Shown: positions 1 through 64,000 of the stretch, in pieces
Position numbering within the stretch: the stretch's first letter is position 1
Layout of the letters: each line of letters starts with the position of its first letter
NCBI GenBank assembly: GCA_003009755.1
Contig: PXUB01000045.1
Span: 1 to 64,000 of the forward strand
Direction of reading: 5' to 3'
DNA: 64,000 nt
From: Thermoplasmatales archaeon SW_10_69_26
GTDB taxonomy: Archaea; Thermoplasmatota; SW-10-69-26
Notes under the pieces: model-generated
Database searches by the model: none
What the model was told of the DNA's origin: nothing
What the model saw: the letters and a program-made list of their open reading frames with translations, nothing else
Position numbers and translations under genes: made by a program

Positions 1-38
1 TTCCGACCCTCCGGTGGTTGCAGGCCCGCGGTCGGAGA

Positions 39-85
39 GGAAATTTTCATCAAATCGAGGGGGAGCGGTGGCTGCGACCCCCCTC
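39..85. repeat. Dispersed hairpin repeat, copy A
   Basis: GGAAATTTTC (39-48) is followed after 8 nt by a hairpin with outer stem GAGGGGG/CCCCCTC (57-63/79-85) and inner stem GCGG/CTGC, which includes one G-T pair. Copies lie at 291-335, 396-443 and 28512-28558. The inner stem varies between copies while pairing is kept, so this looks like selected structure and not chance. Confidence 0.75.
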
Positions 86-249
86 AGTCGGGTTGTCGAT
101 GGACACGGCCCGGATCAGAGATCCGGGCGCGGCTAAGATCGCCCGGACGGGCGAGATCTCAGGCGGCGACAACGGCCGAGCATCGGTCCGCCGTCCGGAC
201 CGATCTCGGCTGCGCATCTCCGATTCGTACAGCAAGATGGCCCGCCTGA

Positions 250-335
250 GAACCTTTCCCCGGCCGTCGCTTCGTTTTGCCCGCGGCCGGGGAAACGTTC
301 GCGAAAACGAGGGGGAGCGGTGTCCGCGATCCCCC
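250..335. repeat. Dispersed hairpin repeat, copy B, with long upstream palindrome
   Basis: GAACCTTTCCCCGGCCG (250-266) pairs with 284-300, giving 16 pairs and one C-C mismatch. The right arm ends in GGAAACGTTC and leads into a hairpin with GGGGG/CCCCC (311-315/331-335) and inner GCGG/CCGC (317-320/324-327). The same two-part layout recurs at 352-443. Confidence 0.75.
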
Positions 336-351
336 GCAGACCGGCGCACCA

Positions 352-443
352 GAACATTTCCGGCCCCACGGTCTCCCCCCACGAGCGGGTGGCCAGGAAA
401 TGTTCACCAAATCGAGGGGGAGCGGTCTCCGTAACCCCCCCTC
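352..443. repeat. Dispersed hairpin repeat, copy C, with long upstream palindrome
   Basis: GAACATTTCC+GGCC (352-365) pairs with GGCC+a+GGAAATGTTC (391-405). The G-run hairpin GAGGGGG/CCCCCTC (414-420/437-443) with inner GCGG/CCGT follows. This is a diverged copy of the 250-335 unit. Confidence 0.75.
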
Positions 444-558
444 ACGGCGAGGCCGCCCGCAGGCGGCGATGATACAATCCTTGCAAGTTGTGAGGTTTCC
501 AAGCGTTGTCGCCGTCGCCATCGACGTAGCCTGTGGCTACTCCTTCGTCTCGGCTCCG

Positions 559-615
559 CGCTTTCACCGCCTGAGGCCGAGCGAGAGCTGAACCCAAGCA
601 CAGCCGGCAGTCTAG
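559..615 (-). repeat. 57-bp gene-end repeat, copy 1
   Basis: This matches 7283-7339 at 52 of 57 positions by eye. It lies about 17 nt beyond the stop codon of the methionine aminopeptidase gene, in the same orientation as copy 2, whose end overlaps the glpD stop codon. The position suggests a role at transcript 3' ends or a small mobile or structured element. No clear conserved hairpin was found in it. Confidence 0.75.
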
Positions 616-631
616 CGCAGGTGTGGGCGTC

Positions 632-1531
632 CTACTCCGCCACGGTCGTCACCGTGACGCCGTCCTCCTCCACGATCATCGTGTGCTCGGCTTGCCCCAC
701 GAGGCCGTCGCCGTCCTCGGTGAGCACGCCGTAGGCCTCGATCGCGCCCGTGCGCTTGAGCGTGCGGAGTACGAGCGGCATCCGGCGCTCGTTGACGCCC
801 TCGTCGACCAGCCAGCGGCTGGCGAAGGGCAGCTCGTCGAACTCGTCCTCGATGATCTCCATCGCCTGACGGACGTCGTTTTGCCGCTGGCGGGTGGTCT
901 GCTCGTAGTGGAAGATGCCGCCGTCCTCGCCCTCGTGGATCTTGCCGACGCCGTCGGTGGCGAAGGGCTCGATCGCGATGACCTGGCCCGCCTCGATCGT
1001 CTTGTCCCCGTGGGGGATGTTGGGGATCGAGATGCCGGCGTGCTGGGTCCAGCGCTCGATCAGGTGGCCGGTCAGGTTCGAGATCGGCTTGGCGCCGTGG
1101 GCCTGCATCGTCGACTGGACGGTGGATCCGATCTCTTTCACGTTGACGCCGGCCTGCACGCGCTCGATGGCCGCGGACAGGGCCTCCTCGGCGGCTTGCT
1201 TGAGCTTGCGGCCGCGGCCGCCGAGCAGCACCGTGGTGGCCGTGTCGCCGATGTAGCCGTCGAGGTGTGCACCGACGTCGACCTTGACGACGTCGCCTTC
1301 CTCGAACGTGCGGTCGTCGCCCGGGCGGGCGGTGTCGTGGGCGGCGTCCTCGTTCACGCTGATGTTGACCGGGAACGCCGGTTCGGCGCCCTCCGAGCGC
1401 ACGTGGTCCTCGATCGCTTCGGCAACCTCGACCCAGTCGGTGCCGACCTCGACGACCTCGTGCGCGAGCTCGCGACCTTCGGCTGCGATGCGCCCGGCCT
1501 CGAGCCACTGCTGGCGTACGTCAGGATCCAC
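632..1531 (-). CDS. map: Methionine aminopeptidase, type II
   Basis: The enzyme removes the initiator methionine from nascent proteins in the cytoplasm; it is a two-metal peptidase of the pita-bread fold. The metal-ligand motifs are visible in order: VDVGAHLDG with the following GDTA (Asp, Asp), GHLIERW and PHGDKTI (His), IEPFATDG (Glu) and AEHTMIV (Glu). The 299-aa length fits the archaeal family. I chose the GTG at 1531 because it has a GGAGG about 9 nt upstream and overlaps the end of the Sua5-like gene in GTGGATCCTGA. The open frame continues to 1600, but that part would lie inside the upstream gene. The two genes are clearly translationally coupled. Confidence 0.93.
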   Translation of the reverse strand: MDPDVRQQWLEAGRIAAEGRELAHEVVEVGTDWVEVAEAIEDHVRSEGAEPAFPVNISVNEDAAHDTARPGDDRTFEEGDVVKVDVGAHLDGYIGDTATTVLLGGRGRKLKQAAEEALSAAIERVQAGVNVKEIGSTVQSTMQAHGAKPISNLTGHLIERWTQHAGISIPNIPHGDKTIEAGQVIAIEPFATDGVGKIHEGEDGGIFHYEQTTRQRQNDVRQAMEIIEDEFDELPFASRWLVDEGVNERRMPLVLRTLKRTGAIEAYGVLTEDGDGLVGQAEHTMIVEEDGVTVTTVAE

Positions 1532-2117
1532 GCGAAGACGCCTCCTGTATCTGGTCCTCGGAGATGGGGCCTTCCCGTATAACGGTTCCTCGCTCGCCAC
1601 GGGCGTCGACGACGGTGCTCGAGGGGCCGTCCAGACGGCCGGCGTCGACGTAGGCGGCGACCTCGTCCCCGAAGTAGGCGCGGGCCTCCTCGATCGTGGT
1701 CGGGGGATCTCGCCCGGCGGGGTTGGCGCTGGTGGCCACGATCGGGCCGGCCTCCAGCAGCTCCATCGTCGCCTCGCGGTCGACGTGCCGGATCCCGATC
1801 GTGCCCTCGTCGGCCAGGATCGTCCGCGGCGAGCGCGGGGAGGCCTCCAGGATGAGGGTCAACGAGCCCGGCAGGAACGCCTCGGCCAGGCGCTGGGCGG
1901 CGTCGGTCCACGTTGACCACGCGCGAGCTCTCTCGAGACGGGCGAAGATGACGCTGAGGCCTTTGCCTGGAGGCCGGTCGGCGACGGACAACAGGCGTCG
2001 AACGGCCGCTTCCCGGTCGGCCAGACAGCCGAGCCCGTACAGCGTGTCGGTCGGGTAGACGACGAGCTCGCCGGCACGGAGCGCTTCGCGAGCTGCCTGG
2101 ATCTCCTCGTCGACCAT
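1521..2117 (-). CDS. L-threonylcarbamoyladenylate synthase (Sua5/YrdC/TsaC)
   Basis: It makes threonylcarbamoyl-AMP from threonine, bicarbonate and ATP for the t6A37 modification of ANN-decoding tRNAs. At 198 aa it is a lone YrdC domain without the C-terminal Sua5 extension. YPTDTLYGLGC near residue 20, RPPGKGLSV near residue 50 and ATSANPAG near residue 130 are the usual nucleotide and substrate-binding motifs. Its 3' end overlaps the start of the methionine aminopeptidase gene, so the two probably form an operon of basic translation functions. Confidence 0.9.
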   Translation of the reverse strand: MVDEEIQAAREALRAGELVVYPTDTLYGLGCLADREAAVRRLLSVADRPPGKGLSVIFARLERARAWSTWTDAAQRLAEAFLPGSLTLILEASPRSPRTILADEGTIGIRHVDREATMELLEAGPIVATSANPAGRDPPTTIEEARAYFGDEVAAYVDAGRLDGPSSTVVDARGERGTVIREGPISEDQIQEASSRGS

Positions 2118-2362
2118 CGGGATCCGTTCGCGAAAGCTACGGCTGGGACCCTTTTGGCCTCTTCCCTCCGTCGGCGCGAGGCGTCAGTCCTCGTCCTCGT
2201 TCAGCGACGCCCTTCGAGTCGACGGCGACGCCGCCTGCAGATGCTCGAGCAAGCCTCACCGCGTCATCGGGCGCTTGGTGGCCGGCCCCCGTGGGCGCCG
2301 GCGCCCCACCGACGCTAGAAACCATCCTTCGTTCCCTCTTCCGCCGGCGCGAGGCGTCAGTC
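2118..2362. repeat. Intergenic region with duplicated MBF1 gene end
   Basis: The block around 2162-2203 resembles 2332-2382, which is the 3' end of the MBF1 gene plus its downstream sequence. CGGCGCGAGGCGTCAGTC is shared at 2172-2189 and 2345-2362, followed in both by the CTCGTCCTCGT codons for the acidic C-terminus. The upstream copy has lost the exact TAA stop context and encodes nothing. It is a decayed direct duplication with an offset of about 170 bp. Confidence 0.65.
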
Positions 2363-2899
2363 TTAGTCCTCGTCCTCGTCCATCTCGTCCTTGATCAGGT
2401 CGCCGAGCGTGACCCCGCTGGAGGAACCCGACGAGCCGCCGGAGACGCGCTGGGTGGTCCCGCCCGGGTCGACCATGAGCTCGATGTCGAGGAACCGTTC
2501 GAGCTTGCCGACGAGATCGTCGCTGGGATGGTGCTCGCCGCGCTCGGTCTTGGCGACGACCGAGCGTTTCTCGTTGATCTCGTTGGACAGCTCCTCGGCC
2601 GTCAGGTCCTTCTTCTCGCGGGCCTTGCGCACGATCTTGCCGTAGTCCTCGGCGAGGATCTCGTCGGCGTCGTCGTAGACGTCCTGGGAGCCTTTCGGTT
2701 GCTGAGAGGAGCCCTGGACGCCGCCGGAGCCGCCGCCGGCGCCTTGCCCACCCGCCGTGCTCGGCGTCGTGGTCGGGCTCGTCGAGGGCTCGTCCACCTC
2801 TTCCCCGTACTCGAGGCAGTCCGAACAGACCCGCATCTTCGTCCCCTCGATCACGGCCCGCTTCAGCGGGGCTTCCTTCCCGCACATCTCGCAGGGCAT
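2363..2899 (-). CDS. mbf1: Archaeal multiprotein bridging factor 1 (aMBF1)
   Basis: This is the archaeal homologue of the eukaryotic coactivator, a ribosome- or transcription-associated regulator. An N-terminal zinc ribbon is visible (CEMC near residue 3 and CSDC near residue 25). It is followed by a low-complexity Ser/Thr/Gly linker (about 38-70) and a Cro-type HTH (about 85-145, with LTAEELSNEIN and SVVAKTERGE). The tail is glycine/serine-rich and then acidic (DEDED). The length of 178 aa is normal. The gene is divergent from the PAN gene (start 3050), with a shared upstream region of about 150 nt. Confidence 0.92.
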   Translation of the reverse strand: MPCEMCGKEAPLKRAVIEGTKMRVCSDCLEYGEEVDEPSTSPTTTPSTAGGQGAGGGSGGVQGSSQQPKGSQDVYDDADEILAEDYGKIVRKAREKKDLTAEELSNEINEKRSVVAKTERGEHHPSDDLVGKLERFLDIELMVDPGGTTQRVSGGSSGSSSGVTLGDLIKDEMDEDED

Positions 2900-3010
2900 G
2901 TGGACGAACTACGCGACCCGCGGCTGAAGGGTTTTCCCCTAGACACCCCACGGATCGACGCCCTCGACGGGCTCTCAGGCAGGCCGACCGACGAGCTGGA
3001 CAACAAAGCC

Positions 3011-3016
3011 TTTAAC
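3011..3016 (+). promoter_or_regulatory. TATA-like element for PAN gene
   Basis: TTTAAC is centred about 36 nt before the PAN start ATG, in an otherwise GC-rich stretch. It would give a leader of roughly 10 nt. Confidence 0.45.
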
Positions 3017-3049
3017 GGAGGGCACGAACGTCCCAGCGAGTGCCGCCCC

Positions 3050-4285
3050 ATGAGCGATGACCTCGACCTCGATCCCTCCGACTGGGATGACTACAGCGAG
3101 TACCTCGCCGAACGGCTCGAGAACCTCGAGGAGCGGAACACGCAGCTCCGCGACCAGAAGCGTGAGATCGAGGCCGAGTACCGCGAGTCGGTGAACGACC
3201 GCAAACGGTTGGAGCGCGAGGTCAAGCACCTGCGCTCCGAGATGGAGAAGCTGAAGGCGCCGCCGCTCGTCGTCGGCTTCGTCAAGGACGTGCTCGAGGA
3301 CGGACGCGTCGTGTGCAAGTCCTCGGCCGGCCCCAACTTCGTGGCCCGGATCGCGGAGTTCGTGGACGGCGACGATCTCGAGCCCGGCGACCGCGTGGGG
3401 CTCAACCAGCAGACGATGAGCGTCGTGGCCGAGCTTCCCCCCAGCCTGGACCCGAACATCTACGGAGCCGAGGTGCTGGAGGAGCCCGAGGTCAACTACG
3501 GGGACATCGGCGGCCTCGACCAGCAGCTCGAGGAGCTGCGCGAAGCCGTCGAGCTCCCGCTGTCCCGCCCGGAAGCCTTCGACGAGGTCGGCATCACGCC
3601 GCCCAAGGGCATCCTGCTCCACGGTCCGCCCGGCACCGGGAAGACGCTGATGGCCAAGGCGGTCGCGGCGCAGACGAACGCGGTGTTCATCCGCATCGTC
3701 GGCAGCGAGCTCGTGCAGAAGTACATCGGCGAAGGCGCTCGCCTCGTACGCGAGCTGTTCCAGATGGCGCGCGACAAGGCGCCCTGTGTCGTGTTCATCG
3801 ACGAGCTCGACGCCATCGGGGCCTCCCGCTACCAGGCCTCGACGAGCGGCGACCGCGAGGTTCAGCGCACCCTGATGCAGCTGCTCAGCGAGCTGGACGG
3901 CTTCGACAACCGTGGCGACGTGAAGATCATCGGCGCCACGAACCGTGTCGACATGCTCGACAGCGCCCTCACCCGGCCCGGTCGCTTCGACCGGCGGCTC
4001 GAGGTCCCCGAACCGGACGTCGAGGGGCGCAGTGAGATCTTCCAGGTTCACACGCGCGGCATGGAGGTCGCCGAGGAGCTGGAGGCCCGCGATCTGGCAC
4101 TGCTCGTCGGCGAGGGCGCCACCGGGGCCGACATCCACGCGATCTGCACGGAGGCCGGCATGCGCGCGATCCGGTCCGACCGGACCGTGGTCAACCGCGA
4201 GGACTTCGAGCATGCCGCGGACAAGGTCAAGGGCCAAGCGATCGACACCGGCGAGCAGCTGACGAAGGACGCCGCGTTCGCGTAA
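3050..4285 (+). CDS. pan: Proteasome-activating nucleotidase (PAN)
   Basis: This is the AAA+ unfoldase ring that feeds substrates to the archaeal 20S proteasome. The 411 aa comprise an acidic N-terminus, a coiled coil (about 15-70), an OB domain (about 75-140) and one AAA+ module. The AAA+ module has Walker A GPPGTGKT (about 192), Walker B FIDELDA (about 250) and an arginine-finger region RPGRFDRR. The frame is open far upstream; I start at ATG 3050, where the acidic, coiled-coil N-terminus typical of PAN begins. The C-terminus reads DAAFA, so the canonical hydrophobic-Tyr-X gate-opening tail is absent and Phe stands where Tyr is expected. Either gating is altered or it relies on the Phe. Confidence 0.94.
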   Translation: MSDDLDLDPSDWDDYSEYLAERLENLEERNTQLRDQKREIEAEYRESVNDRKRLEREVKHLRSEMEKLKAPPLVVGFVKDVLEDGRVVCKSSAGPNFVARIAEFVDGDDLEPGDRVGLNQQTMSVVAELPPSLDPNIYGAEVLEEPEVNYGDIGGLDQQLEELREAVELPLSRPEAFDEVGITPPKGILLHGPPGTGKTLMAKAVAAQTNAVFIRIVGSELVQKYIGEGARLVRELFQMARDKAPCVVFIDELDAIGASRYQASTSGDREVQRTLMQLLSELDGFDNRGDVKIIGATNRVDMLDSALTRPGRFDRRLEVPEPDVEGRSEIFQVHTRGMEVAEELEARDLALLVGEGATGADIHAICTEAGMRAIRSDRTVVNREDFEHAADKVKGQAIDTGEQLTKDAAFA

Positions 4286-4358
4286 CTGGCCGAACACGGC
4301 GGGCTGAACATCTACGGCTGGACCAGGCCCTATCCCGGAGGCCTGCTCAGGCCTCGCC

Positions 4359-5252
4359 ATGGCCCAGGAACGATCCCGCACGTCGCTGGAGGAGGAAGCC
4401 TCGCACGGGCGCGGGTTCCGCTGGATCGCTGCCCTCGCCGGGCTCGCCGCCCTGGCGGTGGCTGGCCTCGCGGCTGCCGGCCTGGTCTTCCCGGAGTTCG
4501 TGAGCGCCACGTCGCTCACCGTCGGGTTGGCCGGCACGAGCCTGGTGCTCGGGCTCGGCCTCATCGCCGCCCTGGTCTACCTGGATCGGGCCTTCGCCGC
4601 GCTGGGGGACCACCACGCGGCGCTCGTCGACCAACGCGAGGGGTTGGAGTCGGCCCGCGAGGAGGCCTGGGAACGTCACGAGGAGCTGGCGAACCAGCGC
4701 TTCGGCGAGCGCATCGACGAGTTGCGCTCGCGCCTGGAGGAGCTGGACGCCGAGCACGCCTCCCTGGCCCAGCAGACCCGGCGCACGTCCACGCCGACCC
4801 CGTTCGGCGACATCCACGACATCGAGGCCGTGGCCGGGATCGAGGCCACCGAAGCCGACGAGCTCCTCGCGATGGGGGTCTCCGACACCGAGCAGCTGTG
4901 GATGGCCAACGCCAAGCGCGTCGCCGAGAACCTCGACCGGGATCCGCTCACGGTCCGACGCTGGCAGCACGAGGCCGAGCTGATGGCGCTGCCCAGCGTG
5001 GGGCCGCGCTCGGCCGAGATCCTCGTCCGCAGCGGGGTGCGCACGATCGCGGACCTCACCGCCTGGGACCCCGACCGGTTGGCCCAGCGGCTGCAGGACC
5101 GACGCGTGGCCTTCGACACCGAGCCCGAGGAGGATCTGGTCAACCGCGAGCGCGTGGCCGGTTGGATCGAGAACGCTCGCGTGCACGACCCGACGGCCTA
5201 CCGCGTGCACCGGCAACGCGGCGGACGGTCGACCTCCTCGACGCCCGCCTGA
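4359..5252 (+). CDS. Membrane-anchored coiled-coil protein with helix-hairpin-helix domain
   Basis: The protein has two hydrophobic helices (about residues 20-45 and 52-73), a charged coiled coil (about 80-140) and a C-terminal cytoplasmic domain (about 150-275). The C-terminal domain has two HhH-like motifs: VAGIEATEADELLAMGV and LPSVGPRSAEILVRSGV, each followed by a short helix. This resembles DUF4332-type domains, which are related to the HhH units of DNA-binding proteins. It may tether DNA or a nucleoprotein to the membrane, but no substrate can be named. It ends 4 nt before the convergent RtcA gene. Confidence 0.7.
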   Translation: MAQERSRTSLEEEASHGRGFRWIAALAGLAALAVAGLAAAGLVFPEFVSATSLTVGLAGTSLVLGLGLIAALVYLDRAFAALGDHHAALVDQREGLESAREEAWERHEELANQRFGERIDELRSRLEELDAEHASLAQQTRRTSTPTPFGDIHDIEAVAGIEATEADELLAMGVSDTEQLWMANAKRVAENLDRDPLTVRRWQHEAELMALPSVGPRSAEILVRSGVRTIADLTAWDPDRLAQRLQDRRVAFDTEPEEDLVNRERVAGWIENARVHDPTAYRVHRQRGGRSTSSTPA

Positions 5253-5256
5253 GATC

Positions 5257-6285
5257 TCACCGCAGCGACCGAACGATGCATCCGCGGTCGGTGTCCACGA
5301 GCTCGGCCGCTTGGCCCCGGAAGGCCTCCAGCACCTCGAGGTTCGTCTCGAGGTGGCTGGTGGCCTCCCGCACGCGGTAGCCGGTCCCGGGCGCGCCGGG
5401 CAGCAAAGGCACCAACTGGTCGGCCAGGTGCACGTCGACGGTGGCCGAGCTCGACAGCTCGGCGACGAGGTCGCCGGCCAGGTTCTTGGCCACCGTCTCG
5501 CTGGGCACGCCTTGCTCGCCGAGCGCGTTCGCCGCCAGCACGGTGTCCCCGTGGTGGGCGAAGGCGTCGACGACGACGCCCGGGCACTCGGCGTCGACGC
5601 GCTCCACGCTCGTGTGCACCGGCGCCTCGTGTCCGCCGAGCAAGCCCTCCGCGGTGCGGTGGATGCGCTCGGGGATGTGGTCGGGCAGGTCGGCGATGCG
5701 AACGTGGACGTCGATCGAGCGCAGCCGGCCGCGTTCGATCGTCGGCTCGGACAGGTCCGGCTCCTCGCGCGGCCCGATCGTGACGGACAGTCGGCCGCCG
5801 CCGACGGGGTAGAAGCCCTCGCGGGCCTGGTTGACCTCGATCGGGACGCCCAGCCGGCGAGCCCAGGGGACAAGCGCCGAGCGGAAGTGCGCCAGCGTGG
5901 GCGCGTGCTTGACGTCGGTGCCGCCCTTGGCCATCAGGGTCAGCGGTTCCTCCAATCGGTCGCTCAAGGGCACGAGCGTGTGCGCGACGAGCACCGTGCT
6001 GGCGGCGGTTCCGGTGTCCACCCGCACGCGGCCGCCGGCGACCTCGCCGGGGTCGATCTGGAAGGTCTTGGCGCCGACCTCGACGCCGGACGTGTCGGCC
6101 GAGCAGGCTTGGGCAACGGCGTCGATCGCGGCCACGTGCTGGGGGCGAAGCCCCGTCGAGGAGCGGTTGGCGCGGGCGTTGCGGACGCGCACCGTCTGGC
6201 CGGTGCAGGCGCTCATCGCGACGGCCGTGCGGACGACCTGCCCGCCGCCCTCGCCGTGGGCGCCGTCGATCTCGACCACGGACAC
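5257..6285 (-). CDS. rtcA: RNA 3'-terminal phosphate cyclase
   Basis: The enzyme converts RNA 3'-phosphates to 2',3'-cyclic phosphates through a covalent AMP-histidine intermediate. The 342-aa protein starts with the typical EIDGAHGEGGGQVVRTA. It contains NARANRSSTGLRPQH and MAKGGTDVKHAPT, and near residue 285 VHLADQLVPLL with the histidine at the position of the nucleotidylated residue. Length and motif order match the true RtcA branch and not the eukaryotic Rcl1 branch, which lacks this His. No RtcB lies nearby. Confidence 0.94.
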   Translation of the reverse strand: MSVVEIDGAHGEGGGQVVRTAVAMSACTGQTVRVRNARANRSSTGLRPQHVAAIDAVAQACSADTSGVEVGAKTFQIDPGEVAGGRVRVDTGTAASTVLVAHTLVPLSDRLEEPLTLMAKGGTDVKHAPTLAHFRSALVPWARRLGVPIEVNQAREGFYPVGGGRLSVTIGPREEPDLSEPTIERGRLRSIDVHVRIADLPDHIPERIHRTAEGLLGGHEAPVHTSVERVDAECPGVVVDAFAHHGDTVLAANALGEQGVPSETVAKNLAGDLVAELSSSATVDVHLADQLVPLLPGAPGTGYRVREATSHLETNLEVLEAFRGQAAELVDTDRGCIVRSLR

Positions 6286-6327
6286 GAGCCGCCTAGCCCC
6301 CTCGGGCGGGAAACCGTTGCGCCCAGC

Positions 6328-6873
6328 CTACACGGACAGGCGTTCGTCGTCGGTCTCGAGGTCGCCCTTGCGCGATCGGCGCCAGATCGCCCGGAACGAG
6401 GTGGCGAAGGCACCGGGGGCCACGCCCATGCGTTCGTCGATCTCGTGCGGCTCGAAGGCGGTGACCTGGGTGACCTCGTCCTCGTCGGGGTCGAACGTGC
6501 CGGGGTGGATGCCGGCGAACACGTAGTTGAACTCGCGCTCGCCCAGGTCGAGATCCTCGACGTAGGTGCGCCCGACGAACGTGAGGACGGGCGCCTCGAC
6601 GCCGAGCTCCTCGGCGATCTCGCGCTGGGCGGCCTCGCGTGGGTCTTCGCCGGTAGGGACGTGCCCGCTGGCCGAGGAGGTCCACCGCGAGGGGGAGGTC
6701 CGCTTCGTCTGCGAGCGTTTCTGCAGCCACAGGCTGCCTTGCTCGTCGCTCAACAGGACGTGGACGGCCCGGTGGCGCAGCTCGTCGTCGTGCACCGTTC
6801 CGCGCGGCGCCTCGTCGACCCGCTCGTCGTCCTCGTCCACGACGGCCAGGATCTCGGCCTCGTCGTCGGGCAC
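6328..6873 (-). CDS. Nudix hydrolase, YfcD / type 1 IPP-isomerase-like
   Basis: A complete Nudix box is present: G, five residues, E, seven residues, then REIAEELGV. Just before it come RHRAVHVLL and LQKRSQTKRTSPSRW, as in the YfcD/IDI1-like Nudix branch, which includes proteins acting on isopentenyl diphosphate or other nucleotide/pyrophosphate substrates. The organism carries a type 2 isomerase at 34308, so an isomerase role is not required here. The start is uncertain. I use GTG 6873, just before the conserved EILAVVDEDDERV segment; the frame stays open to 7020, but that part is Arg-rich and not family-like. Confidence 0.75.
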   Translation of the reverse strand: MPDDEAEILAVVDEDDERVDEAPRGTVHDDELRHRAVHVLLSDEQGSLWLQKRSQTKRTSPSRWTSSASGHVPTGEDPREAAQREIAEELGVEAPVLTFVGRTYVEDLDLGEREFNYVFAGIHPGTFDPDEDEVTQVTAFEPHEIDERMGVAPGAFATSFRAIWRRSRKGDLETDDERLSV

Positions 6874-7335
6874 ACGATGGACGAGGGCGTTCCCCGACAG
6901 GAACCTTGCGGAACCACCCCCAGCCCGAACCGGGCCGACGATGGGCCCCTGGACGGTCGAGAACCCTCGGCTCGACCGCCAGGGCCTCGCTCGTCGCCGA
7001 CGGGCTCGAGGCGACCCCACGGACGGGTGCCCGGGCCGTGGTCGTGACCCGCGCCGGGGAGCGCGGGCGAGGCATCCAGCTCGCCTACCCAGGGAGCTTG
7101 GGGTCGGCGGTCTGCGCGATCGGGCGGATGGTCGGCGTCCAGTCGTGGCGCAGCGGGATCCGGTTCAGCTCGGCCATCACACCGTGGTCCTCCCCGAGGA
7201 CCGGGAAAAGGCGCTTGGTTGCACGCGTGAACCGACCGAGACTGGCGGTCTTGGTTTGCGTGAGCGCTCGCGCCGGTCCGAGCGCTTTCACCGCCGGAGG
7301 CCGAGCGAGAGCTTACCCCAAGCATAGCCGGCAGG
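6874..7335. other. Gap between Nudix and glpD genes
   Basis: No confident gene is seen. A small minus-strand frame at 7085-7291 (68 codons) has a rather non-repetitive second half (GVMAELNRIPLRHDW and following). It could be a small protein or a gene fragment, but I cannot assign it. The distal end carries the 57-bp repeat at 7283-7339. Confidence 0.4.
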
Positions 7336-7339
7336 CTAG
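7283..7339 (-). repeat. 57-bp gene-end repeat, copy 2
   Basis: This is the partner of 559-615. Its end overlaps the TAG stop of the glycerol-3-phosphate dehydrogenase gene (7336-7338). The minus-strand copy contains GCTTGGGGTAAGC, a weak hairpin that is less perfect in copy 1. Confidence 0.75.
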
Positions 7340-8916
7340 TCTTGCCAGCGCTCGTGGAGCGCCAGCTCGTCCTCGTAGTCCCCGATGCTGGCCTGCGCCT
7401 GATCGCGATCGACGCCCTCGCTTTCGAGGATCGCGGCCACGTGCTCGGCGGCGTCCCGTCCGCGGTCGGGGCCGGCCCAGGCCAGCGTGCGGCGGCGCAG
7501 CACGTCGGCCACGGTGCGGGCGCTCTCGAGGGCGACGGCGCGCTCGGCTTCACCGGCGAGGATCGAGCCCTCGGCCCCGAGCCCGTCGAGGCCGGCACCG
7601 GCGACGTGGGCCCACTCGCTGCCGTACAGGCGGACCAGGCGGCGGGCCGTGGCGGCCGAGAGCCCCCGCTCGTCGAGCACGCGGCGGGCCTGCCGGTAGG
7701 CGCGGGGCGGATCGACGTCGCCGCCAGGCAGCCGTCGGTCCGTGTCGCACGGCTGGGGCACGTCGTCGAGGTAGCGGGCGGCCGCCTCGAAGAGCTCGCG
7801 AGCGGTGGCGCGAGCGGTGGTGAGCTTGCCACCGACGAGGGACACCATGCCGGGGCGGCCCTCGTCGACGTGGTCGTGGATCTCGGCGCCGCGGGAGACG
7901 TCGCTGGGGGGCACGCCTTCGACGTTGAGCAGGTTGCGGAGGCCGGCGTTCGTGAACCGGACCCGGTCGACCGGGGCATCCGGGAAGTAGCGGCGCAGGC
8001 TGTCCTGGAGGTAGCTGACGTCCTCGCGGGTGGCGTGAACCTCGCGGGGGTCGTCGGTGTAGTCGGTGTCGGTGGTGCCGACCCACTGGTGGCCGTGCCA
8101 GGGGACGGCGAAGAACGTCCGGCCGTCGGTGGCGTTGACGACGACGGCGTGGTCGGTGAACGGGGGCGTGGCCAGGTGGACGCCCTTCGTGAGGCGCACC
8201 ATGCCGTCCTCGGGCCCGGCCTCGTCCAGGAACCGGTCGAGGAAGGGACCGGTGGCGTTGACGACGGTGTCGGCCTCGACGTGCAGCTCGTCGCCGGTGA
8301 GCGTGTCCTCGACGAGGACCCCCTCGATGCGGTGCTCGCCGAGCAGATCGCGGGCCCGGGCGTGGTTGGCCAGGTGGGCGCCGCGGTCGTCGGCTTCGCG
8401 CGCCACGAGCGTCGTGAGCCGCTCGGGGGCGAGGATCTGGGCGTCCCAGTACAGCGCGCCGCCGGTGAGGCCCTCCTCGCGCAGCCCGGGTTCGCGTTCG
8501 AGCACCTGGCGTTTGGTCAACAGCTCGTGGCGGGGGAACCCGCTCCCGCGCGCCAGCAACGAGTACAGGCGGACGCCGATCCGCAGCTGCCAGTCGGGGA
8601 AAGGCGAGTCCTCGTAGAAGGGCAACAGGAACGCGAGCGGGCGCACGAGGTGGGGCGCCTTGTGGACGAGGTGGGCGCGCTCGGTGAGCGCCTCGCGCAC
8701 CAGCCCGAAATCGTACTGGGCCAGGTAGCGCAACCCACCGTGAGCGAGCATCGTCGAGCGCGAGCTCGTGCCGGACGCGTAGTCGACGGCTTCGACGAGC
8801 CCGGTGTCGAGCCCGCAGGCGGCGGCCCAGCGGGCCGTCCAGACGCCGTGGATGCCGCCCCCGACGACGAGCACGTCGAGATCCTCGTCGCCGAGACTGG
8901 CTAGGGCCCGCTTCAC
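7336..8916 (-). CDS. glpD: FAD-dependent glycerol-3-phosphate dehydrogenase
   Basis: It oxidises sn-glycerol 3-phosphate to dihydroxyacetone phosphate, passing electrons via FAD to the membrane quinone pool. The 526-aa protein has the N-terminal FAD fold VVGGGIHGVWTA (about residue 16), the family signature TSSRSTMLAHGGLRYL (about 50), VNATGPF (about 215) and a C-terminal helical DAO_C domain from about 390. It lacks the extra Fe-S domain of GlpC and is a single-subunit bacterial/haloarchaeal type. The GTG start at 8916 has a TATA-like GGCTAACC centred 27 nt upstream. No glycerol kinase is in this window. Confidence 0.92.
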   Translation of the reverse strand: MKRALASLGDEDLDVLVVGGGIHGVWTARWAAACGLDTGLVEAVDYASGTSSRSTMLAHGGLRYLAQYDFGLVREALTERAHLVHKAPHLVRPLAFLLPFYEDSPFPDWQLRIGVRLYSLLARGSGFPRHELLTKRQVLEREPGLREEGLTGGALYWDAQILAPERLTTLVAREADDRGAHLANHARARDLLGEHRIEGVLVEDTLTGDELHVEADTVVNATGPFLDRFLDEAGPEDGMVRLTKGVHLATPPFTDHAVVVNATDGRTFFAVPWHGHQWVGTTDTDYTDDPREVHATREDVSYLQDSLRRYFPDAPVDRVRFTNAGLRNLLNVEGVPPSDVSRGAEIHDHVDEGRPGMVSLVGGKLTTARATARELFEAAARYLDDVPQPCDTDRRLPGGDVDPPRAYRQARRVLDERGLSAATARRLVRLYGSEWAHVAGAGLDGLGAEGSILAGEAERAVALESARTVADVLRRRTLAWAGPDRGRDAAEHVAAILESEGVDRDQAQASIGDYEDELALHERWQD

Positions 8917-9151
8917 GGCGGCTCACCTCGGAGGGCGCTGGTTAGCCTTTCGACTCCGGTACGCGTCGGGCGGGGAGGGGATGGACGTGGGGCAGATGGC
9001 GGAGGGGAGACGATGGCCGCTGGTCGCCAAACGGTGGACGCTCGAAGCTCACGGCGAACCGATGGGCGGATCAGACGCCGACCTCCAGCCTGTGCCGGCC
9101 CGGGCTCCCGTCCCAGCGCCAGGGACCCGCAAGCCCCTCCTCTCCCGCTCT

Positions 9152-10000
9152 CTACGCGTACTCGTAGAAGCCCTCTCCGCTTTTCTTGCCGAGCTTGCCG
9201 TCCTCGACCATCGCTTCGAGGAGCTCGGGTGGTTCGAAGCGGTCGCCCAGCTCCTCGTGGAGGTAGCGGGCGATCTCGAGCCGGGTGTCGAGGCCGATCA
9301 TGTCGGTCAGTTCCAGCGGCCCCATCGGGTGGTTGTAGCCCTGCGTCATCGCGGCATCGATCGCCTCGGGCTCGGCGACGTCGTCTTGCACCATGCGGAT
9401 CGCTTCGAGCCCGAGCGCGACGCCCAGCCGCGAGCTGGCGAACCCGGGCACGTCGCGCACCACGATGGGGTCCTTGCCGAGGTCTTCGGCGAAGGTGACG
9501 GCCTCGTCCACGCGCTCGTCGCCGGTGGCGGGAGCGTGGACGACCTCGACCAGGTCCATGATGTAGGGCGGGTTGAAGAAGTGCATGCCGAGGACCCGCG
9601 CGGGCTCGGCCAACGGCTCGGCGATGGCGTCGACGGACAGCGAGGAGGTGTTCGTCGCCAGCAGGGCGTCGGCGGGCGCGTTCTCCTCGACGCGCTGGAA
9701 CGTGTCGCATTTGAGATCCAGATCCTCGGGCACGGCCTCGATCACGACGTCGGCGTCGGCGACGGCGGCGGCCAGGTCGGTGGTCGGGGTCAACCGATCG
9801 AGGGCTTGCTTCTTCTCGGAGGCCGTCGTCTTGCCTCGGTCGACGCCCTCCTGCAGGGCGTCCTCGATGTTCCCGACGCCGGCCTCGAGCGGGGCGTCGG
9901 CGACGTCGAACAGGTGCGTGGGGTGGCCCTCGCGGGCGGTGAGCAGCGCGATCCCGTGACCCATCGTGCCGGCGCCCAGGACGGCGACGTTCGCGGTCAT
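9152..10000 (-). CDS. 3-hydroxyacyl-CoA dehydrogenase (3-hydroxybutyryl-CoA type)
   Basis: It performs NAD(P)-dependent oxidation of (S)-3-hydroxyacyl-CoA, or the reverse. The 282-aa protein has the Rossmann motif VLGAGTMGHGIA at its start and VIEAVPEDLDLK near residue 75. Near residue 125 MHFFNPPYIMDLVEVV carries the catalytic His of the family, and TDMIGLDTRLEIA lies in the C-terminal domain. It is a lone dehydrogenase without a fused hydratase. With the two enoyl-CoA hydratases (15825, 18464) and the dienoyl-CoA-reductase-like SDR (41472) it supports an acyl-CoA beta-oxidation capacity spread over the window. Confidence 0.93.
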   Translation of the reverse strand: MTANVAVLGAGTMGHGIALLTAREGHPTHLFDVADAPLEAGVGNIEDALQEGVDRGKTTASEKKQALDRLTPTTDLAAAVADADVVIEAVPEDLDLKCDTFQRVEENAPADALLATNTSSLSVDAIAEPLAEPARVLGMHFFNPPYIMDLVEVVHAPATGDERVDEAVTFAEDLGKDPIVVRDVPGFASSRLGVALGLEAIRMVQDDVAEPEAIDAAMTQGYNHPMGPLELTDMIGLDTRLEIARYLHEELGDRFEPPELLEAMVEDGKLGKKSGEGFYEYA

Positions 10001-10077
10001 CGCGGGGACAACCCTCCAGGCGTTGAAGAGGTTGGCGCCGGCCGCGCCGAGACGAGGAGCTTTTCACGGGCAGACCC

Positions 10078-10671
10078 ATGCCGGGGGTCGTGTCCGAGCG
10101 ACCGGCCCTCGAGGCGTTGGATCGGTTGGGGTTGACCGACGACGTCTACCGCGTGAAGCAGAGCCTCGTCCGCAACCGGTACACGGTGTACGACGAGGGC
10201 GGCGAGGCGGTGCTCGAGGGCAAGCAGAAGCTGTTGAAGATGAAGGAGGAGTTCCCGTTCGAGCACCCGGACGGGACGCCGGCGTTCACGGTCAAGGCTC
10301 AGCAGGTGTTCGACGTCGCCGGCGACTACGCGATCGTCGACCCCGAGACCGACGAGCCGGTGCTGGTGCTGGGCAAGCAGTTCACGTTCTTCCACCACGC
10401 CTGGACGATCTCGGACGCCGAGGGTCGGCTGCTGGCGCGGGCCGAGAGCCGCAGCACGCTGCTGGACGTGCTTCGCAGCGTCAGCTCGATCTTCGCGTTG
10501 ATCCCCTACCGGTACGCGATCGAGGACGCCGACGGCGAACCGATCGGCGAGATCCGCGAGCGGTTCAGCTTCCGCGACAAGTACGATGTCGCGGTCGAGG
10601 ATGCCGGCGAGGTTCCCCGCAGCGCCTTGTTGGCGGCCGCGATCGTGATCGACGCGCTCGAGGGCAACTGA
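10078..10671 (+). CDS. LURP-one-related (LOR) domain protein
   Basis: The 197-aa protein has the LOR / Tubby-like beta-barrel pattern: YRVKQSLVRNRYTVYDEGG, then GKQKLLKMKEEFPF, a VLVLGKQFTFFHHAW strand and a closing IPYRYAIEDADGEPIGEI. The C-terminal segment LLAAAIVIDAL resembles the buried hydrophobic helix of the fold. The family is linked to phospholipid scramblases and plant LURP1; its role in prokaryotes is unknown. A TATA-like GCTTTTCA at 10059 would place a leaderless start at GTG 10090 instead of ATG 10078. Confidence 0.8.
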   Translation: MPGVVSERPALEALDRLGLTDDVYRVKQSLVRNRYTVYDEGGEAVLEGKQKLLKMKEEFPFEHPDGTPAFTVKAQQVFDVAGDYAIVDPETDEPVLVLGKQFTFFHHAWTISDAEGRLLARAESRSTLLDVLRSVSSIFALIPYRYAIEDADGEPIGEIRERFSFRDKYDVAVEDAGEVPRSALLAAAIVIDALEGN

Positions 10672-10721
10672 CCTGGTGGCGTGAGCGTGGCCGCCAGCCA
10701 CCCAGGCCGGCGCGATCGGGT

Positions 10722-12353
10722 TCAGGCGGGGTAGCCGCCGGTGCCGGCGTTCGTGTTGGGATCGACGTCGACGTTGACGACGACGGGGACGCCGTCGTCG
10801 GCGATGCGCCAGGCTTCCTGCAGGGCGTCGGGGAGCTCGGGCTCCTCGCGGACGTGGATGCCCTCGGCGCCCATGCCTTCGGCCACCTCGTCGTAGCGCG
10901 TGGACGCCAGGTCGGTGGCGACGGCGCGCTCCTCGCCGTAGTACTGGAGCTGGGGTACGCGGATCTGGTTCCAGGCGGCATCGTTGGCGAGGACGAACAC
11001 GGCGCCCATGTCGTGGCGGGCCAGCGTCTCGATCTCCATGCCGTTGAGGCCGAAGCTGCCGTCGCCTTCGAGCACGAGGGGGGTCTCGTCGTCGAACACG
11101 ACGTTGGCGGCGATCGCGAAGGGCGGGCCCACGCCCAGGCAGCCGAAGGGGCCGGTGTCGAGCCAGTGCTCGGGCTCGGTGGGGCGCAGGATCTTGGCAG
11201 CGGTGGCGACGATGTTGCCGCCGTCGCCGATGAACAGCGCATCGTCCTCGACGTAGGGAGCGATGTGGTCGACGAGGTCGATCGCGGAGACGCCCGCCTC
11301 GGCGGCGGGCACGTCGCGCACGCTCTCCATCTTCTCGGCTTCCTTGCCCTGAATCGTGCCGTGCCAGTCCTCCCGGCGGGTCCACGATCGGCCCTTGGCC
11401 TCCGCGAGCAGTTGCTCGCAGATGGCGCCGGTGTGGCCGACGAGCGCGAGGTCGCAGGCCTTGTTCTCGCCGGCGCGTTCACCGGACTGGGCGGCCTGGA
11501 TGATCGTCGCGTCGTCGGCGACCTTGTCGCCGAACCCGGTGCGGAAGTCCCAGGGCATCGTGAGGCTGAGCACCGCGTCGGCGCGCTTGAAGGCCGAGCC
11601 CCGCGTAAGGTGGTAGGCGTCGTCGACGTCGGGCCCGAACGTGCCGCGCCCGAGCCCGTTCTGGAAGCCGGGGATGCCGGTGAGCTCGACGAGGTCGCGC
11701 ACCTCGCGGACGCCCTCGCCCCACCGCACACCGCCGCTGGCGACGATGGCGGGCCGGTTGGCGGCTTCGAGCACGTCGACGGCCTCCCGGATGGCTTCGG
11801 GGTCGGCCAGCGAGCGCGGGGGCCGGGTGCGGACGTCCGCGGGGGCCTCGGTGGCGGTGTCGCCGAACAGGACGTCCCACGGGGCTTCGAGGAACGTGGG
11901 CCCCATCGGGAGGCTGGTGGCGTGGCGGTAGGCGCGCTCGACGTACTCGCCCAGGCGCTGGGTGTCGTGGATGCGGCGGCTCCACGTCGTGGCCGCATCG
12001 ACGAAGCCGAGGTGGTCGCTCTCCTGCAAGGAGCCCCTGTCGATGTCCTCGAGCGGGCCCTGGCCGCCGATCGTGATGACGGGCGAGTCGCAGCGTTTGG
12101 CGTTCTCGAACCCGGTCATGGCGTTCGTGACGCCGGGGCCGGCGGTGACGACGGCGACGCCGGGTTCGCCGGTGAGGCGGGCGACGCCGTCGGCGGCCAT
12201 GACGGCGGCCTGTTCGTGGCGGACGTCGATCACCGGGATGTCGCGGTCCAGGCACCCGTCGTAGATGTTCATCACGTGGCCGCCGCACAGCGTGAACAGG
12301 CCGGGCGCGTCGGCGCGGTCGAGCGTCTCGGCAACGAGGTGGCCGCCGTCCAT
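10722..12353 (-). CDS. Thiamine-diphosphate-dependent enzyme (acetolactate synthase / 2-hydroxyacyl-CoA lyase family)
   Basis: The 543-aa protein has all three domains of the POX/AHAS superfamily. The N-terminal PYR domain has the cofactor-activating Glu in VRHEQAAVMAADG (about residue 47), followed by VTAGPGVTNAMTG. A central TH3 domain follows (about 190-330). The C-terminal PP domain has GDGSFGLNGMEIETLARH and the distal Mg ligand in LANDAAW. The AAW in place of the usual NNG, and the isolated position with no small regulatory subunit, argue against a biosynthetic acetolactate synthase. A 2-hydroxyacyl-CoA or oxalyl-CoA lyase role would fit the acyl-CoA genes nearby, but the substrate cannot be read from sequence. 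Confidence 0.82.
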   Translation of the reverse strand: MDGGHLVAETLDRADAPGLFTLCGGHVMNIYDGCLDRDIPVIDVRHEQAAVMAADGVARLTGEPGVAVVTAGPGVTNAMTGFENAKRCDSPVITIGGQGPLEDIDRGSLQESDHLGFVDAATTWSRRIHDTQRLGEYVERAYRHATSLPMGPTFLEAPWDVLFGDTATEAPADVRTRPPRSLADPEAIREAVDVLEAANRPAIVASGGVRWGEGVREVRDLVELTGIPGFQNGLGRGTFGPDVDDAYHLTRGSAFKRADAVLSLTMPWDFRTGFGDKVADDATIIQAAQSGERAGENKACDLALVGHTGAICEQLLAEAKGRSWTRREDWHGTIQGKEAEKMESVRDVPAAEAGVSAIDLVDHIAPYVEDDALFIGDGGNIVATAAKILRPTEPEHWLDTGPFGCLGVGPPFAIAANVVFDDETPLVLEGDGSFGLNGMEIETLARHDMGAVFVLANDAAWNQIRVPQLQYYGEERAVATDLASTRYDEVAEGMGAEGIHVREEPELPDALQEAWRIADDGVPVVVNVDVDPNTNAGTGGYPA

Positions 12354-12401
12354 GCGGGAGTCGTACGTGCGTGGGGGGTGAAAGAGGTTGGCAAGGTCGG
12401 C

Positions 12402-15400
12402 TCACGCGTCGTCGACGGGGGGCATCGTGAAGTAGAACGTCGAGCCCTCGCCGGGCTCGCTTTCGACCCACATGCGGCCGCCGTGCCGGTCGACGATCTG
12501 CTCGCAGAGGGCCAGCCCGATCCCGGTCCCCTCCTCTTCGGGGCCGCGCAGGCGGCGGAAGACCTCGAAGATGCGGTCGGTTTGCTCTTCGGGGATGCCG
12601 ATGCCCTCGTCGTGGACGGAGAACTGCCACATCTCGTCGCGCGGCTCGGCGTCGACGTGCACGCGCGGAGGCTCGTCGCCGCTGTAGCGTAGGGCGTTGG
12701 AGAGCAGGTTGCGGAACACCTGGGCGAGCTGGTCGGGGTCGGCCGCCACGGTCGGGAGGTCGCCGATCGTGATCTCCCCCTCGGTCTCCTCGATCTGCAG
12801 CTGGAGGTCGGCCATCGCGTCGTCGACCACGCCGCGCGCGTCGATGGCCTCCAAGGGCTGACCCTGGCGGGTGACGCGGGAGTACGCGAGCAGGCTGCGG
12901 ATCATCTCCCGCATGCGCTGGGCCCCGTCGATGGCGTATGCGAAGAACTCCCGTCCCTCCCCATCGAGCATGTCGCCGTAGCGATCCTCGATCAGCTGGA
13001 GGTAGGTGGACACCATCCGCAGCGGCTCTTGCAGGTCGTGGCTGGCGGCGTAGGCGAACTGCTCGAGGCGTTCGTTGGACTCGGCCAGCCGTCGCTCGCG
13101 CTCCTTGAGCTCGGTGACGTCCTGGACGACGACCAGGCCGGCGTAGACGTCCCCGTCGACGTCGCGGACGGGGATCGTCTGGACGCGCACCTCCCGGTCG
13201 GGGCGGATCGCGACCTCGGCCTCGCCGTGGTCGCCTGCGAGGGCCGTCTCGTACGGGTCGACCAGGCGCTCGGCGACGTCGGGATCGTGGAGGCTGTGGA
13301 CCGTCTGGCCGACGACCTCTTGGCCTTCCATGTCCAGCTGGTCGAGCAGCTCGCCTCCGGCCACGGTGTATCGGAGGCGCTCGTCGAACATCGCGACCGC
13401 GCCGTCGGGGAAGTTCTCGATCAGCGTCCGGTGGCGGCGCTCGGACTCCTCCAGCTCGCGCTCGCGGTTGCGCCGCTGGGTCATGTCGCGGGTGACCTTC
13501 GCGAACCCGCGAAGCTCGCCCTCGTCGTCGTGGAGCGCCGTGATCGTCACGCTCGCCCAGAACCGCGATCCGTCGGCCCGCACGCGCCAGCCCTCGTCCT
13601 GGACCGACCCGAACTCGGCCGCGTGGTCGAGGTTGCGCTGGGGGCGCCCGATCTCGCGGTCCTCGTCCGTGTAGAACACCTCGAAGCTGCGGCCCAGGAT
13701 CTCGGTCTCCGTGTACCCCTTGATCCGCCGGGCCCCGTTGTTCCAGCTCCGCACCTGGCCCTCGGTGTCGAGGATGAAGATCGCGTACTCCTCGACCTCG
13801 TCGACGAGCGACGCGAAGCGCTCCTTCTCCTCCCGGAGCCGGCGCACGTGCTCGCGGCGCTCGGTCATGTCGTGGGCGATCTTCGCGAACCCGCGAAGCT
13901 CGCCGTCCTCGCCGCGTAGCGCCGTGATCGTCACGTTCGCCCAGAACCGGGAGCCGTCGGCGCGCACCCGCCAGCCCTCCTGCTGGATCGATCCGTACTC
14001 GGCGGCCACCTGCAGGTTGCGCTCGGGCACGCCGGCGTCCCGGTCCTCTTCGGGATAGAACACCTCGAAGCTGCGGCCCAGGATCTCGGCCTCCGTGTGG
14101 CCCTCGAGCTGCCGGGCGCCCTTGTTCCAGCTTCGCACGTGGCCCTCGGTGTCGAGCATGAAGATCGCGTACTCCTCGACCTCGTCGACGAGCAGGTGGA
14201 AGCGCTCCTTCTCGCGGCGCAGCTCCTCCTCGCGGTTGCGCCGCTGGGTCATGTCGCGGGTGACCTTCGCGAACCCGCGAATCTCGCCCTCGTCGTCGTG
14301 AAGCGCGGTGATCGTCCCGCTCGCCCAGAACCGCGATCCGTCGGCCCGCACGCGCCAGCCCTCGTCCTCGACAGATCCGTACTCGGCCGCCGCCTCGAGG
14401 TTGCGCCGGGGGCGCCCGGCCTCGCGGTCCTCCTCCGTGTAGAACACCTCGAAGCTGCGGCCCAGGATCTCGGCCTCCGTGTACCCCTTGATCCGCCGGG
14501 CCCCGTTGTTCCAGCTCCGCACGTGACCCTCGGTGTCCAGCGTGAAGATCGCGTACTCCTCGACCTCCTGCACGAGCGAGGCGAAGCGCTCCTTCTCCTC
14601 CCGGAGCCGACGCACGTGCTCGCGGCGCTCGATCTCCTGGCCGACCCAGCGACCCATGAGGTTGACGAACGCCCGCTGGGCCTCGCTCAACGGCTCGATC
14701 GGTTCCTCGTTCACGAAGCAGATCGTGCCCCAGGGCTCGTCGTCGACCTGGATCTCGGTGCCGACGTAGCCCCCGATGCCCGACCGCTCGTCGGCCCGAT
14801 CTCCGGCCCCGTCGGTCTCCCGCGCATCGGGGACCTCCCTGATGTCGCCGGCGCCGATCGTCTCCCGGCAGTAGGTCTCCTCGAGGTCCGGGGCCGAGCC
14901 GGTCTGGACGAGGCCCGAGCCCGCGACTTGCACGATCTCGTAGCGGCCCTCCGGGACGTCGATGCGGACGACGTGGCCGTTCTCCACGCCCAGGCGCTCG
15001 CGACCCAGCTCCAGCAGGCGCTGGATCTTCTCGTCGCCGTCGAGCTGGGGCGCCGTCATGATGTCGTCGAGCTTCTGGCGGTAGCGTGCGCTCGCTTGGA
15101 GATCGGGCTCCCGTCGCGTCTCCGGTTCACCCGGCGGGGCCGGCTCGGTCTCCAGCTTGGCCGAGAGCACGTTGGCGACGCTCTCCACGAAGGCGCGGTC
15201 GGCCTTGGTGAAGGCCTGCCCGTCGGTGTCGTAGACGCCGACGATGCCGAGGGGTTCGCCGTCGGCCAGCAGCGGGGCCGCGATCCCGGTCTCGACCCCG
15301 TGGCGGACGAGGCGGTCGGTGTGCGGGATCGGCTCCTCCGCGGCGCCGAAGACCACCGCTTGGCCCCGGGCGAGGACCGGGCCGCCGAGGTGCTCGCGGT

Positions 15401-15659
15401 GCGAGGGCCCGTCCTCGGGTGCCTCGCCCTCCCGCCAGCCGACGCCTTCCCGCAGCTGGAGCCGGTCGCCGTCCCTCGTCAGGGTGAAGATGCCGACGTA
15501 GGCGGCGTCCAGCGTGTCCGCGAGCACGGCGGCTGCATCGTGCATCAGCCAGTCGGGATCGTCGCCGGCGAGCGCCCGGCGCCCGAGGTCGGCCACGATC
15601 TCGTGCTGGCGGTTGCGCAGCTGGACCTCTTCCTCGCCGGCCCCGCGGGACGGCCCCAT
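12402..15659 (-). CDS. GAF/PAS multi-sensor histidine kinase
   Basis: This is a soluble sensor kinase of 1085 aa with no membrane segment. It has two GAF-like domains (about 15-160 and 180-330), four PAS domains and a kinase core. The first three PAS units (about 345-725) are near-copies of each other with an exact 128-residue (384-bp) period, each including EVEEYAIF, RSWN(N/K)GAR, LGRSFEVFY and RADGSRFWA. The fourth PAS (about 730-840) is unrelated in detail. The kinase core has HisKA with ASHDLQEPLR (phospho-His), N-box NLLSNALRYS, DEGIGIPEE and GTGIGLAL. I start at ATG 15659: the frame is open further but would run antisense through the enoyl-CoA hydratase. There is no adjacent response regulator; the orphan regulator at 53120 is a candidate partner by inference only. 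Confidence 0.9.
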   Translation of the reverse strand: MGPSRGAGEEEVQLRNRQHEIVADLGRRALAGDDPDWLMHDAAAVLADTLDAAYVGIFTLTRDGDRLQLREGVGWREGEAPEDGPSHREHLGGPVLARGQAVVFGAAEEPIPHTDRLVRHGVETGIAAPLLADGEPLGIVGVYDTDGQAFTKADRAFVESVANVLSAKLETEPAPPGEPETRREPDLQASARYRQKLDDIMTAPQLDGDEKIQRLLELGRERLGVENGHVVRIDVPEGRYEIVQVAGSGLVQTGSAPDLEETYCRETIGAGDIREVPDARETDGAGDRADERSGIGGYVGTEIQVDDEPWGTICFVNEEPIEPLSEAQRAFVNLMGRWVGQEIERREHVRRLREEKERFASLVQEVEEYAIFTLDTEGHVRSWNNGARRIKGYTEAEILGRSFEVFYTEEDREAGRPRRNLEAAAEYGSVEDEGWRVRADGSRFWASGTITALHDDEGEIRGFAKVTRDMTQRRNREEELRREKERFHLLVDEVEEYAIFMLDTEGHVRSWNKGARQLEGHTEAEILGRSFEVFYPEEDRDAGVPERNLQVAAEYGSIQQEGWRVRADGSRFWANVTITALRGEDGELRGFAKIAHDMTERREHVRRLREEKERFASLVDEVEEYAIFILDTEGQVRSWNNGARRIKGYTETEILGRSFEVFYTDEDREIGRPQRNLDHAAEFGSVQDEGWRVRADGSRFWASVTITALHDDEGELRGFAKVTRDMTQRRNRERELEESERRHRTLIENFPDGAVAMFDERLRYTVAGGELLDQLDMEGQEVVGQTVHSLHDPDVAERLVDPYETALAGDHGEAEVAIRPDREVRVQTIPVRDVDGDVYAGLVVVQDVTELKERERRLAESNERLEQFAYAASHDLQEPLRMVSTYLQLIEDRYGDMLDGEGREFFAYAIDGAQRMREMIRSLLAYSRVTRQGQPLEAIDARGVVDDAMADLQLQIEETEGEITIGDLPTVAADPDQLAQVFRNLLSNALRYSGDEPPRVHVDAEPRDEMWQFSVHDEGIGIPEEQTDRIFEVFRRLRGPEEEGTGIGLALCEQIVDRHGGRMWVESEPGEGSTFYFTMPPVDDA
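13480..14640 (-). repeat. Three tandem PAS-coding repeats, 384-bp period
   Basis: Within the histidine kinase gene, three consecutive PAS-plus-PAC units share long near-identical DNA tracts (for example the coding sequence for ILGRSFEVFY and GWRVRADGSRFW). This points to recent tandem duplication and possible unequal-crossover length change. Confidence 0.8.
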
Positions 15660-15824
15660 GAGGAAAGCTTCATCGGCCAGCCGCCTAAGCTCTCCGCAGG
15701 CGGTCCCTGGTCGAGGAAGCGCTTGCTGGCGGGAGCAGGCGGGCCGCGGGCGGGCACAGCCGTCGCTGGTCGGCCCAACGCTGATATCCAGGCTCCCCTT
15801 TCGCGTGGCCGAGGAGTTCCCCCC

Positions 15825-16658
15825 ATGCCCGACTTCGATCCCGAGTACGGCGACCTCGTGACGTACCAGACGAAGGAGAACGTCGCGAAGATCACGCTCA
15901 ACGCGCCCAAGAGGGCGAACACGTACAGCTTCGAGATGATGCGCGAGCTCGACGACGCGATCCTCGAGGCGCGCTTCGATCAGGACGTCGAGGCGATCAT
16001 GCTGACGGGTGCCGGCGACCGCTTCTTCTGCGCGGGCGCCGACATCTCGATGCTCAACGAGGCCGATCCCAAGTTCAAGTACCAGTTCTGTCTGCACGCC
16101 AACGAGACCCTCAACCGGCTCGAGCAGACGGACATGCTGGTCTTGGCGGCTCTGAACGGGCACACGGTCGGTGGCGGGCTCGAGATCGCGATGGCCTGCG
16201 ACCTGCGCGTCGCGCACGACCCCACCGAGGGCGAGAACGAGGCCAACATCGGCCTGCCCGAGGTCAACCTCGGCGTCCTCCCGGGCACCGGGGGCACCCA
16301 GCGGCTGGCTCGCCTGATCGGCAAGTCCCGCGCGATGGAGTGGATGACGACGGGTCAGCTGAAGAGCTTCCAACAGGCGGCCGAGGTCGGCCTGGTCAAC
16401 GAGTTCCTCGAGGCCGACTCCGTCGAGGCGTTCGAGGGCAAGGCCCTGGAGTACGCCTCGCAGTTCACCAGTCCCGACAGCGCCTCGCAGGCCGTCGGCA
16501 ACATCAAGCGCGCCGTCCAGAGCGGCCCCGAGGTCGACTTCACCAGCGCGCTGGCGATGGAGCGCGAGCTCCAACAGCGCCTGTTCGAGTCCGAGGACGC
16601 CGACATCGGGCTCGAGGCCTACGTCAACGACGAGCGCCCCGAGTTCACCGGGGAATAG
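15825..16658 (+). CDS. Enoyl-CoA hydratase/isomerase family protein
   Basis: This is a crotonase-fold enzyme of 277 aa. The oxyanion-hole segments GAGDRFFCAGADISML (about 62) and NGHTVGGGLEIAMACDLR (about 110) are intact. LPEVNLGVLPGTGGTQRL (about 145) carries the second catalytic Glu region of true hydratases. It is divergent from the histidine kinase gene (166-nt gap, TATA-like TGATATCC near 15786). Its last 28 coding bases and downstream sequence are exactly duplicated at 16769-16840. Confidence 0.92.
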   Translation: MPDFDPEYGDLVTYQTKENVAKITLNAPKRANTYSFEMMRELDDAILEARFDQDVEAIMLTGAGDRFFCAGADISMLNEADPKFKYQFCLHANETLNRLEQTDMLVLAALNGHTVGGGLEIAMACDLRVAHDPTEGENEANIGLPEVNLGVLPGTGGTQRLARLIGKSRAMEWMTTGQLKSFQQAAEVGLVNEFLEADSVEAFEGKALEYASQFTSPDSASQAVGNIKRAVQSGPEVDFTSALAMERELQQRLFESEDADIGLEAYVNDERPEFTGE

Positions 16659-16702
16659 CTCCCCACGTCGAAGCGCCGGCGTGACGAGGGCCGCTCGTCG
16701 AC
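16631..16702 (+). repeat. 72-bp direct repeat, copy 1 (enoyl-CoA hydratase gene end)
   Basis: This holds the final codons (ERPEFTGE), the TAG stop and 44 nt of downstream sequence. It is identical at all 72 positions to 16769-16840; the offset is 138 bp. Confidence 0.95.
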
Positions 16703-16768
16703 GATTCGGGGTCCCGGCCGCAAGGCCGGGGCCACCTCTTTTTGATCGAAATTTTCCCCAAAATTTCG
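16703..16768 (+). terminator. GNRA-capped hairpin plus T-run, and AT palindrome
   Basis: GGTCCCGGCC-gcaa-GGCCGGGGCC (16710-16733, one T-G pair) is followed by ACCTCTTTTT. This is a strong intrinsic-terminator-like signal after the enoyl-CoA hydratase gene. CGAAATTTT-CCCC-AAAATTTCG (about 16748-16769) follows directly, an AT-rich palindrome that stands out in GC-rich DNA. The whole segment is sandwiched between the two 72-bp repeats. Confidence 0.8.
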
Positions 16769-16840
16769 CGAGCGCCCCGAGTTCACCGGGGAATAGCTCC
16801 CCACGTCGAAGCGCCGGCGTGACGAGGGCCGCTCGTCGAC
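16769..16840 (+). repeat. 72-bp direct repeat, copy 2
   Basis: This is an exact copy of 16631-16702 lying in the gap between the hydratase gene and the convergent HTTM gene. It has no function of its own that can be seen. Confidence 0.95.
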
Positions 16841-16860
16841 CTGTTCTTCATTATCCTCCC

Positions 16861-18351
16861 TCAGCCCGAGCAGGGCTGGCTGTGCAGCGTCTGACGCTCC
16901 ACAGGGTCGGGCCCGTCGAGCCGGATCTCGTGCTCGACGTACACCAGCTCGAGGCTCTCGGCCGCCTCGCCGTGGCTCGTCCGGATCTGTTCGCATAGGT
17001 ACCCTGCGAGGGCGGCTTGCTCGGCGTCGGTCACCTCGGGCAGGTCCTTCAGGTAGCGGTGCCACAGCGTGGACGGGTAGGCGTCCGCCAGATCCCCGGG
17101 CGGCTGGCGGGTGTAGGGTTCGCCTTGGATGGCGTCCACGGTCTCGCCGGAGCCGAGCTCGGCGGGGGCTTCGACGTAGCCGTACGTGGTCGAGGCGGGC
17201 GCGAACATGCGCCACTCGTGCTCGGCCGCGCGGCCGGCCTGGTCGAGAGCGGCCGGCTTCGCCACGAACCCCAGCGCCATCGCGTGCCAGAGCAGACCAG
17301 CGACGACGAGGACCGCCAGCCCGCTGTGCACGAGATCGCGGCCGGTCTCGCGCAGACCCTCCGGCAACCCTGGCGACCCGGGTGACCGTGTCCTCGACGG
17401 GATCGAGGCCGCGATCCGTCGCCGAAGAGGCGTGGCGGTCGCCTCGAGACGATCCCAGGCGACCGGCGGGACGACGACGAGGAGGGCCGCGATCGAGACG
17501 AGCGGGAACACGCCCAGCATCAGGGTCGCCAGCATCCCCAGGTGCAGGGCGGCGAGCAGGCCAGCGTAGGCCGCCCGCGGCCAACCGGGGAGCAGAACGA
17601 GCAACGGCGAGGCGATCAGGGCGGCGAACCAGACCCAGTTGGCCGCCACGAGCAGCTCTGGGACCTGAGCGAGGCCGTCGCCCAAGCGGACGGTGAAGTC
17701 GTCGAGGGCGAAGATCCGCCGCACGGCGGTGCCCTGCATCCAGCCGGAGCTGCGGGTCTTGAACACGGCGTTCGTCGCGTACACGACCACGATCTGCAAC
17801 AGCAGGCCGACCGAGGCGGGGCTGGCCACGACGTCCGCCTGGGCCGAGCTTTCCTCGGATCGGTGGAGGGCATCCAGCGACCAGCGGCGCCCCAGCGGCA
17901 GGAACAGGCCGAAGAACAGGGTGGCCAGCACGAGCGTGTCGCCGGCGTTAAGCACGTGCGGGTTGCGAGCCTGCATCGAGGCCAGGCCCAGCCACGTGAG
18001 GATCGCGGCCCAACGGGTGCGGTAGCCGACGAGCAGGGCCGCGCTCGCGGCCGCTGTGAGGCTCAACAGGGCGAGTTGGCCAGCCCAGGCACCGGTGACG
18101 GCGTGGAGGCTGATCGAGGCCGCCACGGGGAAGGTCTCCGCCAGCAAGCTGCGCGGCAAGACGCCGTCGTCGGTGTAGAAGGCGCCCAGGTCCGGCAACC
18201 GGTAGGCGAAAAGGTCGACGAGCACGAGCGCGGCGATCGCGATGCGGTAGGCCGCCAGGCCGCGCGTGTCGATGCCGAAGCGACGAGCCAGCGCCTGGTG
18301 CAGGCGGGCCCCCCAGCCGTCGGCTGTCGGCTCCTCCACGCGGATCGCCAC
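16861..18351 (-). CDS. HTTM-domain integral membrane protein
   Basis: The 496-aa protein has about seven to nine hydrophobic helices and the HTTM features (the membrane module shared with vitamin-K-dependent gamma-carboxylase). These are an amphipathic start RFGIDTRGLAAYRIAIA, FYTDDGVLPRSLL, VLNAGDTLVLATLFFGLFLPLGRRWSLD, and VVVYATNAVFKT near residue 190. A hydrophilic C-terminal region (about 395-496, with YPSTLWHRYLKDLP) should lie outside the membrane. The family's prokaryotic role is unknown. A TATA-like GCTTGATG (18374-18381, minus strand) is centred 26 nt before the GTG start. Confidence 0.85.
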   Translation of the reverse strand: MAIRVEEPTADGWGARLHQALARRFGIDTRGLAAYRIAIAALVLVDLFAYRLPDLGAFYTDDGVLPRSLLAETFPVAASISLHAVTGAWAGQLALLSLTAAASAALLVGYRTRWAAILTWLGLASMQARNPHVLNAGDTLVLATLFFGLFLPLGRRWSLDALHRSEESSAQADVVASPASVGLLLQIVVVYATNAVFKTRSSGWMQGTAVRRIFALDDFTVRLGDGLAQVPELLVAANWVWFAALIASPLLVLLPGWPRAAYAGLLAALHLGMLATLMLGVFPLVSIAALLVVVPPVAWDRLEATATPLRRRIAASIPSRTRSPGSPGLPEGLRETGRDLVHSGLAVLVVAGLLWHAMALGFVAKPAALDQAGRAAEHEWRMFAPASTTYGYVEAPAELGSGETVDAIQGEPYTRQPPGDLADAYPSTLWHRYLKDLPEVTDAEQAALAGYLCEQIRTSHGEAAESLELVYVEHEIRLDGPDPVERQTLHSQPCSG

Positions 18352-18463
18352 GCCAGCACCCTACCTGGTCCAGCATCAAGCTTCCCCCTGCCGGGGCGAG
18401 CTCGGCACCGGCGGCCACGTGCCGCCCGGCAGTTTTTCCCCGAGGTCGTCCCTCCATCGCGCG

Positions 18464-19243
18464 ATGACGCTGGCGCGGCTGTCGACCACCGACGGGTTGG
18501 CGCACCTCGTCCTCGACCGTCCCGACAAGCGCAACGCGCTCTCGCGCGAGCTGATCGAAGCCTTGCGCGAGCGGTTGGCTCAGGCACGGACGGCGGACGT
18601 GCGAGCCCTGCTCGTCACCGCCGAGGGGTCCACGTTCTGCGCCGGCGGCGACGTCGCCTGGATGGAACAGCGCAAGGATGATCCAAGCGCGACGCGGGAG
18701 GCCATGGAGGAGCACCTGGGCCCGTTGATCGAAGAGGTCGACGCGTTCCCGGCCCCGACCGTGGCCGCCGTCCGCGGGGCCGCGATCGGCGCCGGGCTGG
18801 GCCTGGCCGTCAGCTGCGACGTCACGATCGCGGCCCAGGAAGCGGTGCTGGGCGCCACGCACGCTCGCTTGGGGCTGACCCCCGACGCCGGCACGAGCTG
18901 GCACCTCACCCGGGCCCTGGGCCCCAAGCGCGCCCTGGACCTGATCCTGGGCGCGAAGACGTTCCCCGGGGAACAGGCCGACGACTGGGGCCTCGTCAGC
19001 GACGCGGTGCCGGCCGGGGACGTCGAGGAAGTCGCTCGCAGGCGGGCTCGCCAGCTGGCCGAGGGCCCCACGCGAGCCCTGCGGACGGCGCGCCAGCTCG
19101 TGCGCGATGCCACCGACGTCTCCCTGGTCGAGATGCTGCGCCGGGAGGCCGCCGCCCAGGAAGCGATGTACGAGACCGAGGACCAGACCGAGGGCGTCGA
19201 GGCGTTCCTGGAGGATCGCGAGCCCGAGTTCGTCGGGCGGTGA
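18464..19243 (+). CDS. Enoyl-CoA hydratase/isomerase, PaaG-like
   Basis: This is a second crotonase-fold enzyme of 259 aa. It has RPDKRNALS, STFCAGGDVAWM (about 60) and GAAIGAGLGLAVSCDV (about 103). At the position of the second catalytic Glu of hydratases the sequence is ARLGLTPDAGTSWHLTRALG, with Asp/Ala in place of the usual Glu-Gly pattern, as in PaaG-type isomerases. An isomerase or other crotonase activity is therefore more likely than classical hydration. It ends EPEFVGR, echoing the RPEFTGE end of the first hydratase. A T-run (18433-18437) is centred 29 nt before the ATG. Confidence 0.88.
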   Translation: MTLARLSTTDGLAHLVLDRPDKRNALSRELIEALRERLAQARTADVRALLVTAEGSTFCAGGDVAWMEQRKDDPSATREAMEEHLGPLIEEVDAFPAPTVAAVRGAAIGAGLGLAVSCDVTIAAQEAVLGATHARLGLTPDAGTSWHLTRALGPKRALDLILGAKTFPGEQADDWGLVSDAVPAGDVEEVARRRARQLAEGPTRALRTARQLVRDATDVSLVEMLRREAAAQEAMYETEDQTEGVEAFLEDREPEFVGR

Positions 19244-19271
19244 CCGCGCCGGCGGCCCAGCCCCCCAACGC

Positions 19272-19279
19272 TGATTACG
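19272..19279 (+). promoter_or_regulatory. TATA-like element, leaderless RNB gene
   Basis: TGATTACG is centred 26 nt before GTG 19301, in GC-rich surroundings. Confidence 0.5.
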
Positions 19280-19300
19280 TGGGTTCGCATCCTGGACGGT

Positions 19301-22000
19301 GTGAAACCGGGTGACGTGCTCCAGCTCAAGGAGGGCACGCTGGGCCTGTCCGAGGCCAGCGACCTGTACGCGATCTACCTCGATCGCGTGAAGCGAGGCT
19401 CCAACTACCTCGTCGTCGCGCACACGGTCGAGGGCGAGAAGGAGCTCTCCCGTGACAAGGTCAAGGAGGTCGCCCTCAAGGCCCGCGTCGACGACCCCAG
19501 CTCGATGTCGAGCAACCAGCTCGACGATCGGCTGCGTCAGCTCGTCAACGACATCGAGAGCGGCGGGGAGGCCGACACGAGCATCGAGCGTCGGCACTCG
19601 ATCGACGAGCTCGACGACCGCCGGTTGTGGGAGCTGATCGTCAACGATCTCGACGGCTCGTTCACGCCCGAGGACGCCGCCCGGATGATCTTCGAGGACC
19701 CCGAGAGCGACGACGTGGCCCAGGTCCGCGACGCCCTGCAGTCCTGCCAGCAGGAGGGCGTGGGCTACTTCGAGCGCGCCGAGGGGCGCGGCGAGCGCTA
19801 CCAGGCCTACACCGTCGAGGAGATCACGTCCGCCCGGCGCGCGATCGAGGGCATCCGCAAGCTGCGCAACGAGCTGATCCAGGTCGAGGAGGTCGAGGAC
19901 CCCGAGACCGGCGAACCCGAGACGCTCATCCACAGCCTCCACCCCGACGAAGCCGAGCTCGAGGCGGCGGACCGCGAGCGGTTGGCGACGGTCGCCGACC
20001 AGATGGTCGACTTCGTCCTGCACGACCGCGACCGCGGCAAGGTCGGCCTCGCCGAGACGCCGATCCACACCCTCGACGGGTTCATCCTCAACCGCTTTTG
20101 CCGCTTCTTGGCGTACGACTGGCTGGGCACGCAGGACACCTCGATCTCGGGCGCCTACGTGCGCTTTCTGCTCGGGACCGACCTGCTGGACACCCACGAA
20201 GCCAACGAGCTGGTCGCCCGCCGGCACGTGAACCTCTCCGAGCACTTCGCCTGGGAGTACCCTCAACGACCCGAGCGCCAAGCCAACCGCAGGGAGCTGG
20301 AGCTCGACGACGACGAGCGGGCCCGCCGCACGGATCTGACCCACCTCGAGACGTACACGATCGATCCCACCGACGCCGAGGACTTCGACGACGCGGTCAG
20401 CCTCGTCGAGGACGGCGACGAGGATCTGCTCTACGTGCACATCGCCGACGTCAGCCACTACGTGGAGCGCGGATCGGCGCTGGACTTCGAAGCCCGCGGC
20501 CGCGGCACGAGCGCCTACCTGCCCACGCGCGTGCTCCCGATGCTGCCGCCCAAGCTCAGCGAAGATCTGTGCTCGCTGCGCGAGGGCGAACCTCGGTGCG
20601 CGATGACGGCCAAGATGCGCATCGACGCCGAGGGCCGCGTCGTGGATAGCGAGGTGATGGAGGCGATCGTCGAGGTCGACGCCAACCACGCCTACGAGCA
20701 CGCCGATCGGGCGATCGAGGCCGGCGAGGACCCCTTCGCCTGCCTGCACGAGCTCGCCCAGCGGATGAGCGACCAGCGGATGGGCCTCGAGCTGGAGACC
20801 GACGAGCTCAAAGTCGAGATCGGTCGCGGCGGCGTCGACCCCGACATCAAGACCGGCACGCAGGCGACCAAGCTGATCGAGCGGTTCATGGTCGCCGCCA
20901 ACGAGGCCGTCGCCCGCAAGCTGGCCGACAACGACGTGCCCGCCCCCTACCGCTGCCACCCGCTGCCCGAGCGCTCGGGCGTCGACCGGTTCAACCGGCA
21001 GATGCGAGTCATGGAGCAGCCGATCGAGATCGAGCTCCCGGAGCTCGAAGACGACGAAGAGGACGAGGCCGAGGGCGACCAGGACGCCGACGAGCTGATG
21101 GACGCCCTCGAGGGCGGGGGCAGCGTCGAGCTCGTCGACGGCGGCTTCGTCAGCGACGAGGAGGAAGACGACGAAGAGGACGAGGAAGACAAGGACGCAT
21201 CGGCCAGCCCCAGCGCCGGCATGACGGGGTTGGCCAGCCTCGACGAAGAGGAGCGCGAAGCCTGGCTGGCCCCCTTCCAGCAGGCCCTGGGCTCGATCGA
21301 GGACCTGGGCGACGAGCGCGTGCGCAAGCTCGTGCACCTCAAGATGCTGGGCTGTCTGGGCCGGGCCTTCTACACGCCGGACAACATCGGCCACTTCGGC
21401 CTCGGCTCGCAACGCTACCTGCACTTCACGAGCCCGATCCGCCGCTACCCCGACCTGCTCACCCACCGCCAGATCAAGTGGCTGATCCGCTCCGAGGAGG
21501 AGCGAGCAGACCCCGAGGAGCCCCCGCACAGCGACGAGGAGCTCATCGACCTGTGTCCGCGCGCCAGCGACCAGGGCGAGGAGGCCGAACAGTTGGAACG
21601 GGATCTGATCGCGGTCGCCATGGCCTTCGACACGCTGGTCGACGAGGAGACCCGATCGGGCACGGGCCTGGTGAACGGGCTCACGAAGGGCGGTGTGTTC
21701 CTCACCCTGGAACGGGGTCGCGAGGCGCGGTTGCCGACCAGCGACATCCCCGGCGGGCCGTGGGACGTCGACGACGCCGGGGCCAAGCTGTACAAGGGCG
21801 AGATCGAGAGCCCCGAGGAGCTGACCGAGGAGGCCCAGGAGGGCAACTGGCGGGAGATGGAGGACCCCGACACCGGCGAGCTCGTGCACGTTCGCCTGCG
21901 CCTGGGCGACCGGGTGCCCGTCGAGGTGTCCTCGATCGACCTGGCGACCGGTCAGGTGGCCGTCAAGCTCGCCGGCGGTGGGGACGAGGAGGACGTGTGA
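19301..22000 (+). CDS. RNB-domain (RNase II/R family) 3'-5' exoribonuclease
   Basis: The 899-aa protein has a helical N-terminal region without obvious cold-shock domains. The RNB core has the metal motif IDPTDAEDFDDAVSL (about 355), HIADVSHYV, YLPTRVLPMLPP, the RCHPLPER equivalent, and the closing HFTSPIRRYPDLLTHRQIKW near 720. A C-terminal S1-like domain follows. An extreme Asp/Glu insertion (about 580-635) splits the core at a surface position and is unusual. RNB enzymes degrade RNA processively; in archaea they are patchily distributed and act besides the exosome. The GTG start fits a leaderless promoter. The stop codon abuts the stop of the convergent ferritin-like gene with no gap. Confidence 0.9.
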   Translation: MKPGDVLQLKEGTLGLSEASDLYAIYLDRVKRGSNYLVVAHTVEGEKELSRDKVKEVALKARVDDPSSMSSNQLDDRLRQLVNDIESGGEADTSIERRHSIDELDDRRLWELIVNDLDGSFTPEDAARMIFEDPESDDVAQVRDALQSCQQEGVGYFERAEGRGERYQAYTVEEITSARRAIEGIRKLRNELIQVEEVEDPETGEPETLIHSLHPDEAELEAADRERLATVADQMVDFVLHDRDRGKVGLAETPIHTLDGFILNRFCRFLAYDWLGTQDTSISGAYVRFLLGTDLLDTHEANELVARRHVNLSEHFAWEYPQRPERQANRRELELDDDERARRTDLTHLETYTIDPTDAEDFDDAVSLVEDGDEDLLYVHIADVSHYVERGSALDFEARGRGTSAYLPTRVLPMLPPKLSEDLCSLREGEPRCAMTAKMRIDAEGRVVDSEVMEAIVEVDANHAYEHADRAIEAGEDPFACLHELAQRMSDQRMGLELETDELKVEIGRGGVDPDIKTGTQATKLIERFMVAANEAVARKLADNDVPAPYRCHPLPERSGVDRFNRQMRVMEQPIEIELPELEDDEEDEAEGDQDADELMDALEGGGSVELVDGGFVSDEEEDDEEDEEDKDASASPSAGMTGLASLDEEEREAWLAPFQQALGSIEDLGDERVRKLVHLKMLGCLGRAFYTPDNIGHFGLGSQRYLHFTSPIRRYPDLLTHRQIKWLIRSEEERADPEEPPHSDEELIDLCPRASDQGEEAEQLERDLIAVAMAFDTLVDEETRSGTGLVNGLTKGGVFLTLERGREARLPTSDIPGGPWDVDDAGAKLYKGEIESPEELTEEAQEGNWREMEDPDTGELVHVRLRLGDRVPVEVSSIDLATGQVAVKLAGGGDEEDV

Positions 22001-22432
22001 TCAACGCGCCGTCCGTCCGCGCAGCAGCTTCTCGGTCTCCTCCTTGTGCGTGGTCTCGTCGCTGATGATGTCGTGCAGGTCGTTGGCGAGCCCGAGCTCG
22101 TCGGCTTCCTCGGCCTTGGCCATGAGCTCGGTGTAGCGCTCGATCGCTTCCGACTCGGCCTGGAGCACGTTCTCCAGCATCGCCTCCTCGTCGGGGGGTA
22201 GGTCGACGTCGTGGGCCTCGGTCGCCGGTTCCTCGCCGAGGGCGGACACCTTGTTGGCCAACAGCTCGGCGTGGCCGAGCTCGTCGGCGATCTCGTCGAG
22301 GAAGAACTCCTTCAGCTCGCCGCGGTGGATGCCGCTGACGGCGGCCGCGTACGTGTTGTACATGACGACGGCCTGGTACTCGTATCGCAGCGCGTCGTTG
22401 AGCCCCTGCACCAGCTCCTTCTTGGATGCCAT
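22001..22432 (-). CDS. Ferritin-like (bacterioferritin/DPS-like) protein
   Basis: This is a 143-aa four-helix bundle with carboxylate and His iron ligands in the expected spacing: YEYQAVVMYN (helix A), DEIADELGHAELLA (helix B, ExxH), ESEAIERY (helix C) and SDETTHKEETE (helix D). It is an intracellular di-iron protein for iron storage or peroxide detoxification; the exact subtype is uncertain. Confidence 0.85.
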   Translation of the reverse strand: MASKKELVQGLNDALRYEYQAVVMYNTYAAAVSGIHRGELKEFFLDEIADELGHAELLANKVSALGEEPATEAHDVDLPPDEEAMLENVLQAESEAIERYTELMAKAEEADELGLANDLHDIISDETTHKEETEKLLRGRTAR

Positions 22433-22532
22433 GGCGGATCGTATCGGCCAGGCCCAGCTGGGGGCAAGCGGCTGGCGGCAGGCGAAGATGTGAGGGACGG
22501 TGCCGGGCGGCCGGTTCGACCGATGGACCGGG

Positions 22533-23873
22533 TCACCACGAGCGCTCGTCGACGAGGGCGCCGTCGGCGTCCTGCAGCCTCGCGCGGTCCCCGTCGTTGT
22601 TCCAGACGGCCTGCGAGCGGTCCCAGTACAGGTCCCTCACGGTGTCGTTGCCGGCGCCGGTGCGCACGGTCAGGTTGCCCTCGGGTGCCAGCGTCGTGTT
22701 GGCCGGGAACCGGTAGGTGTGATCGGCCTCGTCGGACAGCGTCCAGTTCGCCAGATCCACGGTCTCGTTGGCTGTGTTGGCGAGGCTCACCCACTCGTCG
22801 GCGAGGTTGGCGTTGTCGTTGCCCTCCGCGTCGTGGCGGACGTGGTCGATCGCGACGGGCCCGGTCGCGTTCGCGGCGGGATCGTCGGGCTCGTCGTCGG
22901 TGTCGTCGCCCTCGTAGCGGTCTTGCTCGCCCGTGGCGGCAGTTGCGATCGCCCAGTCGGTGCCGTCGGTGGTGACCTCGAGGGCGCCGTGGACGTCGGT
23001 GCGGTAGGTGTCGACGCCGGCCCGGGCCAGGCGGTCGAGCACCTCGTCGTGGGGGTGGCCGTAGTCGTTGCGGGCGCCCACGCTCACGAAGCCGGCGGCC
23101 GGTGCGGTGGCCGCCAGCCAGCGCTCGCAGGTGCTGGTCGAGCTTCCGTGGTGGGCGACCTGGAGGATGTCGACGTCGGTCACGAGGCCTCGGTCGAGGA
23201 CGGCCCGTTCGGCCTCGCAGGTCATGTCCCCGGTCAGCGCCAGGGAGACGTTGCCGTAGGTGATCTCGACGGCGAGGGATCCGGCGTTGGGATCGGAGGC
23301 CGAGGCGTCGACGTGCAGCAGCTGGACACGGCCGTGATCGGTCCAGGCCAGCGCCTGGCCGATGTCGAGGTCGGCGTCGGTGAACACGCTGGCGTCCTCG
23401 GCCTGCATGGCTTGCCGGCAGTCCTCCCAGGTCTGGGTGTCACTGGCGAGGCCGGGGTGGTAGATCGTCTCGACGGCGAAGGCGTCGAGCACGACGTCGC
23501 AGCCGCCGGCGTGGTCGGCGTCGGGGTGGCTGATCGCCAGCGTGTCCGGGTCGGCGTCCTCGGCGGCCAGGTGATCGCGGACGGCCGTCGAGCTGTCGCC
23601 GTGCCAGCGGCCCGTGTCGTAGACGAGGGTGTGGTCGGGGAAGTGGACGACGATCCCGTCGCCTTGGCCGACGTCGACCACGTGGACCGTGAGGTTGCCC
23701 TCCGCGGTCGGCGGCGGAGGCTCGTCGAGGGGATCGTCCGCGGCGTCGGGCACCTGGTCGCCGGCTTGGCGGAACACGCGCTCGGCACCCTCGCCGGTCG
23801 TCTCGACGCACCCGACCGTGAGGAGGGCGAGACCGACGAGGGCCACCGCGATCGGCCAGGCGGAGCGCCGCAT
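22533..23873 (-). CDS. Lipoprotein with ComEC-like metallo-beta-lactamase domain and lamin-tail domain
   Basis: This is an exported protein of 446 aa with an N-terminal signal and lipobox LTVGC (Cys about 22). The MBL-fold hydrolase (about 60-310) has VVDVGQGDGIVV, ISHPDADHAGG (the metal-binding HxxxDH motif), LTGDM and VAHHGSS, which is the ComEC/Rec2 type. A lamin-tail domain (about 335-446, VSLANTANETVDLANWTLSD) follows. The MBL-plus-LTD pairing occurs in secreted nucleases and DNA-uptake-like proteins, so extracellular nucleic acid or phosphodiester cleavage is a reasonable inference. A TATA-like GCTTATCC on the minus strand lies near 23901. Confidence 0.87.
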   Translation of the reverse strand: MRRSAWPIAVALVGLALLTVGCVETTGEGAERVFRQAGDQVPDAADDPLDEPPPPTAEGNLTVHVVDVGQGDGIVVHFPDHTLVYDTGRWHGDSSTAVRDHLAAEDADPDTLAISHPDADHAGGCDVVLDAFAVETIYHPGLASDTQTWEDCRQAMQAEDASVFTDADLDIGQALAWTDHGRVQLLHVDASASDPNAGSLAVEITYGNVSLALTGDMTCEAERAVLDRGLVTDVDILQVAHHGSSTSTCERWLAATAPAAGFVSVGARNDYGHPHDEVLDRLARAGVDTYRTDVHGALEVTTDGTDWAIATAATGEQDRYEGDDTDDEPDDPAANATGPVAIDHVRHDAEGNDNANLADEWVSLANTANETVDLANWTLSDEADHTYRFPANTTLAPEGNLTVRTGAGNDTVRDLYWDRSQAVWNNDGDRARLQDADGALVDERSW

Positions 23874-23987
23874 CGGCGCCCCAACCCACCCCTGGCGGGA
23901 TAAGCTGTGTCATGTGTCGTGGCGCGGTGGCTGTGTGAGCCCCGAAACCGTCATCAGGGACCCCCGATTACCTGCTGGCGAGGCCCG

Positions 23988-24833
23988 ATGCACGAGTACA
24001 TGGAGCTGACGTTCCTGGGGACCGGCGGATCGTGGCCGTCGGCGCGTCGCAACGTCTCCTCGTTGGCCCTCAAGCGCGGGTCCGAGGTCGTCCTGTTCGA
24101 TTGCGGCGAGGGCACCCAGCGCCAGTTCCAGCGCTCGGACATCTCCTACATGGCGACGTCGAAGATCTTCTTCACGCACCTCCACGGGGACCACATCCTG
24201 GGCTTGCCCGGCCTGATGCAGACGATGGATCTCAACGAGCGCGAGGACCCGCTGGAGATCTACGGGCCGCCGGGCATCAAGCGCTACGTGAGCCTGACGA
24301 TGAGCCGGCCCTTGCCGGGTCTGAGCTACCCGGTGGAGGTCACCGAGATCGACGACGGCACCACCGTCTGCTTCGACGAGTACGTGGTCGTGGCTCGCCC
24401 GAAGTTCAGCAAGCTCCAGCAGGGCGAGGCCGTCGAGGCCGAGGATGGCTCGATCGTCGAGCCCGAGCAGGTGCTCGGCGATCCCCGACGGGGCCGCAAG
24501 ATCACCTACACGGGGGACTGTCGACCGTGCGAGGCGAGCGTCGAGCTGGCCTACCGCTCGGACGTGCTCGTGCACGAGGCGACGTTCGCCGTCGAGAGCG
24601 AGCGCGCCCACGAAGTCGGGCACTCGACGGCGGCCCAGGCGGCCTGGATCGCCGACAAGGCCGAGGTCCGCCAGCTGTTCCTGACGCACTTGTCCCCTCG
24701 GTACGAGGATCCCGAGCCGGTGGAGGACGAGGCGCGCAAGGTGTTCGAAGGCGCCGAGGTGGCCGAGGATCTGGACACGTTCACGGTGAAGTTCCCGCCC
24801 GACGAACCGCCCGAGGTCCTCGAGGGGCCCTGA
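23988..24833 (+). CDS. rnz: RNase Z (tRNA 3' endonuclease), internal deletion
   Basis: This enzyme family removes 3' trailers from tRNA precursors. The protein is about 281 aa. It has the start MELTFLGTGGSWPSARRN, metal motif FFTHLHGDHILGLPGL (about 60), YTGDCRP (Asp ligand), VGHSTAAQAA and THLSPRY (last His). A stretch of about 35 residues between FDEYVVVARP and KFSKLQQGEA is missing; in relatives it carries the LxHxxxxxGY motif with a zinc-ligand histidine. The flanks are in frame and otherwise well conserved. The start is ATG 23988 or ATG 24000; a GATTACC at 23966 fits either loosely. Confidence 0.87.
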   Translation: MHEYMELTFLGTGGSWPSARRNVSSLALKRGSEVVLFDCGEGTQRQFQRSDISYMATSKIFFTHLHGDHILGLPGLMQTMDLNEREDPLEIYGPPGIKRYVSLTMSRPLPGLSYPVEVTEIDDGTTVCFDEYVVVARPKFSKLQQGEAVEAEDGSIVEPEQVLGDPRRGRKITYTGDCRPCEASVELAYRSDVLVHEATFAVESERAHEVGHSTAAQAAWIADKAEVRQLFLTHLSPRYEDPEPVEDEARKVFEGAEVAEDLDTFTVKFPPDEPPEVLEGP

Positions 24834-24873
24834 CGGCGAGGCTTGATGACCGAGCGGACCGTTCGCCGGGCGC

Positions 24874-25872
24874 GTGCGAGGCCGTGAGCCAAGCGTCGCC
24901 GTGCTCGCGCTGGTGTGTCTGGTCGCCGCCTCCGGCATGGTCCAAGGCCACGTGCCCGAGCACCCGGACGCCTCGGATCCCGTCGCGGTCGAGGACCCGT
25001 CCGTCTCCCGCGTGTTCTACCTGGACTTGGGCCCGGAAGACGTCGCGGTGTTCTCGTTCGAGGCCGCGGCGGGCCAAGCGGTCGAGCTGGCCGTGAACCA
25101 GCCCACCGGGAGCGGTGTGGGTCCGCCTCCCGAGCTCGTGCTCGTCGGCCCCGGGTTGCCGAACGGAACCCCACCGCCCGAGGTGCCCGCCGAGGCCTCG
25201 GACGGCGTGCTGCGCGCCGAGGGCGACCGGCAGGGCCCCGCCTACGAGCCGTTTGGACCCTCGGCGGATCGCCGCGTGGCGTCATTGAACGTCACGGCGC
25301 CCGCGTCCGGCACGTTCCACGCGGCCGTGGTCGCCAAGGAGGGCGCCAAGGCGGCGTTCGTGATCGGCTCCCGGGAGGCCTTCTCGGCGATCGAGTGGGT
25401 CACCAACCCGATCCAGGTGCTCGAGGCCTACCGGTGGGCCGGCCAGTCCTGGGCGACGATCGCGGTGCCGGGCGTCCTCGTGGCGGCGGCAGGAGCCCTC
25501 GCAGCCAGCCGCGGGATCGGGGTCCCCCGCCCGCGCACGCCGCGCGAGGGGCTCGTGGCGGCCGGCGGACTCGCGACGCTCGCCACCGTCGCCACGGTCC
25601 TCACCCAGGCCGCGCGAGCGACCGCGGCCACCGGCTGGACGCAAGCCCACCTGGTCACGGGCCTCGTGGCCGGCCTGCCCGGCCTCGTCGCGGGGTTGCA
25701 CGCTCGCCTGCTGGCGGCGGGCGTGACCGGGTCCCGACGCGACCGGTTGCAGCTGGCGGGCCTAGCCGCGTTGGGTTGGGTGACCTGGAGCGGGTACGTC
25801 GTGGGCCCAGCCCTGGTCGCCCTGGCCGCGCTCGCGCCCTCGTCCCCGCGGTTGGACGGAGAGGCCGCCTGA
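24874..25872 (+). CDS. Exported/membrane protein of unknown function
   Basis: The 332-aa protein has an N-terminal signal segment (VAVLALVCLVAASGMVQG) and a beta-rich, proline-rich outer domain (about 30-165). Four to five transmembrane helices follow (about 190-325), with an HLVTGLVAGLPGLVAGLHARLL repeat-like pair. I do not recognise a family. The layout, an ectodomain followed by a small membrane bundle, resembles archaeal surface sensor or copper/cytochrome-associated proteins, but no motif supports a function. A TATA-like GCTTGATG (24841-24848) precedes the GTG start. Confidence 0.6.
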   Translation: MRGREPSVAVLALVCLVAASGMVQGHVPEHPDASDPVAVEDPSVSRVFYLDLGPEDVAVFSFEAAAGQAVELAVNQPTGSGVGPPPELVLVGPGLPNGTPPPEVPAEASDGVLRAEGDRQGPAYEPFGPSADRRVASLNVTAPASGTFHAAVVAKEGAKAAFVIGSREAFSAIEWVTNPIQVLEAYRWAGQSWATIAVPGVLVAAAGALAASRGIGVPRPRTPREGLVAAGGLATLATVATVLTQAARATAATGWTQAHLVTGLVAGLPGLVAGLHARLLAAGVTGSRRDRLQLAGLAALGWVTWSGYVVGPALVALAALAPSSPRLDGEAA

Positions 25873-25895
25873 GCCTCCGACGCGCGAGGGTTCCC

Positions 25896-26780
25896 TCAGC
25901 GGGCCACCTCGTCGGCGTCCCGGGCGGCGGCCTTGGGCGCCTCTTGGTCTGGCTGGATCTCGCCCTGCTCCACGAGCCACTCGTCGGCGTCCTCCCTGCC
26001 GGTCTCGATCGCGTTCTCGATCTTGGCCTGGTCGCGGGAGAGGCGCGCGAGCTCGAGGTACTCCTCGGGGTGGATCAACGTCGTCTCCACGCCCGGCGGA
26101 GGATCGCGAGCGATCGCGGCTTGGTCGTTCCAGATCTCGGCGTGGCGCCGCACGAGATCGAACAGCTCGGGGAAGCGTTGCCCGACCACAGCACCGAGGA
26201 TCCAGCTCTCGGCCTCGGACTTGCGCTCGGGACGGTTGAGCACGACGACGATCTCGTCGGCCCCGTCCTCGATCGCTTTCTCGATCGGGATCGGGTCGGC
26301 CAGGCCGCCGTCGAGGTACGCGGTGCCATCGATCTCGACCGGAGGTCCGCTGGCCAGCGGCAGGCGGCCGGTGGCGCGCAGCCAGTCGATGACGTCGCCG
26401 TCGCGGAGATCTTGGTAGACGCCCTCGCCGGTCTCGACCTCGGTCGCGGGAACGATCACGGGGAACGGGGCCTCGCGCACCGCGTCGACGTCGAGGGGGC
26501 GTTCGTCTTGGTACACGATCTCGAACAGCCCGTCGTGGTCGAGCAGGGGCCCCTGGCGGGTCAGCCACCGTCGATAGGAGAGGATGCGTTCGTCGTTGAC
26601 GTAGTCCCAGGTGCGCGCGGCCCGATCGGCTTGCCCGGCGGCGAACCAGGCGGCCAAGGCGCCGCCGGCGCTCGTGCCGTACACGGCATCGAAGGAGACG
26701 TCGGCCTGCTGGAGCCGGGCCAGGACCCCGTTGGCGTAGGCGCCGCGCATGCCGCCGCCCTCGATGACGAGCGCCCGCAT
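25896..26780 (-). CDS. Patatin-like phospholipase
   Basis: This is a 294-aa cytoplasmic serine hydrolase. It has the oxyanion-hole GGGMRGAYANG at residues 9-19, the nucleophile elbow GTSAGG (about 41) and the Asp of the dyad in YLDGGLADPIP (about 165). It resembles the RssA/YjjU-type patatins of about 300 aa. Lipid acyl hydrolysis is the family function; note that archaeal ether lipids are not its substrates, so acyl lipids or lipoproteins are more likely. Confidence 0.9.
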   Translation of the reverse strand: MRALVIEGGGMRGAYANGVLARLQQADVSFDAVYGTSAGGALAAWFAAGQADRAARTWDYVNDERILSYRRWLTRQGPLLDHDGLFEIVYQDERPLDVDAVREAPFPVIVPATEVETGEGVYQDLRDGDVIDWLRATGRLPLASGPPVEIDGTAYLDGGLADPIPIEKAIEDGADEIVVVLNRPERKSEAESWILGAVVGQRFPELFDLVRRHAEIWNDQAAIARDPPPGVETTLIHPEEYLELARLSRDQAKIENAIETGREDADEWLVEQGEIQPDQEAPKAAARDADEVAR

Positions 26781-26866
26781 CGTGGGACGCCCAACGCCGG
26801 GTCACCGTTGAAAAAGCCCAACGATGGGCCCCGGACGGCGAGCCTGGTTAGCGATGGAACAAGAAG

Positions 26867-26874
26867 GTTTAGAA
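26867..26874 (+). promoter_or_regulatory. TATA-like element, leaderless S8 protease gene
   Basis: GTTTAGAA is centred 28 nt before ATG 26899. It supports the lipoprotein start over the upstream in-frame ATGs at 26824 and 26854. Confidence 0.5.
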
Positions 26875-26898
26875 GGGGCCAGGTCGACTCTTCCACCG

Positions 26899-28470
26899 AT
26901 GAGGCTGCAGCTTTGCCTGGCCTTGGCCTTGCTCGTCGGCACCCCGTTGACGGGATGCCTGGGGAGCGGCGGCGAGGATCTCGAGCAGACGGCTTCGCCC
27001 GAGACCAACGCCAGCGAGCCCGCCAACGCCTCCGACGACGGGGAGACCGCGAGCGGGGGGAACACCACGGCCGATCGCAACACCACCACCGACGATCCGG
27101 ACGCGAACCGGACCCAGGCCCCCGGTGGCGGCGGGGGCGGCTCCGATCCCGTCCAGGCCCCGCCGATGGCGACCGTGGCCCACATCGACACCGGGATCAA
27201 CCCCTACCACGAGGCGTTCCGCGACGACAGCGAGCTGGCCTACACCCACCCCAGCGAGTACATCGACGGCTTCCCCGAGGACGCCGAGGCGCTGAACCTC
27301 AGCCTCGACGCCGACACCTACGAGGATGCGCGCGAGCGGGACGCCGACGTCTGGAGCAACGTGACCGACGGCGAGCTGTACTGGATCCCCGGGACCCGCA
27401 TCGTCGGCGCGATCTCGCTCGATGACGGCGGCACGCGCGAGGGCCGAAACGAGACGAAGATCCTCGACGACCACGGCCACGGCACGATGACGGCCTCCCG
27501 CGCCGTCGGCGAGCGCACCTCGCTGGCTCCCGACGCCCGCCTGGTCTCGATCGAGGGCCTGGGCGCCGAGCAGGTGCGCTGGGCCGCCGACGCCGGATGG
27601 ATCGACGTGCAGACCAACTCGTGGATCGACGTCGTGCCGCCGCCGGCGAACCAGCAGCAGGACGAGATCCCCGAGGCCGGCACGGGGAGCACCAGCGAGG
27701 CCTTCGCCCACGCCGCCGACGAGATGGTGACGTTGGCCGCCAGCGGCAACGGGCTGGCCTACCAGGCCGGCTTCGCGCCGACGCCGACGTTCACGCTGGC
27801 CACCGCGCCCGATGGCGTGTTGCTCGTCGGCGCCCACGACAACGGGCACGTGACGCCGTGGAGCGGCTCGCCCCCACACGTCGTGGCCGACGGGTTCCGG
27901 CCGTTGGCCGCCGTGTTCGACTCGATGGACGCCGTCGAACCCCACGCCTACGCCTGCTGCACGAGCGCCTCGGCCCCGTACGCGGCCGGCGGCGTGGCCA
28001 GCCTCGTCTCGCAGGCGCGTGCCGCGCTGGACGATCGCTCCCTCGGGATCGAGGACGGCGTCGTGGCCGAGGGCGACACCGAGCTCGCGGCCGGCCCGAT
28101 GGACGATGGCGAGCTCTCGCGCGCGGAGCTGGAGTCTCTGTTCCTCCACACCGCGCAGCGGACGCCGTTGGAGACCACGCACGACGGGGATACGCACTGG
28201 GCTGCCGACCCGCAGGAGGACGAGCCCCGGGACCCGACGGGTCCGGGGGAGAACGCCTACTGCGTCGGGTGCCTGAGCGCGCCGATCACGTTCAACGAGA
28301 TCCCCGACGAGGTGCCGACCTACCTCTACACGGGGTACGGTGCGATCAACGTGTTCAGCGACCGGGCGGCCCTGAACGTGTTGCTGGGCGCCGTCGAGGA
28401 GCCCGGTCGGGAAGACGCCGACCGTTTCTACGACGCCGACCAGAGCGTGCGCGAGACCTACTACCCCTGA
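26899..28470 (+). CDS. Subtilisin-family (S8) serine protease, lipoprotein
   Basis: This is an exported protease of 523 aa. It has a signal peptide with lipobox LTGC (Cys about 16) and an acidic Asn/Thr-rich linker (about 20-85) containing many N-x-T/S sites. The catalytic domain has Asp in HIDTGINPYH (about 97), His in DDHGHGTMTA (about 196) and Ser in CTSASAPYAAGG (about 358), where the usual GTSMATPHVAG has become CTSASAPYAAG. The linker would hold the domain away from the membrane. The upstream in-frame ATG at 26824 is rejected because the signal peptide begins at 26899. Confidence 0.9.
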   Translation: MRLQLCLALALLVGTPLTGCLGSGGEDLEQTASPETNASEPANASDDGETASGGNTTADRNTTTDDPDANRTQAPGGGGGGSDPVQAPPMATVAHIDTGINPYHEAFRDDSELAYTHPSEYIDGFPEDAEALNLSLDADTYEDARERDADVWSNVTDGELYWIPGTRIVGAISLDDGGTREGRNETKILDDHGHGTMTASRAVGERTSLAPDARLVSIEGLGAEQVRWAADAGWIDVQTNSWIDVVPPPANQQQDEIPEAGTGSTSEAFAHAADEMVTLAASGNGLAYQAGFAPTPTFTLATAPDGVLLVGAHDNGHVTPWSGSPPHVVADGFRPLAAVFDSMDAVEPHAYACCTSASAPYAAGGVASLVSQARAALDDRSLGIEDGVVAEGDTELAAGPMDDGELSRAELESLFLHTAQRTPLETTHDGDTHWAADPQEDEPRDPTGPGENAYCVGCLSAPITFNEIPDEVPTYLYTGYGAINVFSDRAALNVLLGAVEEPGREDADRFYDADQSVRETYYP

Positions 28471-28511
28471 AACCTTCCGACTCTAAGTAATCCGCGTCGT
28501 GCGGTTGGCGA

Positions 28512-28558
28512 GGAAATTTTCATCGAAAAGGGGGGCCGCGGTAGGCCCGTAGCCCCCC
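28512..28558. repeat. Dispersed hairpin repeat, copy D
   Basis: GGAAATTTTC (28512-28521) leads to hairpin GGGGGGC/GCCCCCC (28530-28536/28552-28558) with inner GCGG/CCGT (28538-28541/28547-28550). This is the same layout as the three copies in 39-443. It lies between the convergent S8 protease and AsnRS genes, where it could act as a bidirectional terminator. The remainder of 28471-28676 shows no gene. Confidence 0.75.
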
Positions 28559-28676
28559 GAACGCATGAGGCTTCCGCAGGCCATGACGCAGGAACTCCCC
28601 GCTTGTACCGCATCGGCTTCGAGGACACCGTCAGCGGAAATAGGACCTGCGTGGGTCGACCCGATCCTCCCTCGCT

Positions 28677-29978
28677 CTACGGCTGGATGCGGTTCGGGGT
28701 GCGCGGGAACGGGACCGCGTCGCGGACGTGGTCGAGGTTGCACAGGTAGGCGACGAAGCGCTCGACGCCGAGCCCGAACCCGCTGTGGGGGACGCTGCCG
28801 TATTCGCGGAGATCGAGGAACCACTCGTAGTCCTCGACGTCCTCGCCCTCGGCCTCGAGCCGGCGCTCGACCAGGTCGAGGTCGGTGGAGCGCTCGCTGC
28901 CGCCGATCAGCTCGCCGTAGCCTTCCGGGCCGAGCAGGTCGGCGCACTTGGCGTACACCTCGTCCTCGTCCTGGGCCATGTAGAAGGCCTTCATCTTGGC
29001 CGGGAAGTGCGTGACGAAGACGAAGCCGTCGAACATGCGGGCCAGCGCGCGCTCGTCGGGGGCGCCGAAGTCCTCGCCCCAGGAGATGTCGTGGGACTCC
29101 TCCTGCAGGAGCTCGACGGTTTCGTCGTAGGTGACGCGGTCGAAGGGGGGAGCGACCTCGGCCAGCGTGGCGGGGTCGCGGCCCAGCTGTTCGACCTGCT
29201 CGCCGGCGCGTTCGGCGACGGCGTTGCAGGCGTGGGCGACGAGCTGTTCCTGGATCTCGATGTTCTCCTCGTTGTCGCACCAGGCCTGCTCGGCCTCGAG
29301 GTGCCAGTACTCGGTCAGGTGCCGCGGTGTGCGGGACTTCTCGGCGCGGAAGCTGGGCGCCAGGCACCAGACCCGCTCGAGCGAGTAGATCATCGCCTCG
29401 AGGTACATCTGGCTGGACTGGGTCAGGTAGGCCGGCTCCTCGAAGTACTCGAGCTCGAACACGTTGGCCCCGCCCTCGGCCGCGTTCTTCGTCAAGATCG
29501 ACGGCCAGACCTGCCAGAAGTCCTCCTCGGTGAACCACTCGCGGACCGCGTCCATCGCGGTGTGGCGGACCTTGGCGACGTCCGTCAGCTCCTGGCTTCG
29601 CAGCCACAGGTGCCGGTGGTCGAGCTCGTGCTCGATGCCCTGGTCCTCGTACAGGGGGACGTCCGGGCTCTCGCCGACCTCCGCGAAGCCGGTGACCTGC
29701 AGCTCGTACCCCTCGGGGGCGCGCTCGTCCTCCTCGACGACGCCGGTGACGCGCACGCTGGCCTCGAAGTCGGTCGTCTCGGCCTCGGCGAAGACCTCCT
29801 CGCCGACCTTGTCCTTCTTGACGGTGCACTGGAGGACGCCGGTGGCGTCGCGCACGACGGCGAACACGATCCCGCCGGTCGACCGGTGGCGGTGGATCCA
29901 TCCCTGGATGAGGATCTCCTCGCCCGTGTGCTGGCCGTCGAGGATCGATCCGATCTTCACGCGTGGGACGTCGGGCAT
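28677..29978 (-). CDS. asnS: Asparaginyl-tRNA synthetase
   Basis: This is a class IIb aminoacyl-tRNA synthetase of 433 aa. It has an N-terminal OB anticodon-binding domain (about 15-110, LIQGWIHRHRSTGGIVFAVV). The catalytic domain has motif 2 APSFRAEKSRTPRHLTEYWHLEAE (about 215) and motif 3 GFGLGVERFVAY (about 400). The motif 2 context EYWHLEAEQAW is typical of AsnRS and differs from archaeal AspRS, which has EFTxxDxE. A TATA-like CTTCAAAC (minus strand, 30003-30010) is centred 28 nt before the ATG, so the transcript is probably leaderless and starts just beside the hairpin array. Confidence 0.9.
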   Translation of the reverse strand: MPDVPRVKIGSILDGQHTGEEILIQGWIHRHRSTGGIVFAVVRDATGVLQCTVKKDKVGEEVFAEAETTDFEASVRVTGVVEEDERAPEGYELQVTGFAEVGESPDVPLYEDQGIEHELDHRHLWLRSQELTDVAKVRHTAMDAVREWFTEEDFWQVWPSILTKNAAEGGANVFELEYFEEPAYLTQSSQMYLEAMIYSLERVWCLAPSFRAEKSRTPRHLTEYWHLEAEQAWCDNEENIEIQEQLVAHACNAVAERAGEQVEQLGRDPATLAEVAPPFDRVTYDETVELLQEESHDISWGEDFGAPDERALARMFDGFVFVTHFPAKMKAFYMAQDEDEVYAKCADLLGPEGYGELIGGSERSTDLDLVERRLEAEGEDVEDYEWFLDLREYGSVPHSGFGLGVERFVAYLCNLDHVRDAVPFPRTPNRIQP

Positions 29979-30013
29979 CGGGCTCGCGAACAGGCGTGCC
30001 CGGTTTGAAGCTA

Positions 30014-30141
30014 TCGGCAGAGACCGCTCGTCATCGGGGACACCGTGGACACGGCACGCGGTCTCTGCCGAGAGCCCGACCGACCACAGAGACCGCCGAG
30101 GTCGGGCGAATCCGGAGACCGGCAACACCGCACGGTCTCCG
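30014..30141 (+). ncRNA. Three-stem-loop module, copy I (putative structured RNA)
   Basis: SL1 is TCGGCAGAGACCGC (30014-30027) paired with 30058-30071: 14 perfect pairs and a 30-nt loop that can itself fold (CCGT/ACGG). SL2 is GCCCGACC/GGTCGGGC (30074-30081/30100-30107) with an 18-nt loop starting GACC. SL3 is CGGAGACCG/CGGTCTCCG (30113-30121/30133-30141) with an 11-nt loop. The linker GAATC precedes SL3. Module copy II at 38041-38168 has the same order and spacing with different stem sequences. The strand is not proven. Confidence 0.6.
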
Positions 30142-30503
30142 AAAACGACACCGCACACGATCCCTACCGAGAGGACGACCGACCGCAGCCACCACAGAGG
30201 CCGTCCGAATCGCGAGGGACGAGCCACCAGGCTCGTCTCGAGTCCGCCCGACGCACGGCCTCGGATTCGTTCGGGAAGCAAAGCTACCCTCACCGAGCAC
30301 GAACGCGAGCGCCACGCCGACCACGACAACCGAGCGAGCGTTCGTACGAAGCCCGAGACCAAGCCTTGACTCTCGAAGGGCGGAAGGGCGCCGGGTCTCG
30401 GCCCGGGGAGAGCACCGCTCAACCCCGAGACCGCCCGCCTTCGTCGACGGTCGAGCGTTCCCTCAAACGATGCATCCCCACAGCCTTTGCCGCCATCGTT
30501 TGA
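30142..30503. repeat. Continuing hairpin array
   Basis: After the three-stem module the inverted repeats continue: 30173-30180/30199-30206 (7 of 8 pairs, 18-nt loop starting GACCGCAG as in SL2), 30218-30225/30230-30237 (8 bp, ACCA loop), 30239-30246/30262-30269 (8 pairs, one G-T), 30299-30306/30338-30345 (8 bp), 30353-30360/30394-30401 (8 bp), 30404-30408/30423-30427 enclosing GAGC/GCTC, and 30463-30472/30494-30503 (10 perfect pairs, just before the next gene). No reading frame here looks like protein. Confidence 0.65.
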
Positions 30504-30512
30504 TCACCGGGT

Positions 30513-31049
30513 ATGCGATGGCTTGGGATCGCTCTCGCGGCGGCGATGGTGACGAGCGGGTGCATCGGGATCGGTGCCGAGGACCAGGCCCAGCCGACGA
30601 GCGCGTCGACGCCGACGACTGACGAGAGCGAGACCTGGACGCAGGAGACCAGCGTCGACCTCGGCTGGATCGTGGCAGCCGGCACCCACACGGCCGCCGG
30701 GGATACGATCGTCGGTGTTCGCTCGCACGACCGCTGCCCGGGCGCGTCGTTCGTCGTCCCGGCCGGGACCTCGACCGTCGCGATCTCGTTCGATGCCCCC
30801 ACCGTGGACGACGGGGTCGGGTCCTACACGGTAGCCATCGGGTCCCCGGACGCTGTCACCTACCTCAACCCGCCAGCCTCGGATCCCGCCTTCGAGGACG
30901 AGGACCCGGTCGCCGGTCCGTGGTCGATCGAGGTGAAGCCCAACGGTGCCGCCCTGAACCAGGTGTGGAGCTTCGACATCGAGCTGGAGGGGGAAGGCCC
31001 GGATCCAGGGGCCTTGGATCCCGTCAAGGACCGGGACTGCCTCCTGTGA
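30513..31049 (+). CDS. Small lipoprotein of unknown function
   Basis: This is a 178-aa exported protein: signal peptide with lipobox TSGC (Cys about 17), a Thr/Ser/Glu-rich spacer (about 22-50), then a beta-rich domain (about 50-165) with two cysteines (DRCPG and the terminal DRDCLL) that could form a disulphide. I do not recognise a family. It begins 9 nt after a 10-bp perfect inverted repeat, so that repeat could act on its transcription. Confidence 0.6.
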   Translation: MRWLGIALAAAMVTSGCIGIGAEDQAQPTSASTPTTDESETWTQETSVDLGWIVAAGTHTAAGDTIVGVRSHDRCPGASFVVPAGTSTVAISFDAPTVDDGVGSYTVAIGSPDAVTYLNPPASDPAFEDEDPVAGPWSIEVKPNGAALNQVWSFDIELEGEGPDPGALDPVKDRDCLL

Positions 31050-31055
31050 GGTCCC

Positions 31056-32384
31056 TCAGCTTAGCCGCTCGTCGACGAGGTCCTCCTCGAGTTGGAACCA
31101 GTTCGCCTCGGCTCCCAGATCCTCGAGCACGGCCATGAGGCCGAACCGGATACGAATGAGGAAGAGGAACTCGGCGGGCATGTTCAGGCGGGCGAGGTCG
31201 AAGCGGCGCTCGTACAGCTCGCGGAAGGCGACCGACTCGTCGAGATCCACTGGATGGGTCTCGTCCACGAGCCAGGCGCCGTAGAAGGACCGGATCAGCT
31301 CGTGGATCTCGTCGCGGTCCTCGCTGCCGGGCTCGACGATGCCCTGCTCGACGAGCACCGCCTCGAGCGCGTCGGGGTCGTCGTGGCGGGCCGCCCGGCT
31401 CAGGCGGGCGAGGTTGTCGACGAAGGCGTCGTCGAAGCGGCGGACGCAGCCGTGGTCGAGCACGACGAGGCGCTCGTGGTCGGGGAAGAGGTAGTTGCCG
31501 GGGTGCGGGTCGGCGTTGAAGACGCCCTCGCGGAAGAGGCTGCCGAGGTAGAAGTCGAACAGGGCGCGTCCGATCGCGTCCCGGTGCTCCTGGGAGGGGT
31601 CGCTGGCGAGGAACGTCTCGAACCCGGGAGCGTCGACGAGCTCGGTCACGAGCACGCGCTGGGAGGAGAGCTCGGGGTACACGTCCGGGATCTCGATCAC
31701 GGGGTGGTCGCGGAAGAGCCGCCGGAAGCGGGCCTGCATGCGGGCCTCGCGCTCGTAGTCGCACTCGGCGAGGAAGACCTCCCGCGCCTCGTCGTGGAAG
31801 GACTGCACCTCGGCGCCGGGCGCGATCGTTTCGACGATCTTGGGCCCGATCGCTCCAGCCCGGAAGTCCTTCTCGATGGCGTCGGCGATGCCCGGGTACT
31901 GGACCTTGACAGCGACCGGCGTCCCGTCGGGAGCCCTCGCGCGGTGGACCTGGCCGATCGAGGCGGCCGCGATCGGCTCCGGCTCGAGCTCGGCGAGGAC
32001 ATCGTCGGCCGCGGGTCCCAGATCCTCGCGGACGATCGAGCCCACGCGGTCGGCGGACAGCGGCTGGGCGTGGGTGCGCAGGGCGGCCATCGCGTCTTGG
32101 GCCTCGTCGGGCAGATCGAGGTCGAGGTAGCTGGCGAGCTGGCCGGTCTTCATCGCGATGCCCTTGAGCTGGCCCAGGCGCGCGACGACGTCGTCCACGC
32201 GCTCGCCGTCGCTGGTGGCCCAGCCCAAGGCTTGCCCGACGAGGTCGCGACCCTTGAACAGGGTCAGCGCGCTGGACCCCAACCGCTTCCACCGGGAGGT
32301 CTCCACCTCGCCGCTGCCGGCCAACAGCGCTTCGATCAAGCGCTCACGGGGGTCGCCCTCGTCCCCGTCGTCGGGGCTGGTCAC
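31056..32384 (-). CDS. ABC1/UbiB (ADCK-like) atypical kinase
   Basis: The 442-aa protein has the family hallmarks in order: the N-terminal KxGQ motif (AMKTGQLASYLD, about 80), the alanine-rich loop AAASIGQVHRA (about 138) replacing the glycine loop, VAVKVQYPG (Lys), the ExD motif in AECDYEREA (about 207), NADPHPGNYLF (about 290) and LDHGC. Bacterial and mitochondrial members support quinone or isoprenoid lipid biosynthesis with ATPase-like activity. Its position next to the isoprenoid operon (divergent) fits a link to isoprenoid quinones. It has no C-terminal membrane helices. Confidence 0.9.
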   Translation of the reverse strand: MTSPDDGDEGDPRERLIEALLAGSGEVETSRWKRLGSSALTLFKGRDLVGQALGWATSDGERVDDVVARLGQLKGIAMKTGQLASYLDLDLPDEAQDAMAALRTHAQPLSADRVGSIVREDLGPAADDVLAELEPEPIAAASIGQVHRARAPDGTPVAVKVQYPGIADAIEKDFRAGAIGPKIVETIAPGAEVQSFHDEAREVFLAECDYEREARMQARFRRLFRDHPVIEIPDVYPELSSQRVLVTELVDAPGFETFLASDPSQEHRDAIGRALFDFYLGSLFREGVFNADPHPGNYLFPDHERLVVLDHGCVRRFDDAFVDNLARLSRAARHDDPDALEAVLVEQGIVEPGSEDRDEIHELIRSFYGAWLVDETHPVDLDESVAFRELYERRFDLARLNMPAEFLFLIRIRFGLMAVLEDLGAEANWFQLEEDLVDERLS

Positions 32385-32459
32385 GAGGGAGCCTTAGCCT
32401 TCCTCCCTGAAGAGGCTGGCGCTGGCGGCCCCGAGGAGCCGGTCGGCCCGGCGCCCTCA

Positions 32460-32467
32460 GTTTTATT
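32460..32467 (+). promoter_or_regulatory. TATA-like element of isoprenoid operon
   Basis: GTTTTATT is centred 27 nt before GTG 32491 and only 15 nt before the in-frame ATG 32479. The ATG would lie upstream of the expected transcription start. Confidence 0.6.
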
Positions 32468-32490
32468 TCCGCGAGCCTATGGGCTGGTTC

Positions 32491-33474
32491 GTGACCCAAG
32501 CAGCAGCGCCGGGGAAGATCATCCTGTTCGGCGAGCACGCGGTCGTCTTCGGGGAGCCGGCGATCGCCGTCGCCATCGACCTCGAGACGAAGGTCGACAT
32601 GGTCCCGGACGAGCGTCTGAGCGGTCACCGGGTCGACGGCGACGAGATGGAGACCTACGCCCACCTCTTCATCGAGAAGGCCGTCCAGCTGCTGTGGGAC
32701 AACGCGGGCCACACCACGCCCTTGTCGATCGAGACCGACTCCCGGCTGCCCTCCGCGGCCGGGTTGGGCTCCTCGGCGGCGCTGTCCACGGCGACCTGCG
32801 CGGCGCTGCTCCGCCTGAACGACAACTTCTCCGAGAAGCGGTTGGCCCGGGCCGCCTACGAGACCGAGTGGCTGGGCCAGGACAAGCAGGGCTCGCCGAT
32901 CGACACGAGCGCCAGCACGCACGGCAACGCGATCTTCGTCTCCAGCGAGGACGACGAGGACCCGATGTGGACGATGCGGCGCGGCGACGACGAGTGGCAC
33001 GTCCACGACCAACCGATCGACCGCACGAGCTTCGTGATCGCCCACAGCGGCGAGAAGGGCAAGACCGACGAGCTGGTGAACAAGGTCCAGATGTACCACG
33101 ACCGCACCGACGTCGCGCCCAAGATCATCGAGGACATCGGCGAAACCACGATGGAGGGACGGGAAGCGCTCGTCGACGGCGACATGGCGCGCCTGGGCGA
33201 GCTGATGGACGAGGCCCACGAGCTGTTGGGCATGCTCGGCGTCTCGACGAGCCGCCTCGACGAGTTGTGCCGCACCGCCCGCGAGCACGCGCTCGGCGCC
33301 AAGCTCACCGGTGCCGGCGGCGGCGGATGCATCGTGGCCCTCACCGACGAGCCCGAGGCCTGCCGCGAGGCGCTGCGCGAGGAGCGCGCCGAGACGTGGA
33401 TCGTGCGCTCGGCCCGCAAGGGCGCCCGCGCCTGGGGCCGCACCTCGAAGCGCACCGTCGACGAGCGGCGGTGA
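32491..33474 (+). CDS. mvk: Mevalonate kinase
   Basis: It phosphorylates mevalonate in archaeal isoprenoid lipid synthesis. This is a GHMP kinase of about 327 aa: N-terminal APGKIILFGEHAVVFGEPA, ATP loop LPSAAGLGSSAALS (about 88), GSPIDTSASTHG with the catalytic Asp (about 133), and the C-terminal LTGAGGGGCIVAL (about 272). I prefer GTG 32491 over ATG 32479 because homologues begin just before APGK and the promoter spacing demands it. It leads the MVK / IPK / IDI2 cluster; no phosphomevalonate kinase or decarboxylase is in this window. Confidence 0.92.
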   Translation: MTQAAAPGKIILFGEHAVVFGEPAIAVAIDLETKVDMVPDERLSGHRVDGDEMETYAHLFIEKAVQLLWDNAGHTTPLSIETDSRLPSAAGLGSSAALSTATCAALLRLNDNFSEKRLARAAYETEWLGQDKQGSPIDTSASTHGNAIFVSSEDDEDPMWTMRRGDDEWHVHDQPIDRTSFVIAHSGEKGKTDELVNKVQMYHDRTDVAPKIIEDIGETTMEGREALVDGDMARLGELMDEAHELLGMLGVSTSRLDELCRTAREHALGAKLTGAGGGGCIVALTDEPEACREALREERAETWIVRSARKGARAWGRTSKRTVDERR

Positions 33475-33495
33475 CGGGTCGACACCGACCCCCAT

Positions 33496-33503
33496 GCATT
33501 AAG
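33496..33503 (+). promoter_or_regulatory. TATA-like element before IPK
   Basis: GCATTAAG is centred 26 nt before GTG 33526. It suggests that IPK also has its own promoter and a leaderless start at GTG instead of ATG 33505. Confidence 0.55.
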
Positions 33504-33525
33504 AATGGCTCGTGCTTGCCGGTTC

Positions 33526-34311
33526 GTGGTCCAGATCGTCAAGCTCGGGGGCTCGGCCATCACCCGGAAGGGTGAGGACCCCGAGATCCGTCGCGACGTG
33601 CTCGAGCGCCTGGCCGACGAGCTCGAACCCCACGCCGACGAGGTCGTGCTCGTCCACGGCGCCGGCTCATTCGGTCACCCGATCGCGGACGCCCACGACC
33701 TCGACCACGGGGTCGAGGCCGACCAGGTCGCGCCGCTGAGCGAGGTCCACCAGCAGGTGCGCGAGCTCAACCTCGCCGTGCTCGACACCGTGCGCACCCG
33801 CGCCGGCCCCTGCCTGGCGTTGAGCCCCTTCGGCCTGCTGAGCTGCAACGACGGGATGCCCGGCGGATGGAACCTCGTGCCCGTCCACCGGACCCTCGAG
33901 CTGGGCACGATCCCGATCCTCTACGGGGACGTCGTGCTCGACACGCAGCGCGGGGTCAGCGTGCTCTCGGGCGACCGGATCGCCGTCGAGCTGGCGCGGT
34001 TCCTCGAGGCCGAGCGCGTCATCTTCGCCCTCGACGAGGAGGGCGCCTACTCGCACCCGCCCAGCCAGGACGAGGCCGAGCTGCTCGAGGAGCCCGGCCT
34101 CGGCGACGTCCGGCGGGCCCGCGACCGGGCTCGCAAGGCCGGCCCCGACGACGCCACCGGCGGCATGGCCGGCAAGCTGGACTGCACGCTGGCGATCGCC
34201 CGCGATGGCACCCAGGTCCACCTCGTCGACGGCACCCACGAAGGCCGCGTCCGCCAGGCGCTCCGCGGCGACGGCCCCGGCACCCGCGTCGACCCGGAGG
34301 GGCAGCCGTGA
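33526..34311 (+). CDS. Isopentenyl phosphate kinase
   Basis: It converts isopentenyl phosphate to isopentenyl diphosphate, the last step of the archaeal mevalonate route variants. This is an amino-acid-kinase-fold protein of about 261 aa: VKLGGSAITRK at the start, HGAGSFGHP with the substrate-binding His (about 50), GDVVLD (about 135), LSGDRIAVELA, and TGGMAGKL (about 210). Relatives start directly before KLGGS, which supports GTG 33526. The stop overlaps the start of the isomerase gene (GTGA), showing tight coupling. Confidence 0.92.
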   Translation: MVQIVKLGGSAITRKGEDPEIRRDVLERLADELEPHADEVVLVHGAGSFGHPIADAHDLDHGVEADQVAPLSEVHQQVRELNLAVLDTVRTRAGPCLALSPFGLLSCNDGMPGGWNLVPVHRTLELGTIPILYGDVVLDTQRGVSVLSGDRIAVELARFLEAERVIFALDEEGAYSHPPSQDEAELLEEPGLGDVRRARDRARKAGPDDATGGMAGKLDCTLAIARDGTQVHLVDGTHEGRVRQALRGDGPGTRVDPEGQP

Positions 34312-35423
34312 GCGAGGAGGACGAGACCGTCTCCCGCAAGGGCGACCACGTCGACATCATCCTCGAGGACGACGTGCAAGCCAAGCACAACGCCTGGAAC
34401 GACCTCACGCTCGTCCACGAGGCCCTGCCCGAGGTCGACCGCGAGGCCGTCGATCCCTCGGCCGAGCTGCTGAACCACGAGCTCGAACTGCCCCTGATGG
34501 TCGCCTCGATGACCGGCGGCTACCCCGGCGGCGAGGAGATCAACGACCGCCTGGCGAAAGCCGCCGCCGAGCACGGGCTCGGCATGGGCGTGGGCTCCCA
34601 GCGCGCGATGCTCGACGACCCCGACCAAGCCCGCACCTACGAGGTCATCGCCGACCACGACGTGCCCTTCGTCGCCGCCAACATCGGCGCGCCCCAGTTG
34701 ATCCCCCAGGACGGCGAGGCTCCGATCGACATCGAGGACGCCGTCCACCTGATGGAAGCCATCGACGCCGACGCGCTCATCGTCCACCTCAACTACCTCC
34801 AAGAGGTCGTCCAACCCGAAGGCGACGACGAAGCCGCCGGCGTCGTGTCCGCGCTGGCCGAGCTCGTCCGCGAGGTCCCCGGCCCGGTGATCGGCAAGGA
34901 GACCGGCGCCGGCATGCACCGCGGCACCGCCCGCCGGCTCACCGAGGCCGGATGCTCGGCCGTGGACGTCGGCGGCTTGTCCGGCACGACGTTCGCCGCC
35001 GTCGAGCGCATCCGAGCCGAGGCGGCCGGCGCCGACGACGAGGCCTGGCTGGGCGAACGCTTCCGGGACTGGGGCGTCCCGACCCCGGTCGCCGTGCTCG
35101 AGGCCGCCCGCACGGAGCTGGAGGTCGTCGCCACTGGCGGCCTGCGCGACGGCGTGCACGTCGCCAACGCACTCGCGCTCGGTGCCGAGGTCGCCGGCAT
35201 GGCCAGCGCCGTGCTGGAACCGGCCGCCGAAAGCGAGGAAGCCCTGCACGCGTTCCTCGACCGCCTCGCGGCCGAGATCGAGACCGCGATGTTCCTCACC
35301 GGCGCCGAAACCGTCGACGAACTGCGTCACAAGCCGATCGTGGCCGACGGCGAGACTCGCACCTGGCTGGAGAGCCTCGGCTACGACGTGGCCGCCCTCG
35401 GCGGGCAACGGCTCGACGCCTAG
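34308..35423 (+). CDS. fni: Type 2 isopentenyl-diphosphate isomerase
   Basis: This is an FMN- and NADPH-dependent IPP/DMAPP isomerase of 371 aa with a TIM barrel. It has RKGDHVDIIL at the start and PLMVASMTGG (about 63). It also has GVGSQRAML, AANIGAPQL, HLNYLQEVVQPEGD (the substrate loop), GKETGAGM, VDVGGLSGTTF (phosphate site), ATGGLRDGVHVANALALGA, and MFLTGAETVDEL at the end. The GTG at 34308 overlaps the IPK stop. It completes the MVK / IPK / IDI2 operon. Confidence 0.95.
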   Translation: MSEEDETVSRKGDHVDIILEDDVQAKHNAWNDLTLVHEALPEVDREAVDPSAELLNHELELPLMVASMTGGYPGGEEINDRLAKAAAEHGLGMGVGSQRAMLDDPDQARTYEVIADHDVPFVAANIGAPQLIPQDGEAPIDIEDAVHLMEAIDADALIVHLNYLQEVVQPEGDDEAAGVVSALAELVREVPGPVIGKETGAGMHRGTARRLTEAGCSAVDVGGLSGTTFAAVERIRAEAAGADDEAWLGERFRDWGVPTPVAVLEAARTELEVVATGGLRDGVHVANALALGAEVAGMASAVLEPAAESEEALHAFLDRLAAEIETAMFLTGAETVDELRHKPIVADGETRTWLESLGYDVAALGGQRLDA

Positions 35424-35447
35424 CCCCGGAGCGTCCCGGGGCCGAAC

Positions 35448-35454
35448 CTTTATG
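35448..35454 (+). promoter_or_regulatory. TATA-like element and SD site of S6e operon
   Basis: CTTTATG is centred 68 nt before ATG 35519, so this mRNA has a leader. GAGGGAG (35504-35510), 8 nt before the ATG, is a Shine-Dalgarno site that favours ATG 35519 over the GTG at 35510. This contrasts with the leaderless genes around it. Confidence 0.5.
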
Positions 35455-35518
35455 CCGACGACCTTGCTTCCCAGCGCACCCCCTCCGGTGACGTCTCGTC
35501 GCTGAGGGAGTGATCACC

Positions 35519-35962
35519 ATGGTCGAGTTCCAAGTCATCGTCGGCGACCCAGAGACGGGGAAAACGCACTCCGTCGAGGTCGACGGCCAGCACGCCAACG
35601 TGTTCGTCCGCAAGCGCATCGGTGAGGAGGTCGACGGCATGTTCGTCGGGCTCCCCGGCTACACCGTCGAGATCACGGGCGGATCCGACCAGGACGGGTT
35701 CCCGATGCGCGCCGAGATCCCGCAAGCCACGCGCAAGCGCATCCTCGTCAGCGACTCCGTTGGGTTCAACCCGACCGACGACGGGGTGCGCCGGAAGAAG
35801 ACCTTCCGGGGCAACGAGATCTCGCCCGAGATCACGCAGGTCAACGCCAAGATCGTCGACCGCGGCCCCGAGGATGTCGAAAGCCTCCTCTACGGTGAAG
35901 ACGAAGAGGACGAGGAAGGCGAGGCCGAGGACGAGACCGAGGCCGAAGGCGAGGAAGCCTAA
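35519..35962 (+). CDS. rps6e: Ribosomal protein S6e
   Basis: This is a small-subunit protein of archaea and eukaryotes. The 147-aa protein has the conserved [18 protein letters not shown] start, [20 protein letters not shown] (about 47) and [12 protein letters not shown] family-typical core [21 protein letters not shown] ends near residue 118. A strongly acidic tail (about 127-147) is added, as expected for a salt-adapted proteome. It is the first gene of the S6e / eIF2-gamma / PIN cluster, an arrangement common in archaea. Confidence 0.95.
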
Positions 35963-35975
35963 AGCGAGCGCATCC

Positions 35976-37208
35976 ATGACGGAACTTCCACAACAACCCG
36001 AGATCAACCTCGGGATGATCGGCCACGTCGACCACGGGAAGACCACGCTCACGCAAGCCCTCACCGGGCGCTGGACCGACCAGCACAGCGAGGAGCTCAA
36101 GCGTGGGATCTCGATCCGGCTCGGTTACGCCGACGCAGCCTTCTACCGCTGCCCCGACCAACCGCTCCCCGAAGCCTACCAGAACAGCCCCGAGTGCCCG
36201 AGCGGCGACGAGGCCGAGCTGCAGCGCACGCTCAGCATCGTCGACGCCCCCGGCCACGAGACGCTGATGGCGACGATGATCTCGGGCGCCGCCATCATGG
36301 ACGGCGCGGTGCTCCTCATCGCCGTCAACGAGGAGTGCCCCCAACCGCAGACGAAAGAGCACCTGATGGCGATGGACATCGTCGGCCAAGAGAACGTCAT
36401 CGTCGTCCAGAACAAGATCGACCTCGTCACCGAGGAGCGCGCCCGCGAAAGCTACGACGAGATCCAGGACTTCATCTCCGGGACCGTCGCCGAGGGCGCC
36501 CCGATCATCCCCGTGTCGGCCCAGCAGGAGGTCAACGTCGACGCCCTGATCCAGACGATCGAGGAAGAGATCACCACGCCCGAGCGGGACCCCGAGGAAC
36601 CCCCGCGCATGTTCGTGGCGCGCTCCTTCGACATCAACAAGCCGGGAACCGAACCCCACGAGCTCCGTGGCGGGATCCTGGGCGGCTCCCTCAGCCAAGG
36701 CACGCTCGAGATCGGCGACGAGATCGAGCTCGCCCCCGGCCGCGAGGTCGAAGAGCACGGCAAGACCCACCGCGAACCGATCGTCACCGAGGTCACCGGC
36801 CTCGTCTCCGGCGGCTCCGCCTACGAGGAGGTCGGCCCCGGCGGCCTGATCGGCGTCTCCACGGACCTGGACCCCGCGATGACGAAGTCCGACAACCTCA
36901 GCGGTCGCGTCATGGGCCAACCCGGCACCCTGCCAGAGGTCCGCCAGCAGTTCACGATGGACACCCAGCTGTTGGACACCGTGGTGGGCGCCGCCGAGAA
37001 CAAGAAGGTCGAACCGATCCGCACCCAGGAACCCCTCATGCTCAACATCGGGACCTCGACCACGGTCGGCGTCGTCACCAGCGCCCGCAGCGACGACTGC
37101 GACGTGCGGCTCAAGCTTCCCGTGTGCGCCGAGAGCGGGCAACGGGTCGCGATCAGCCGACGACTGGGCACCCGCTGGCGCCTCATCGGCCACGGTGTCA
37201 TCCAGTAA
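35976..37208 (+). CDS. eif2g: Translation initiation factor 2 subunit gamma
   Basis: This is the GTPase subunit of the factor that carries initiator Met-tRNA to the small subunit. The 410-aa protein has G1 [10 protein letters not shown] (about 15), a switch region [10 protein letters not shown], a zinc-knuckle remnant with Cys (FYRC, SPEC), G3 VDAPGHE (about 90), G4 NKID (about 147) and G5 PVSAQ. Domains II and III follow, with [13 protein letters not shown] and [13 protein letters not shown]. The ATG follows the S6e stop by 13 nt, so the two are co-transcribed. Confidence 0.96.
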
Positions 37209-37268
37209 CAGCGTCGCGACCAACAGCCTGCACCTTTATGGGGTGGACGAGCTAGGCCTTTTGACGGG

Positions 37269-37727
37269 ATGTCGGAGGACGAACAGACCGAACCCGAGGT
37301 CGACGAGGGCGAGGAGGACACGCCGAAGCGAACCGTGATCGTGGACGCCAACGCCCTCATGATGCAGTTCCAATACCACGTGGACCTCGAACAGGAGCTC
37401 GAACGCGTCATCCCCGGCGCATTCGACGTCATCGTCCCCAGACAGGTCCTCGACGAGCTGGAGACCAAGACCGAGCGCGCCAGCGGCAAGGAAGCCGAAG
37501 AAGCCCGCCTCGGCATCGAGCTCGGTGAAACCTTCGAGGTCGCCGAGATCGAAGGCGACTTCGAGAAGACCGACGACGCCATCGTCCAAATCGCCGCCGA
37601 CCGAGACGACACCGTCGTCGTCACCAACGACAAGCTCCTCCGCGCCCAACTGCGCGCCCAAGGCGTCCCCAACGTCCACATGCGCAGCAAAGCCTTCCTC
37701 ACCGTCGAGGGCTTCCCAGGATTCTAG
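37269..37727 (+). CDS. PIN-domain protein (Fcf1/Utp24-like)
   Basis: This is a putative metal-dependent endoribonuclease of 152 aa. It has an acidic N-terminal tail (1-18) and then a PIN fold with VDANALMM (first Asp), a central Glu in RQVLDELE, Asp-Asp in EKTDDAIVQIAA and VVTNDKLLRAQL (last Asp). A PIN protein after eIF2-gamma is a conserved archaeal arrangement, and members resemble the 18S-processing nuclease Fcf1/Utp24, so rRNA maturation is a fair inference. It has its own TATA-like CCTTTATG (about 37233-37240), centred 32 nt before the ATG. Confidence 0.88.
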   Translation: MSEDEQTEPEVDEGEEDTPKRTVIVDANALMMQFQYHVDLEQELERVIPGAFDVIVPRQVLDELETKTERASGKEAEEARLGIELGETFEVAEIEGDFEKTDDAIVQIAADRDDTVVVTNDKLLRAQLRAQGVPNVHMRSKAFLTVEGFPGF

Positions 37728-38040
37728 CTCGGGAGGTCGGCTCCCTCACGTTCTCCCTCGCGAGCCCGGCCTGAGGCGACGGCTCGGGGTGTCGCTCTGC
37801 ATCGGCATGTCGCTGCCATGCCTGCTTCGAGCTCCTTCCGAGCCCCCGCTCAGGTTCTGCACTGTCTCCGGCCGCTCTCGCTCGGTCCGAACAGCTCGGT
37901 CGCCGACCTCCCTCGCACCGACGCGTCGTCGATCGGCCTGGGAGAGGCTTGCAAACCGGGGAAGCGTTCCCTGCTTCGGTCCTCTCGTCAGCGACCGCTC
38001 AGGTTGGACAGTGGATAGGCCCATCCTACCTCGGTCCGGA
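37728..38040. other. Intergenic region with scattered hairpins
   Basis: Directly after the PIN stop, GGGAG-gtcgg-CTCCC (37731-37745) is a short terminator-like hairpin. CGAGCC/GGCTCG (around 37761-37785), GGGAA-gcg-TTCCC and the overlapping GAAGC/GCTTC (around 37958-37976) follow. I see no coding potential and no tRNA. Confidence 0.6.
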
Positions 38041-38168
38041 CGGCAGAGATCGGCCATCACCCGCGGGACCTCGCGGTGACGGCTGGGCGGCTCTGCCGGG
38101 CGCACGCCCGACCGCGGGCATAGCCGAGGGCGTGCATATCCGGACACCGGTAAAACGGGCCGTCTCCG
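38041..38168 (+). ncRNA. Three-stem-loop module, copy II (putative structured RNA)
   Basis: SL1 is CGGCAGAG/CTCTGCCG (38041-38048/38091-38098), enclosing a second stack GCC-a-TCAC-c-CGCG / CGCG-GTGA-c-GGC. SL2 is GCACGCCC/GGGCGTGC (38102-38109/38128-38135) with an 18-nt loop GACCGCGGGC..., matching the 18-nt GACCACAGAG... loop of copy I. SL3 is CGGACACCG/CCGTCTCCG (around 38141-38168, two mismatches), preceded by ATATC. Element lengths and linkers match copy I (30014-30141) almost exactly while the SL2 stem differs at several compensated positions. Confidence 0.6.
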
Positions 38169-38518
38169 AAGAGGACCAGGAAGGCTCGCCGCTCGGGCGG
38201 CCCGATGGACCCGACCACCCTGGGACCCACGACAGACCACGTCGAATCCGGACAGGATTCATGCAAGCCCACCCCGCAGCGAAGGCCACGCTTCGCCGGC
38301 TGGACGCGTCGCCGGCCCGAGCACCCCCCAATCGATGGACGGATCGCCGATGACGGCCTCCCAGCGGCGGGTCGGTCCGGCGAAGCGGTGGCGGAGGCGG
38401 GTAGGGTGGACGTCCCATCGCACCACATCCCCCTCAGCCACCGCCAACCCCCGGCCGCGGGGACTCGCTCAAAGCACCTTCCCGAACCGTTTAAGGGTCG
38501 CCTGGGTTACCTTTCCTC
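38169..38518. other. Intergenic region downstream of stem-loop module
   Basis: Further inverted repeats occur: GCCGC-TCGG-GCGGC (38188-38201) and GAATCC-ggaca-GGATTC (38244-38260). No gene is evident. GTTTAAGG (38489-38496) is the promoter of the next gene. Confidence 0.55.
38489..38496 (+). promoter_or_regulatory. TATA-like element, leaderless gene at 38519
   Basis: GTTTAAGG is centred 26 nt before GTG 38519. Confidence 0.6.
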
Positions 38519-39448
38519 GTGCGCCAGTTCGTCGTCTCCGAGGCGCCGGTCTCGCGGGTCGCCCAACACGTTCGCGACACCGTCGAGGATGGCGGCGGGA
38601 TCGTGGCGCACCATACATCCCGCAAGACGGAGTTCGACCACCTGGACGTCAGCGACCAGTCCTGGCGGCGGGCCGGCTACGTCGGCACGTATCAACGCTT
38701 CCGGGAGAAGCCGGTCCAGGTCCGCGTCCGCGTCCGGGCTCAATGGCCCCGTCGATTGTTGTCCGGCAGCGTCTACCTCGGCTTCGCGGTGGCGCTGGTG
38801 TTCTTCCTCGCGTCGCTGGTCGAGATCGCTATCCCCCCGAACGCCTGGATCTTCACCTCGCTGCCGATCCTGGCCCTGATCGCGATCGCGTTCCTGATGT
38901 ACACGAGCTCGATGGCCGATTCGGAGACCGTCGAGCGGCGCATCGAGAACCGGCTCGTCGAGCGGTTGAACGACGATCCCGAGATCGAGGGCGAGATCTA
39001 CGACCTCGACGAGTGGGAGGCCTACCGGGACACGATCGTCGAGGAGGCCCGCGAGGACGCTCGCCAGCGGGCTCCCCACGGCAGCTCGCGGGTCCGACGC
39101 GCGCTGGCCGACGTCGGGGCTTGGGTCCCCAGCTTCGGCTCTGCGGACGATCCGCCGGCGGAGATCGGACCCGCTCGAGCCGACGACCCCGACGAGGAGG
39201 ACGAGGGCGGAGGGCTGGCGAGTCTCAAGGCCTCGCTGGGTCTGGGCTCGGCCGAGGACGGGGAGGACGCCGAGCCCGACGGGGGCGAGGAGGCCGACAA
39301 GGACGAGGAGGGGCCGGGCCTGCTCGCGAGCGTGAGGGACACGCTGTGCCTGGGTTCCGAGGACGGGGAGGCGGCCACCGGCGAGGACGAGGCCCCCGTC
39401 GAGGAGACCGCCGAAGCCGGCGACCGGCCCGATGCGGCCTCCTCGTGA
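38519..39448 (+). CDS. Two-helix membrane protein with acidic tail, unknown function
   Basis: The 309-aa protein has an N-terminal soluble region (about 1-75), two transmembrane helices (about 80-102 and 108-128), a helical segment (about 130-185) and a very acidic, low-complexity tail (about 200-309). The tail holds two related motifs (GLASLKASLGLGSAEDGEDA and GLLASVRDTLCLGSEDGEAA), suggesting an internal duplication of an amphipathic helix plus linker. I recognise no family. Confidence 0.65.
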   Translation: MRQFVVSEAPVSRVAQHVRDTVEDGGGIVAHHTSRKTEFDHLDVSDQSWRRAGYVGTYQRFREKPVQVRVRVRAQWPRRLLSGSVYLGFAVALVFFLASLVEIAIPPNAWIFTSLPILALIAIAFLMYTSSMADSETVERRIENRLVERLNDDPEIEGEIYDLDEWEAYRDTIVEEAREDARQRAPHGSSRVRRALADVGAWVPSFGSADDPPAEIGPARADDPDEEDEGGGLASLKASLGLGSAEDGEDAEPDGGEEADKDEEGPGLLASVRDTLCLGSEDGEAATGEDEAPVEETAEAGDRPDAASS

Positions 39449-39528
39449 GGCGGCGTCTGCCGACGAGGGGTTCCCGGCCCGCGTTACCCTTATCAGGCGG
39501 CGTCGCTGTGCCTCGGCGAGGTCCCACC

Positions 39529-40500
39529 ATGCCGCAATTCAGCTCTGCCGGCGAGCAGGACGTGACGAGGGCGATCGTTGGGTCGTACATGGACCAGTTC
39601 GACGATTACGTCGAGTCCGACGTGATCGTTGTCGGTGCCGGCCCGGCCGGTCTCTCCTGCGCGAAGACGCTCGCCGAGAACGACGTCAAGACGCTCGTCC
39701 TCGAGCGGAACAACTACCTCGGCGGCGGGTTCTGGCTCGGAGGCTTCCTGATGAACAAGCTGACGGCGCGCGCTCCCGCCCAGGAGATCTGGGACGAGCA
39801 GGGCGTCGACTACGAGGAGTACGAGGAGACCGAGGACCTCTTCATCGCCGACGCTCCCCACGCCTGTAGCGCGGCGATCAAGGACGCCTGCGATGCCGGT
39901 GCCGTCTTCCAGAACATGACGGAGTTCAAGGACCTCGTCGTGCGCGAACAGGGCAAGGTTCGCGGCGCCGTGATCAACTGGACGCCGGTGTCCTCGCTGC
40001 CCCGCGAGATCACCTGCGTGGATCCGATCGCGATCGAGTCCAAGATCCTCGTCGACGCGACCGGTCACCAGGCCGAGCCGCTCACGAAGCTCCACGAGCG
40101 CGGCTACGTCCGCGTGCCTGGCTTCGAGCGCGCCGACATCGAGACCTACGAGGACGCCCAGGAGTTCAACACGCACGCCGGCCACGACTCCCCGGCCCAC
40201 GATTCGATGTGGGTCGAGAAGTCCGAAGACGCCGTCGTCGAGCACACGGGCAAGGTCCACGATGGCCTCTACATGGCCGGCATGAGCGTGTGCACCGCTT
40301 TCGGCCTGCCCCGCATGGGTCCGACCTTCGGCGGCATGATGATCAGCGGACGCGAGTGCGGTCGACAGATCGCGGCCGAGCTCGAGGGCGAGGAGATCCA
40401 GACGCTGGACCTCCGCGAGCAGGCGAAGGGTCACCTGGCTACGAACGGCCACGAGACCCCCGACGAGGAGCAGGTCGAGCGGCCCGCCAAGCCCGAGTAG
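39529..40500 (+). CDS. thi4: Thiazole synthase Thi4
   Basis: It makes the thiazole moiety of thiamine from NAD and glycine. The 323-aa protein has the dinucleotide motif VVGAGPAGLSCAKTL (about 34), LERNNYLGGGFWLGGFLMNK (about 58), VINWTPV, VDATGH (about 190) and the C-terminal MSVCTAFGLPRMGPTFGGMM. At the sulfur-donor position it reads EITCVDP, that is, a cysteine, as in yeast and haloarchaeal Thi4 and unlike methanogen enzymes that have His there. A single-turnover (self-sacrificing) mechanism is therefore likely. A thiamine-dependent enzyme is encoded at 10722. Confidence 0.93.
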   Translation: MPQFSSAGEQDVTRAIVGSYMDQFDDYVESDVIVVGAGPAGLSCAKTLAENDVKTLVLERNNYLGGGFWLGGFLMNKLTARAPAQEIWDEQGVDYEEYEETEDLFIADAPHACSAAIKDACDAGAVFQNMTEFKDLVVREQGKVRGAVINWTPVSSLPREITCVDPIAIESKILVDATGHQAEPLTKLHERGYVRVPGFERADIETYEDAQEFNTHAGHDSPAHDSMWVEKSEDAVVEHTGKVHDGLYMAGMSVCTAFGLPRMGPTFGGMMISGRECGRQIAAELEGEEIQTLDLREQAKGHLATNGHETPDEEQVERPAKPE

Positions 40501-40635
40501 ATCCCACGGGACGCGAAGGGCCCCAGCGCCGGCTCGTCGATGACCGGTCGGCCGCGGGCGTGGACGCGCCCGCCGCCGGTCCCTTCCCCGGGTTGGCCCG
40601 CGGCCCGCCCGCTCTCCTCCCCGAGCGAACGCGCC

Positions 40636-41415
40636 ATGGATCTGATCGTTCTCGACGAGACGGACGGCTCCGCCCTAGGCGAGGTGGAGGAGGACCTCTC
40701 CCGGTACGGGATCTCGGTCGAGCGGCGCGGTCTCCCGCGCGTCGGGCCCGAGGATCCCGACCGCGAGGCCTGGGCGGACTGGATCGCTTGGCACACCGCG
40801 TTCGCTCGCGTCCGCGACGTCGACGCGCCCCCGCCCGAGCGCGAGCCGCCGGTCGCCGCCGTCGCCACCGAGCGCGAGGCGGTGCTCGCCGGCGAAAGCG
40901 GTCCCGGCCTCTTGTACGACGGGCGCCGCCTGCTGGAGGCCTTCCACGGCCCGCTCCCCGACGAGCTGGCGGTCCCCGGCGAGGATCCGGTCGTCGTGCT
41001 GACCGACCGACTGGTCGGCACGCACGAGGGCGACCGCTACCACGTGCGCTTCCTCGTGAACGGGCATCCCTGCATCGTGAGTCCGCCCGGCTTCGTCGAC
41101 GGGCCGGCCCGCGATCGGTCCTTCTACATGGCCAAGCAGGTGCTCGGCAGCGCGCACGACGCCGACCAGGTCAGCGACGACGACCACCTCCGGCGCAACG
41201 ACGACCGGCTGCCGACCTGCGTCGCCAGCGCTTTCCTGCAGACGCTGGCTTACCACGACACTGGCGAGCCGTTCTGCGAGGACGAGGGCTGCCGGCTGTT
41301 CAACCCGCACTGGCAGGAGGATCTGCTCTCCTCGATGGCGACGACGGACCTGTGCGAGGAGCACGGGGTCTGGTTGGCCGACGTGGCCGACGTCGACCGG
41401 GCTCGCCAGCCCTGA
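40636..41415 (+). CDS. Conserved archaeal protein, putative metallopeptidase-like (DUF6775-like)
   Basis: The 259-aa protein has VVVLTDRLVGTHEGDRYHVRF (about 115) and IVSPPGFVDGPARDRSFYMAKQVLG (about 140). Near the end come LAYHDTGEPFCEDEGCRLFNPHWQEDLL, with two Cys and several His/Asp, and LCEEHGVWLADV. This resembles an archaeal family of unknown function described as putative metallopeptidases, recalled by pattern only. Cys/His-rich placement suggests metal binding; no activity is claimed. It lies between Thi4 and the SDR gene on the same strand. Confidence 0.6.
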   Translation: MDLIVLDETDGSALGEVEEDLSRYGISVERRGLPRVGPEDPDREAWADWIAWHTAFARVRDVDAPPPEREPPVAAVATEREAVLAGESGPGLLYDGRRLLEAFHGPLPDELAVPGEDPVVVLTDRLVGTHEGDRYHVRFLVNGHPCIVSPPGFVDGPARDRSFYMAKQVLGSAHDADQVSDDDHLRRNDDRLPTCVASAFLQTLAYHDTGEPFCEDEGCRLFNPHWQEDLLSSMATTDLCEEHGVWLADVADVDRARQP

Positions 41416-41471
41416 CCGGTCACCGACCCCCGACCCTCGCCTTTTTCGACCAGCATCGCGTTCCTGGCGCG

Positions 41472-42257
41472 ATGGCACAGACGTTCGCCGAGGACGTGTT
41501 GGATGGTCGGCGCGCGCTCGTGACCGGGGGCGGTACCGGCCTGGGGCGCGCGATGACGGAGGTCTTCCTCGACCACGGGGCCGAGGTCGCGATCGCCTCC
41601 CGCAAACGCTACGCGCAGGCCGCCGACGAGCTGGGCATCCCCGGGTTCGAGCTGGATGTCCGCGACGAGGAGGCCTGCCAGCGCGTCGTCGACGAGGCCT
41701 CGGACGCGCTGGGCGGGTTGGACCTGCTGGTCAACAACGCGGCGGGCAACTTCCTGTCGCCGGCGGCCAACCTCTCCGAGAACGGGTGGCGGTCCGTCGT
41801 CGACATCGTGCTCGACGGCACCTTCCGGATGTCGCAGGCCGCCTACCCCGAGCTGGCGGAGGCCGAGGAGGCCAACGTCGTCAACATCGTGGCCACGTAC
41901 GCTTGGACGGCGGCCCCGATGGTGTCGCACAGCGGTGCGGCCAAGTCCGGCGTGCTCAACCTCACCCGGTCGCTGGCCGTCGAGTGGGGCGACGACGACG
42001 TGCGCGTGAACGCGATCGCGCCCGGCCCCGTCGTGACCGAGAAGGCCGCCGAGCACCTGGGCTACGCCGACCCGGAGGTGCAGGAGAAGCTGGCGACGAA
42101 GATCCCGATGGATCGCCTGGGCGAGCCCGAGGAGATCGCGGATGCGGCCCTGTTCCTCTCCTCGCCGGCGGCCCGATGGGTGACCGGCGAGTGCCTGGTC
42201 GTCGACGGCGGCCAGTGGCTGCAGGGCAACCTCTTCGACGCGCTCATGAGCGAGTGA
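41472..42257 (+). CDS. Short-chain dehydrogenase, 2,4-dienoyl-CoA reductase-like
   Basis: This is an NAD(P)-dependent SDR of 261 aa: TGGGTGLGRAMTEVF (about 19), VNNAAGNFLSPAANLSENGW (about 84) and a C-terminal VTGECLVVDGGQWL. The usual Tyr of YxxxK is replaced in VSHSGAAKSGV, while the Lys is kept. This pattern, together with NNAAGNF, is typical of 2,4-dienoyl-CoA reductases and related acyl-CoA SDRs. It would serve unsaturated acyl-CoA oxidation with the crotonases and the hydroxyacyl-CoA dehydrogenase. Confidence 0.87.
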   Translation: MAQTFAEDVLDGRRALVTGGGTGLGRAMTEVFLDHGAEVAIASRKRYAQAADELGIPGFELDVRDEEACQRVVDEASDALGGLDLLVNNAAGNFLSPAANLSENGWRSVVDIVLDGTFRMSQAAYPELAEAEEANVVNIVATYAWTAAPMVSHSGAAKSGVLNLTRSLAVEWGDDDVRVNAIAPGPVVTEKAAEHLGYADPEVQEKLATKIPMDRLGEPEEIADAALFLSSPAARWVTGECLVVDGGQWLQGNLFDALMSE

Positions 42258-42562
42258 ACGCCTCGGCCGGCCCGGCTTGAGCCACCGACGACGCCGACGC
42301 CGTCGACGCGGCCACCCCCAGCGACCTCCGGCGCCGCCGTGCGTGGCGCCGCTCGCCGGCTCTGCCTGGCGCGCGAGCGCCTCGACCGCGTCGGGCCGAC
42401 CTCGTCGGCCCCTCGCTTGTCCCCCTTCTCTCCCCGTGTGCTTCGAGCCGAACGGACAGCGGTTCGCGGCGCACGAACGTCATCCCAAAGCTTTCCCGCC
42501 ACGCGGACCCTCCCGCGCGCCGCCGGCACACGGCGCCGGTGGGGTTGGGAGCTAGCTCCACG
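42258..42562. other. Intergenic region
   Basis: No gene is seen. It holds a strong terminator-like hairpin (42393-42411) and a weaker GAAC/GTTC inverted repeat around 42451-42467. Confidence 0.55.
42393..42411 (+). terminator. Perfect 8-bp GC hairpin
   Basis: GGGCCGAC-ctc-GTCGGCCC is followed by a pyrimidine-rich stretch (TTGTCCCCCTTCTCT). It lies about 135 nt after the SDR stop. Confidence 0.5.
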
Positions 42563-42853
42563 ATGCGACGAACCGCGACGATCCTAGCTGCGATCCTGAC
42601 GGTCGGCCTCGCGATGGCGCCGGCCGCGGCCGCGCACCACGCCGAGGACGAGTCCGATGCGAACGTCGAGGGCGACTACTACGTCACCGTCGACGAGGAC
42701 GACGGCCTGACGCTCTGGGAGGAGACCAACGGCCACGAGGGCCTGCAGACCAGCACCACGACGTACGCGCCCGTTAACGACGGCTGCGTCGGCGACGACC
42801 GGCCGAAGGGCGACGTCTGCGCGGCTCCCGCTGACGCCGAGATCGAGCTGTGA
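42563..42853 (+). CDS. Small secreted protein, WEExNG-GLQT family
   Basis: The 96-aa protein has a clear signal peptide (TILAAILTVGLAMAPAAAAHH) and an acidic mature part. The segment YYVTVDEDDGLTLWEETNGHEGLQT matches the 55205 protein, which has VVYLRG...VVEVWEEANGVDGLQT. It has two Cys (DGCVG, DVCAA). No known family is recognised. It is a paralogue pair within this window. Confidence 0.65.
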   Translation: MRRTATILAAILTVGLAMAPAAAAHHAEDESDANVEGDYYVTVDEDDGLTLWEETNGHEGLQTSTTTYAPVNDGCVGDDRPKGDVCAAPADAEIEL

Positions 42854-42956
42854 GCGGGACGGGCCGATCCGATCACGGTGGGGTGGGGTCCCCCTACCGT
42901 CTTCCTCTTTTCTCGACGCGCGAACGCAACCCGAAGCGATTTAGCCTGCGTCCGTC

Positions 42957-44057
42957 ATGCCGTGTGTCGTCGTGGCTTGGAGGCGGCAGCGTGGACCCTG
43001 TCGAGGCTCGTGGGTGGTCGTCGCGTTGGCCCTGGGCCTCGCGACGGCCGCGGTGCCCGCCGGGGGCTACCACCTCGGGTTGGATGCCGTCCACACCGAG
43101 GAGGTCGACCGGCCCGGGGCCTTCGGGGTCAGCGTCGACCTGGCCGAGGATGCCGAGTCCGAGACGATCGAGTACGTCGTGAACGGCTACGGCGAGAAGC
43201 TGTCGACCCCGGTCTCGCACGGGACGGCGCTGTTCGACGGCGATGGCACCTACCTCGGGATGGTCGTCGTCACGGTCCTGTACTCCCCCAACCGGGTGCA
43301 CCTGGAAACGTCGCCCACCGGCGAGATCGTGTCCGAGGACGGGGGCCGCGGCGTGCACGTCGAAACGCACGGGGATCTCAGCTCCGCGGGCGAGCTCGAG
43401 CTCGTGCTCGAGACCAGCGACGGCTCCAGCGACGAGGCGCCGACGATGCGCACCTTCACGGCGTGGTACGGGCGAGGCCCCGGCACGCACCAGGTGATCA
43501 CGTGGCTGGGCGAGGCCGAGGGGACCGAGCTCGTCGTCCGGACGGAGGCCAACGTCACCGATCTCCGCACGGAGGCCGGTACCGCGCACGTGGCCGGCGA
43601 CCAGGACATGGAGCGATCGACCGTGAACGCGCAGGCCCAGGAGGGCTTCGTGGCCGGCTCGGTCCCGCTGGAGGACACGGAGTCGCTGGGCGCCAAGGCG
43701 ATGGCCCGGGCCTCCGTCGAGGCGGACGTCGATCGCGAGCTGCACGGCGCCTGGAGCCTCTTCGAGGACAAGGGGACCTGCCTGGCGCAGCCCCTGTGCC
43801 TGGAGCCGACGGACGTCTACGACGCCTGCCGGCTGGCGATCGGGGTCGACTGCGGTCCGGCCAGCATCTCGTGGACGAACGGGACCCAGGAGGGCACGGC
43901 GCAGGGCACCTACATCTACAACGGAGCCGATCCCGGAGCCTACACGTTCACGGTGGACCGCAAGGCCGACGCCTACGAGGTCGGCGGCCCCGGGTTCGAC
44001 TGGCAGGAGAACCACTCGTTCCTGTCGGTCGGCGACGCCGGCCTGCCGGCGGAGTAG
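42957..44057 (+). CDS. Secreted protein of unknown function
   Basis: The 366-aa protein has an N-terminal signal segment (WVVVALALGLATAAVPAGG) and a mature beta-rich region with several possible N-glycosylation sites. It has a Cys-rich part near 265-305 (GTCLAQPLCLEPTDVYDACR, then VDCGP) that could form two disulphides. A domain near the end (TYIYNGADPGAYTFTVD) looks immunoglobulin-like. I cannot assign a family. GATTTAGC at 42938 is the probable promoter. Confidence 0.6.
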   Translation: MPCVVVAWRRQRGPCRGSWVVVALALGLATAAVPAGGYHLGLDAVHTEEVDRPGAFGVSVDLAEDAESETIEYVVNGYGEKLSTPVSHGTALFDGDGTYLGMVVVTVLYSPNRVHLETSPTGEIVSEDGGRGVHVETHGDLSSAGELELVLETSDGSSDEAPTMRTFTAWYGRGPGTHQVITWLGEAEGTELVVRTEANVTDLRTEAGTAHVAGDQDMERSTVNAQAQEGFVAGSVPLEDTESLGAKAMARASVEADVDRELHGAWSLFEDKGTCLAQPLCLEPTDVYDACRLAIGVDCGPASISWTNGTQEGTAQGTYIYNGADPGAYTFTVDRKADAYEVGGPGFDWQENHSFLSVGDAGLPAE

Positions 44058-44188
44058 CCCGCCTCAGGCGGGTTCGCTTTCGCGGTCTCTGGCCCGATCG
44101 GGTCCTCGTCGGTCCCCTCCTGCCTGCGACGAGGGCAAGCGAGCCGGCGGGGGTCCAGCCGAACGCGGCCGGCCCGGTCGCCGGCAGT

Positions 44189-46291
44189 CTAGTCCTCGTG
44201 CAGCATCGCCGTCAGCTCCGCGGGTGTCTGGGCGACCTGACAGGCACCGTCCTGGCACACGATGGCGACGGCCTCGTCGGCGAACGTGCCCGCGGCCTGG
44301 CGGGCCTGTTCGGGGACGGCGTCGTGGTCGGGGTGCTCGGCGTGGACGAGCGTGAGCTGCGGGATCGGCGCCTGGCGGGCGCGGGCCGAAAGCGGGTCGG
44401 CCTCGGCCGGGTCGCCGGTGACGATCACGTGGGGCGGTTCGTCGACGCGGGCGGCGATCGCGCGCATCAACGTGGCGCCGTGGAGACCGCCGAGGTCGTC
44501 GGCGCGGCCTGCGATCGCCTCGAGGATCTCGTCGGCCACCTCGCGGTAGCGCTCCTCGCCCGTGAGGTTCGCCAACCGGGGCAGGTGGAGGGCGGCTTGG
44601 GCGGCGGGCGCGGGCGTGGGTTGATCGCCGCGCGGGGCCGGGTCCTCCTCCTCGCGGTTGAAGCGGACCAGGCCGTCGTCTCGGGTGAAGTCGTCGACGA
44701 GCACGTCGCCGACCTGGCGGGCGGCCTCGAGGTAGGTCTCGTCTTGGGTGGTGCGGAAGGCGGCCAGCAGGCCGGCCAGGCCGTGGGTCTGGTCCTCGGC
44801 CAAGCCCCACACGCGGGCGCCGTCCTCGGAGAGGGCGTGGGCGAAGCCGTCCTCCGGTTCGAAGGCCTCCTCGAGCAGGCGGTCGAGGGCGCCCAGGGCG
44901 GCCTCGCGGGCCTCCTCGTCGCCGTGCATGTCGTCGAGCAGGAGCAGGCCCTCGACGGCGAGGCCGTTCCAGTCGGCGTACACGGTGGGATCGATCGGGG
45001 GCCGCCGGCGCTCGCGGCGCGCCTCGAGCAGGCGCGAGCGGATGTCGGCGAGCTCCTCGCGGACCTCGTCGGGCGAGCGGCCGGTGCCCTCGGCGATGTT
45101 CTCGGGGCTGGAGACCTGGTGGAGCACGTTGCGGTCGGGGGCGTGGTCCATGTCGCCGCGCTCCTCGATGCCGTAGGCCAGGCGGGCGAGCTTCACCTCG
45201 TCCTCGTCGTCGAGGACCTCGCGGACCTCCTCGAGGGTCCACGTGAAGTAGTCGCCCTCCTCCATGTCCTCGCGGTCGACCGGGCCCTCGGCCTCGGGGC
45301 GGCGGTCGGCGTCCATCGACCCGCCGAATCCGCCCTCCTCCCGCTCGAGGACCTCGCGCACGAACCCGCGCGTCCGACGGGCGGTGTCGACGAGCACCGG
45401 GGCGCGGTCGTCGTCGAGCAGCTGGGCGCGCCGGCCGGCCACGGCGTAGGCGGCCGCGAGCTGGGCCTGGTCGTACAGCATCTTCTCGAAGTGGGGCACG
45501 TGCCAGGCTTCGTCGGTGCTGTAGCGGTGGAACCCGCCGCCGAGGTGGTCCCAGACGCCGCCCTCGCGCATGGCTTGCATGGTGTGGGCGAGGGCTTCCC
45601 AGGCGCCCTTGCCGGTCGGTTCGGTACCGCGGGCGTGCTCGGTGAGCAGGGTCAGCGCGGTGGCTTGGGGGAACTTCGGTTGCTGGCCGAAGCCGCCGTG
45701 GGCGGGGTCGTAGGCGGACAGCGCGGATTGGACGCCCTGCTCGACGACGGTGCGGTCGACCTCGCCCGGTTGGGCGCCGCTGCGCTGCTCGAGGACCTCG
45801 CGGATCTTGGCTGCTTGCTGTTCGGCCTGCTCGGTGTCCTGCTCGTAGATGTCGGCGGCCTTCTGGAGCACGTCCGTGAACGCCGGCATGCCGCCGGCGG
45901 CTTCGCGGGGGAAGTAGGTGCCGCCGAAGTACACCTCGCCGTCGGGGGTGAGGAACGCGGTCAGGGGCCAGCCGCCGCGACCGGTGAGCGCGCCGACGGC
46001 CTGCTGCAGGCGGCGGTCGACGTCGGGGCGCTCGTCGCGGTCGAGCTTGACGGGTACGAACCGCTCGTTGATCAGCTCGGCCGTCGCCGGGTCCTCGTAG
46101 CTTTCGTGGTCCATCACGTGGCACCAGTGGCACCACACGGCCCCGGAGTCGACGAGCACCGGCTTGCCCTCCTGGCGTGCCTTCTCCAGCGGGTCGTCGT
46201 CCAGCGTGTGCCAGTCGACCGGCTGGGTCGCGGCTTCTTCCAGGTACGGGCTCGCTTGGTCGGCCAGCCGGGGGTTGACCCGCTCGCTCAT
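44189..46291 (-). CDS. YyaL/DUF255 thioredoxin-domain protein (SSP411 type)
   Basis: This is a cytoplasmic protein of 700 aa. An N-terminal thioredoxin-like domain (about 1-165) has the conserved Cys pair in GAVWCHWCHVM (about 53) and GGWPLTAFLTPDG (about 106). A long alpha/alpha-barrel region like N-acylglucosamine epimerase or glycosidase folds follows (WDHLGGGFHRYSTDEAWHVPHFEKMLYDQ at about 245). The family is widespread (human SPATA20), and its biochemical function is not established. Length is normal. Confidence 0.92.
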   Translation of the reverse strand: MSERVNPRLADQASPYLEEAATQPVDWHTLDDDPLEKARQEGKPVLVDSGAVWCHWCHVMDHESYEDPATAELINERFVPVKLDRDERPDVDRRLQQAVGALTGRGGWPLTAFLTPDGEVYFGGTYFPREAAGGMPAFTDVLQKAADIYEQDTEQAEQQAAKIREVLEQRSGAQPGEVDRTVVEQGVQSALSAYDPAHGGFGQQPKFPQATALTLLTEHARGTEPTGKGAWEALAHTMQAMREGGVWDHLGGGFHRYSTDEAWHVPHFEKMLYDQAQLAAAYAVAGRRAQLLDDDRAPVLVDTARRTRGFVREVLEREEGGFGGSMDADRRPEAEGPVDREDMEEGDYFTWTLEEVREVLDDEDEVKLARLAYGIEERGDMDHAPDRNVLHQVSSPENIAEGTGRSPDEVREELADIRSRLLEARRERRRPPIDPTVYADWNGLAVEGLLLLDDMHGDEEAREAALGALDRLLEEAFEPEDGFAHALSEDGARVWGLAEDQTHGLAGLLAAFRTTQDETYLEAARQVGDVLVDDFTRDDGLVRFNREEEDPAPRGDQPTPAPAAQAALHLPRLANLTGEERYREVADEILEAIAGRADDLGGLHGATLMRAIAARVDEPPHVIVTGDPAEADPLSARARQAPIPQLTLVHAEHPDHDAVPEQARQAAGTFADEAVAIVCQDGACQVAQTPAELTAMLHED

Positions 46292-46416
46292 CGGTCCCCG
46301 CAGCGGTCGACGGCGGTTTGAGGGTTGGGGGCCATCGTTCGGGCTCGGGCGTCAACGATCCGTTCAGAGGGTTTTTGTGACGGTTCGCTGGTCCCCAGCC
46401 GCGGAGGTTCGTCGTG

Positions 46417-47607
46417 ATGCGTCGGAACGCAGGGATGGCTGTGCTCGTGGTTGCGCTGTTGACCGCCGGGTGGGGCCCGATCGCATCGGGCGCCCAGACG
46501 ACGGCGACGGGACCGGACCTCGTCGTCGGGAGCGTGCTGGTGCAGCCCAGCGAGCCCGAGAGCGGTGAGCGGATCAAATTCTACGCGAACGTGACCAACG
46601 AGGGCAACGAGTCGGCGGACTCCTTCTCGATCGTTCTCGAGTTGCACGACGCGAACAGCTCGGCCTACGAACCCATCCGCAACGTGACCGTGGAGACGCT
46701 GGCGCCTGGCAATCTCACGAGCGTGCGCTCCGACTTCACGCTGTCCGAGGGCCACTACGAGATCCACGCCATCGCCGACGAGGGCGACGACGTGAACGAG
46801 ACCGACGAGCAGAACAACATGGCCGTGGAGACGTTCCAGGTGACCCAGTCCGACGATCCCGCCAACCTCGCCGCCCAGGCCTACGTCCGCGATGGGGCGG
46901 TCGGCGAGCCGACCGAGGCCCGCTACCGCGTGTCGAACACCGGCCACGGGGACGCGGGAGCCTCCGACGTCGAGGTGCGCCTCGACGGCGACGTGATCGA
47001 CCGTCAGCGGATCGGTAGCCTCGATGCAGGCATGTCGGTGTCGTGGACGGACACGCTGGGCCCCTTCGAGGAGCCCGGGTCCCACCGGGTCGCCCTGATC
47101 GCCGACGCCGACGACGAGGTGAGCGAGTCCTACGAGCGGGACAACCGGGACATCGAACGCTTCGAGATCCTCGCGTTCCCCGACCCGGCCGTGACGGCGC
47201 TGACCGTGGACAAGAACCGTGTGCGCACGGACGCGGCGACGGGGCCGGCGAACCCGATCGCAGGCCAGGACGTGGCGGTCACGGTCGAGAACATCGGCCA
47301 GGGCGAGGTGGAGAGCTTCACCGAGGTCCACGTCGAGGCCTGTCCGGAGGACGGAGCCGTGCACCTCCCGCCGCTACGGGCGACCTGCGACCGGATCGAG
47401 CACACCTACCTGGGGCCCTCGGAGGTCGAGCACGGGACGACGATCGAGGCCGAGTGGGACACGACCGGGAAGGCCGGCGACTGGACGGTGTGCGCCTACC
47501 TCGAGAACGAGTCCCTCCAGACGGACCGCACGAACGACGAGCGCTGCCAGGACACGTTCGTCGCCGTCGGCGGCACCGGCCTGGGCGGGATCGCGGCGTT
47601 CGGGTGA
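46417..47607 (+). CDS. Secreted CARDB-repeat protein
   Basis: The 396-aa protein has a signal peptide (MAVLVVALLTAGWGPIASGA) and three CARDB-type immunoglobulin-like domains (about 35-135, 140-240, 245-375). Each has the family pattern of NxG early and DxxNEVxExDExNN late (VNETDEQNNM, VSESYERDNR). The third domain has Cys pairs. Surface adhesion or matrix roles are usual for such domains. A start at ATG 46417 is chosen; GTG 46414 is also possible. Confidence 0.8.
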   Translation: MRRNAGMAVLVVALLTAGWGPIASGAQTTATGPDLVVGSVLVQPSEPESGERIKFYANVTNEGNESADSFSIVLELHDANSSAYEPIRNVTVETLAPGNLTSVRSDFTLSEGHYEIHAIADEGDDVNETDEQNNMAVETFQVTQSDDPANLAAQAYVRDGAVGEPTEARYRVSNTGHGDAGASDVEVRLDGDVIDRQRIGSLDAGMSVSWTDTLGPFEEPGSHRVALIADADDEVSESYERDNRDIERFEILAFPDPAVTALTVDKNRVRTDAATGPANPIAGQDVAVTVENIGQGEVESFTEVHVEACPEDGAVHLPPLRATCDRIEHTYLGPSEVEHGTTIEAEWDTTGKAGDWTVCAYLENESLQTDRTNDERCQDTFVAVGGTGLGGIAAFG

Positions 47608-47681
47608 CCGCGAGGACGTGAAGCGACCTTCACGAGAACGTTGAAGCACCGGTTCGCGAGCCGATAGGTCGGGGACCGATC

Positions 47682-49208
47682 GTGTTGGAACAGCACGCAA
47701 CCGAACGAACCAGCGCCAGCTATCGGGGGAACCGACGAACGGTGTGGGCCATCGCGTTGATCGCGATCGGCCTGGGGATGCTCGTGGCAGCGACGGCCGC
47801 GGCCGAGGACGGCCCGGACCTCGTCGTCGAGGATCTCTCCGTCGACGCGGACGAGGTCGAGGGCGAGACCGTCGATGCCGACGCCTGGATCGCGAACGTC
47901 GGGGACGAGACCGCCAACGCCTCCGAGGTGCGGCTGCGAGGGGACGACGGCCGGATCTTCGAGGAGGAGATCGAGGAGCTCGGCGCCGGAGACGGGACGA
48001 TCGTGTTCGTGGAGTGGATCGCCGAGGCCGGCGAGCACACGCTGACCGTGGAGGCCGACGCGCTCGACGACGTCGACGAGGCCAACGAGGCCAACAACGA
48101 GGCCGTCACCTCGTACAGCGTGGCGGCCCAACCACAGCCCAACCTCGTCCCGGGCGAGGTCTCCCTCACCTACGAGGACCCCGTCGACGGGGAGGAGATC
48201 GAGGCCGACGTCGCCGTCACGAACGCCGCCGACCCCGACGTCGGAGCCGAGTACGCGGTGGCCGGTACGTTCGTGGTCGAGGTCCGACGGGACGGAGAGG
48301 TGATCGAGAAGGCTCGCACCGATCAGGAGCTGGACCCCGGCCAGACGGAAGGGGTAGAGGTGGGTCCCTGGACCGCCCGCGGTGGCGATCACGACCTGAC
48401 GATCGTCGTGGACGAGGCCACCGAGATCGCGGAAGCCGACGAGACGGACAACCGCAAGACCACGAATTACACCGTGCTGGCGGAGCCGCCGGCGCCCAAT
48501 CTCGTCGCGCACGCGCCCGAGCTGGTCTTGGCGGAGACGGAGGTTCCCATCGAGGGCCAGATGCTGGGCCTGAGGTCCCATCTCGACCACACCGGCGCGG
48601 GCGTGGAGGACGTCGCCGCTTCGTTCAGCGTGGACGGCGAACCGGTGGCCGGCACCGCGGTCCCCGAGCTACCCCACCGGCGGGGGACGTTGATGCAGGT
48701 GACCCAAGCCTGGGAAGCCCACCCCGGTCGGCACGAGCTGGCGGTGAGCATCGATCCCGCCGACAGGATCGACGAGACGGACGAGGCCGACAACAGCGCC
48801 TTGCGGACGGTGACCGTGCTCGAGCAGGCCGACCCGGGCGTGGTCGAGGTGGCGGTGAGCGAGCCGCTCGTGCCCTGGCAGGGTCACGATGTCCGCGTCG
48901 ATCTCGCCAACGTCGGCGAGGGTCCGATGGTGCAGGCGGCCGATCTCGTCGTCGAGGTGTGTCCCTCGGATCCCAGCCCCTCGCCCCGCTGCGAGGTGCT
49001 CGAGGCGCCGACGGCCGTCCAGCTACCCCCCGGCGAGACGCAGCGCGTGCAGACCTCGTGGGATGCCCAGGGCTCCGTCGGCGAGTTCGAGGTGTGCGCG
49101 AGCCTGGCCTACCCGGTGATCCAGGAGGCCGAGGTGAACGACGAGACGTGCACGTCCACGTACGCGGTGGCCGCCGGCGGACCCCTCGGCGGCGTGCAGA
49201 CCGGGTGA
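47682..49208 (+). CDS. Secreted CARDB-repeat protein, longer paralogue
   Basis: The 508-aa protein has a basic N-terminus, a hydrophobic signal segment (VWAIALIAIGLGMLVAATAA) and four CARDB-like domains. These have repeated DDVDEANEANNEA, TEIAEADETDNRK and DRIDETDEADNSA motifs and a last domain with Cys. It follows the shorter paralogue by 74 nt on the same strand, and both end in VxxGGxLGG, suggesting tandem gene duplication and shared expression. Confidence 0.8.
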   Translation: MLEQHATERTSASYRGNRRTVWAIALIAIGLGMLVAATAAAEDGPDLVVEDLSVDADEVEGETVDADAWIANVGDETANASEVRLRGDDGRIFEEEIEELGAGDGTIVFVEWIAEAGEHTLTVEADALDDVDEANEANNEAVTSYSVAAQPQPNLVPGEVSLTYEDPVDGEEIEADVAVTNAADPDVGAEYAVAGTFVVEVRRDGEVIEKARTDQELDPGQTEGVEVGPWTARGGDHDLTIVVDEATEIAEADETDNRKTTNYTVLAEPPAPNLVAHAPELVLAETEVPIEGQMLGLRSHLDHTGAGVEDVAASFSVDGEPVAGTAVPELPHRRGTLMQVTQAWEAHPGRHELAVSIDPADRIDETDEADNSALRTVTVLEQADPGVVEVAVSEPLVPWQGHDVRVDLANVGEGPMVQAADLVVEVCPSDPSPSPRCEVLEAPTAVQLPPGETQRVQTSWDAQGSVGEFEVCASLAYPVIQEAEVNDETCTSTYAVAAGGPLGGVQTG

Positions 49209-49212
49209 GCCT

Positions 49213-50118
49213 TCACTCGGGCTCGTAGCTGCCGACGGTGGTCGGCGTCTCGGGATCGGACAGCACTGGGGCGCCGACCTCCTCGCCCAGCTCTTGCACG
49301 ATGGTGTCGAACTGGCGGGCCAGATCCTCCAGCGTCTTCGCGTGGGGCTGACCGGTGGCCTCGTCCATGAAGACCTTCTTGAACTCGACGCTGAGCGTCA
49401 GGCAGTCTTCGCCGTAGGTTCGGGACAGTCGCCGGTTGAGGTAGCCGCCGTAGAAGACGCTGTTCTCCTCGACGAGCGCTTCCTCGCCGAGCACGGTGAC
49501 GTCGTCGAGCCGGTCGAGGAACCACTCCTTGAGCGTGCGTCCTCGCTGGTCGAGCTGCAGGTAGCGGGACCCGAGGTTGACGACGGGCTTCTCGTCGGTG
49601 CGCCAGTCGGTGGGGCCCTCGCGTTGGTAGTTGTAGGAGTGCAGGTCGAGCACGATGGCGCGGCCGTAGGTCTCGATGGCATGCTGGACGGCGTGGTCGA
49701 GCACGGTGTGGAACTCGTGCCAGCGCTCGAGGCTGTTCTCCACGAGCTCGGGCGGCGGGTCCTCGCCCCAGATCTCGGCGCCCCAGGCCATCTCGGGCCC
49801 CATGTAGACGGCCTCGTGCGGAGGTCGGTTGACGTCGACCTCGTAGCGGGACTGGTTGGGCGTGATCCGGTGGGCGGTGGCTGCGATGAAGCGCTCGGTG
49901 TAGGGATCCTCCTCGTAGAGGCGGTCGGCCTCCGAGATCGCCATACGGTCGATCGCGGGCTCCCGCACGCGGTGGCTGTGGTGCGGGGCGACCCCGATGA
50001 TCGGGCCTGGCGAGCGCAGATCGATGGTGGCCGCGTCCCAGGGCGTGCGGGCCTGCAGCGGGCCGTCGTCGTCGCGCAGGTGCTCGGCGTACGTCCAGGG
50101 TCGGATCTCGTCCGTCAC
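49213..50118 (-). CDS. N-formylglutamate amidohydrolase-family protein
   Basis: The 301-aa protein has the FGase fold features VAPHHSHRVRE (metal His and Ser region, about 45), NQSRYEVDVNRPP (about 95), VLDLHSYNYQREG (metal His, about 170) and LSVEFKKVFMDE (Glu, about 240). Zn-dependent amide hydrolysis is the family function. It is translationally coupled (GTGA) to the ATP-grasp gene upstream. In such pairs an amide-forming ligase and an amidase-like enzyme probably act on the same small molecule or peptide; the substrate is unknown. Confidence 0.8.
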   Translation of the reverse strand: MTDEIRPWTYAEHLRDDDGPLQARTPWDAATIDLRSPGPIIGVAPHHSHRVREPAIDRMAISEADRLYEEDPYTERFIAATAHRITPNQSRYEVDVNRPPHEAVYMGPEMAWGAEIWGEDPPPELVENSLERWHEFHTVLDHAVQHAIETYGRAIVLDLHSYNYQREGPTDWRTDEKPVVNLGSRYLQLDQRGRTLKEWFLDRLDDVTVLGEEALVEENSVFYGGYLNRRLSRTYGEDCLTLSVEFKKVFMDEATGQPHAKTLEDLARQFDTIVQELGEEVGAPVLSDPETPTTVGSYEPE

Positions 50119-51494
50119 GGGGACGGGCCTCCGGGTTCGAGCGTGAGCGTGGCGGCGAGGCCGCCGCCGGCGGCGACGTTGATGACCTCGTCGGCGGAGA
50201 CGCGCGTGTAGCAGCCGGCGTAGCGGCCGCCGAACACGAACGGGTTGACGTTGACGTTCAGCGTCTCGATCTGGGGGCCGTCGTCGTCGACGCGGCCGAA
50301 CAGGGCCTCGGGCACGTCGACGAGGCGTTGCACGATCCACTCGCCGGAGGCGATGTGTTCGTCGACGAGGCGGCCCCAGGCGGCCTCGTCGGTGGCGGGG
50401 CCCAGCACGACGTCTTTGCCGCCGTAGCTGACGGCCGCCTTGAGCGCGAACTTGTCCTTGTTGTCGATGACGAGATCGCGCAGGTCGACGGTGTAGCCGG
50501 CCAGCGTCGTCGTGCCGGGTTCGAGCACGCGCGTCCAGGGCACGAAGCGGTCGACGGCGCGGCGCTGGGGCACGGTCAGGCGCTCGGTGATCTCCGGGGA
50601 TTGGAGGGCGGCCATGGCGCGCTTGTCGCCGGCGATCACGCTGCGTGGGGGGTTCACCATGCACACGGTGCCGGCCTGGTAGGCTTCGGCGAGGGCGCGG
50701 GCCTCGGGTTCCTCGACGAGCTCGTCCACGATCACGCGCTTGTACACGAGATCCACGCGCTCGCCCTCGTGTACCAGATCCTCGCCGTCGAGGCTGAGAT
50801 CGCGCGGGTCGGCGAAGGCGGCGTCGTGACCGCGGGCTCGCAGCCGGTCGACGGTCAGGTCCATGTCGGGCCGGGAATCCACCTCGCGCCAGTCGGTGAC
50901 GACGATGCGGGGGTCGGTGGGGCGGTCCCCGTCGTGGCCGATGCGCCACTCGTGGTAGCAGTCCAACAGCGTGTTGGCCAGGGCGTCCAACCGGCGTTCG
51001 CCGGGGAGTTGGAGGCCCGCGGCCAGGTCGGGGCGGTCGGCCAGCATCGCCTCGTAGCCCTCCTGGATGACGTCGCCGTAGGCTGGGCCGGCGGGGCTGT
51101 CGGTGTTGAACTCGAGGAAGGCGAGGTCGTCGCCGTCCAGGAACCCGTCGAAGCGGGTGACGGGGGTGGCGTGGTCGTAGCCGGGATCGGTCGCCAGCAG
51201 GTCGTGCTCGTCGCCCAACTCCCACCGCGTGGGCAGCGGTTCCTCGGAGAGGAACACGTCGACGAAGGTGTCCAGCGCCTGGGAGAGGTGGTGGACGCCG
51301 GCCTCCAGGCGTTCGCGTTGCTCGGGCGTGACGACCACAGGGTTGAGCGTGACCGGCAGCGGCTCATCGCCGTACACGGCGCCGTTCTCGCGGTTGTGCT
51401 CGAGCAGGCGGTCCTGCGCTTGCCCGGCCCAGTCGGGGTCGTCGAGCACGGCTTGCAGGAACCGGCGGTTGGTCTTCCCGGGGTCCACGCCCAT
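50115..51494 (-). CDS. Circularly permuted ATP-grasp / glutathionylspermidine-synthase-like ligase
   Basis: The 459-aa protein has DLAFLEFNTDSPAGPAYGD (about 125), DLVYKRVIVDEL (about 245), NPPRSVIAGDKRAMAAL, FALKAAVSYGGKDVVLGP (ATP-binding Lys and Gly loop, about 350) and a closing VNVNPFVFGGRYAGCYTRVS. This is the order seen in circularly permuted ATP-grasp amide ligases. It should form an amide or peptide bond on a carboxylate at ATP cost. A hairpin CGAAG-aaag-CTTCG overlaps its probable promoter near 51515-51529. Confidence 0.78.
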   Translation of the reverse strand: MGVDPGKTNRRFLQAVLDDPDWAGQAQDRLLEHNRENGAVYGDEPLPVTLNPVVVTPEQRERLEAGVHHLSQALDTFVDVFLSEEPLPTRWELGDEHDLLATDPGYDHATPVTRFDGFLDGDDLAFLEFNTDSPAGPAYGDVIQEGYEAMLADRPDLAAGLQLPGERRLDALANTLLDCYHEWRIGHDGDRPTDPRIVVTDWREVDSRPDMDLTVDRLRARGHDAAFADPRDLSLDGEDLVHEGERVDLVYKRVIVDELVEEPEARALAEAYQAGTVCMVNPPRSVIAGDKRAMAALQSPEITERLTVPQRRAVDRFVPWTRVLEPGTTTLAGYTVDLRDLVIDNKDKFALKAAVSYGGKDVVLGPATDEAAWGRLVDEHIASGEWIVQRLVDVPEALFGRVDDDGPQIETLNVNVNPFVFGGRYAGCYTRVSADEVINVAAGGGLAATLTLEPGGPSP

Positions 51495-51698
51495 GGCGGG
51501 TCAGGGGGTTCCAGCGAAGAAAGCTTCGGGGTGCCAGGGCCGGGCTGTCTCGTTAGGCAGGGGCCGCGAAGGACACGAAGGATCGCCAAGGCCACGACGG
51601 GCCTGTGACTCGCCGCCGGGCGGCTTTGTCACGGCAGCTGCTCTCCTTTATGCCCTGGCGTCCCTTCGCGTACCTGGTGGTCCCTCCGTTTCTTATCC

Positions 51699-53007
51699 TT
51701 ACAGCGCGTGCCAGGGGCCGGGGAGGGAACGTGTGAAGCCATCGGGTGCCAAGTTGAACGGTGGGGGACGCAGGCGGCCGTCGTGAACGCGTCGTTTGTG
51801 GTTCGTGATCGAGACCTCGGCGTTGAGGACGACGCTGGAGACGGTGGAGATCGAGGAGGGCGAGCTCATCGTGTAGCGGATCGGGGCGGCCCCGGTCTGC
51901 GTGGTCGCGTACTGGTCGTTGGAGGTGAAGCCGTTGGCTTCGCTGCTCCAGGCGTCGTTGGGGTCGCGGAAGCCGTCGGCGTCGAGGGTGAAGGAGGGAG
52001 AGCTGCCCGTGCCCGCTTCGGTGAACGTGGCTTCGTCGCCGTCGTCGCTGGCGGCGGAGGCTTCGTGGTCGCTAGAGACGGTGCCCTCGATCACGGTGAA
52101 CGAGGTGATCGGGGTTCGCGTGTCGCCCTCGATGGGGTCCTGTTGGATCGTGGAGTCGCCGGCGTTGCCGTCCTGGTCGCGCACGTCGACGAGTTTGTAC
52201 TCCAGAGTGTGGCCGCCCGCCGAGCCCCAGCCCTGGTCGGGGATCTCGCCCTTCCAGGTGGTGCCGGATTGCCGCGACATCGACCCGGCGTCCGTGAACG
52301 CGGGATCGGAGCCGCCGTTCACCCGGGAGTGCAGGTGGGGATCCTGGGTCGTGTCCACGCCGGAACAGTCGTCCGCCAGGGTCGCCTCGATCGTGACCGC
52401 TCCGGACGTGTCGGCGTCGACGTCGCTGGGGGTCTGGGTCCAGGTCGCCACCGAGGGCGGCGAGGTGTCGCTGGCGCAGTCGCCGGTCCCGCTGCGGACG
52501 GAGGTGGTCCAGACGACGTTGCCGACGCCGGTGTCGATCACGGTGACGGCGACGCGGGACTCGGTCGGAATGGTGAGTTCGTCGACCGCCAGCGTTCGCC
52601 GATCGTGAACGTCCGATCGGAGGCGGTGAAGGCGTCCTGGCGGTCGTGGTCCAGCGGGGTGGACCCGCCTTGCTGGAACCGGGTCTCGGTGCCGGTGATC
52701 TCGATCACGATCGCCAGCGAGGCGACGGGCACGGCCTCGCCGCCCTCGTGGGCGATCGTGACCGTCTCGTCGCCGGAGGCCCAGCTGGCGTCGTTCTCGT
52801 GGATCGATCCGGTGAACGAGGCTCGCACGGGGGGTTCGTCGGTGGCGATCGCGCCGTAGACGACGCTGAACAGACCCAGCTACGGCGACCGTGATCGCCA
52901 CCATCAGGATCGACCCCACGACCTCGAAGGCGCCGGCGTCCGGGGCCGTGGAGGGGCCGGAGGGGACGAGAGGTCACGCGATGCCGGGTGCTCGGCGACA
53001 GCTGCAC
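51699..53007 (-). pseudogene. Frameshifted archaellin/type IV pilin-like gene
   Basis: The N-terminal part has the archaeal pilin hydrophobic helix ([19 protein letters not shown]), which should continue LFSVVYGAIATDEP. One extra G near 52878 shifts the frame. The beta domain (EVTITGTE-like and TASDRTFTIGE) runs in a second frame at about 52605-52870, and near 52600 a one-base loss returns to the first frame (TLAVDELTIPTESRVAVTVIDTG), which runs to the stop at 51699. The signal region upstream (a GTG at 53007, [11 protein letters not shown]) is in yet another frame. Either the gene is decaying or the sequence has indel errors here. The intact form would encode a surface filament subunit of about 430 aa. 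Confidence 0.7.
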
Positions 53008-53081
53008 AAAAGGTCCCTTGGTCTCAGTCTCGATCGGCCCGGCCGGCTCGGGACGTTGGCGGCCGCCGACCGATGTGCGAG

Positions 53082-53089
53082 GCTTTATC
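53082..53089 (+). promoter_or_regulatory. TATA-like element of response regulator gene
   Basis: GCTTTATC is centred 34 nt before ATG 53120. Confidence 0.45.
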
Positions 53090-53119
53090 GGTGGTCAGGT
53101 GTCACCTCTAGGCGGCGAG

Positions 53120-53569
53120 ATGGCGTCCAAGGCCCGTGAACCTCTCCTCCTGCTGGTGGAGGACAACCCCGGAGACGTGCGGTTGACCCAGGAGGCGCTC
53201 GAGCAGGGTCACACCGAGCACGTGCTCGAGGTCGTCACCGACGGCGAGGAGGCCTTGCACTACCTCCATCGCGAGGAGGGCCACGAGTCGGCCCGCCGGC
53301 CGGACCTGATCCTGTTGGACCTGAACCTGCCGCGGTGCGACGGCCGCGAGGTGCTCCAGCAGGTCAAAAGTGACCCGGAGCTGTGCGGGATCCCGGTCGT
53401 CGTCTTGACGACGAGCGAGGCCGCCGAGGACATCCGCGAGGCCTACGAGAACCGCGCCAACTGCTACATCACCAAGCCGGTCGACCTGGACGATTTCCTG
53501 ACGGTGGTCCGGTCGATCGAGGCGTTCTGGCTCGACGCCGCTCGTCTCCCGTCAACGGCGGAGGCGTGA
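53120..53569 (+). CDS. Single-domain response regulator (CheY/Rcp1-like)
   Basis: This is a phosphoacceptor REC domain alone, 149 aa: the acidic pair in [10 protein letters not shown] (about 12), phospho-Asp in [12 protein letters not shown] (about 60), Thr in VVLTTSEA (about 90) and Lys in [12 protein letters not shown] (about 116). It is of the Rcp1 type often encoded next to histidine kinases. The kinase that should follow on the same strand is only a remnant (53620-53917), so this regulator is now an orphan. Confidence 0.92.
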
Positions 53570-53619
53570 GCGACACCGACACCCAGCGACGAGCGACCTT
53601 CGCTGCCGGACACCACTGC

Positions 53620-53917
53620 CCTGCTCGGGTCGGGGTGGACGCCGAGCGGACCAACGGGGAGCGGCGCATCATCGGGGAGGACGAGGGCCCCGGGATCGAT
53701 CCGGCCTACCCCGAGCGGGTGGTCGAGACGGGCAAGCGCCTGGACCGGGCCGAGCATCCCGGACGGGCACGGGGTCGGCGATCGCCCGCACGATCGTCCA
53801 GCACCAGGGCGGCCGGGTCTGGATCGACGACGCCGAGCAGGGGACCGAGCGCGCCTGACCTTCACGGCACCGACCGGGGACGAGACGTCCTCGGCCGACG
53901 GGGACCGTGTCGGTTAA
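53620..53917 (+). pseudogene. Histidine kinase remnant (HATPase C-terminus)
   Basis: Three short frames together read like the end of a sensor kinase. The first holds GEDEGPGIDPAYPERV (matching DEGIGIPEE-type G1 boxes). The second reads TGTGSAIARTIVQHQGGRVWIDD (G2 box and last strand). The third reads LTFTAPTGDETSS to a TAA at 53915-53917. Frameshifts separate them, and the HisKA and N-box are gone. Confidence 0.7.
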
Positions 53918-53919
53918 GC
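53912..53919 (+). promoter_or_regulatory. TATA-like element, leaderless EamA gene
   Basis: GGTTAAGC overlaps the stop of the kinase remnant and is centred 27 nt before ATG 53943. Confidence 0.55.
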
Positions 53920-53942
53920 CACACGGGGCCTTCGCGTCGACG

Positions 53943-54842
53943 ATGGCGAAGGGCTCGAGGCCGTCCCCGGCGACCTTGACGGCCACCTTGAGCCTCGCCA
54001 TCGCCGCGATCAGCACGGCCGCCGTCCTCGTCCGGTTGTCGGATGCGCCCGCGCTCGTGCTGGCTTTCTACCGGCTGGCGATCGCGTCGGTGCTGCTGGC
54101 GCCGGTCGCGTTGCTGCGCGAGGGCTCGCGGGATGCCTTGGCGTCGTTGGAGCGCGGTGAGCTGGTGCGGTTGGCCGGTGTGGGGCTCGTGCTGGCGTTG
54201 CACTTCTGGTCGTGGTTCGAGAGCCTCGAGCACACGACGGTCGCGGCCAGCGTCGTCCTGGTCACCCTGCATCCCGTGTTCGTCGGGTTGGCCAGCGACC
54301 GCCTGTACGGGGAGGGGCTGGGCCGGCTGGGCTGGATCGGGGTCGTGGTTGCCCTCGTGGGCGGCATCGTGATCACGGGCGCCGACGCGCGGCTGGGGCT
54401 CGGCAACGCCTTCGGGGACTTGTTGGCCTTGATCGGGGCCGCGGCGGCCGCCGCCTACTTCCTGGCTGGCCGCGGGTACCGGCAGGACCTGCCGCTTTTG
54501 GCCTACGTCGTGCCGGTGTACGCGGCCTCGGCCGTGGGGTTGGCCGGGGCCTCGCTGGCGGCCGGGCACGCCTTCACCGGCTACGCCGTGGACGAGTGGG
54601 TGATCTTCCTCGCGTTGGCGATCGTCCCGATGATCTTGGGCCACACGTTGCTGAACTACGCGCTCGCCTACGTGTCGGCGCCGGTCGTGGCGACGACGGT
54701 GCTGGGCGAGCCGATCGGCAGCTCGCTGCTGGCGTGGCTCGTGCTGGCCGAGGTCCCGCCGTGGGGGACGGCGCTGGGCGCGCTCGTCGTGTTGGCGGGC
54801 ATCGGGCTCGTCGTGGTGGACGAGGAGCGGGGGCAGGCTTAG
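53943..54842 (+). CDS. EamA-family (DMT superfamily) transporter
   Basis: This is an inner-membrane protein of 299 aa with ten hydrophobic helices in two EamA halves (about 10-140 and 150-295). Signatures are LSDAPALVLAFYRLAIAS in the first half and GHTLLNYALAYVSAPVVATTVLGEPIGSSLLAWLVL in the second. Substrates in this family are metabolites or amino acids; none can be assigned. Its 3' end is duplicated as a fragment at 55782-55866. Confidence 0.88.
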   Translation: MAKGSRPSPATLTATLSLAIAAISTAAVLVRLSDAPALVLAFYRLAIASVLLAPVALLREGSRDALASLERGELVRLAGVGLVLALHFWSWFESLEHTTVAASVVLVTLHPVFVGLASDRLYGEGLGRLGWIGVVVALVGGIVITGADARLGLGNAFGDLLALIGAAAAAAYFLAGRGYRQDLPLLAYVVPVYAASAVGLAGASLAAGHAFTGYAVDEWVIFLALAIVPMILGHTLLNYALAYVSAPVVATTVLGEPIGSSLLAWLVLAEVPPWGTALGALVVLAGIGLVVVDEERGQA

Positions 54843-55115
54843 CCGTCGACGACGAGGTGGGGCGGGTCGGACTCGAGCTCGGTCAGGTCGTCGACGCCGA
54901 GCCGTTGGACGTCGAGGTAGGCGTCCAACAGCTCCTCGGTGACGCGAGCCGTCGGCGACGCCCAGCTCGGGCAACCGGTCGCCGAGCCCGCGCAACCGGT
55001 GCAGGGCCTTGGCGCCCTGGGTCGCGAAGCCGCGGGGTTTACCGCGGTCGAGGTTCTCGAAGGCGGCCGTCGGCAAGATGAGGGCCTGCAGGAGGTCGGC
55101 CAGCTCGCGGCGGTC
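54839..55115 (-). pseudogene. DUF309-like gene remnant, copy 1
   Basis: RRELADLLQALILPTAAFENLDRGKPRGF is followed by a GAKALHRLR segment. After a frameshift between 54941 and 54960, VTEELLDAYLDVQRLGVDDL and a stop overlapping the EamA stop follow. It is close in sequence to the copy at 55876-56207. The 5' part (including the DUF309 HE motif) is lost. DUF309 function is unknown. Confidence 0.7.
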
Positions 55116-55204
55116 GGTCTCGCGAAGCTGCAGCTGCCTCGGCTTGCAGGTTGGCCCCCGACGCGCCAAATTTTTGAAATGGCCGAACCCTGATATGTGC
55201 ACCT

Positions 55205-55618
55205 ATGCACCGGTCTCTCGCACTGTGTCTGGCCGTCACCGTCACCCTCGGTTTCGTTCCGCTCGCGAGCGCCGCTTCCCCGTCCTGCGAGGACGTGACC
55301 GACGAGGACACCTACGACGGCGCCGTCGTGTACCTGCGGGGGGCGGAGAGCGACACCGTCGTGGAGGTCTGGGAGGAGGCCAACGGCGTGGACGGCCTGC
55401 AAACGGAAGCCTGCGTCGATGCGGACGGCGAGGAGGTCTCCGCGGACGCCCAGGTCGAATCGGTCCCGGCGCAGGATCTGCCCTGGCCCTGGCCGGACCC
55501 GCCGCGCTGCTTCTTGACCGGCAACTCTTACACTTGCCTGCCCGAGCGGGGACCGACGGACCCGGATGATCCGACTGGCGAGTGCCAGCAGGTCGATCGG
55601 ATCACGATCTGTTATTGA
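55205..55618 (+). CDS. Small secreted Cys-containing protein, WEExNG-GLQT family
   Basis: The 137-aa protein has a signal peptide (LALCLAVTVTLGFVPLASA) and then a mature acidic domain with six Cys (CED, ACV, RCF, TCL, ECQ, ICY), suggesting three disulphides. The VWEEANGVDGLQT segment matches the 42563 protein. An AT-rich AAATTTTTGAAAT (about 55169-55181) lies about 27 nt before ATG 55205, so it is probably expressed and leaderless. It sits inside the duplicated debris, between the copy 1 DUF309 remnant and an aminotransferase fragment. Confidence 0.68.
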   Translation: MHRSLALCLAVTVTLGFVPLASAASPSCEDVTDEDTYDGAVVYLRGAESDTVVEVWEEANGVDGLQTEACVDADGEEVSADAQVESVPAQDLPWPWPDPPRCFLTGNSYTCLPERGPTDPDDPTGECQQVDRITICY

Positions 55619-55787
55619 CGTAGGCTGCTTCCGCGCGCCGAGCTCGGGACCCGGGCTCGGCGACGGCGTCGACGGCCTTGACCACGCGCCAGACGTCCTC
55701 GCCCGTTTTGTCGGAGTGCGGGCTGATGCGCAGGCAGCCGGAGCGGTGGTCGACGACGATGTCGCGCTCGGCCAGCCGCTCGACGGC
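55602..55787 (-). pseudogene. Aminotransferase C-terminal fragment
   Basis: AVERLAERDIVVDHRSGCLRIS and the following HSDKTGEDVWRVVKAVDAV correspond to the end of the intact aminotransferase at 56233-57384 (VVQRLAKRDIIVDHRPGRVRVS...). Only about 55 residues remain. Its 5' boundary coincides with the start of the EamA fragment at 55782. Confidence 0.75.
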
Positions 55788-55866
55788 GCTGGGCGCGCTC
55801 GTCGTGTTGGCGGGCATCGGGCTCGTCGTCTTCGACGAGGAGCGCCCCGACGCCGCGGAGGGATGA
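55782..55866 (+). pseudogene. EamA transporter C-terminal fragment
   Basis: GACGGCGCTGGGCGCGCTCG and the following bases are near-identical to the 3' end of the EamA gene (from 54767), encoding ALGALVVLAGIGLVVFDEE with a slightly different tail and a stop at 55864-55866. There is no promoter or start. Confidence 0.85.
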
Positions 55867-55875
55867 TCGTGGGGC

Positions 55876-56207
55876 TCAGGAGACCGCCAGCCGCGGGACC
55901 CGGTCCTCGACCTCGTCGAGCGTCCCGATCCCGCGCCGTTGCACGTGGAGATACACCGTCAACAGCTGCTCGGTGAACCGCTCGCCCTCGTCGATCGCGA
56001 GCTTGGGCAACCGGTCGCCGTGCTCGCGCAGCCGGTGCAGGGCCTTGGCGCCCTGGGTCGCGAAGCCGCGCGGCTTGCCGCGGTCGAGGTTCTCGAGGGC
56101 GGCGGTGGCCAGGATCAACCCCTGCAGGAGGTCGGCCAGCTCGCGTTGAACAGGTCGGCTCCCTCGCGGACGAGCGTGCGCAGCTGGTCGTCCACGGCCT
56201 CGGGCAC
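55876..56207 (-). pseudogene. DUF309-like gene remnant, copy 2
   Basis: GTG 56207 starts PEAVDDQLRTLVREGADLFN. One base is then missing (near 56146) and the frame continues as RELADLLQGLILATAALENL, GAKALHRLREHGDRLPKLA and YLHVQRRGIGTLDE to a stop at 55876. The N-terminal LFN should be followed in DUF309 proteins by an HE-containing helix of about 20 residues, which is missing. It is downstream of the aminotransferase on the same strand. Confidence 0.7.
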
Positions 56208-56232
56208 GGTGGGGCAAGCCCGCGCCCGGTCT

Positions 56233-57384
56233 TCACGTTGGCGGTTCGTCGTCGAGGTCGGTGACCTGGTCGAGGGCCTGGGCGATCTGCTCGATCTCGT
56301 CGATCGTGTTGTAGAAGTAGGGGCTGACGCGGACGCGACCGGGGCGGTGGTCGACGATGATGTCGCGTTTGGCCAGGCGCTGGACGACGGACTCGGGGTC
56401 CTCGACGTCGACCATGACGATGCCGGCGCGTTCCTCGGCGTCGAGAGGGGTCTCGATCGAGAAGCCGCGGTCGTGCAGCCGGTCGACGAGGTCGGTGGTG
56501 AGCTCGGTCTGGCGTTCGCAGATCGTCGCCGGGCCGAGCTCGTCGACGATCGCGAGCCCGGCGTTGCCGGCGTGGACGCTGGGCAGCGAGGGGGTGCCCA
56601 TCTCGAAGCGGCGGGCATCTTGCCGGGGGCGGAACGTGGTCGTGTCGAACGCGAAGGGCCGCTCGTCGCCGAACCAGCCGGCCATGTCGGGGGACAGCTG
56701 GCGTTGGGTGTCGCGGTCGACGTAGAGGTAGGCGATGCCGGTGCCGCCGAGCAGCCACTTGAGGCCGCCGGTGACGAGGACGTCGCATCCGACCTCGTCG
56801 ACGTCGGTCCCCAGCTGGCCGGTGCCCTGGTAGGCGTCGACGATCGAGAGGGCGCCGGCGTCGGCGGCGGCCTCGGAGAGGCGCTGGATGTCCTGGACGG
56901 CGCCGGTGGCGTAGAAGACGTGCGAGGTGGCCAAGGCGGCCGTGTCGTCGTCGAGGGCGTCCTCGATCGTCTCCGCCGGGACGCGGATGCCGTCGGGGGA
57001 GTCCAGGATCTCGAGGTCGGCCGCGGGGCGGTCCTGCCAGGTGCGGGCGACGGTCGGGAAGTCGAGCTCGGTGGTGACGACGCGGGACCGGTCCTCGTAG
57101 GTGAGGCCGCTGGCGATCGCGTTCATCGCGGTGGAGACGTTCGCAAGCAGGGCGACCTCGTCGACGCCGGCGCCGATCAGGTCGGCGAAGCGCTCGCGGG
57201 TGTCGTCCAGCACGCCCAGCCAGGTGTCGTACCAGGCGCTGGCGCCGCGGGTCTCCCACGCCTCGAGGTGAGTGCGGACGGCGCCGCGGACGCGCTGGGA
57301 GAGCGCGCACAGGCTGCAGGAGTTGAGGTAGGTCGTCTGCTCGAGCGTCGGGAACTCCGAGCGAAGCGGGGCGTCCGTCATCAC
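56233..57384 (-). CDS. Class V aminotransferase (cysteine desulfurase/kynureninase-like)
   Basis: This is a PLP fold-type I enzyme of 383 aa. It has YLNSCSLCALSQRV near the start, ANVSTAMNAIASGL (cofactor phosphate region), SHVFYATGAVQDI, IVDAYQGTGQLGTD (cofactor ring Asp) and the Schiff-base Lys in VTGGLKWLLGGTG (about 207). MGTPSLPSVHAGNAGL (about 275) is typical of the isopenicillin-epimerase/kynureninase-like branch. It lacks a clear active-site Cys loop of desulfurases, so the substrate is open. The Cys-rich start (SCSLC) is notable. Confidence 0.85.
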   Translation of the reverse strand: MMTDAPLRSEFPTLEQTTYLNSCSLCALSQRVRGAVRTHLEAWETRGASAWYDTWLGVLDDTRERFADLIGAGVDEVALLANVSTAMNAIASGLTYEDRSRVVTTELDFPTVARTWQDRPAADLEILDSPDGIRVPAETIEDALDDDTAALATSHVFYATGAVQDIQRLSEAAADAGALSIVDAYQGTGQLGTDVDEVGCDVLVTGGLKWLLGGTGIAYLYVDRDTQRQLSPDMAGWFGDERPFAFDTTTFRPRQDARRFEMGTPSLPSVHAGNAGLAIVDELGPATICERQTELTTDLVDRLHDRGFSIETPLDAEERAGIVMVDVEDPESVVQRLAKRDIIVDHRPGRVRVSPYFYNTIDEIEQIAQALDQVTDLDDEPPT

Positions 57385-57390
57385 AGGGCC

Positions 57391-58434
57391 TCAGGGCTTG
57401 CGTCGAGTGAGCAGCGCGAGGCTTGCGAGCAGGCTGGCCAGCGCCGCCAGGCCCAGGCCGGGGCTCTCGTTGGGCTCGGGCTGGTTGGGTTCGACCTCCA
57501 CGTTGTTGGGCTCGAGGTCGGTGGTGAGCTCTGTGCCGTTCACGCCGACGTACACCGTCTCGTGGGCGCCCAGGTCGGAGACGACCTCGACGGCCAGCGG
57601 GTCGACCGCGTCGGGGCTGGGGTCGGCCTCGACGGTGAACGTCGTCGTCTCGCCGTCCGGGAGCGAGGTCTGGGCCGAGCCGTTGATGGACGCGTTCCAG
57701 GCCTCGGGGGCGGAGACGTCGGCGGTGACGTGTTGCCCGTTGCCCAGCGTGTTCTCGACCGTGACGTCGACCCCGGTCTCGGTCGGGGTCGTCGACAGCT
57801 CCACGTAGCCGTGGGGGCCGGCCAGTTCGAGGCTGTCGACCATGCGCTCGCTCTCTTGGGGGATCTCGCCCTGGCCTTGGGAGTTCGGCAGGAAGATCCC
57901 GCCGGGGGCGACGTCGCGCACGTCGTCGTCGGCGCGCGATTCCATCTTGATGTCTTCGACGGAGGCGCCCGGGGCGACGCCGAGCTGGTCGTAGGAGACG
58001 AAGGTCTGCATCCGGGAGGTGACGCCGGTGAACGGCGGATCGTCCTCGGTGACGTTGGCGACGAGCACCTCCATGTCGCCCTCCCACGTCTGGTCGTCGG
58101 TCGTGGTGATCGTCAGCTCCTGGGCGCCGTCGGTCGTCGTGGCCTCGATGTCGACGGCCAGCTGGTCGGAGAGCTCGGTCGGGGCGAAGCCCCCGTACAG
58201 GGTGAACCGGAAGACGAGGCCGGGTTCCTCGAGGGTCTGGGCGTAGGCCTCGCGCACGAACAGGTTGTACAGATCGTAGCCGTCGTACCAGTAGAAGGTG
58301 TCCTCGCCTTCGTCGGCCAGCACGTGGACGGCGTTGTCCAGTGGGTCCGGCGCGGCGTGGGCGCCCGCGGTCGAGGCCAAGCCCGGGGTGGCCACGACGA
58401 GCGCCAGGACGAGGGGGCCGACGAGCTTCCGCAT
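57391..58434 (-). CDS. Secreted surface protein with C-terminal membrane anchor
   Basis: The 347-aa protein has a signal peptide (VGPLVLALVVATPGLASTAGA) and a beta-rich ectodomain with a Tyr-rich early part (TFYWYDGYDLYNLF). A Pro/Asn/Glu spacer (EPNNVEVEPNQPEPNESPG) leads to a final transmembrane helix with RRK stop-transfer. SPGLGLAALASLLASLALL resembles the PGF-CTERM sorting signals processed by archaeosortase. Its role is unknown; the gene ends 6 nt before the aminotransferase start on the same strand. Confidence 0.75.
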   Translation of the reverse strand: MRKLVGPLVLALVVATPGLASTAGAHAAPDPLDNAVHVLADEGEDTFYWYDGYDLYNLFVREAYAQTLEEPGLVFRFTLYGGFAPTELSDQLAVDIEATTTDGAQELTITTTDDQTWEGDMEVLVANVTEDDPPFTGVTSRMQTFVSYDQLGVAPGASVEDIKMESRADDDVRDVAPGGIFLPNSQGQGEIPQESERMVDSLELAGPHGYVELSTTPTETGVDVTVENTLGNGQHVTADVSAPEAWNASINGSAQTSLPDGETTTFTVEADPSPDAVDPLAVEVVSDLGAHETVYVGVNGTELTTDLEPNNVEVEPNQPEPNESPGLGLAALASLLASLALLTRRKP

Positions 58435-58539
58435 GCAGGCCTGCCAGGTCGTGGGGTGTTGTCATTCTTTCGCGTACACTCACCGGTCAATGTTCGTGGA
58501 CGATCAGGCTCAAGGCCAGCGAGCGCGTGGGCTGACCCG

Positions 58540-58956
58540 ATGCGTGGGGCCCGCCTGGCCGCCTGGATGGCGATGCTCGCCGGGGTGGCCAGCCTCGCCT
58601 ATGCCGGGCTGCGGGGCGATCTGGACGTGTACCTGCTCGTGGTGGTCCCCGTCGTCATGGGCACCGGCGCCTGGGCGGGGATGGGTATGCTCGCCGTGGT
58701 CGCGGGGTTGGCCGGGCTCGCGTGGACCTCGTCGACGCTTGGGTCGCCGCCGAGACCGGGGACTGGGGACCCTAGCCCCCAGCGGCCCGAGCAACAGACG
58801 CGGGAGGAGACCAAGACGCGCGGTGGCGGTGTGATCTTGATCGGGCCGATCCCGATCGCGTGGGGGTCGGACCGCTCCACCACGCGCTGGCTGGTCGCCG
58901 CCGGTCTGGCGTTGACCGTGGCGGCCGTCGTGCTCACGCTCGTGCTGCGATCGTAG
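58540..58956 (+). CDS. DUF131/TIGR00304-type small membrane protein
   Basis: The 138-aa protein has two hydrophobic helices at the start (about 5-25, 28-60), a soluble Pro/Thr-rich loop, then GGGVILIGPIPIAWGSD and a last helix. The GGGVxxIGPIPI motif followed by a helix is the hallmark of this archaeal membrane family of unknown function. Confidence 0.8.
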   Translation: MRGARLAAWMAMLAGVASLAYAGLRGDLDVYLLVVVPVVMGTGAWAGMGMLAVVAGLAGLAWTSSTLGSPPRPGTGDPSPQRPEQQTREETKTRGGGVILIGPIPIAWGSDRSTTRWLVAAGLALTVAAVVLTLVLRS

Positions 58957-59281
58957 GCCGGCCGAGGATCCCGAGGGCGCCGAGGGCGGCGGGCTCGGTG
59001 GGTGTGGAGGGCATCAGGACGAGGACGAGGATGCCGACGAGCAGCGCCAGCCAGGCCGGGTCATCGCGGCGGCGGTGGGCCGAGTTCTGGCCGAGCAGGC
59101 CGACGGTGACGAGGCCGAGCGCGATCGCGTAGGTTGCCCACCACGCGATGGCGGTCTCGATCGTGACGTCGAGCACGCGCACCGTGGAGACGTAGGTGGC
59201 GAACCGGGCGGCGGCCAAGACGGCTGACGCCAGCACGACGACCCACATCGCGACCTCTCGTCCCTGCTCGACGTCGACCAT
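58934..59281 (-). CDS. Small membrane protein of unknown function
   Basis: The 115-aa protein has three hydrophobic segments (about 12-30, 43-63, 75-92). It overlaps the convergent DUF131 gene by 23 nt. No family is recognised. Confidence 0.55.
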   Translation of the reverse strand: MVDVEQGREVAMWVVVLASAVLAAARFATYVSTVRVLDVTIETAIAWWATYAIALGLVTVGLLGQNSAHRRRDDPAWLALLVGILVLVLMPSTPTEPAALGALGILGRPTIAARA

Positions 59282-59321
59282 CGTGACGGGCAGCGTGCTT
59301 GGGTGCGTGAAGGTTTCGCCC

Positions 59322-59726
59322 TCACGCGCTGCCGACGGGGCGCGAGACGACGTCGGTGAACACGACGTCGGCCAGCCGGATGGCTCGGACGCCGCGGAGC
59401 GCGTCGAGGAACTCCCGGATGCGTTCGCCCGGGCCGTCGAGCATGAACATCTCGGTGCAGTGGTGCTCGGTGTGGCCGTGCATCATCGAGGAGACGATGT
59501 CGCCGAAGCGGTGGCGGACGCGGCCGATCTCCTCCTGCACCTCGTCGGGGTAGACGACGGTCAGGGTGGCCGATCGCTCGTCGCCGGTGGCCTCGATCTC
59601 CTCGTTCAACAAGTCGCGGGCCGCCGTGCGGAACAGCTCGCTTCGCCCGGCGTAGCCTCGCTCGTCGATGAACTCGTCCACCCTCTCGAGCAACCGATCC
59701 GGCAACGAGATGCTCACGACCGCCAT
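59322..59726 (-). CDS. nikR: NikR-family nickel-responsive regulator
   Basis: This is a ribbon-helix-helix DNA-binding protein of 134 aa. The N-terminal RHH (VVSISLPDRLLERVDEFIDERGYAGRSELFR) is followed by an ACT-like nickel-binding domain with an early His (VRHRFGD) and HGHTEHHCTEMF near residue 83. This matches the His-x-His-x5-Cys Ni site of NikR. It is divergent from the ZIP gene; a TTCATA-N16-TATGAA palindrome lies between them. Confidence 0.92.
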   Translation of the reverse strand: MAVVSISLPDRLLERVDEFIDERGYAGRSELFRTAARDLLNEEIEATGDERSATLTVVYPDEVQEEIGRVRHRFGDIVSSMMHGHTEHHCTEMFMLDGPGERIREFLDALRGVRAIRLADVVFTDVVSRPVGSA

Positions 59727-59829
59727 CGCTATCTATTGATAACAAACCCCCGGCAACCTATCAAGATGTCGGCGTTCACAACCCGAAGGCCGAGGTTTCA
59801 CATCGAGTCACCAACGGCGGGCGTGAAGA

Positions 59830-59859
59830 GTTCATAGTCTTAGGGGTAAGCTTATGAAC
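59830..59859. promoter_or_regulatory. Candidate NikR operator over ZIP promoter
   Basis: GTTCATA (59830-59836) and TATGAAC (59853-59859) form a perfect 7-bp inverted repeat with a 16-nt spacer, the same spacing as the well-known E. coli nik operator (GTATGA-N16-TCATAC), though the half-site differs. The right half overlaps CTTATGAA (59851-59858), the TATA-like box centred 25 nt before the ZIP start, so binding would block transcription. Confidence 0.6.
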
Positions 59860-59879
59860 ATCGTGGTCGTGGCCTCGGT

Positions 59880-60650
59880 ATGGTGCTCACGTTCGCCGGC
59901 TGGGTTCTCGCCGTCACCCTGATCCCCTTCCTGGCCGGCCTGCCGCCGGTGCTGGACCGGGCGATCGGCGACCGCCCGCTCCACGCGATGCTGGGCCTGG
60001 CGGCCGGCCTCATGGTCGGGGTCGCCTTCCTGCGCATCCTGCCCCGCATGTTCGGCCAGGGGGACAGCGCCGCCACGCTGACGCTGGGCGTGAGCTTCGT
60101 CCTCCTCTACGTCCTCGAGGGCCTGGCCAGCGTGCACGGGCACAGCCCCCACGACCACGAGCACGCCCACGGCCACGAACCCGGCGACCACTTCGCCAGC
60201 GCCCGCCGCATCCCCGGGCCGGCGCTGGGCGCTCTCGGCGTGCACATGTTCCTCGACGGGCTGATCCTGGCGCCCGCCTTCGCCGTCGACGCCGCGCTCG
60301 GCGTCTCGGCCGGGCTGGCCATCGCCGCCCACAAGGTCCCCGGCGGGCTGGCGACCGGGACGATCCTCGCCGGCACCGAGCTTGCTCGCCGCGGCCGCCT
60401 GATCGGGTTGGCGGCCGTCGCGGGATCGACCGCCGTCGGTGCCCTCGTCGGGATGGCGCTGGTCGACGTCGCCGGCCTGTTGCCCCACCTTTTGGCCCTG
60501 GCGGCCTCGACGCTTTTGTTCGTGGCCGTCGCCGAGCTGTTGCCCGAGCTGCACCACGGCCCGCACAAAGGCCACGTCGTGAGCGGGCTGGCCGCCGGGT
60601 TCGGAGCGATCGTCGCACTGGGAGCCGCACTGGGCTACGTGGGCCTGTAA
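59880..60650 (+). CDS. ZIP-family metal transporter
   Basis: This is an integral membrane protein of 256 aa with about eight helices. It has a His-rich cytoplasmic loop HGHSPHDHEHAHGHEPGDH (about 86-104), the transmembrane metal motif HMFLDGLILA (about 122) and AAHKVPGGLATG (about 149), typical of the ZupT/GufA branch. Divalent metal uptake (Zn, Fe, Ni or others) is the family function. The NikR gene and the operator-like palindrome make nickel regulation, and perhaps nickel uptake, plausible. Confidence 0.9.
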   Translation: MVLTFAGWVLAVTLIPFLAGLPPVLDRAIGDRPLHAMLGLAAGLMVGVAFLRILPRMFGQGDSAATLTLGVSFVLLYVLEGLASVHGHSPHDHEHAHGHEPGDHFASARRIPGPALGALGVHMFLDGLILAPAFAVDAALGVSAGLAIAAHKVPGGLATGTILAGTELARRGRLIGLAAVAGSTAVGALVGMALVDVAGLLPHLLALAASTLLFVAVAELLPELHHGPHKGHVVSGLAAGFGAIVALGAALGYVGL

Positions 60651-60663
60651 CCGGTGGGGACAG

Positions 60664-60671
60664 GTTCATAC
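60664..60671 (+). promoter_or_regulatory. TATA-like element with GTTCATA half-site
   Basis: GTTCATAC is centred 28 nt before ATG 60696. Its first seven bases equal the left half of the candidate NikR palindrome at 59830. Confidence 0.4.
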
Positions 60672-60695
60672 CGGAGCTCGCGGTCCACCCCGACG

Positions 60696-61843
60696 ATGAG
60701 CCTCCCGCGCACGTCGGCTGGCGTCACCGCCGGGCTGTGTTGCCTCGTCGTCCTCGCGAGCGGATGGGCTCCGCTGGCGGCGGCTCACAACCCAGCCGAG
60801 ACGGTGTTCCATCCGGCGCCCGTCGGGGACCGTCACCTCGTCGCCGGTGGCGAGGGGACCTATGCCTACCTCGACGGGGAGGGCCAAGCCGAGGGTCGGG
60901 GCAACCTCTCCGGGGATGGCGAGGTCGTGTCGGCGCCGGTCACGACCGGCGACCAGGCGGCCGTCGTGGTCCGAACCTCGCCCGATCGGGTCCCCCACGT
61001 CCAGGCCTTCGACGAGGAGGGACCGACGGGCGGCAGACGAGCTTGACCAGCGCGGGCGATCTCGTAAGCGAGCACGAGCTCCCGGCCGAGCCCCAGGCCC
61101 GCCCGGCCCCGGCCGAGGAGGGCTACTGGCTGCCGACCGACGACGGGATCGTTCGCGCCCTTGAGGGCGAGGTCGTCGACGAGCGCTCGTACGCGGGCAC
61201 GCCGACCGACGTGACGTCCACCGACGAGTGGGTGCTCGTCAGCCTCTCCCACCGCGAGCGCGACGGCGGGACCCTGATGGCCTACGAGCCCGACCTCGAT
61301 CGGGTGTTCTCCCGCGGGCTGGACGGCCTGCAACTGGGCGGCCAACCGGCCGTCCTCGACGATCGCATCGTGGTGGCCACCTACGACCCCGATGGCGCCC
61401 GCGTGATCGCGCTCGACGACCAGAACGGCTCGATCGCGTGGGAGACCAGCCTCGGCGAGGCGACCGCCGCCGCGCCCGCCCTGGCCGGCGACCGGATCGT
61501 CGCCGCGACGACCGAGGGCACCGTGGCTCTCACGACCGGGGGTCAGCGGACCTGGAACGCCAGCGACGACCCCTACATCGCGAGCCCGGGCGTCCTCGGC
61601 GACCTCGTCCTCCCCTCCAGCGCGAACGACGAGCTGGTCGCCCTGCACACGGACGGGACGGTGGCTTGGACGTGGAGCGACGGCGTGGACTCGCCGCCCT
61701 ACACCCACCACGGGGGCACGGATGCGGCCTCCGAGGACGGGGACGAGACCGACGACCCCGACCCGCAAGCGACGCCCACCCTCGGGCTCCTCGGGCTCAC
61801 CGTCGTCGGTTGGACTGCCCTGAGAGCCCGCCGCGACGACTGA
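60696..61843 (+). pseudogene. Secreted beta-propeller (PQQ-like) protein with frameshift
   Basis: The first frame (60696-61046) has a signal peptide (VTAGLCCLVVLASGWAPLAAA) and the start of a repeat domain (GGEGTYAYLDGEG). It ends early at GRRA-stop. The second frame picks up RQTSLTSAGDLVSEHELPAE near 61032 and runs to 61843 with propeller-type repeats (VIALDDQNGSIAWETSLGE, TEGTVALTTGGQRTW, DELVALHTDGTVAWTW) and a C-terminal anchor helix (LGLLGLTVVGWTAL-RARR). One missing base restores a single gene of about 380 codons, so this may be a sequencing error or a recent mutation. Confidence 0.75.
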
Positions 61844-61860
61844 GGCCCCGAGCGAAGCGT

Positions 61861-61868
61861 CTTTCAAC
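61861..61868 (+). promoter_or_regulatory. TATA-like element of P-type ATPase gene
   Basis: CTTTCAAC is centred 26 nt before GTG 61891. Confidence 0.5.
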
Positions 61869-61890
61869 CGTCCGGAGCTGAACAAGCAGC

Positions 61891-64000
61891 GTGTCCTCGC
61901 CCGCGAGCGCCGGCGTCGCGGCCCCGGGCCAGCGGACGCTGCGGGTCGATCTGCCGATCGTGCTGCCCGGCGTGGACCACGCCGGCGACGCCTGCATCCA
62001 GCGCGTCATGGACCGGTTGGCCGGTCAGCGAGGCATCCTCGATGCCCACGTCGTCGGCGGCGACGAGGACCGCGACCCTGCGCTGCCGGCGGCCGGCGTC
62101 GAGGCCGAGCTGTGCTTGCACTACGATCCCGACGATATCGACCTGGAGACGGTCGAGCGCCTCGTCGAGGACGCCGGGGCCGCCGTCGAGGATCGCTTCG
62201 GCCACGAGCGCCTGCGGGTTGGCGCCATGGACTGCGCCGACTGCGTGACGAGCATCGAGCACGTCGTCGCCCGCCACCCGGGCGTGCTGGACGTCTCCGT
62301 CAACTACGCCGCCGAGCGGATGCACGTCGAGTGGGACTCGAACGAGACCGACCTGGCCGCGATCGTCGACCGCGTCGAGGCGATGGGCTACCCCATCTCC
62401 ACCGGCGACGAGCACCACGACCCCGGCAACCGGCGCCTGATCGCCACGATCGCGGCCGCCGGCCTGCTGGCCGTCGGCTTCGCCTTGGAGACCTTGGTCG
62501 GCGTCCCCGAGCCCGTCGCGGTCGCCTTCTACGCGGCCGCCTACGTCGGGGCTGGCTGGGACGCGACACGCCATGCCGTCGGCGCGCTCCGCGCGGGCAG
62601 CCTGGACATCGACGTGCTCATGGTCGCGGCCGCCCTCGGCGCGGCCGGCTTGGGCTTGTGGGCCGAGGGCGCCCTGTTGCTCGTGCTGTTCAGCCTCGGC
62701 CACGCCCTCGAGCACCGCGCCCTGGATCGAGCCCGGTCCGCGATCGCCGAGCTGGGCCGGTTGACCCCGGAGACCGCCCGCCGCGTCAGCGACGAGGGCA
62801 CCGAGGAGATCGCGATCGAGACCGTCCAAGTCGGCGACCGCGTGCTGGTGCGCCCCGGCGACCGGATCCCCGTCGACGGCACGATCGTCGAGGGCACCTC
62901 GGCCGTGGACGAGGCCACGCTCACCGGCGAGCACCAGCCGGCGCGCAAGACGCCCGGCGAGGCGGTGTACGCCGGCACCGTCAACGGGGACGAGCGGTTG
63001 ATCGTCGAGGCGACCAGTGCCGGCGAGGACACGACGCTGGCTCACGTCGCCGACCTCGTCGAACGCGCCCAACGCCGCAAAGCCGGCCTGCAGCGGGTCA
63101 GCGAGCGCGTCGAGAGGTGGCTGACGCCGACCGTGCTCGTGCTCGTGGCTCTCGTCGCCCTCGTCCCGCCGTTGACGGCCCTCGCTTGGCCGGGCGCGCC
63201 TTCGTGGCTGGCCTTGCCCTGGCGGACGGCGATCACGCGCTCGATCGCCGTCCTCGTCGCCTCGGCTCCGTGCGCGCTGGCGATCAGCACGCCGGCCGCC
63301 GTGTTCTCGGCGTTGGCGGGGTCGGCCCACGAGGGCATCCTCGTGAAGGGCGGCGACCACCTGGAGACGCTGGGCCACCTGGAGGCGGTGGCCTTCGACA
63401 AGACCGGCACCCTCACCGCCGGGCGGTTCACGCTCACCGACATCTGCGCGCGAACCAGCGAGGACGAGCTGTTGCGAACGGCCGCCAGCCTCGAGCACGA
63501 CATCGCCCACCCGATCGCGAAGGCGATCGTGGCGGCGGCCCAACAGCGCCAGCTGAGCCTGGCCCCGGTGGACGAGCTGGCCAGCGATCCCGGCCGCGGC
63601 GTGGCGGGCACCCTCGAGGGAGCCGCCGTGCGCGTGGGCAACCGCGAGCACGTGGGATCGATCCCCGACGAGGTGGCCGAGCGTGCCCGCGAGCTGGAAG
63701 CCGCGGGCCGGAGCCTCGTGTTCGTGGAGACCGACGGCGAGATCGACGGGGTGCTCGGGTTGGCCGATCGGGCCCGACCCGAGGCGCCGGACGTGCTCGC
63801 GCGCATCCGGGAGGCCGGCGTCGAGCACACGGCGATGCTGACCGGGGACAACGAGACGGCCGCCCAAGCGGTGGCACAGGCGACGGGGATCGACGAGGTG
63901 CACGCCGAGCTCAGCCCCGAGGACAAGATCGACCGCGTGCGAGCGATGGCCGGCGAGCACGAGCACGTCGCCTTCGTCGGCGACGGCGTCAACGACGCGC
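61891..64000 (+). CDS. P1B-type heavy-metal-transporting ATPase (partial, runs off window)
   Basis: This is a metal-efflux P-type ATPase; at least 703 codons are present and the 3' end lies outside. A degenerate first HMA domain (about 14-85, no CxxC) is followed by a second HMA with MDCADC (about 112). Transmembrane helices and the actuator TGE (about 343) come next. The membrane motif SAPCALAIS (about 458) has Ala in place of the first Cys of CPC. The P-domain DKTGTLT (about 503), an HP motif in AHPIAKAI, TGDN (about 650) and GDGVND at the window edge complete the pattern. CPC predicts Zn/Cd/Cu; SPC-type pumps carry Co/Ni and related ions, so APC leaves specificity open. NikR and ZIP genes nearby suggest metal homeostasis. 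The GTG start fits a leaderless promoter. Confidence 0.9.
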   Translation, partial: MSSPASAGVAAPGQRTLRVDLPIVLPGVDHAGDACIQRVMDRLAGQRGILDAHVVGGDEDRDPALPAAGVEAELCLHYDPDDIDLETVERLVEDAGAAVEDRFGHERLRVGAMDCADCVTSIEHVVARHPGVLDVSVNYAAERMHVEWDSNETDLAAIVDRVEAMGYPISTGDEHHDPGNRRLIATIAAAGLLAVGFALETLVGVPEPVAVAFYAAAYVGAGWDATRHAVGALRAGSLDIDVLMVAAALGAAGLGLWAEGALLLVLFSLGHALEHRALDRARSAIAELGRLTPETARRVSDEGTEEIAIETVQVGDRVLVRPGDRIPVDGTIVEGTSAVDEATLTGEHQPARKTPGEAVYAGTVNGDERLIVEATSAGEDTTLAHVADLVERAQRRKAGLQRVSERVERWLTPTVLVLVALVALVPPLTALAWPGAPSWLALPWRTAITRSIAVLVASAPCALAISTPAAVFSALAGSAHEGILVKGGDHLETLGHLEAVAFDKTGTLTAGRFTLTDICARTSEDELLRTAASLEHDIAHPIAKAIVAAAQQRQLSLAPVDELASDPGRGVAGTLEGAAVRVGNREHVGSIPDEVAERARELEAAGRSLVFVETDGEIDGVLGLADRARPEAPDVLARIREAGVEHTAMLTGDNETAAQAVAQATGIDEVHAELSPEDKIDRVRAMAGEHEHVAFVGDGVNDA

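Follow-up and report, generated by a model that had tools for sequence, protein, structure and literature searches.

The hairpins of REP/BIME elements are recognised as single-stranded DNA by a transposase, RAYT (TnpA-REP); the elements are short extragenic palindromes, clustered and lineage-specific, which lie mostly 3' of genes and keep perfect stems while their sequence changes (PMC3733652, PMC8266576). Sponge mitochondria contain repetitive hairpin-forming elements that proliferate as single and tandem intergenic hairpins, many of them beside tRNA genes (PMC2800124), and the attC arrays of integrons are tandem arrays of sites at gene ends, whose structure is kept as the stem sequence varies (PMC8266576). 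Finally, template switching creates perfect hairpins, and their compensatory changes, in a single step and also maintains them, and such quasipalindrome mutations, being one-step perfect inverted copies, mimic compensatory evolution (PMC8794818). The archaeal hairpin arrays described here share a number of these traits with the four systems, and differ from each of them in others.

Two three-hairpin modules of the order SL1-SL2-SL3 occupy positions 30014-30141 and 38041-38168 of the 64,000-nt stretch of DNA that we analysed (the window), as the first-pass annotation had described. All of their parts are read on the forward strand. In copy 1, SL1 (30014..30071) has a perfect 14-bp stem and a 30-nt loop that carries the family loop consensus CATCGGGGACNNCG. 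The linker GA (30072..30073) leads to SL2 (30074..30107), with an 8-bp stem and the conserved 18-nt loop GACC..., and the linker GAATC (30108..30112) to SL3 (30113..30141), with a 9-bp stem (CGGAGACCG/CGGTCTCCG). The earlier description needs correcting in copy 2, where SL1 (38041..38098) is perfect in its outer 8 bp only and contains an inner second stem, and SL3 (38141..38168) is imperfect and mismatched. The SL2 of copy 2 (38102..38135) has an 8-bp stem (GCACGCCC/GGGCGTGC) and the 18-nt loop GACC..., and is separated from SL3 by ATATC, so the linker before SL3 does end in ATC in both copies. A third SL2 (30173..30206, forward strand) keeps the loop and pairs over 7 of 8 bp, with one A.C mismatch, a further correction. 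It has no detectable hairpin of the SL1 type before it, and is followed by a hairpin at 30216..30239 on the same strand (GGGACGAGCC ACCA GGCTCGTCTC).

Copy 1 lies between divergent genes, directly upstream of the promoter region of an asparaginyl-tRNA-synthetase-like gene, asnS (28677..29978, reverse strand, divergent from the array), whose identity was read from its sequence. A promoter-side box of asnS, GGTTTGAAG at 30002-30010, is kept in a relative (L168) in which the array is absent, this being the single divergent empty site available for comparison. Copy 2 stands ~300 nt behind a PIN-domain gene (37269..37727, forward strand).

The source genome (G000) is a MAG of 49 contigs, 2.8 Mb and ~70% GC, 95% complete, and the nearest named record to its AsnRS belongs to the Thermoplasmata archaeon MAG CSSed11_322R1 (74% identity). 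Searches of this genome with the two modules gave 18 and 11 matches. The first-pass annotation had looked to an SL2 covariance model for further copies, and these were found across the source genome (30 places at E<1e-3, ~25 of them strong), but not convincingly in relatives: for 292 further genomes from the phylum it gave four single weak matches only (E 1.5e-4 to 8e-4), which we treated as chance. Rfam, at both gathering and relaxed thresholds, returned nothing relevant to the arrays (tRNAs only). Phage and plasmid collections and viral contigs contained no relative of the arrays, with one 38-nt phage match at chance level, and a contig search with the kinase gene gave no match. A loose scan for the loop motif returned mainly false positives and was discarded. 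Array density is an estimate based on the window and 400 kb of sampled stretches; locus context was also sampled rather than genome-wide, with some contigs starting inside arrays, and gene calls other than the named matches rest on codon bias.

Read directly, the copies follow a recurrent order of hairpin A, GA, hairpin B, GAA, and then hairpin C or further hairpins, in which SL1 corresponds to hairpin A, and SL2 to one family of hairpin B. Hairpin B is the constant anchor, of the form GNACG...CGTNC (GNACGNNN...NNNCGTNC), and hairpin C is exemplified by GCCAGCATC...GATGCTGGC. The stem of hairpin A measures 9-18 bp and its loop 5-36 nt across copies; in the SL2 family these are 14 bp and 30 nt, with the loop consensus CATCGGGGACCTCG. 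A strict scan for hairpin A-GA-hairpin B-GA detected 6 instances in 464 kb of the source genome, and none in three shuffles or in 368 kb of relatives. A stem of at least 8 bp ending exactly at the GA precedes 15 of 40 hairpin B sequences, which come partly from loci picked for having arrays, as compared with 39 of 8395 random GA positions (0.5%).

The arrays are intergenic. On their 5' side, a same-strand gene or tRNA, facing them with its 3' end, is the nearest feature at 20 of ~26 loci; copy 1 of the window is an exception. The end of the adjacent tRNA or protein gene itself serves as the 5' arm of hairpin A in many copies, and the 3' arm is a perfect inverted copy of 13-18 nt, which stops exactly at GA-hairpin B. 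Such arms come from the ends of the tRNA-Gly genes GCC, TCC and CCC, and likewise from other tRNAs. Protein genes, named from their peptide ends, include a FixX-like ferredoxin (...GGFGVKYREG-stop), a PLP-enzyme-like gene (...DLDQALESM-stop) and a cytochrome-oxidase-III-like gene (...YAIVYLQWI-stop, an end present three times), together with a gene ending ...EVPKPGRY-stop; for some genes the stop codon falls inside the hairpin A arm. At the start of contig C6 of the source genome (L051, reverse strand), three tandem occurrences of the 3' end of the cytochrome-oxidase-subunit-III-like gene are accompanied by inverted copies and hairpin pairs.

An inverted copy of their own end flanks 12 of the 32 tRNA genes of the source genome, against 1 of 30 in relatives. 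Copies of at least 10 nt of the tRNA 3' end lie within 300 nt downstream of 10 of the 32 genes, and copies of at least 10 nt of the 5' end lie upstream of 2 of the 32, with 0/32 in controls. Among 393 protein genes in unbiased sequence, two have an inverted copy of at least 13 nt of their own end, and both copies run directly into GAGTACGAACC, that is, GA-hairpin B. Inverted gene-end copies are not a general trait of protein genes.

Direct copies occur as well. Several tRNA arrays are followed by a copy of the tRNA 3' end in direct orientation, which starts at the T-loop (RAATCC...) and runs to the final base. At L082:1561-1925, tRNA-Arg is followed by three tandem units with near-identical tRNA-derived repeats of 52-54 nt (51/54 to 52/52 identical), and the hairpin pairs between the repeats mostly differ (42/72 to 49/79 identical), a repeat-cassette layout. 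The E. coli tyrT/rtT region also has tandem units behind a tRNA gene, each with a copy of the tRNA 3' end, whereas the present arrays involve many genes, for tRNAs and proteins alike, and include inverted copies and hairpin pairs. At L090:1000-1750 (reverse strand) the array borders on tRNA-Ser at the gene's 5' end and is antisense to it, and partial antisense tRNA-Ser copies lie on the other side of the array; this position at a gene 5' end, in antisense, argues for a DNA-level process.

Both modules fold better than shuffles, with RNA folding z-scores of -5.75 for copy 1 and -2.32 for copy 2 (-1.03 for the third SL2), and DNA folding z-scores of -5.77 and -2.25 for the two copies; since the values are similar with DNA and RNA parameters, folding cannot tell one from the other. 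The compensated stem changes with conserved loops that had been proposed are borne out by 18 genomic copies of SL2, in which 18 cells changed on both sides versus 6.2 expected, a value reached in 0 of 500 shuffles and also far above slid controls. RNA stems tolerate G.U and not A.C, while a DNA palindrome prefers neither G.T nor A.C, since each turns into the other on the opposite strand. In the SL1, SL2 and SL3 stems of 25 SL2 copies we counted 619 Watson-Crick pairs, 11 G.T, 10 A.C and 29 other mismatches, as against 15 G.T, 0 A.C and 0 other in control tRNA acceptor stems from the own and related genomes (one-sided Fisher ~0.001 for the contrast, on small counts). The absence of a G.T excess, in these small counts, is what weighs most against a functional RNA. 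The covariation is real, yet it is not RNA-like, and the stems look like the result of DNA copying.

We hold it moderately probable that the module is a lineage-restricted palindromic DNA repeat, REP/BIME-like or mitochondrial-hairpin-like, with stems written and repaired by fold-back copying, and not a functional RNA gene. Hairpin B cassettes would be inserted or amplified at gene ends, and a nascent strand at the palindrome would fold back, copy 13-18 nt of upstream sequence and then return to the cassette. Such copying, which we infer from one genome, would write gene-specific arms and keep the stems perfect, and the writing or repair of arms in this way would produce covariation without RNA selection. 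The arrays do contain what template switching is expected to leave, namely perfect inverted copies of nearby upstream sequence; the described mutations are scattered single events (PMC8794818), whereas here the inverted copies keep recurring, at gene ends and at a single anchored repeat family. The conservation of the SL1 and SL2 loops is beyond what fold-back copying alone explains, and the uniform arm lengths (13-18 bp) and strictly kept GA, GNACG and GAA anchors also fit selection for protein binding.

The remaining systems differ in other respects. As clustered extragenic palindromes that lie mostly 3' of genes the arrays resemble REP/BIME elements, but they have no unpaired GTAG or CGTC tag of the REP/BIME type: their linkers are GA and GAA(TC), and CGTNC lies inside the paired stem. 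In addition, they alternate A-B-C, copy their arms from neighbouring genes and have no Y1 transposase, the REP-associated Y1 (HUH) family (PF01797) giving no match in the 95%-complete genome, with control genomes positive. Reverse transcriptase (PF00078) and Cas1 (PF01867) were likewise not found in the genome. RAYT/REP membership, Cas1 (CRISPR or casposon) arrays and retroelements were rejected as identities, the corresponding enzymes not being found in the genome. Without the tag and the transposase that define REP elements, we do not file the arrays as REP, though their amplification is REP-like; the spread of the family is a weak point of the fold-back reading, no transposase having been found. 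In the sponge mitochondrial hairpins the stems are conserved and the loops differ (PMC2800124), while here the stems diverge and the loops and anchors are kept. Unlike integron attC arrays (PMC8266576), the arrays are without genes, their stems are perfect, without conserved extrahelical bases, and no integron integrase was identified; inspection of the listed copies by eye revealed no RYYYAAC/GTTRRRY attC boxes.

The main rival to fold-back copying is an insertion enzyme acting on folded single-stranded DNA. An uncharacterised archaeal system might add pre-formed hairpin-pair cassettes at tRNA and protein gene ends, duplicating the target end as a repeat and writing an inverted copy of it as the first arm, and might recognise folded single-stranded DNA as integron integrases recognise attC, without Cas1, reverse transcriptase or a Y1 transposase; this we regard as possible, if rather doubtful. 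The tRNA-Arg locus, where near-identical repeats alternate with different hairpin pairs, would fit such a system, which would also account for the direct tRNA-end copies that bound other arrays and for stems that vary while complementarity holds. It is also favoured by three weak tyrosine recombinase matches (PF00589) beside tRNA genes, one of them ~250 nt from an array and none classed as IntI. The targets, however, are very diverse in sequence, and neither Cas1 nor reverse transcriptase nor a Y1 transposase was found in the genome. Moreover, two loci look like the work of ordinary integrases on the same tRNA ends. On contig C2 (L033:1615-6169) a 4.5-kb island with a tyrosine recombinase sits at tRNA-Gly(CCC); the 97-bp direct repeats on either side of it (96%) contain the tRNA end, SL1 and SL2. 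On contig C19 (58919-72484; L068, L066 and L179) a tyrosine recombinase adjoins tRNA-Phe, and the L066 array, 13.4 kb from that tRNA on the same contig, is bounded on either side by copies of the tRNA-Phe 3' end, as if an island had pushed the array off tRNA-Phe; integrases would here make use of these tRNA ends too, displacing arrays that were already present. If these ends serve ordinary integrases as well, the arrays need not come from an integrase. It is very improbable that the arrays are attachment-site debris of integrative elements with att sites at the 3' ends of tRNAs and genes: the repeats around the tRNA-Gly island and the tRNA-end copies at array ends would fit such debris, but att sites need direct copies, not inverted ones 30 nt apart, SL2 is also present where no gene end exists (as in copy 1 of the window), and the hairpin pairs follow a fixed grammar.

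A functional structured RNA, with hairpins at the 3' end that are transcribed with the preceding gene and end or protect its transcript, is also unlikely. The predominance of arrays directly behind same-strand gene or tRNA 3' ends and the conserved loops and linkers would suit it, and REPs commonly lie 3' of genes and are transcribed (PMC3733652). Against it, G.T and A.C are equally frequent in the stems, unlike in tRNA stems, arrays also occur in antisense at the tRNA-Ser 5' end and upstream of asnS, in mature tRNAs the T-arm would face competition from the inverted copies, and the SL2 model gave no convincing copy in relatives. The first-pass annotation had offered a functional RNA or a structured repeat; the structured repeat is supported and the functional RNA is not, given the module's restriction to the source genome, the parity of G.T and A.C and the hairpin arms derived from gene ends. 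A transcription terminator was rejected as the full story, because of the same antisense arrays at tRNA-Ser 5' ends and those upstream of asnS.

If fold-back copying is the right reading, palindromes are written repeatedly from neighbouring gene ends in a natural system, and a single genome can show how new hairpins and terminator-like structures originate. Covariation with a conserved loop usually passes as proof of a structured RNA, but it can then come from DNA-level copying, and a count of G.T versus A.C is a cheap control for structured-RNA claims. Should a dedicated enzyme be involved, it would represent a new kind of hairpin mobilisation in archaea.

Other hairpins were observed in the same genome. 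A second hairpin-array family (TCGAAGAGG...CCTCTTCGA), with a period of ~90 nt, lies between two protein genes at L065:1260-1780 (reverse strand). In the window, two neighbouring strong hairpins of 12 bp and 10 bp are found at 255-295 and 352-405, and a hairpin at 30463-30503 (TCAAACGATG...CATCGTTTGA) immediately precedes the gene starting at 30513.

Follow-up and report, generated by a model that had tools for sequence, protein, structure and literature searches.

Hairpin array between two divergent genes

In the window, the 64-kb stretch of DNA that was analyzed as a whole, a dense array of hairpins occupies positions 30014–30503 between the genes for AsnRS and a predicted lipoprotein-like protein (Table 1). 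It starts 36 nt before the AsnRS start (29978); on the other side, as given in the preliminary description, 9 nt separate it from the ATG at 30513. The perfect stems of 14, 8, 9, 8, 8, 8 and 10 bp listed in that description were all located at these lengths, and two further overlapping alternative stems are present in the same interval. When stems of at least 8 bp with loops of 3–40 nt are counted, the interval contains nine stems, seven of them non-overlapping, with 148 nt in arms. Such a density had been judged too high for chance, with dinucleotide shuffles named as the control; in 1000 of these the mean was 0.44 stems and the maximum was 3, and none equalled the values of the array. It is the densest 491-nt stretch within the 64 kb, and its single-strand folding is more stable than that of shuffled sequences on both strands (z = −4.1 for the plus strand and −2.9 for the minus strand). 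The non-coding appearance that had been noted is borne out by a codon-usage gene model, which calls no gene between 29979 and 30545. Mechanical open reading frames do run across the array.

Density far above chance and a non-coding appearance are therefore the parts of the earlier interpretation that stood. The view that the array belongs to the upstream regions of the AsnRS and lipoprotein genes found no support, as the modules belong to a family that is dispersed at the 3′ ends of tRNA genes, at the 3′ ends of other genes and at other intergenic sites. The array is the densest in the window and yet not unique, since the genome contains other hairpin-rich intergenic regions (up to eight stems), several of which share sequence with it. 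No hairpin array is found upstream of AsnRS in the nearest named relative, a Thermoplasmata archaeon (PWVY01000048.1) that was found through AsnRS at 74% identity and that bears the isolate name CSSed11, a name used for samples of soda-lake sediment. Elsewhere in the window, ARAGORN calls a tRNA-Arg(tcg) at 47034–47109, yet the window has no Rfam tRNA match and the call is probably false.

Table 1. Hairpins, repeat copies and flanking genes in the window
Feature	Position	Strand	Description
X hairpin, unit 1	30014..30071	+	14-bp perfect stem, 30-nt loop; stem and loop sizes and loop consensus CATCGGGGACCTCG.. recur at other loci
Y hairpin, unit 1, with feet GAGA and GAATC	30070..30112	+	stem 30074–30107, 8 bp, 18-nt loop; covariance model R1, E 1.0e-13 (own genome)
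X-type hairpin, unit 2	30113..30141	+	9-bp stem CGGAGACCG, 11-nt loop; similar at L009:6925–6951, L011:7132–7164 and L074
Diverged tandem copy (76%) of 30048–30117, repeat unit	30147..30216	+	offset 99 nt; direct-repeat family D1
Y hairpin, unit 2, with feet GAGA and GAATC	30169..30211	+	R1 match 30169–30212, E 3.8e-13
Small hairpin	30218..30237	+	8-bp stem, 4-nt loop
Hairpin of a second Y-like subtype, GCACGAACGC..GCGTTCGTAC	30299..30345	+	8-bp perfect stem; subtype also at L009, L014, L038 and L045
X-type hairpin	30353..30401	+	8-bp perfect stem; region ~75% identical to the array at L014:3644–3932
Degenerate direct repeat of 30020–30041 (77%), remnant of a further unit	30427..30448	+	direct-repeat family D4
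Last hairpin of the array	30463..30503	+	10-bp stem, 21-nt loop
Second X-Y unit copy in the window	38041..38141	+	R1 match 38098–38141, E 1.6e-11; X stem 38041–38098
AsnRS gene, flanking the array	28677..29978	−	Pfam tRNA-synt_2, E 4.9e-73
Predicted lipoprotein-like gene, flanking the array	30513..31049	+	no Pfam family

A dispersed unit of two hairpins

In aligned copies, the repeat unit consists of hairpin X, the tetranucleotide GAGA, hairpin Y and the pentanucleotide GAATC, after which the next X follows; it measures about 99 nt. The loop of Y reads GACCGC..ACCGCCGA, and the internal 99-nt duplication in the window (30048–30117/30147–30216) corresponds to one X-Y unit. A DNA search with the array in the window's own genome (G000, a 2.8-Mb Thermoplasmata draft that is 95% complete, in which the window is contig C45) gave ten other matches with identities of 70–83%, and those inspected in detail are intergenic and are themselves hairpin arrays. 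The window array is assigned to this family by the identity of its sequence and modules with those of the other arrays. In a 361-kb sample, the density of intergenic stems is approximately twice that of shuffled sequences, and 35 intergenic regions share sequence among themselves. A covariance model of Y has 25 matches in G000 at E < 1e-6 and 30 at E < 0.01, and none in six relatives of the same class. One Y subfamily is thus represented by 25–30 copies, and further subtypes exist besides. A 28-nt DNA match to the array region in the genome G003 appears inside a coding gene and is probably due to chance.

The stems of Y vary on both arms. In an alignment of 14 copies, 94.6% of the pairs are standard, and the covariation score of 0.339 exceeds those of all 500 shuffles (0.090) and of all slid registers (at most 0.060). 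When 23 copies with a mean identity of 73% are considered, 175 of the 184 pair cells (~95%) are Watson-Crick, with two G-U against three A-C pairs. The absence of a G-U strand bias suggests, on the basis of small numbers, that pairing in Y is kept at the level of DNA or through copying of an arm, and not by selection on RNA. The X loops have a consensus that is common to the window and several gene-anchored copies, and the X stems differ.

Three contigs of G000 (C3, C6 and C26) start inside or beside X-Y arrays; the assembly has therefore probably cut these arrays short. Both array-bearing genomes, G000 and G002, are drafts, and individual arrays may contain assembly errors.

Copies of gene ends within the arrays

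Related units lie immediately downstream of genes, most of all tRNA genes, whose 3′ ends they repeat. At tRNA genes, an intact tRNA ending in T (the last ~16–18 nt of the tRNA) is followed by a loop, the reverse complement of T, one or more hairpins and a second, direct T. Full units read tRNA, loop, reverse complement of T, partial GGTTCGATC, X, GA, Y, GA and AATCC..tRNA end, and because they end in this manner, the GAGA and GAATC feet of most arrays, including that of the window, look like remnants of a T-loop. In the surroundings of Y copies, the first X hairpin often takes the 3′ end of the neighboring gene as its first arm, for example at three tRNA-Gly genes, and the second arm, located outside the gene, is the exact reverse complement of the gene end. 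At the tRNA-Gly sites and at ends of coding sequences, the reverse complement of T directly precedes Y. The window array sits between two divergent genes and has no target gene at its left end.

A test that was run independently of Y searched downstream of the tRNA for copies of its end that were 11 nt or longer, inverted ones up to a distance of 200 nt and direct ones up to 300 nt, the 11-nt threshold having been set after the pattern was first seen. Among the 42 tRNA 3′ ends of G000, 19 have the inverted copy, 20 the direct copy, 25 either and 14 both, and the pattern is missing at 17. The corresponding values were 1.1% for shuffled downstream DNA (binomial P about 6e-38) and 6/41 (15%) for the 5′ side of the tRNAs. 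Most direct copies run from the T-loop (AATCC; −16 to −18) to the tRNA end or close to it; inverted copies often start at GTTCRAAT. Spacing is regular, with the second T often at +92 to +118, and tandem expansion is visible at loci L079, L100, L102 and L150. At several different tRNAs (L074, L079, L081, L090 and L011), the antisense T-loop carries the same change and reads GATGAGAAC instead of GATTCGAAC.

The order of T, reverse complement of T, Y and T recurs in G002, which belongs to a different family within the class and whose Y hairpins form a family of their own; 14 of the 27 tRNA genes examined there reach the 11-nt threshold. In nine other genomes, for which the best-scoring tRNAs and not all tRNAs were taken, none of 53 did so (0/23 in G001, G003 and G004, and 0/30 in six more genomes). 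At one G002 locus (L157, C22:93200–93900), a tRNA 3′ end occurs three times, and two dissimilar inserts of ~40 nt lie between these copies, an arrangement that is superficially repeat-spacer-like; each insert carries its own hairpins and an antisense tRNA end.

Coding genes can take the place of the tRNA. An antisense copy of the gene end is located just downstream of the genes for AspRS (L045), a Cys/Met-metabolism enzyme (L047), a ChsH2-like OB protein (L014), a 4Fe-4S protein (L033) and an alpha/beta hydrolase (L051), and at L046. Arms that overlap the stop codon at L031, L041, L043 and L054 are weaker evidence for copying, because part of the arm is element sequence. Across the sample, such cases are rare: stems of at least 11 bp were found at 7 of 327 coding-sequence 3′ ends and at 3 of 331 5′ ends, compared with none in shuffled sequences in both cases. 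At L051 (contig C19 of G000), the end of the hydrolase gene (..GFIEEVSA stop) is repeated several times in tandem together with Y-like hairpins, up to the next gene.

Origin of the units and comparison with known systems

For dispersed palindromic repeats, common as they are, an explanation of their origin is often lacking. In the present case, the target sequence is preserved in both orientations at many sites; this would link the formation of the repeats to a defined event at the tRNA T-loop and opens the mechanism to experiment. We favor, with a probability of approximately 0.5, a hairpin-based, non-autonomous element for which the T-loop/3′ end of tRNA genes is the insertion site and whose stem takes up a copy of this target; its mobility, enzyme and mechanism are presumed. 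Such an element would act through single-stranded or hairpin DNA and would be directed to the T-loop consensus TTCRAATC, as well as to some similar sites at the ends of coding genes. A staggered event of ~17 bp would leave the direct repeat, and one arm of the stem would be rewritten by copying of the target, so that the stem matches each new site. The arrays would be lengthened afterwards by tandem duplication. Some copies, including those of the window, would now lie, through movement or by being left behind, where no target gene can be recognized; on this reading, the array in the window is an orphan that consists of tandem copies of the dispersed non-coding hairpin pair. If correct, this mechanism explains how stems change on both sides without G-U intermediates, as an arm would be copied from the other arm or from the target and not selected base by base. 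No empty/filled pair of one site was found, and we therefore only infer that the units move.

The X-Y units are about 0.1 kb long and contain no genes and no integrase. RAYT/Y1 transposase, reverse transcriptase and Cas1 were rejected as mobilizers because their genes are absent from G000: searches limited to this genome gave no match for Y1_Tnp (PF01797; positive controls matched) or for reverse transcriptase (PF00078), the enzyme of retroelements such as group II introns and retrons, and Cas1 was found in neither G000 nor G002 (it is present in G001 and G003). IS110 transposases are present in G000 and G002, and they were set aside as mobilizers since neither of the two loci inspected has a hairpin array next to it. 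An IS1595/ISXO2-type transposase gene is found at L015:3614–4639 (G000:C47), in an element with ends GGTGCTGA..TCAGCACC that interrupts an array between an X and a Y hairpin and whose insertion duplicated 8 bp, CTCGCGAG; similar ends adjoin units at L016 and L048. G000 also contains three tyrosine recombinases, each beside a tRNA gene. At L098 (G000:C2:31000–40500), a stretch of ~4.5 kb after tRNA-Gly(CCC) has X-Y units sharing the tRNA end at both of its ends and contains a split tyrosine recombinase and a methyltransferase-like fragment, so that it looks like an integrated element with an X-Y unit as, or next to, its attachment site. Neither the tyrosine recombinases nor IS110 nor the IS1595-type element is linked by the data to the X-Y units.

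The main rival, which we consider unlikely, dispenses with a mobile element and invokes serial replicative template switching at tRNA genes (DUP-INV-DUP, from T to the opposite strand and back) followed by slippage. The succession of T, inverted T and T is the pattern expected of a double switch, tandem expansion at L079, L100, L102 and L150 speaks in its favor, and stems that are Watson-Crick-only without G-U bias fit re-copying of an arm. However, switching leaves unexplained why Y and its feet are conserved at 25–30 sites, including coding-sequence ends and gene-free sites, and it is also at odds with the regular spacing (second T often at +92 to +118) and with the absence of the pattern from the tRNAs taken from the nine other genomes, although all of these have tRNA genes. 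Minimal integrative elements or att-site relics of tyrosine recombinases, with the tRNA T-loop and 3′ end as attB, are an improbable source. Integration of this kind typically leaves the tRNA 3′ end directly repeated, each of the three recombinases in the genome adjoins a tRNA gene, and X-Y units bound the integrase-containing ~4.5-kb stretch at tRNA-Gly(CCC). Nevertheless, a few site-specific integrases would have to serve ~25 different tRNAs and coding-sequence ends, each with a unit carrying the matching tRNA end; moreover, the inverted T is foreign to this mechanism and the units carry no gene.

It is very unlikely that the hairpins are a functional RNA or transcription signal (a terminator, a 3′-end stabilizer or a small RNA) selected at gene 3′ ends. 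Many arrays do lie directly after genes, with stable folds and conserved loops, but there is no G-U excess on either strand (two versus three), the window array lies between divergent gene starts, and 17 of 42 tRNAs, as well as most relatives, lack the pattern. T-run terminators are lacking, a bacterial terminator and promoter scan returned nothing, and the window has no Rfam match at the gathering score, a permissive search of the array region giving chance-level matches only. A REP/BIME-type repeat mobilized by a RAYT transposase would account for short, dispersed, often clustered intergenic palindromes, yet it is hardly credible here, given that PF01797 is unmatched in the genome, the feet are GAGA/GAATC and not GTAG or CGTC, and target-derived arms are not a REP feature. 

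Returning to the non-autonomous element that copies its target, we consider it possible, at slightly less than even odds, that it represents a new class of mobile DNA, one whose stem is given a new sequence by the element at every insertion. Without the help of Cas1, Y1 transposase or reverse transcriptase, the element would join the tRNA T-loop/3′ end, duplicate ~17 bp of the target and write the reverse complement of the target into its hairpin. It would exist, with Y hairpins that differ, in two or more families of a single archaeal class.

The tRNA-end copying pattern could not be matched to any known repeat or mobile element in the open-licence literature, where searches for archaeal hairpin repeats associated with tRNAs yielded no counterpart. 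Short, dispersed, mostly intergenic hairpins that are often paired or clustered and that show complementary stem changes are also found among REP/BIME/REPIN sequences, which are defined by a GTAG or CGTC tetranucleotide at the foot of the hairpin (PMC3733652). The X-Y units have no such tag and no RAYT gene; they form a longer two-hairpin unit, and one arm is copied from the target gene. Mitochondrial double-hairpin and repetitive hairpin-forming elements of sponges and fungi have spread in intergenic DNA with no known enzyme (PMC2800124). Some of them are double, and the X-Y units are likewise dispersed pairs of adjacent hairpins, though only putatively mobile; in the sponge elements, the stems are conserved and the loops vary, whereas the X-Y units show compensated stem changes and a tRNA-derived inverted arm.

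Casposons use a Cas1 integrase to insert at tRNA 3′ ends with a 14–15-bp target duplication, and because the casposase of A. boonei recognizes a T-loop motif, TCAAATC, at a tRNA 3′ end (PMC6614799), the reading of such a site by an integrase appears realistic. The X-Y units share the site at the tRNA 3′ end; their direct repeats, many of them 14–18 nt, extend from the T-loop to the tRNA end and start further upstream than the A. boonei duplication. Unlike casposons, they are non-coding units of ~0.1 kb with an inverted copy of the target, in genomes that both lack Cas1. The ends of IS608 are laid out as target, linker, target-complementary sequence and hairpin. The reverse complement of T before Y resembles this target-complementary guide 5′ of a hairpin in layout only, as the complementarity covers 11–18 nt instead of a tetranucleotide and differs at each site, and no Y1 transposase was found in G000. 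IS608, of the IS200/IS605 group, chooses its target by base pairing (PMC5934647). Integrative elements that target tRNA genes likewise leave the stretch between the T-loop and the end of the tRNA gene as a direct repeat (20 of 42 tRNAs here, at least 11 nt), whereas the X-Y units have no integrase and many different tRNAs are hit in one genome. In summary, the X-Y units lack a defining feature of REP, of casposons and of IS608, and each of the systems compared, namely REP/BIME, mitochondrial hairpin elements, casposons, IS608-type ends and tRNA-targeting elements, shares one aspect with them.
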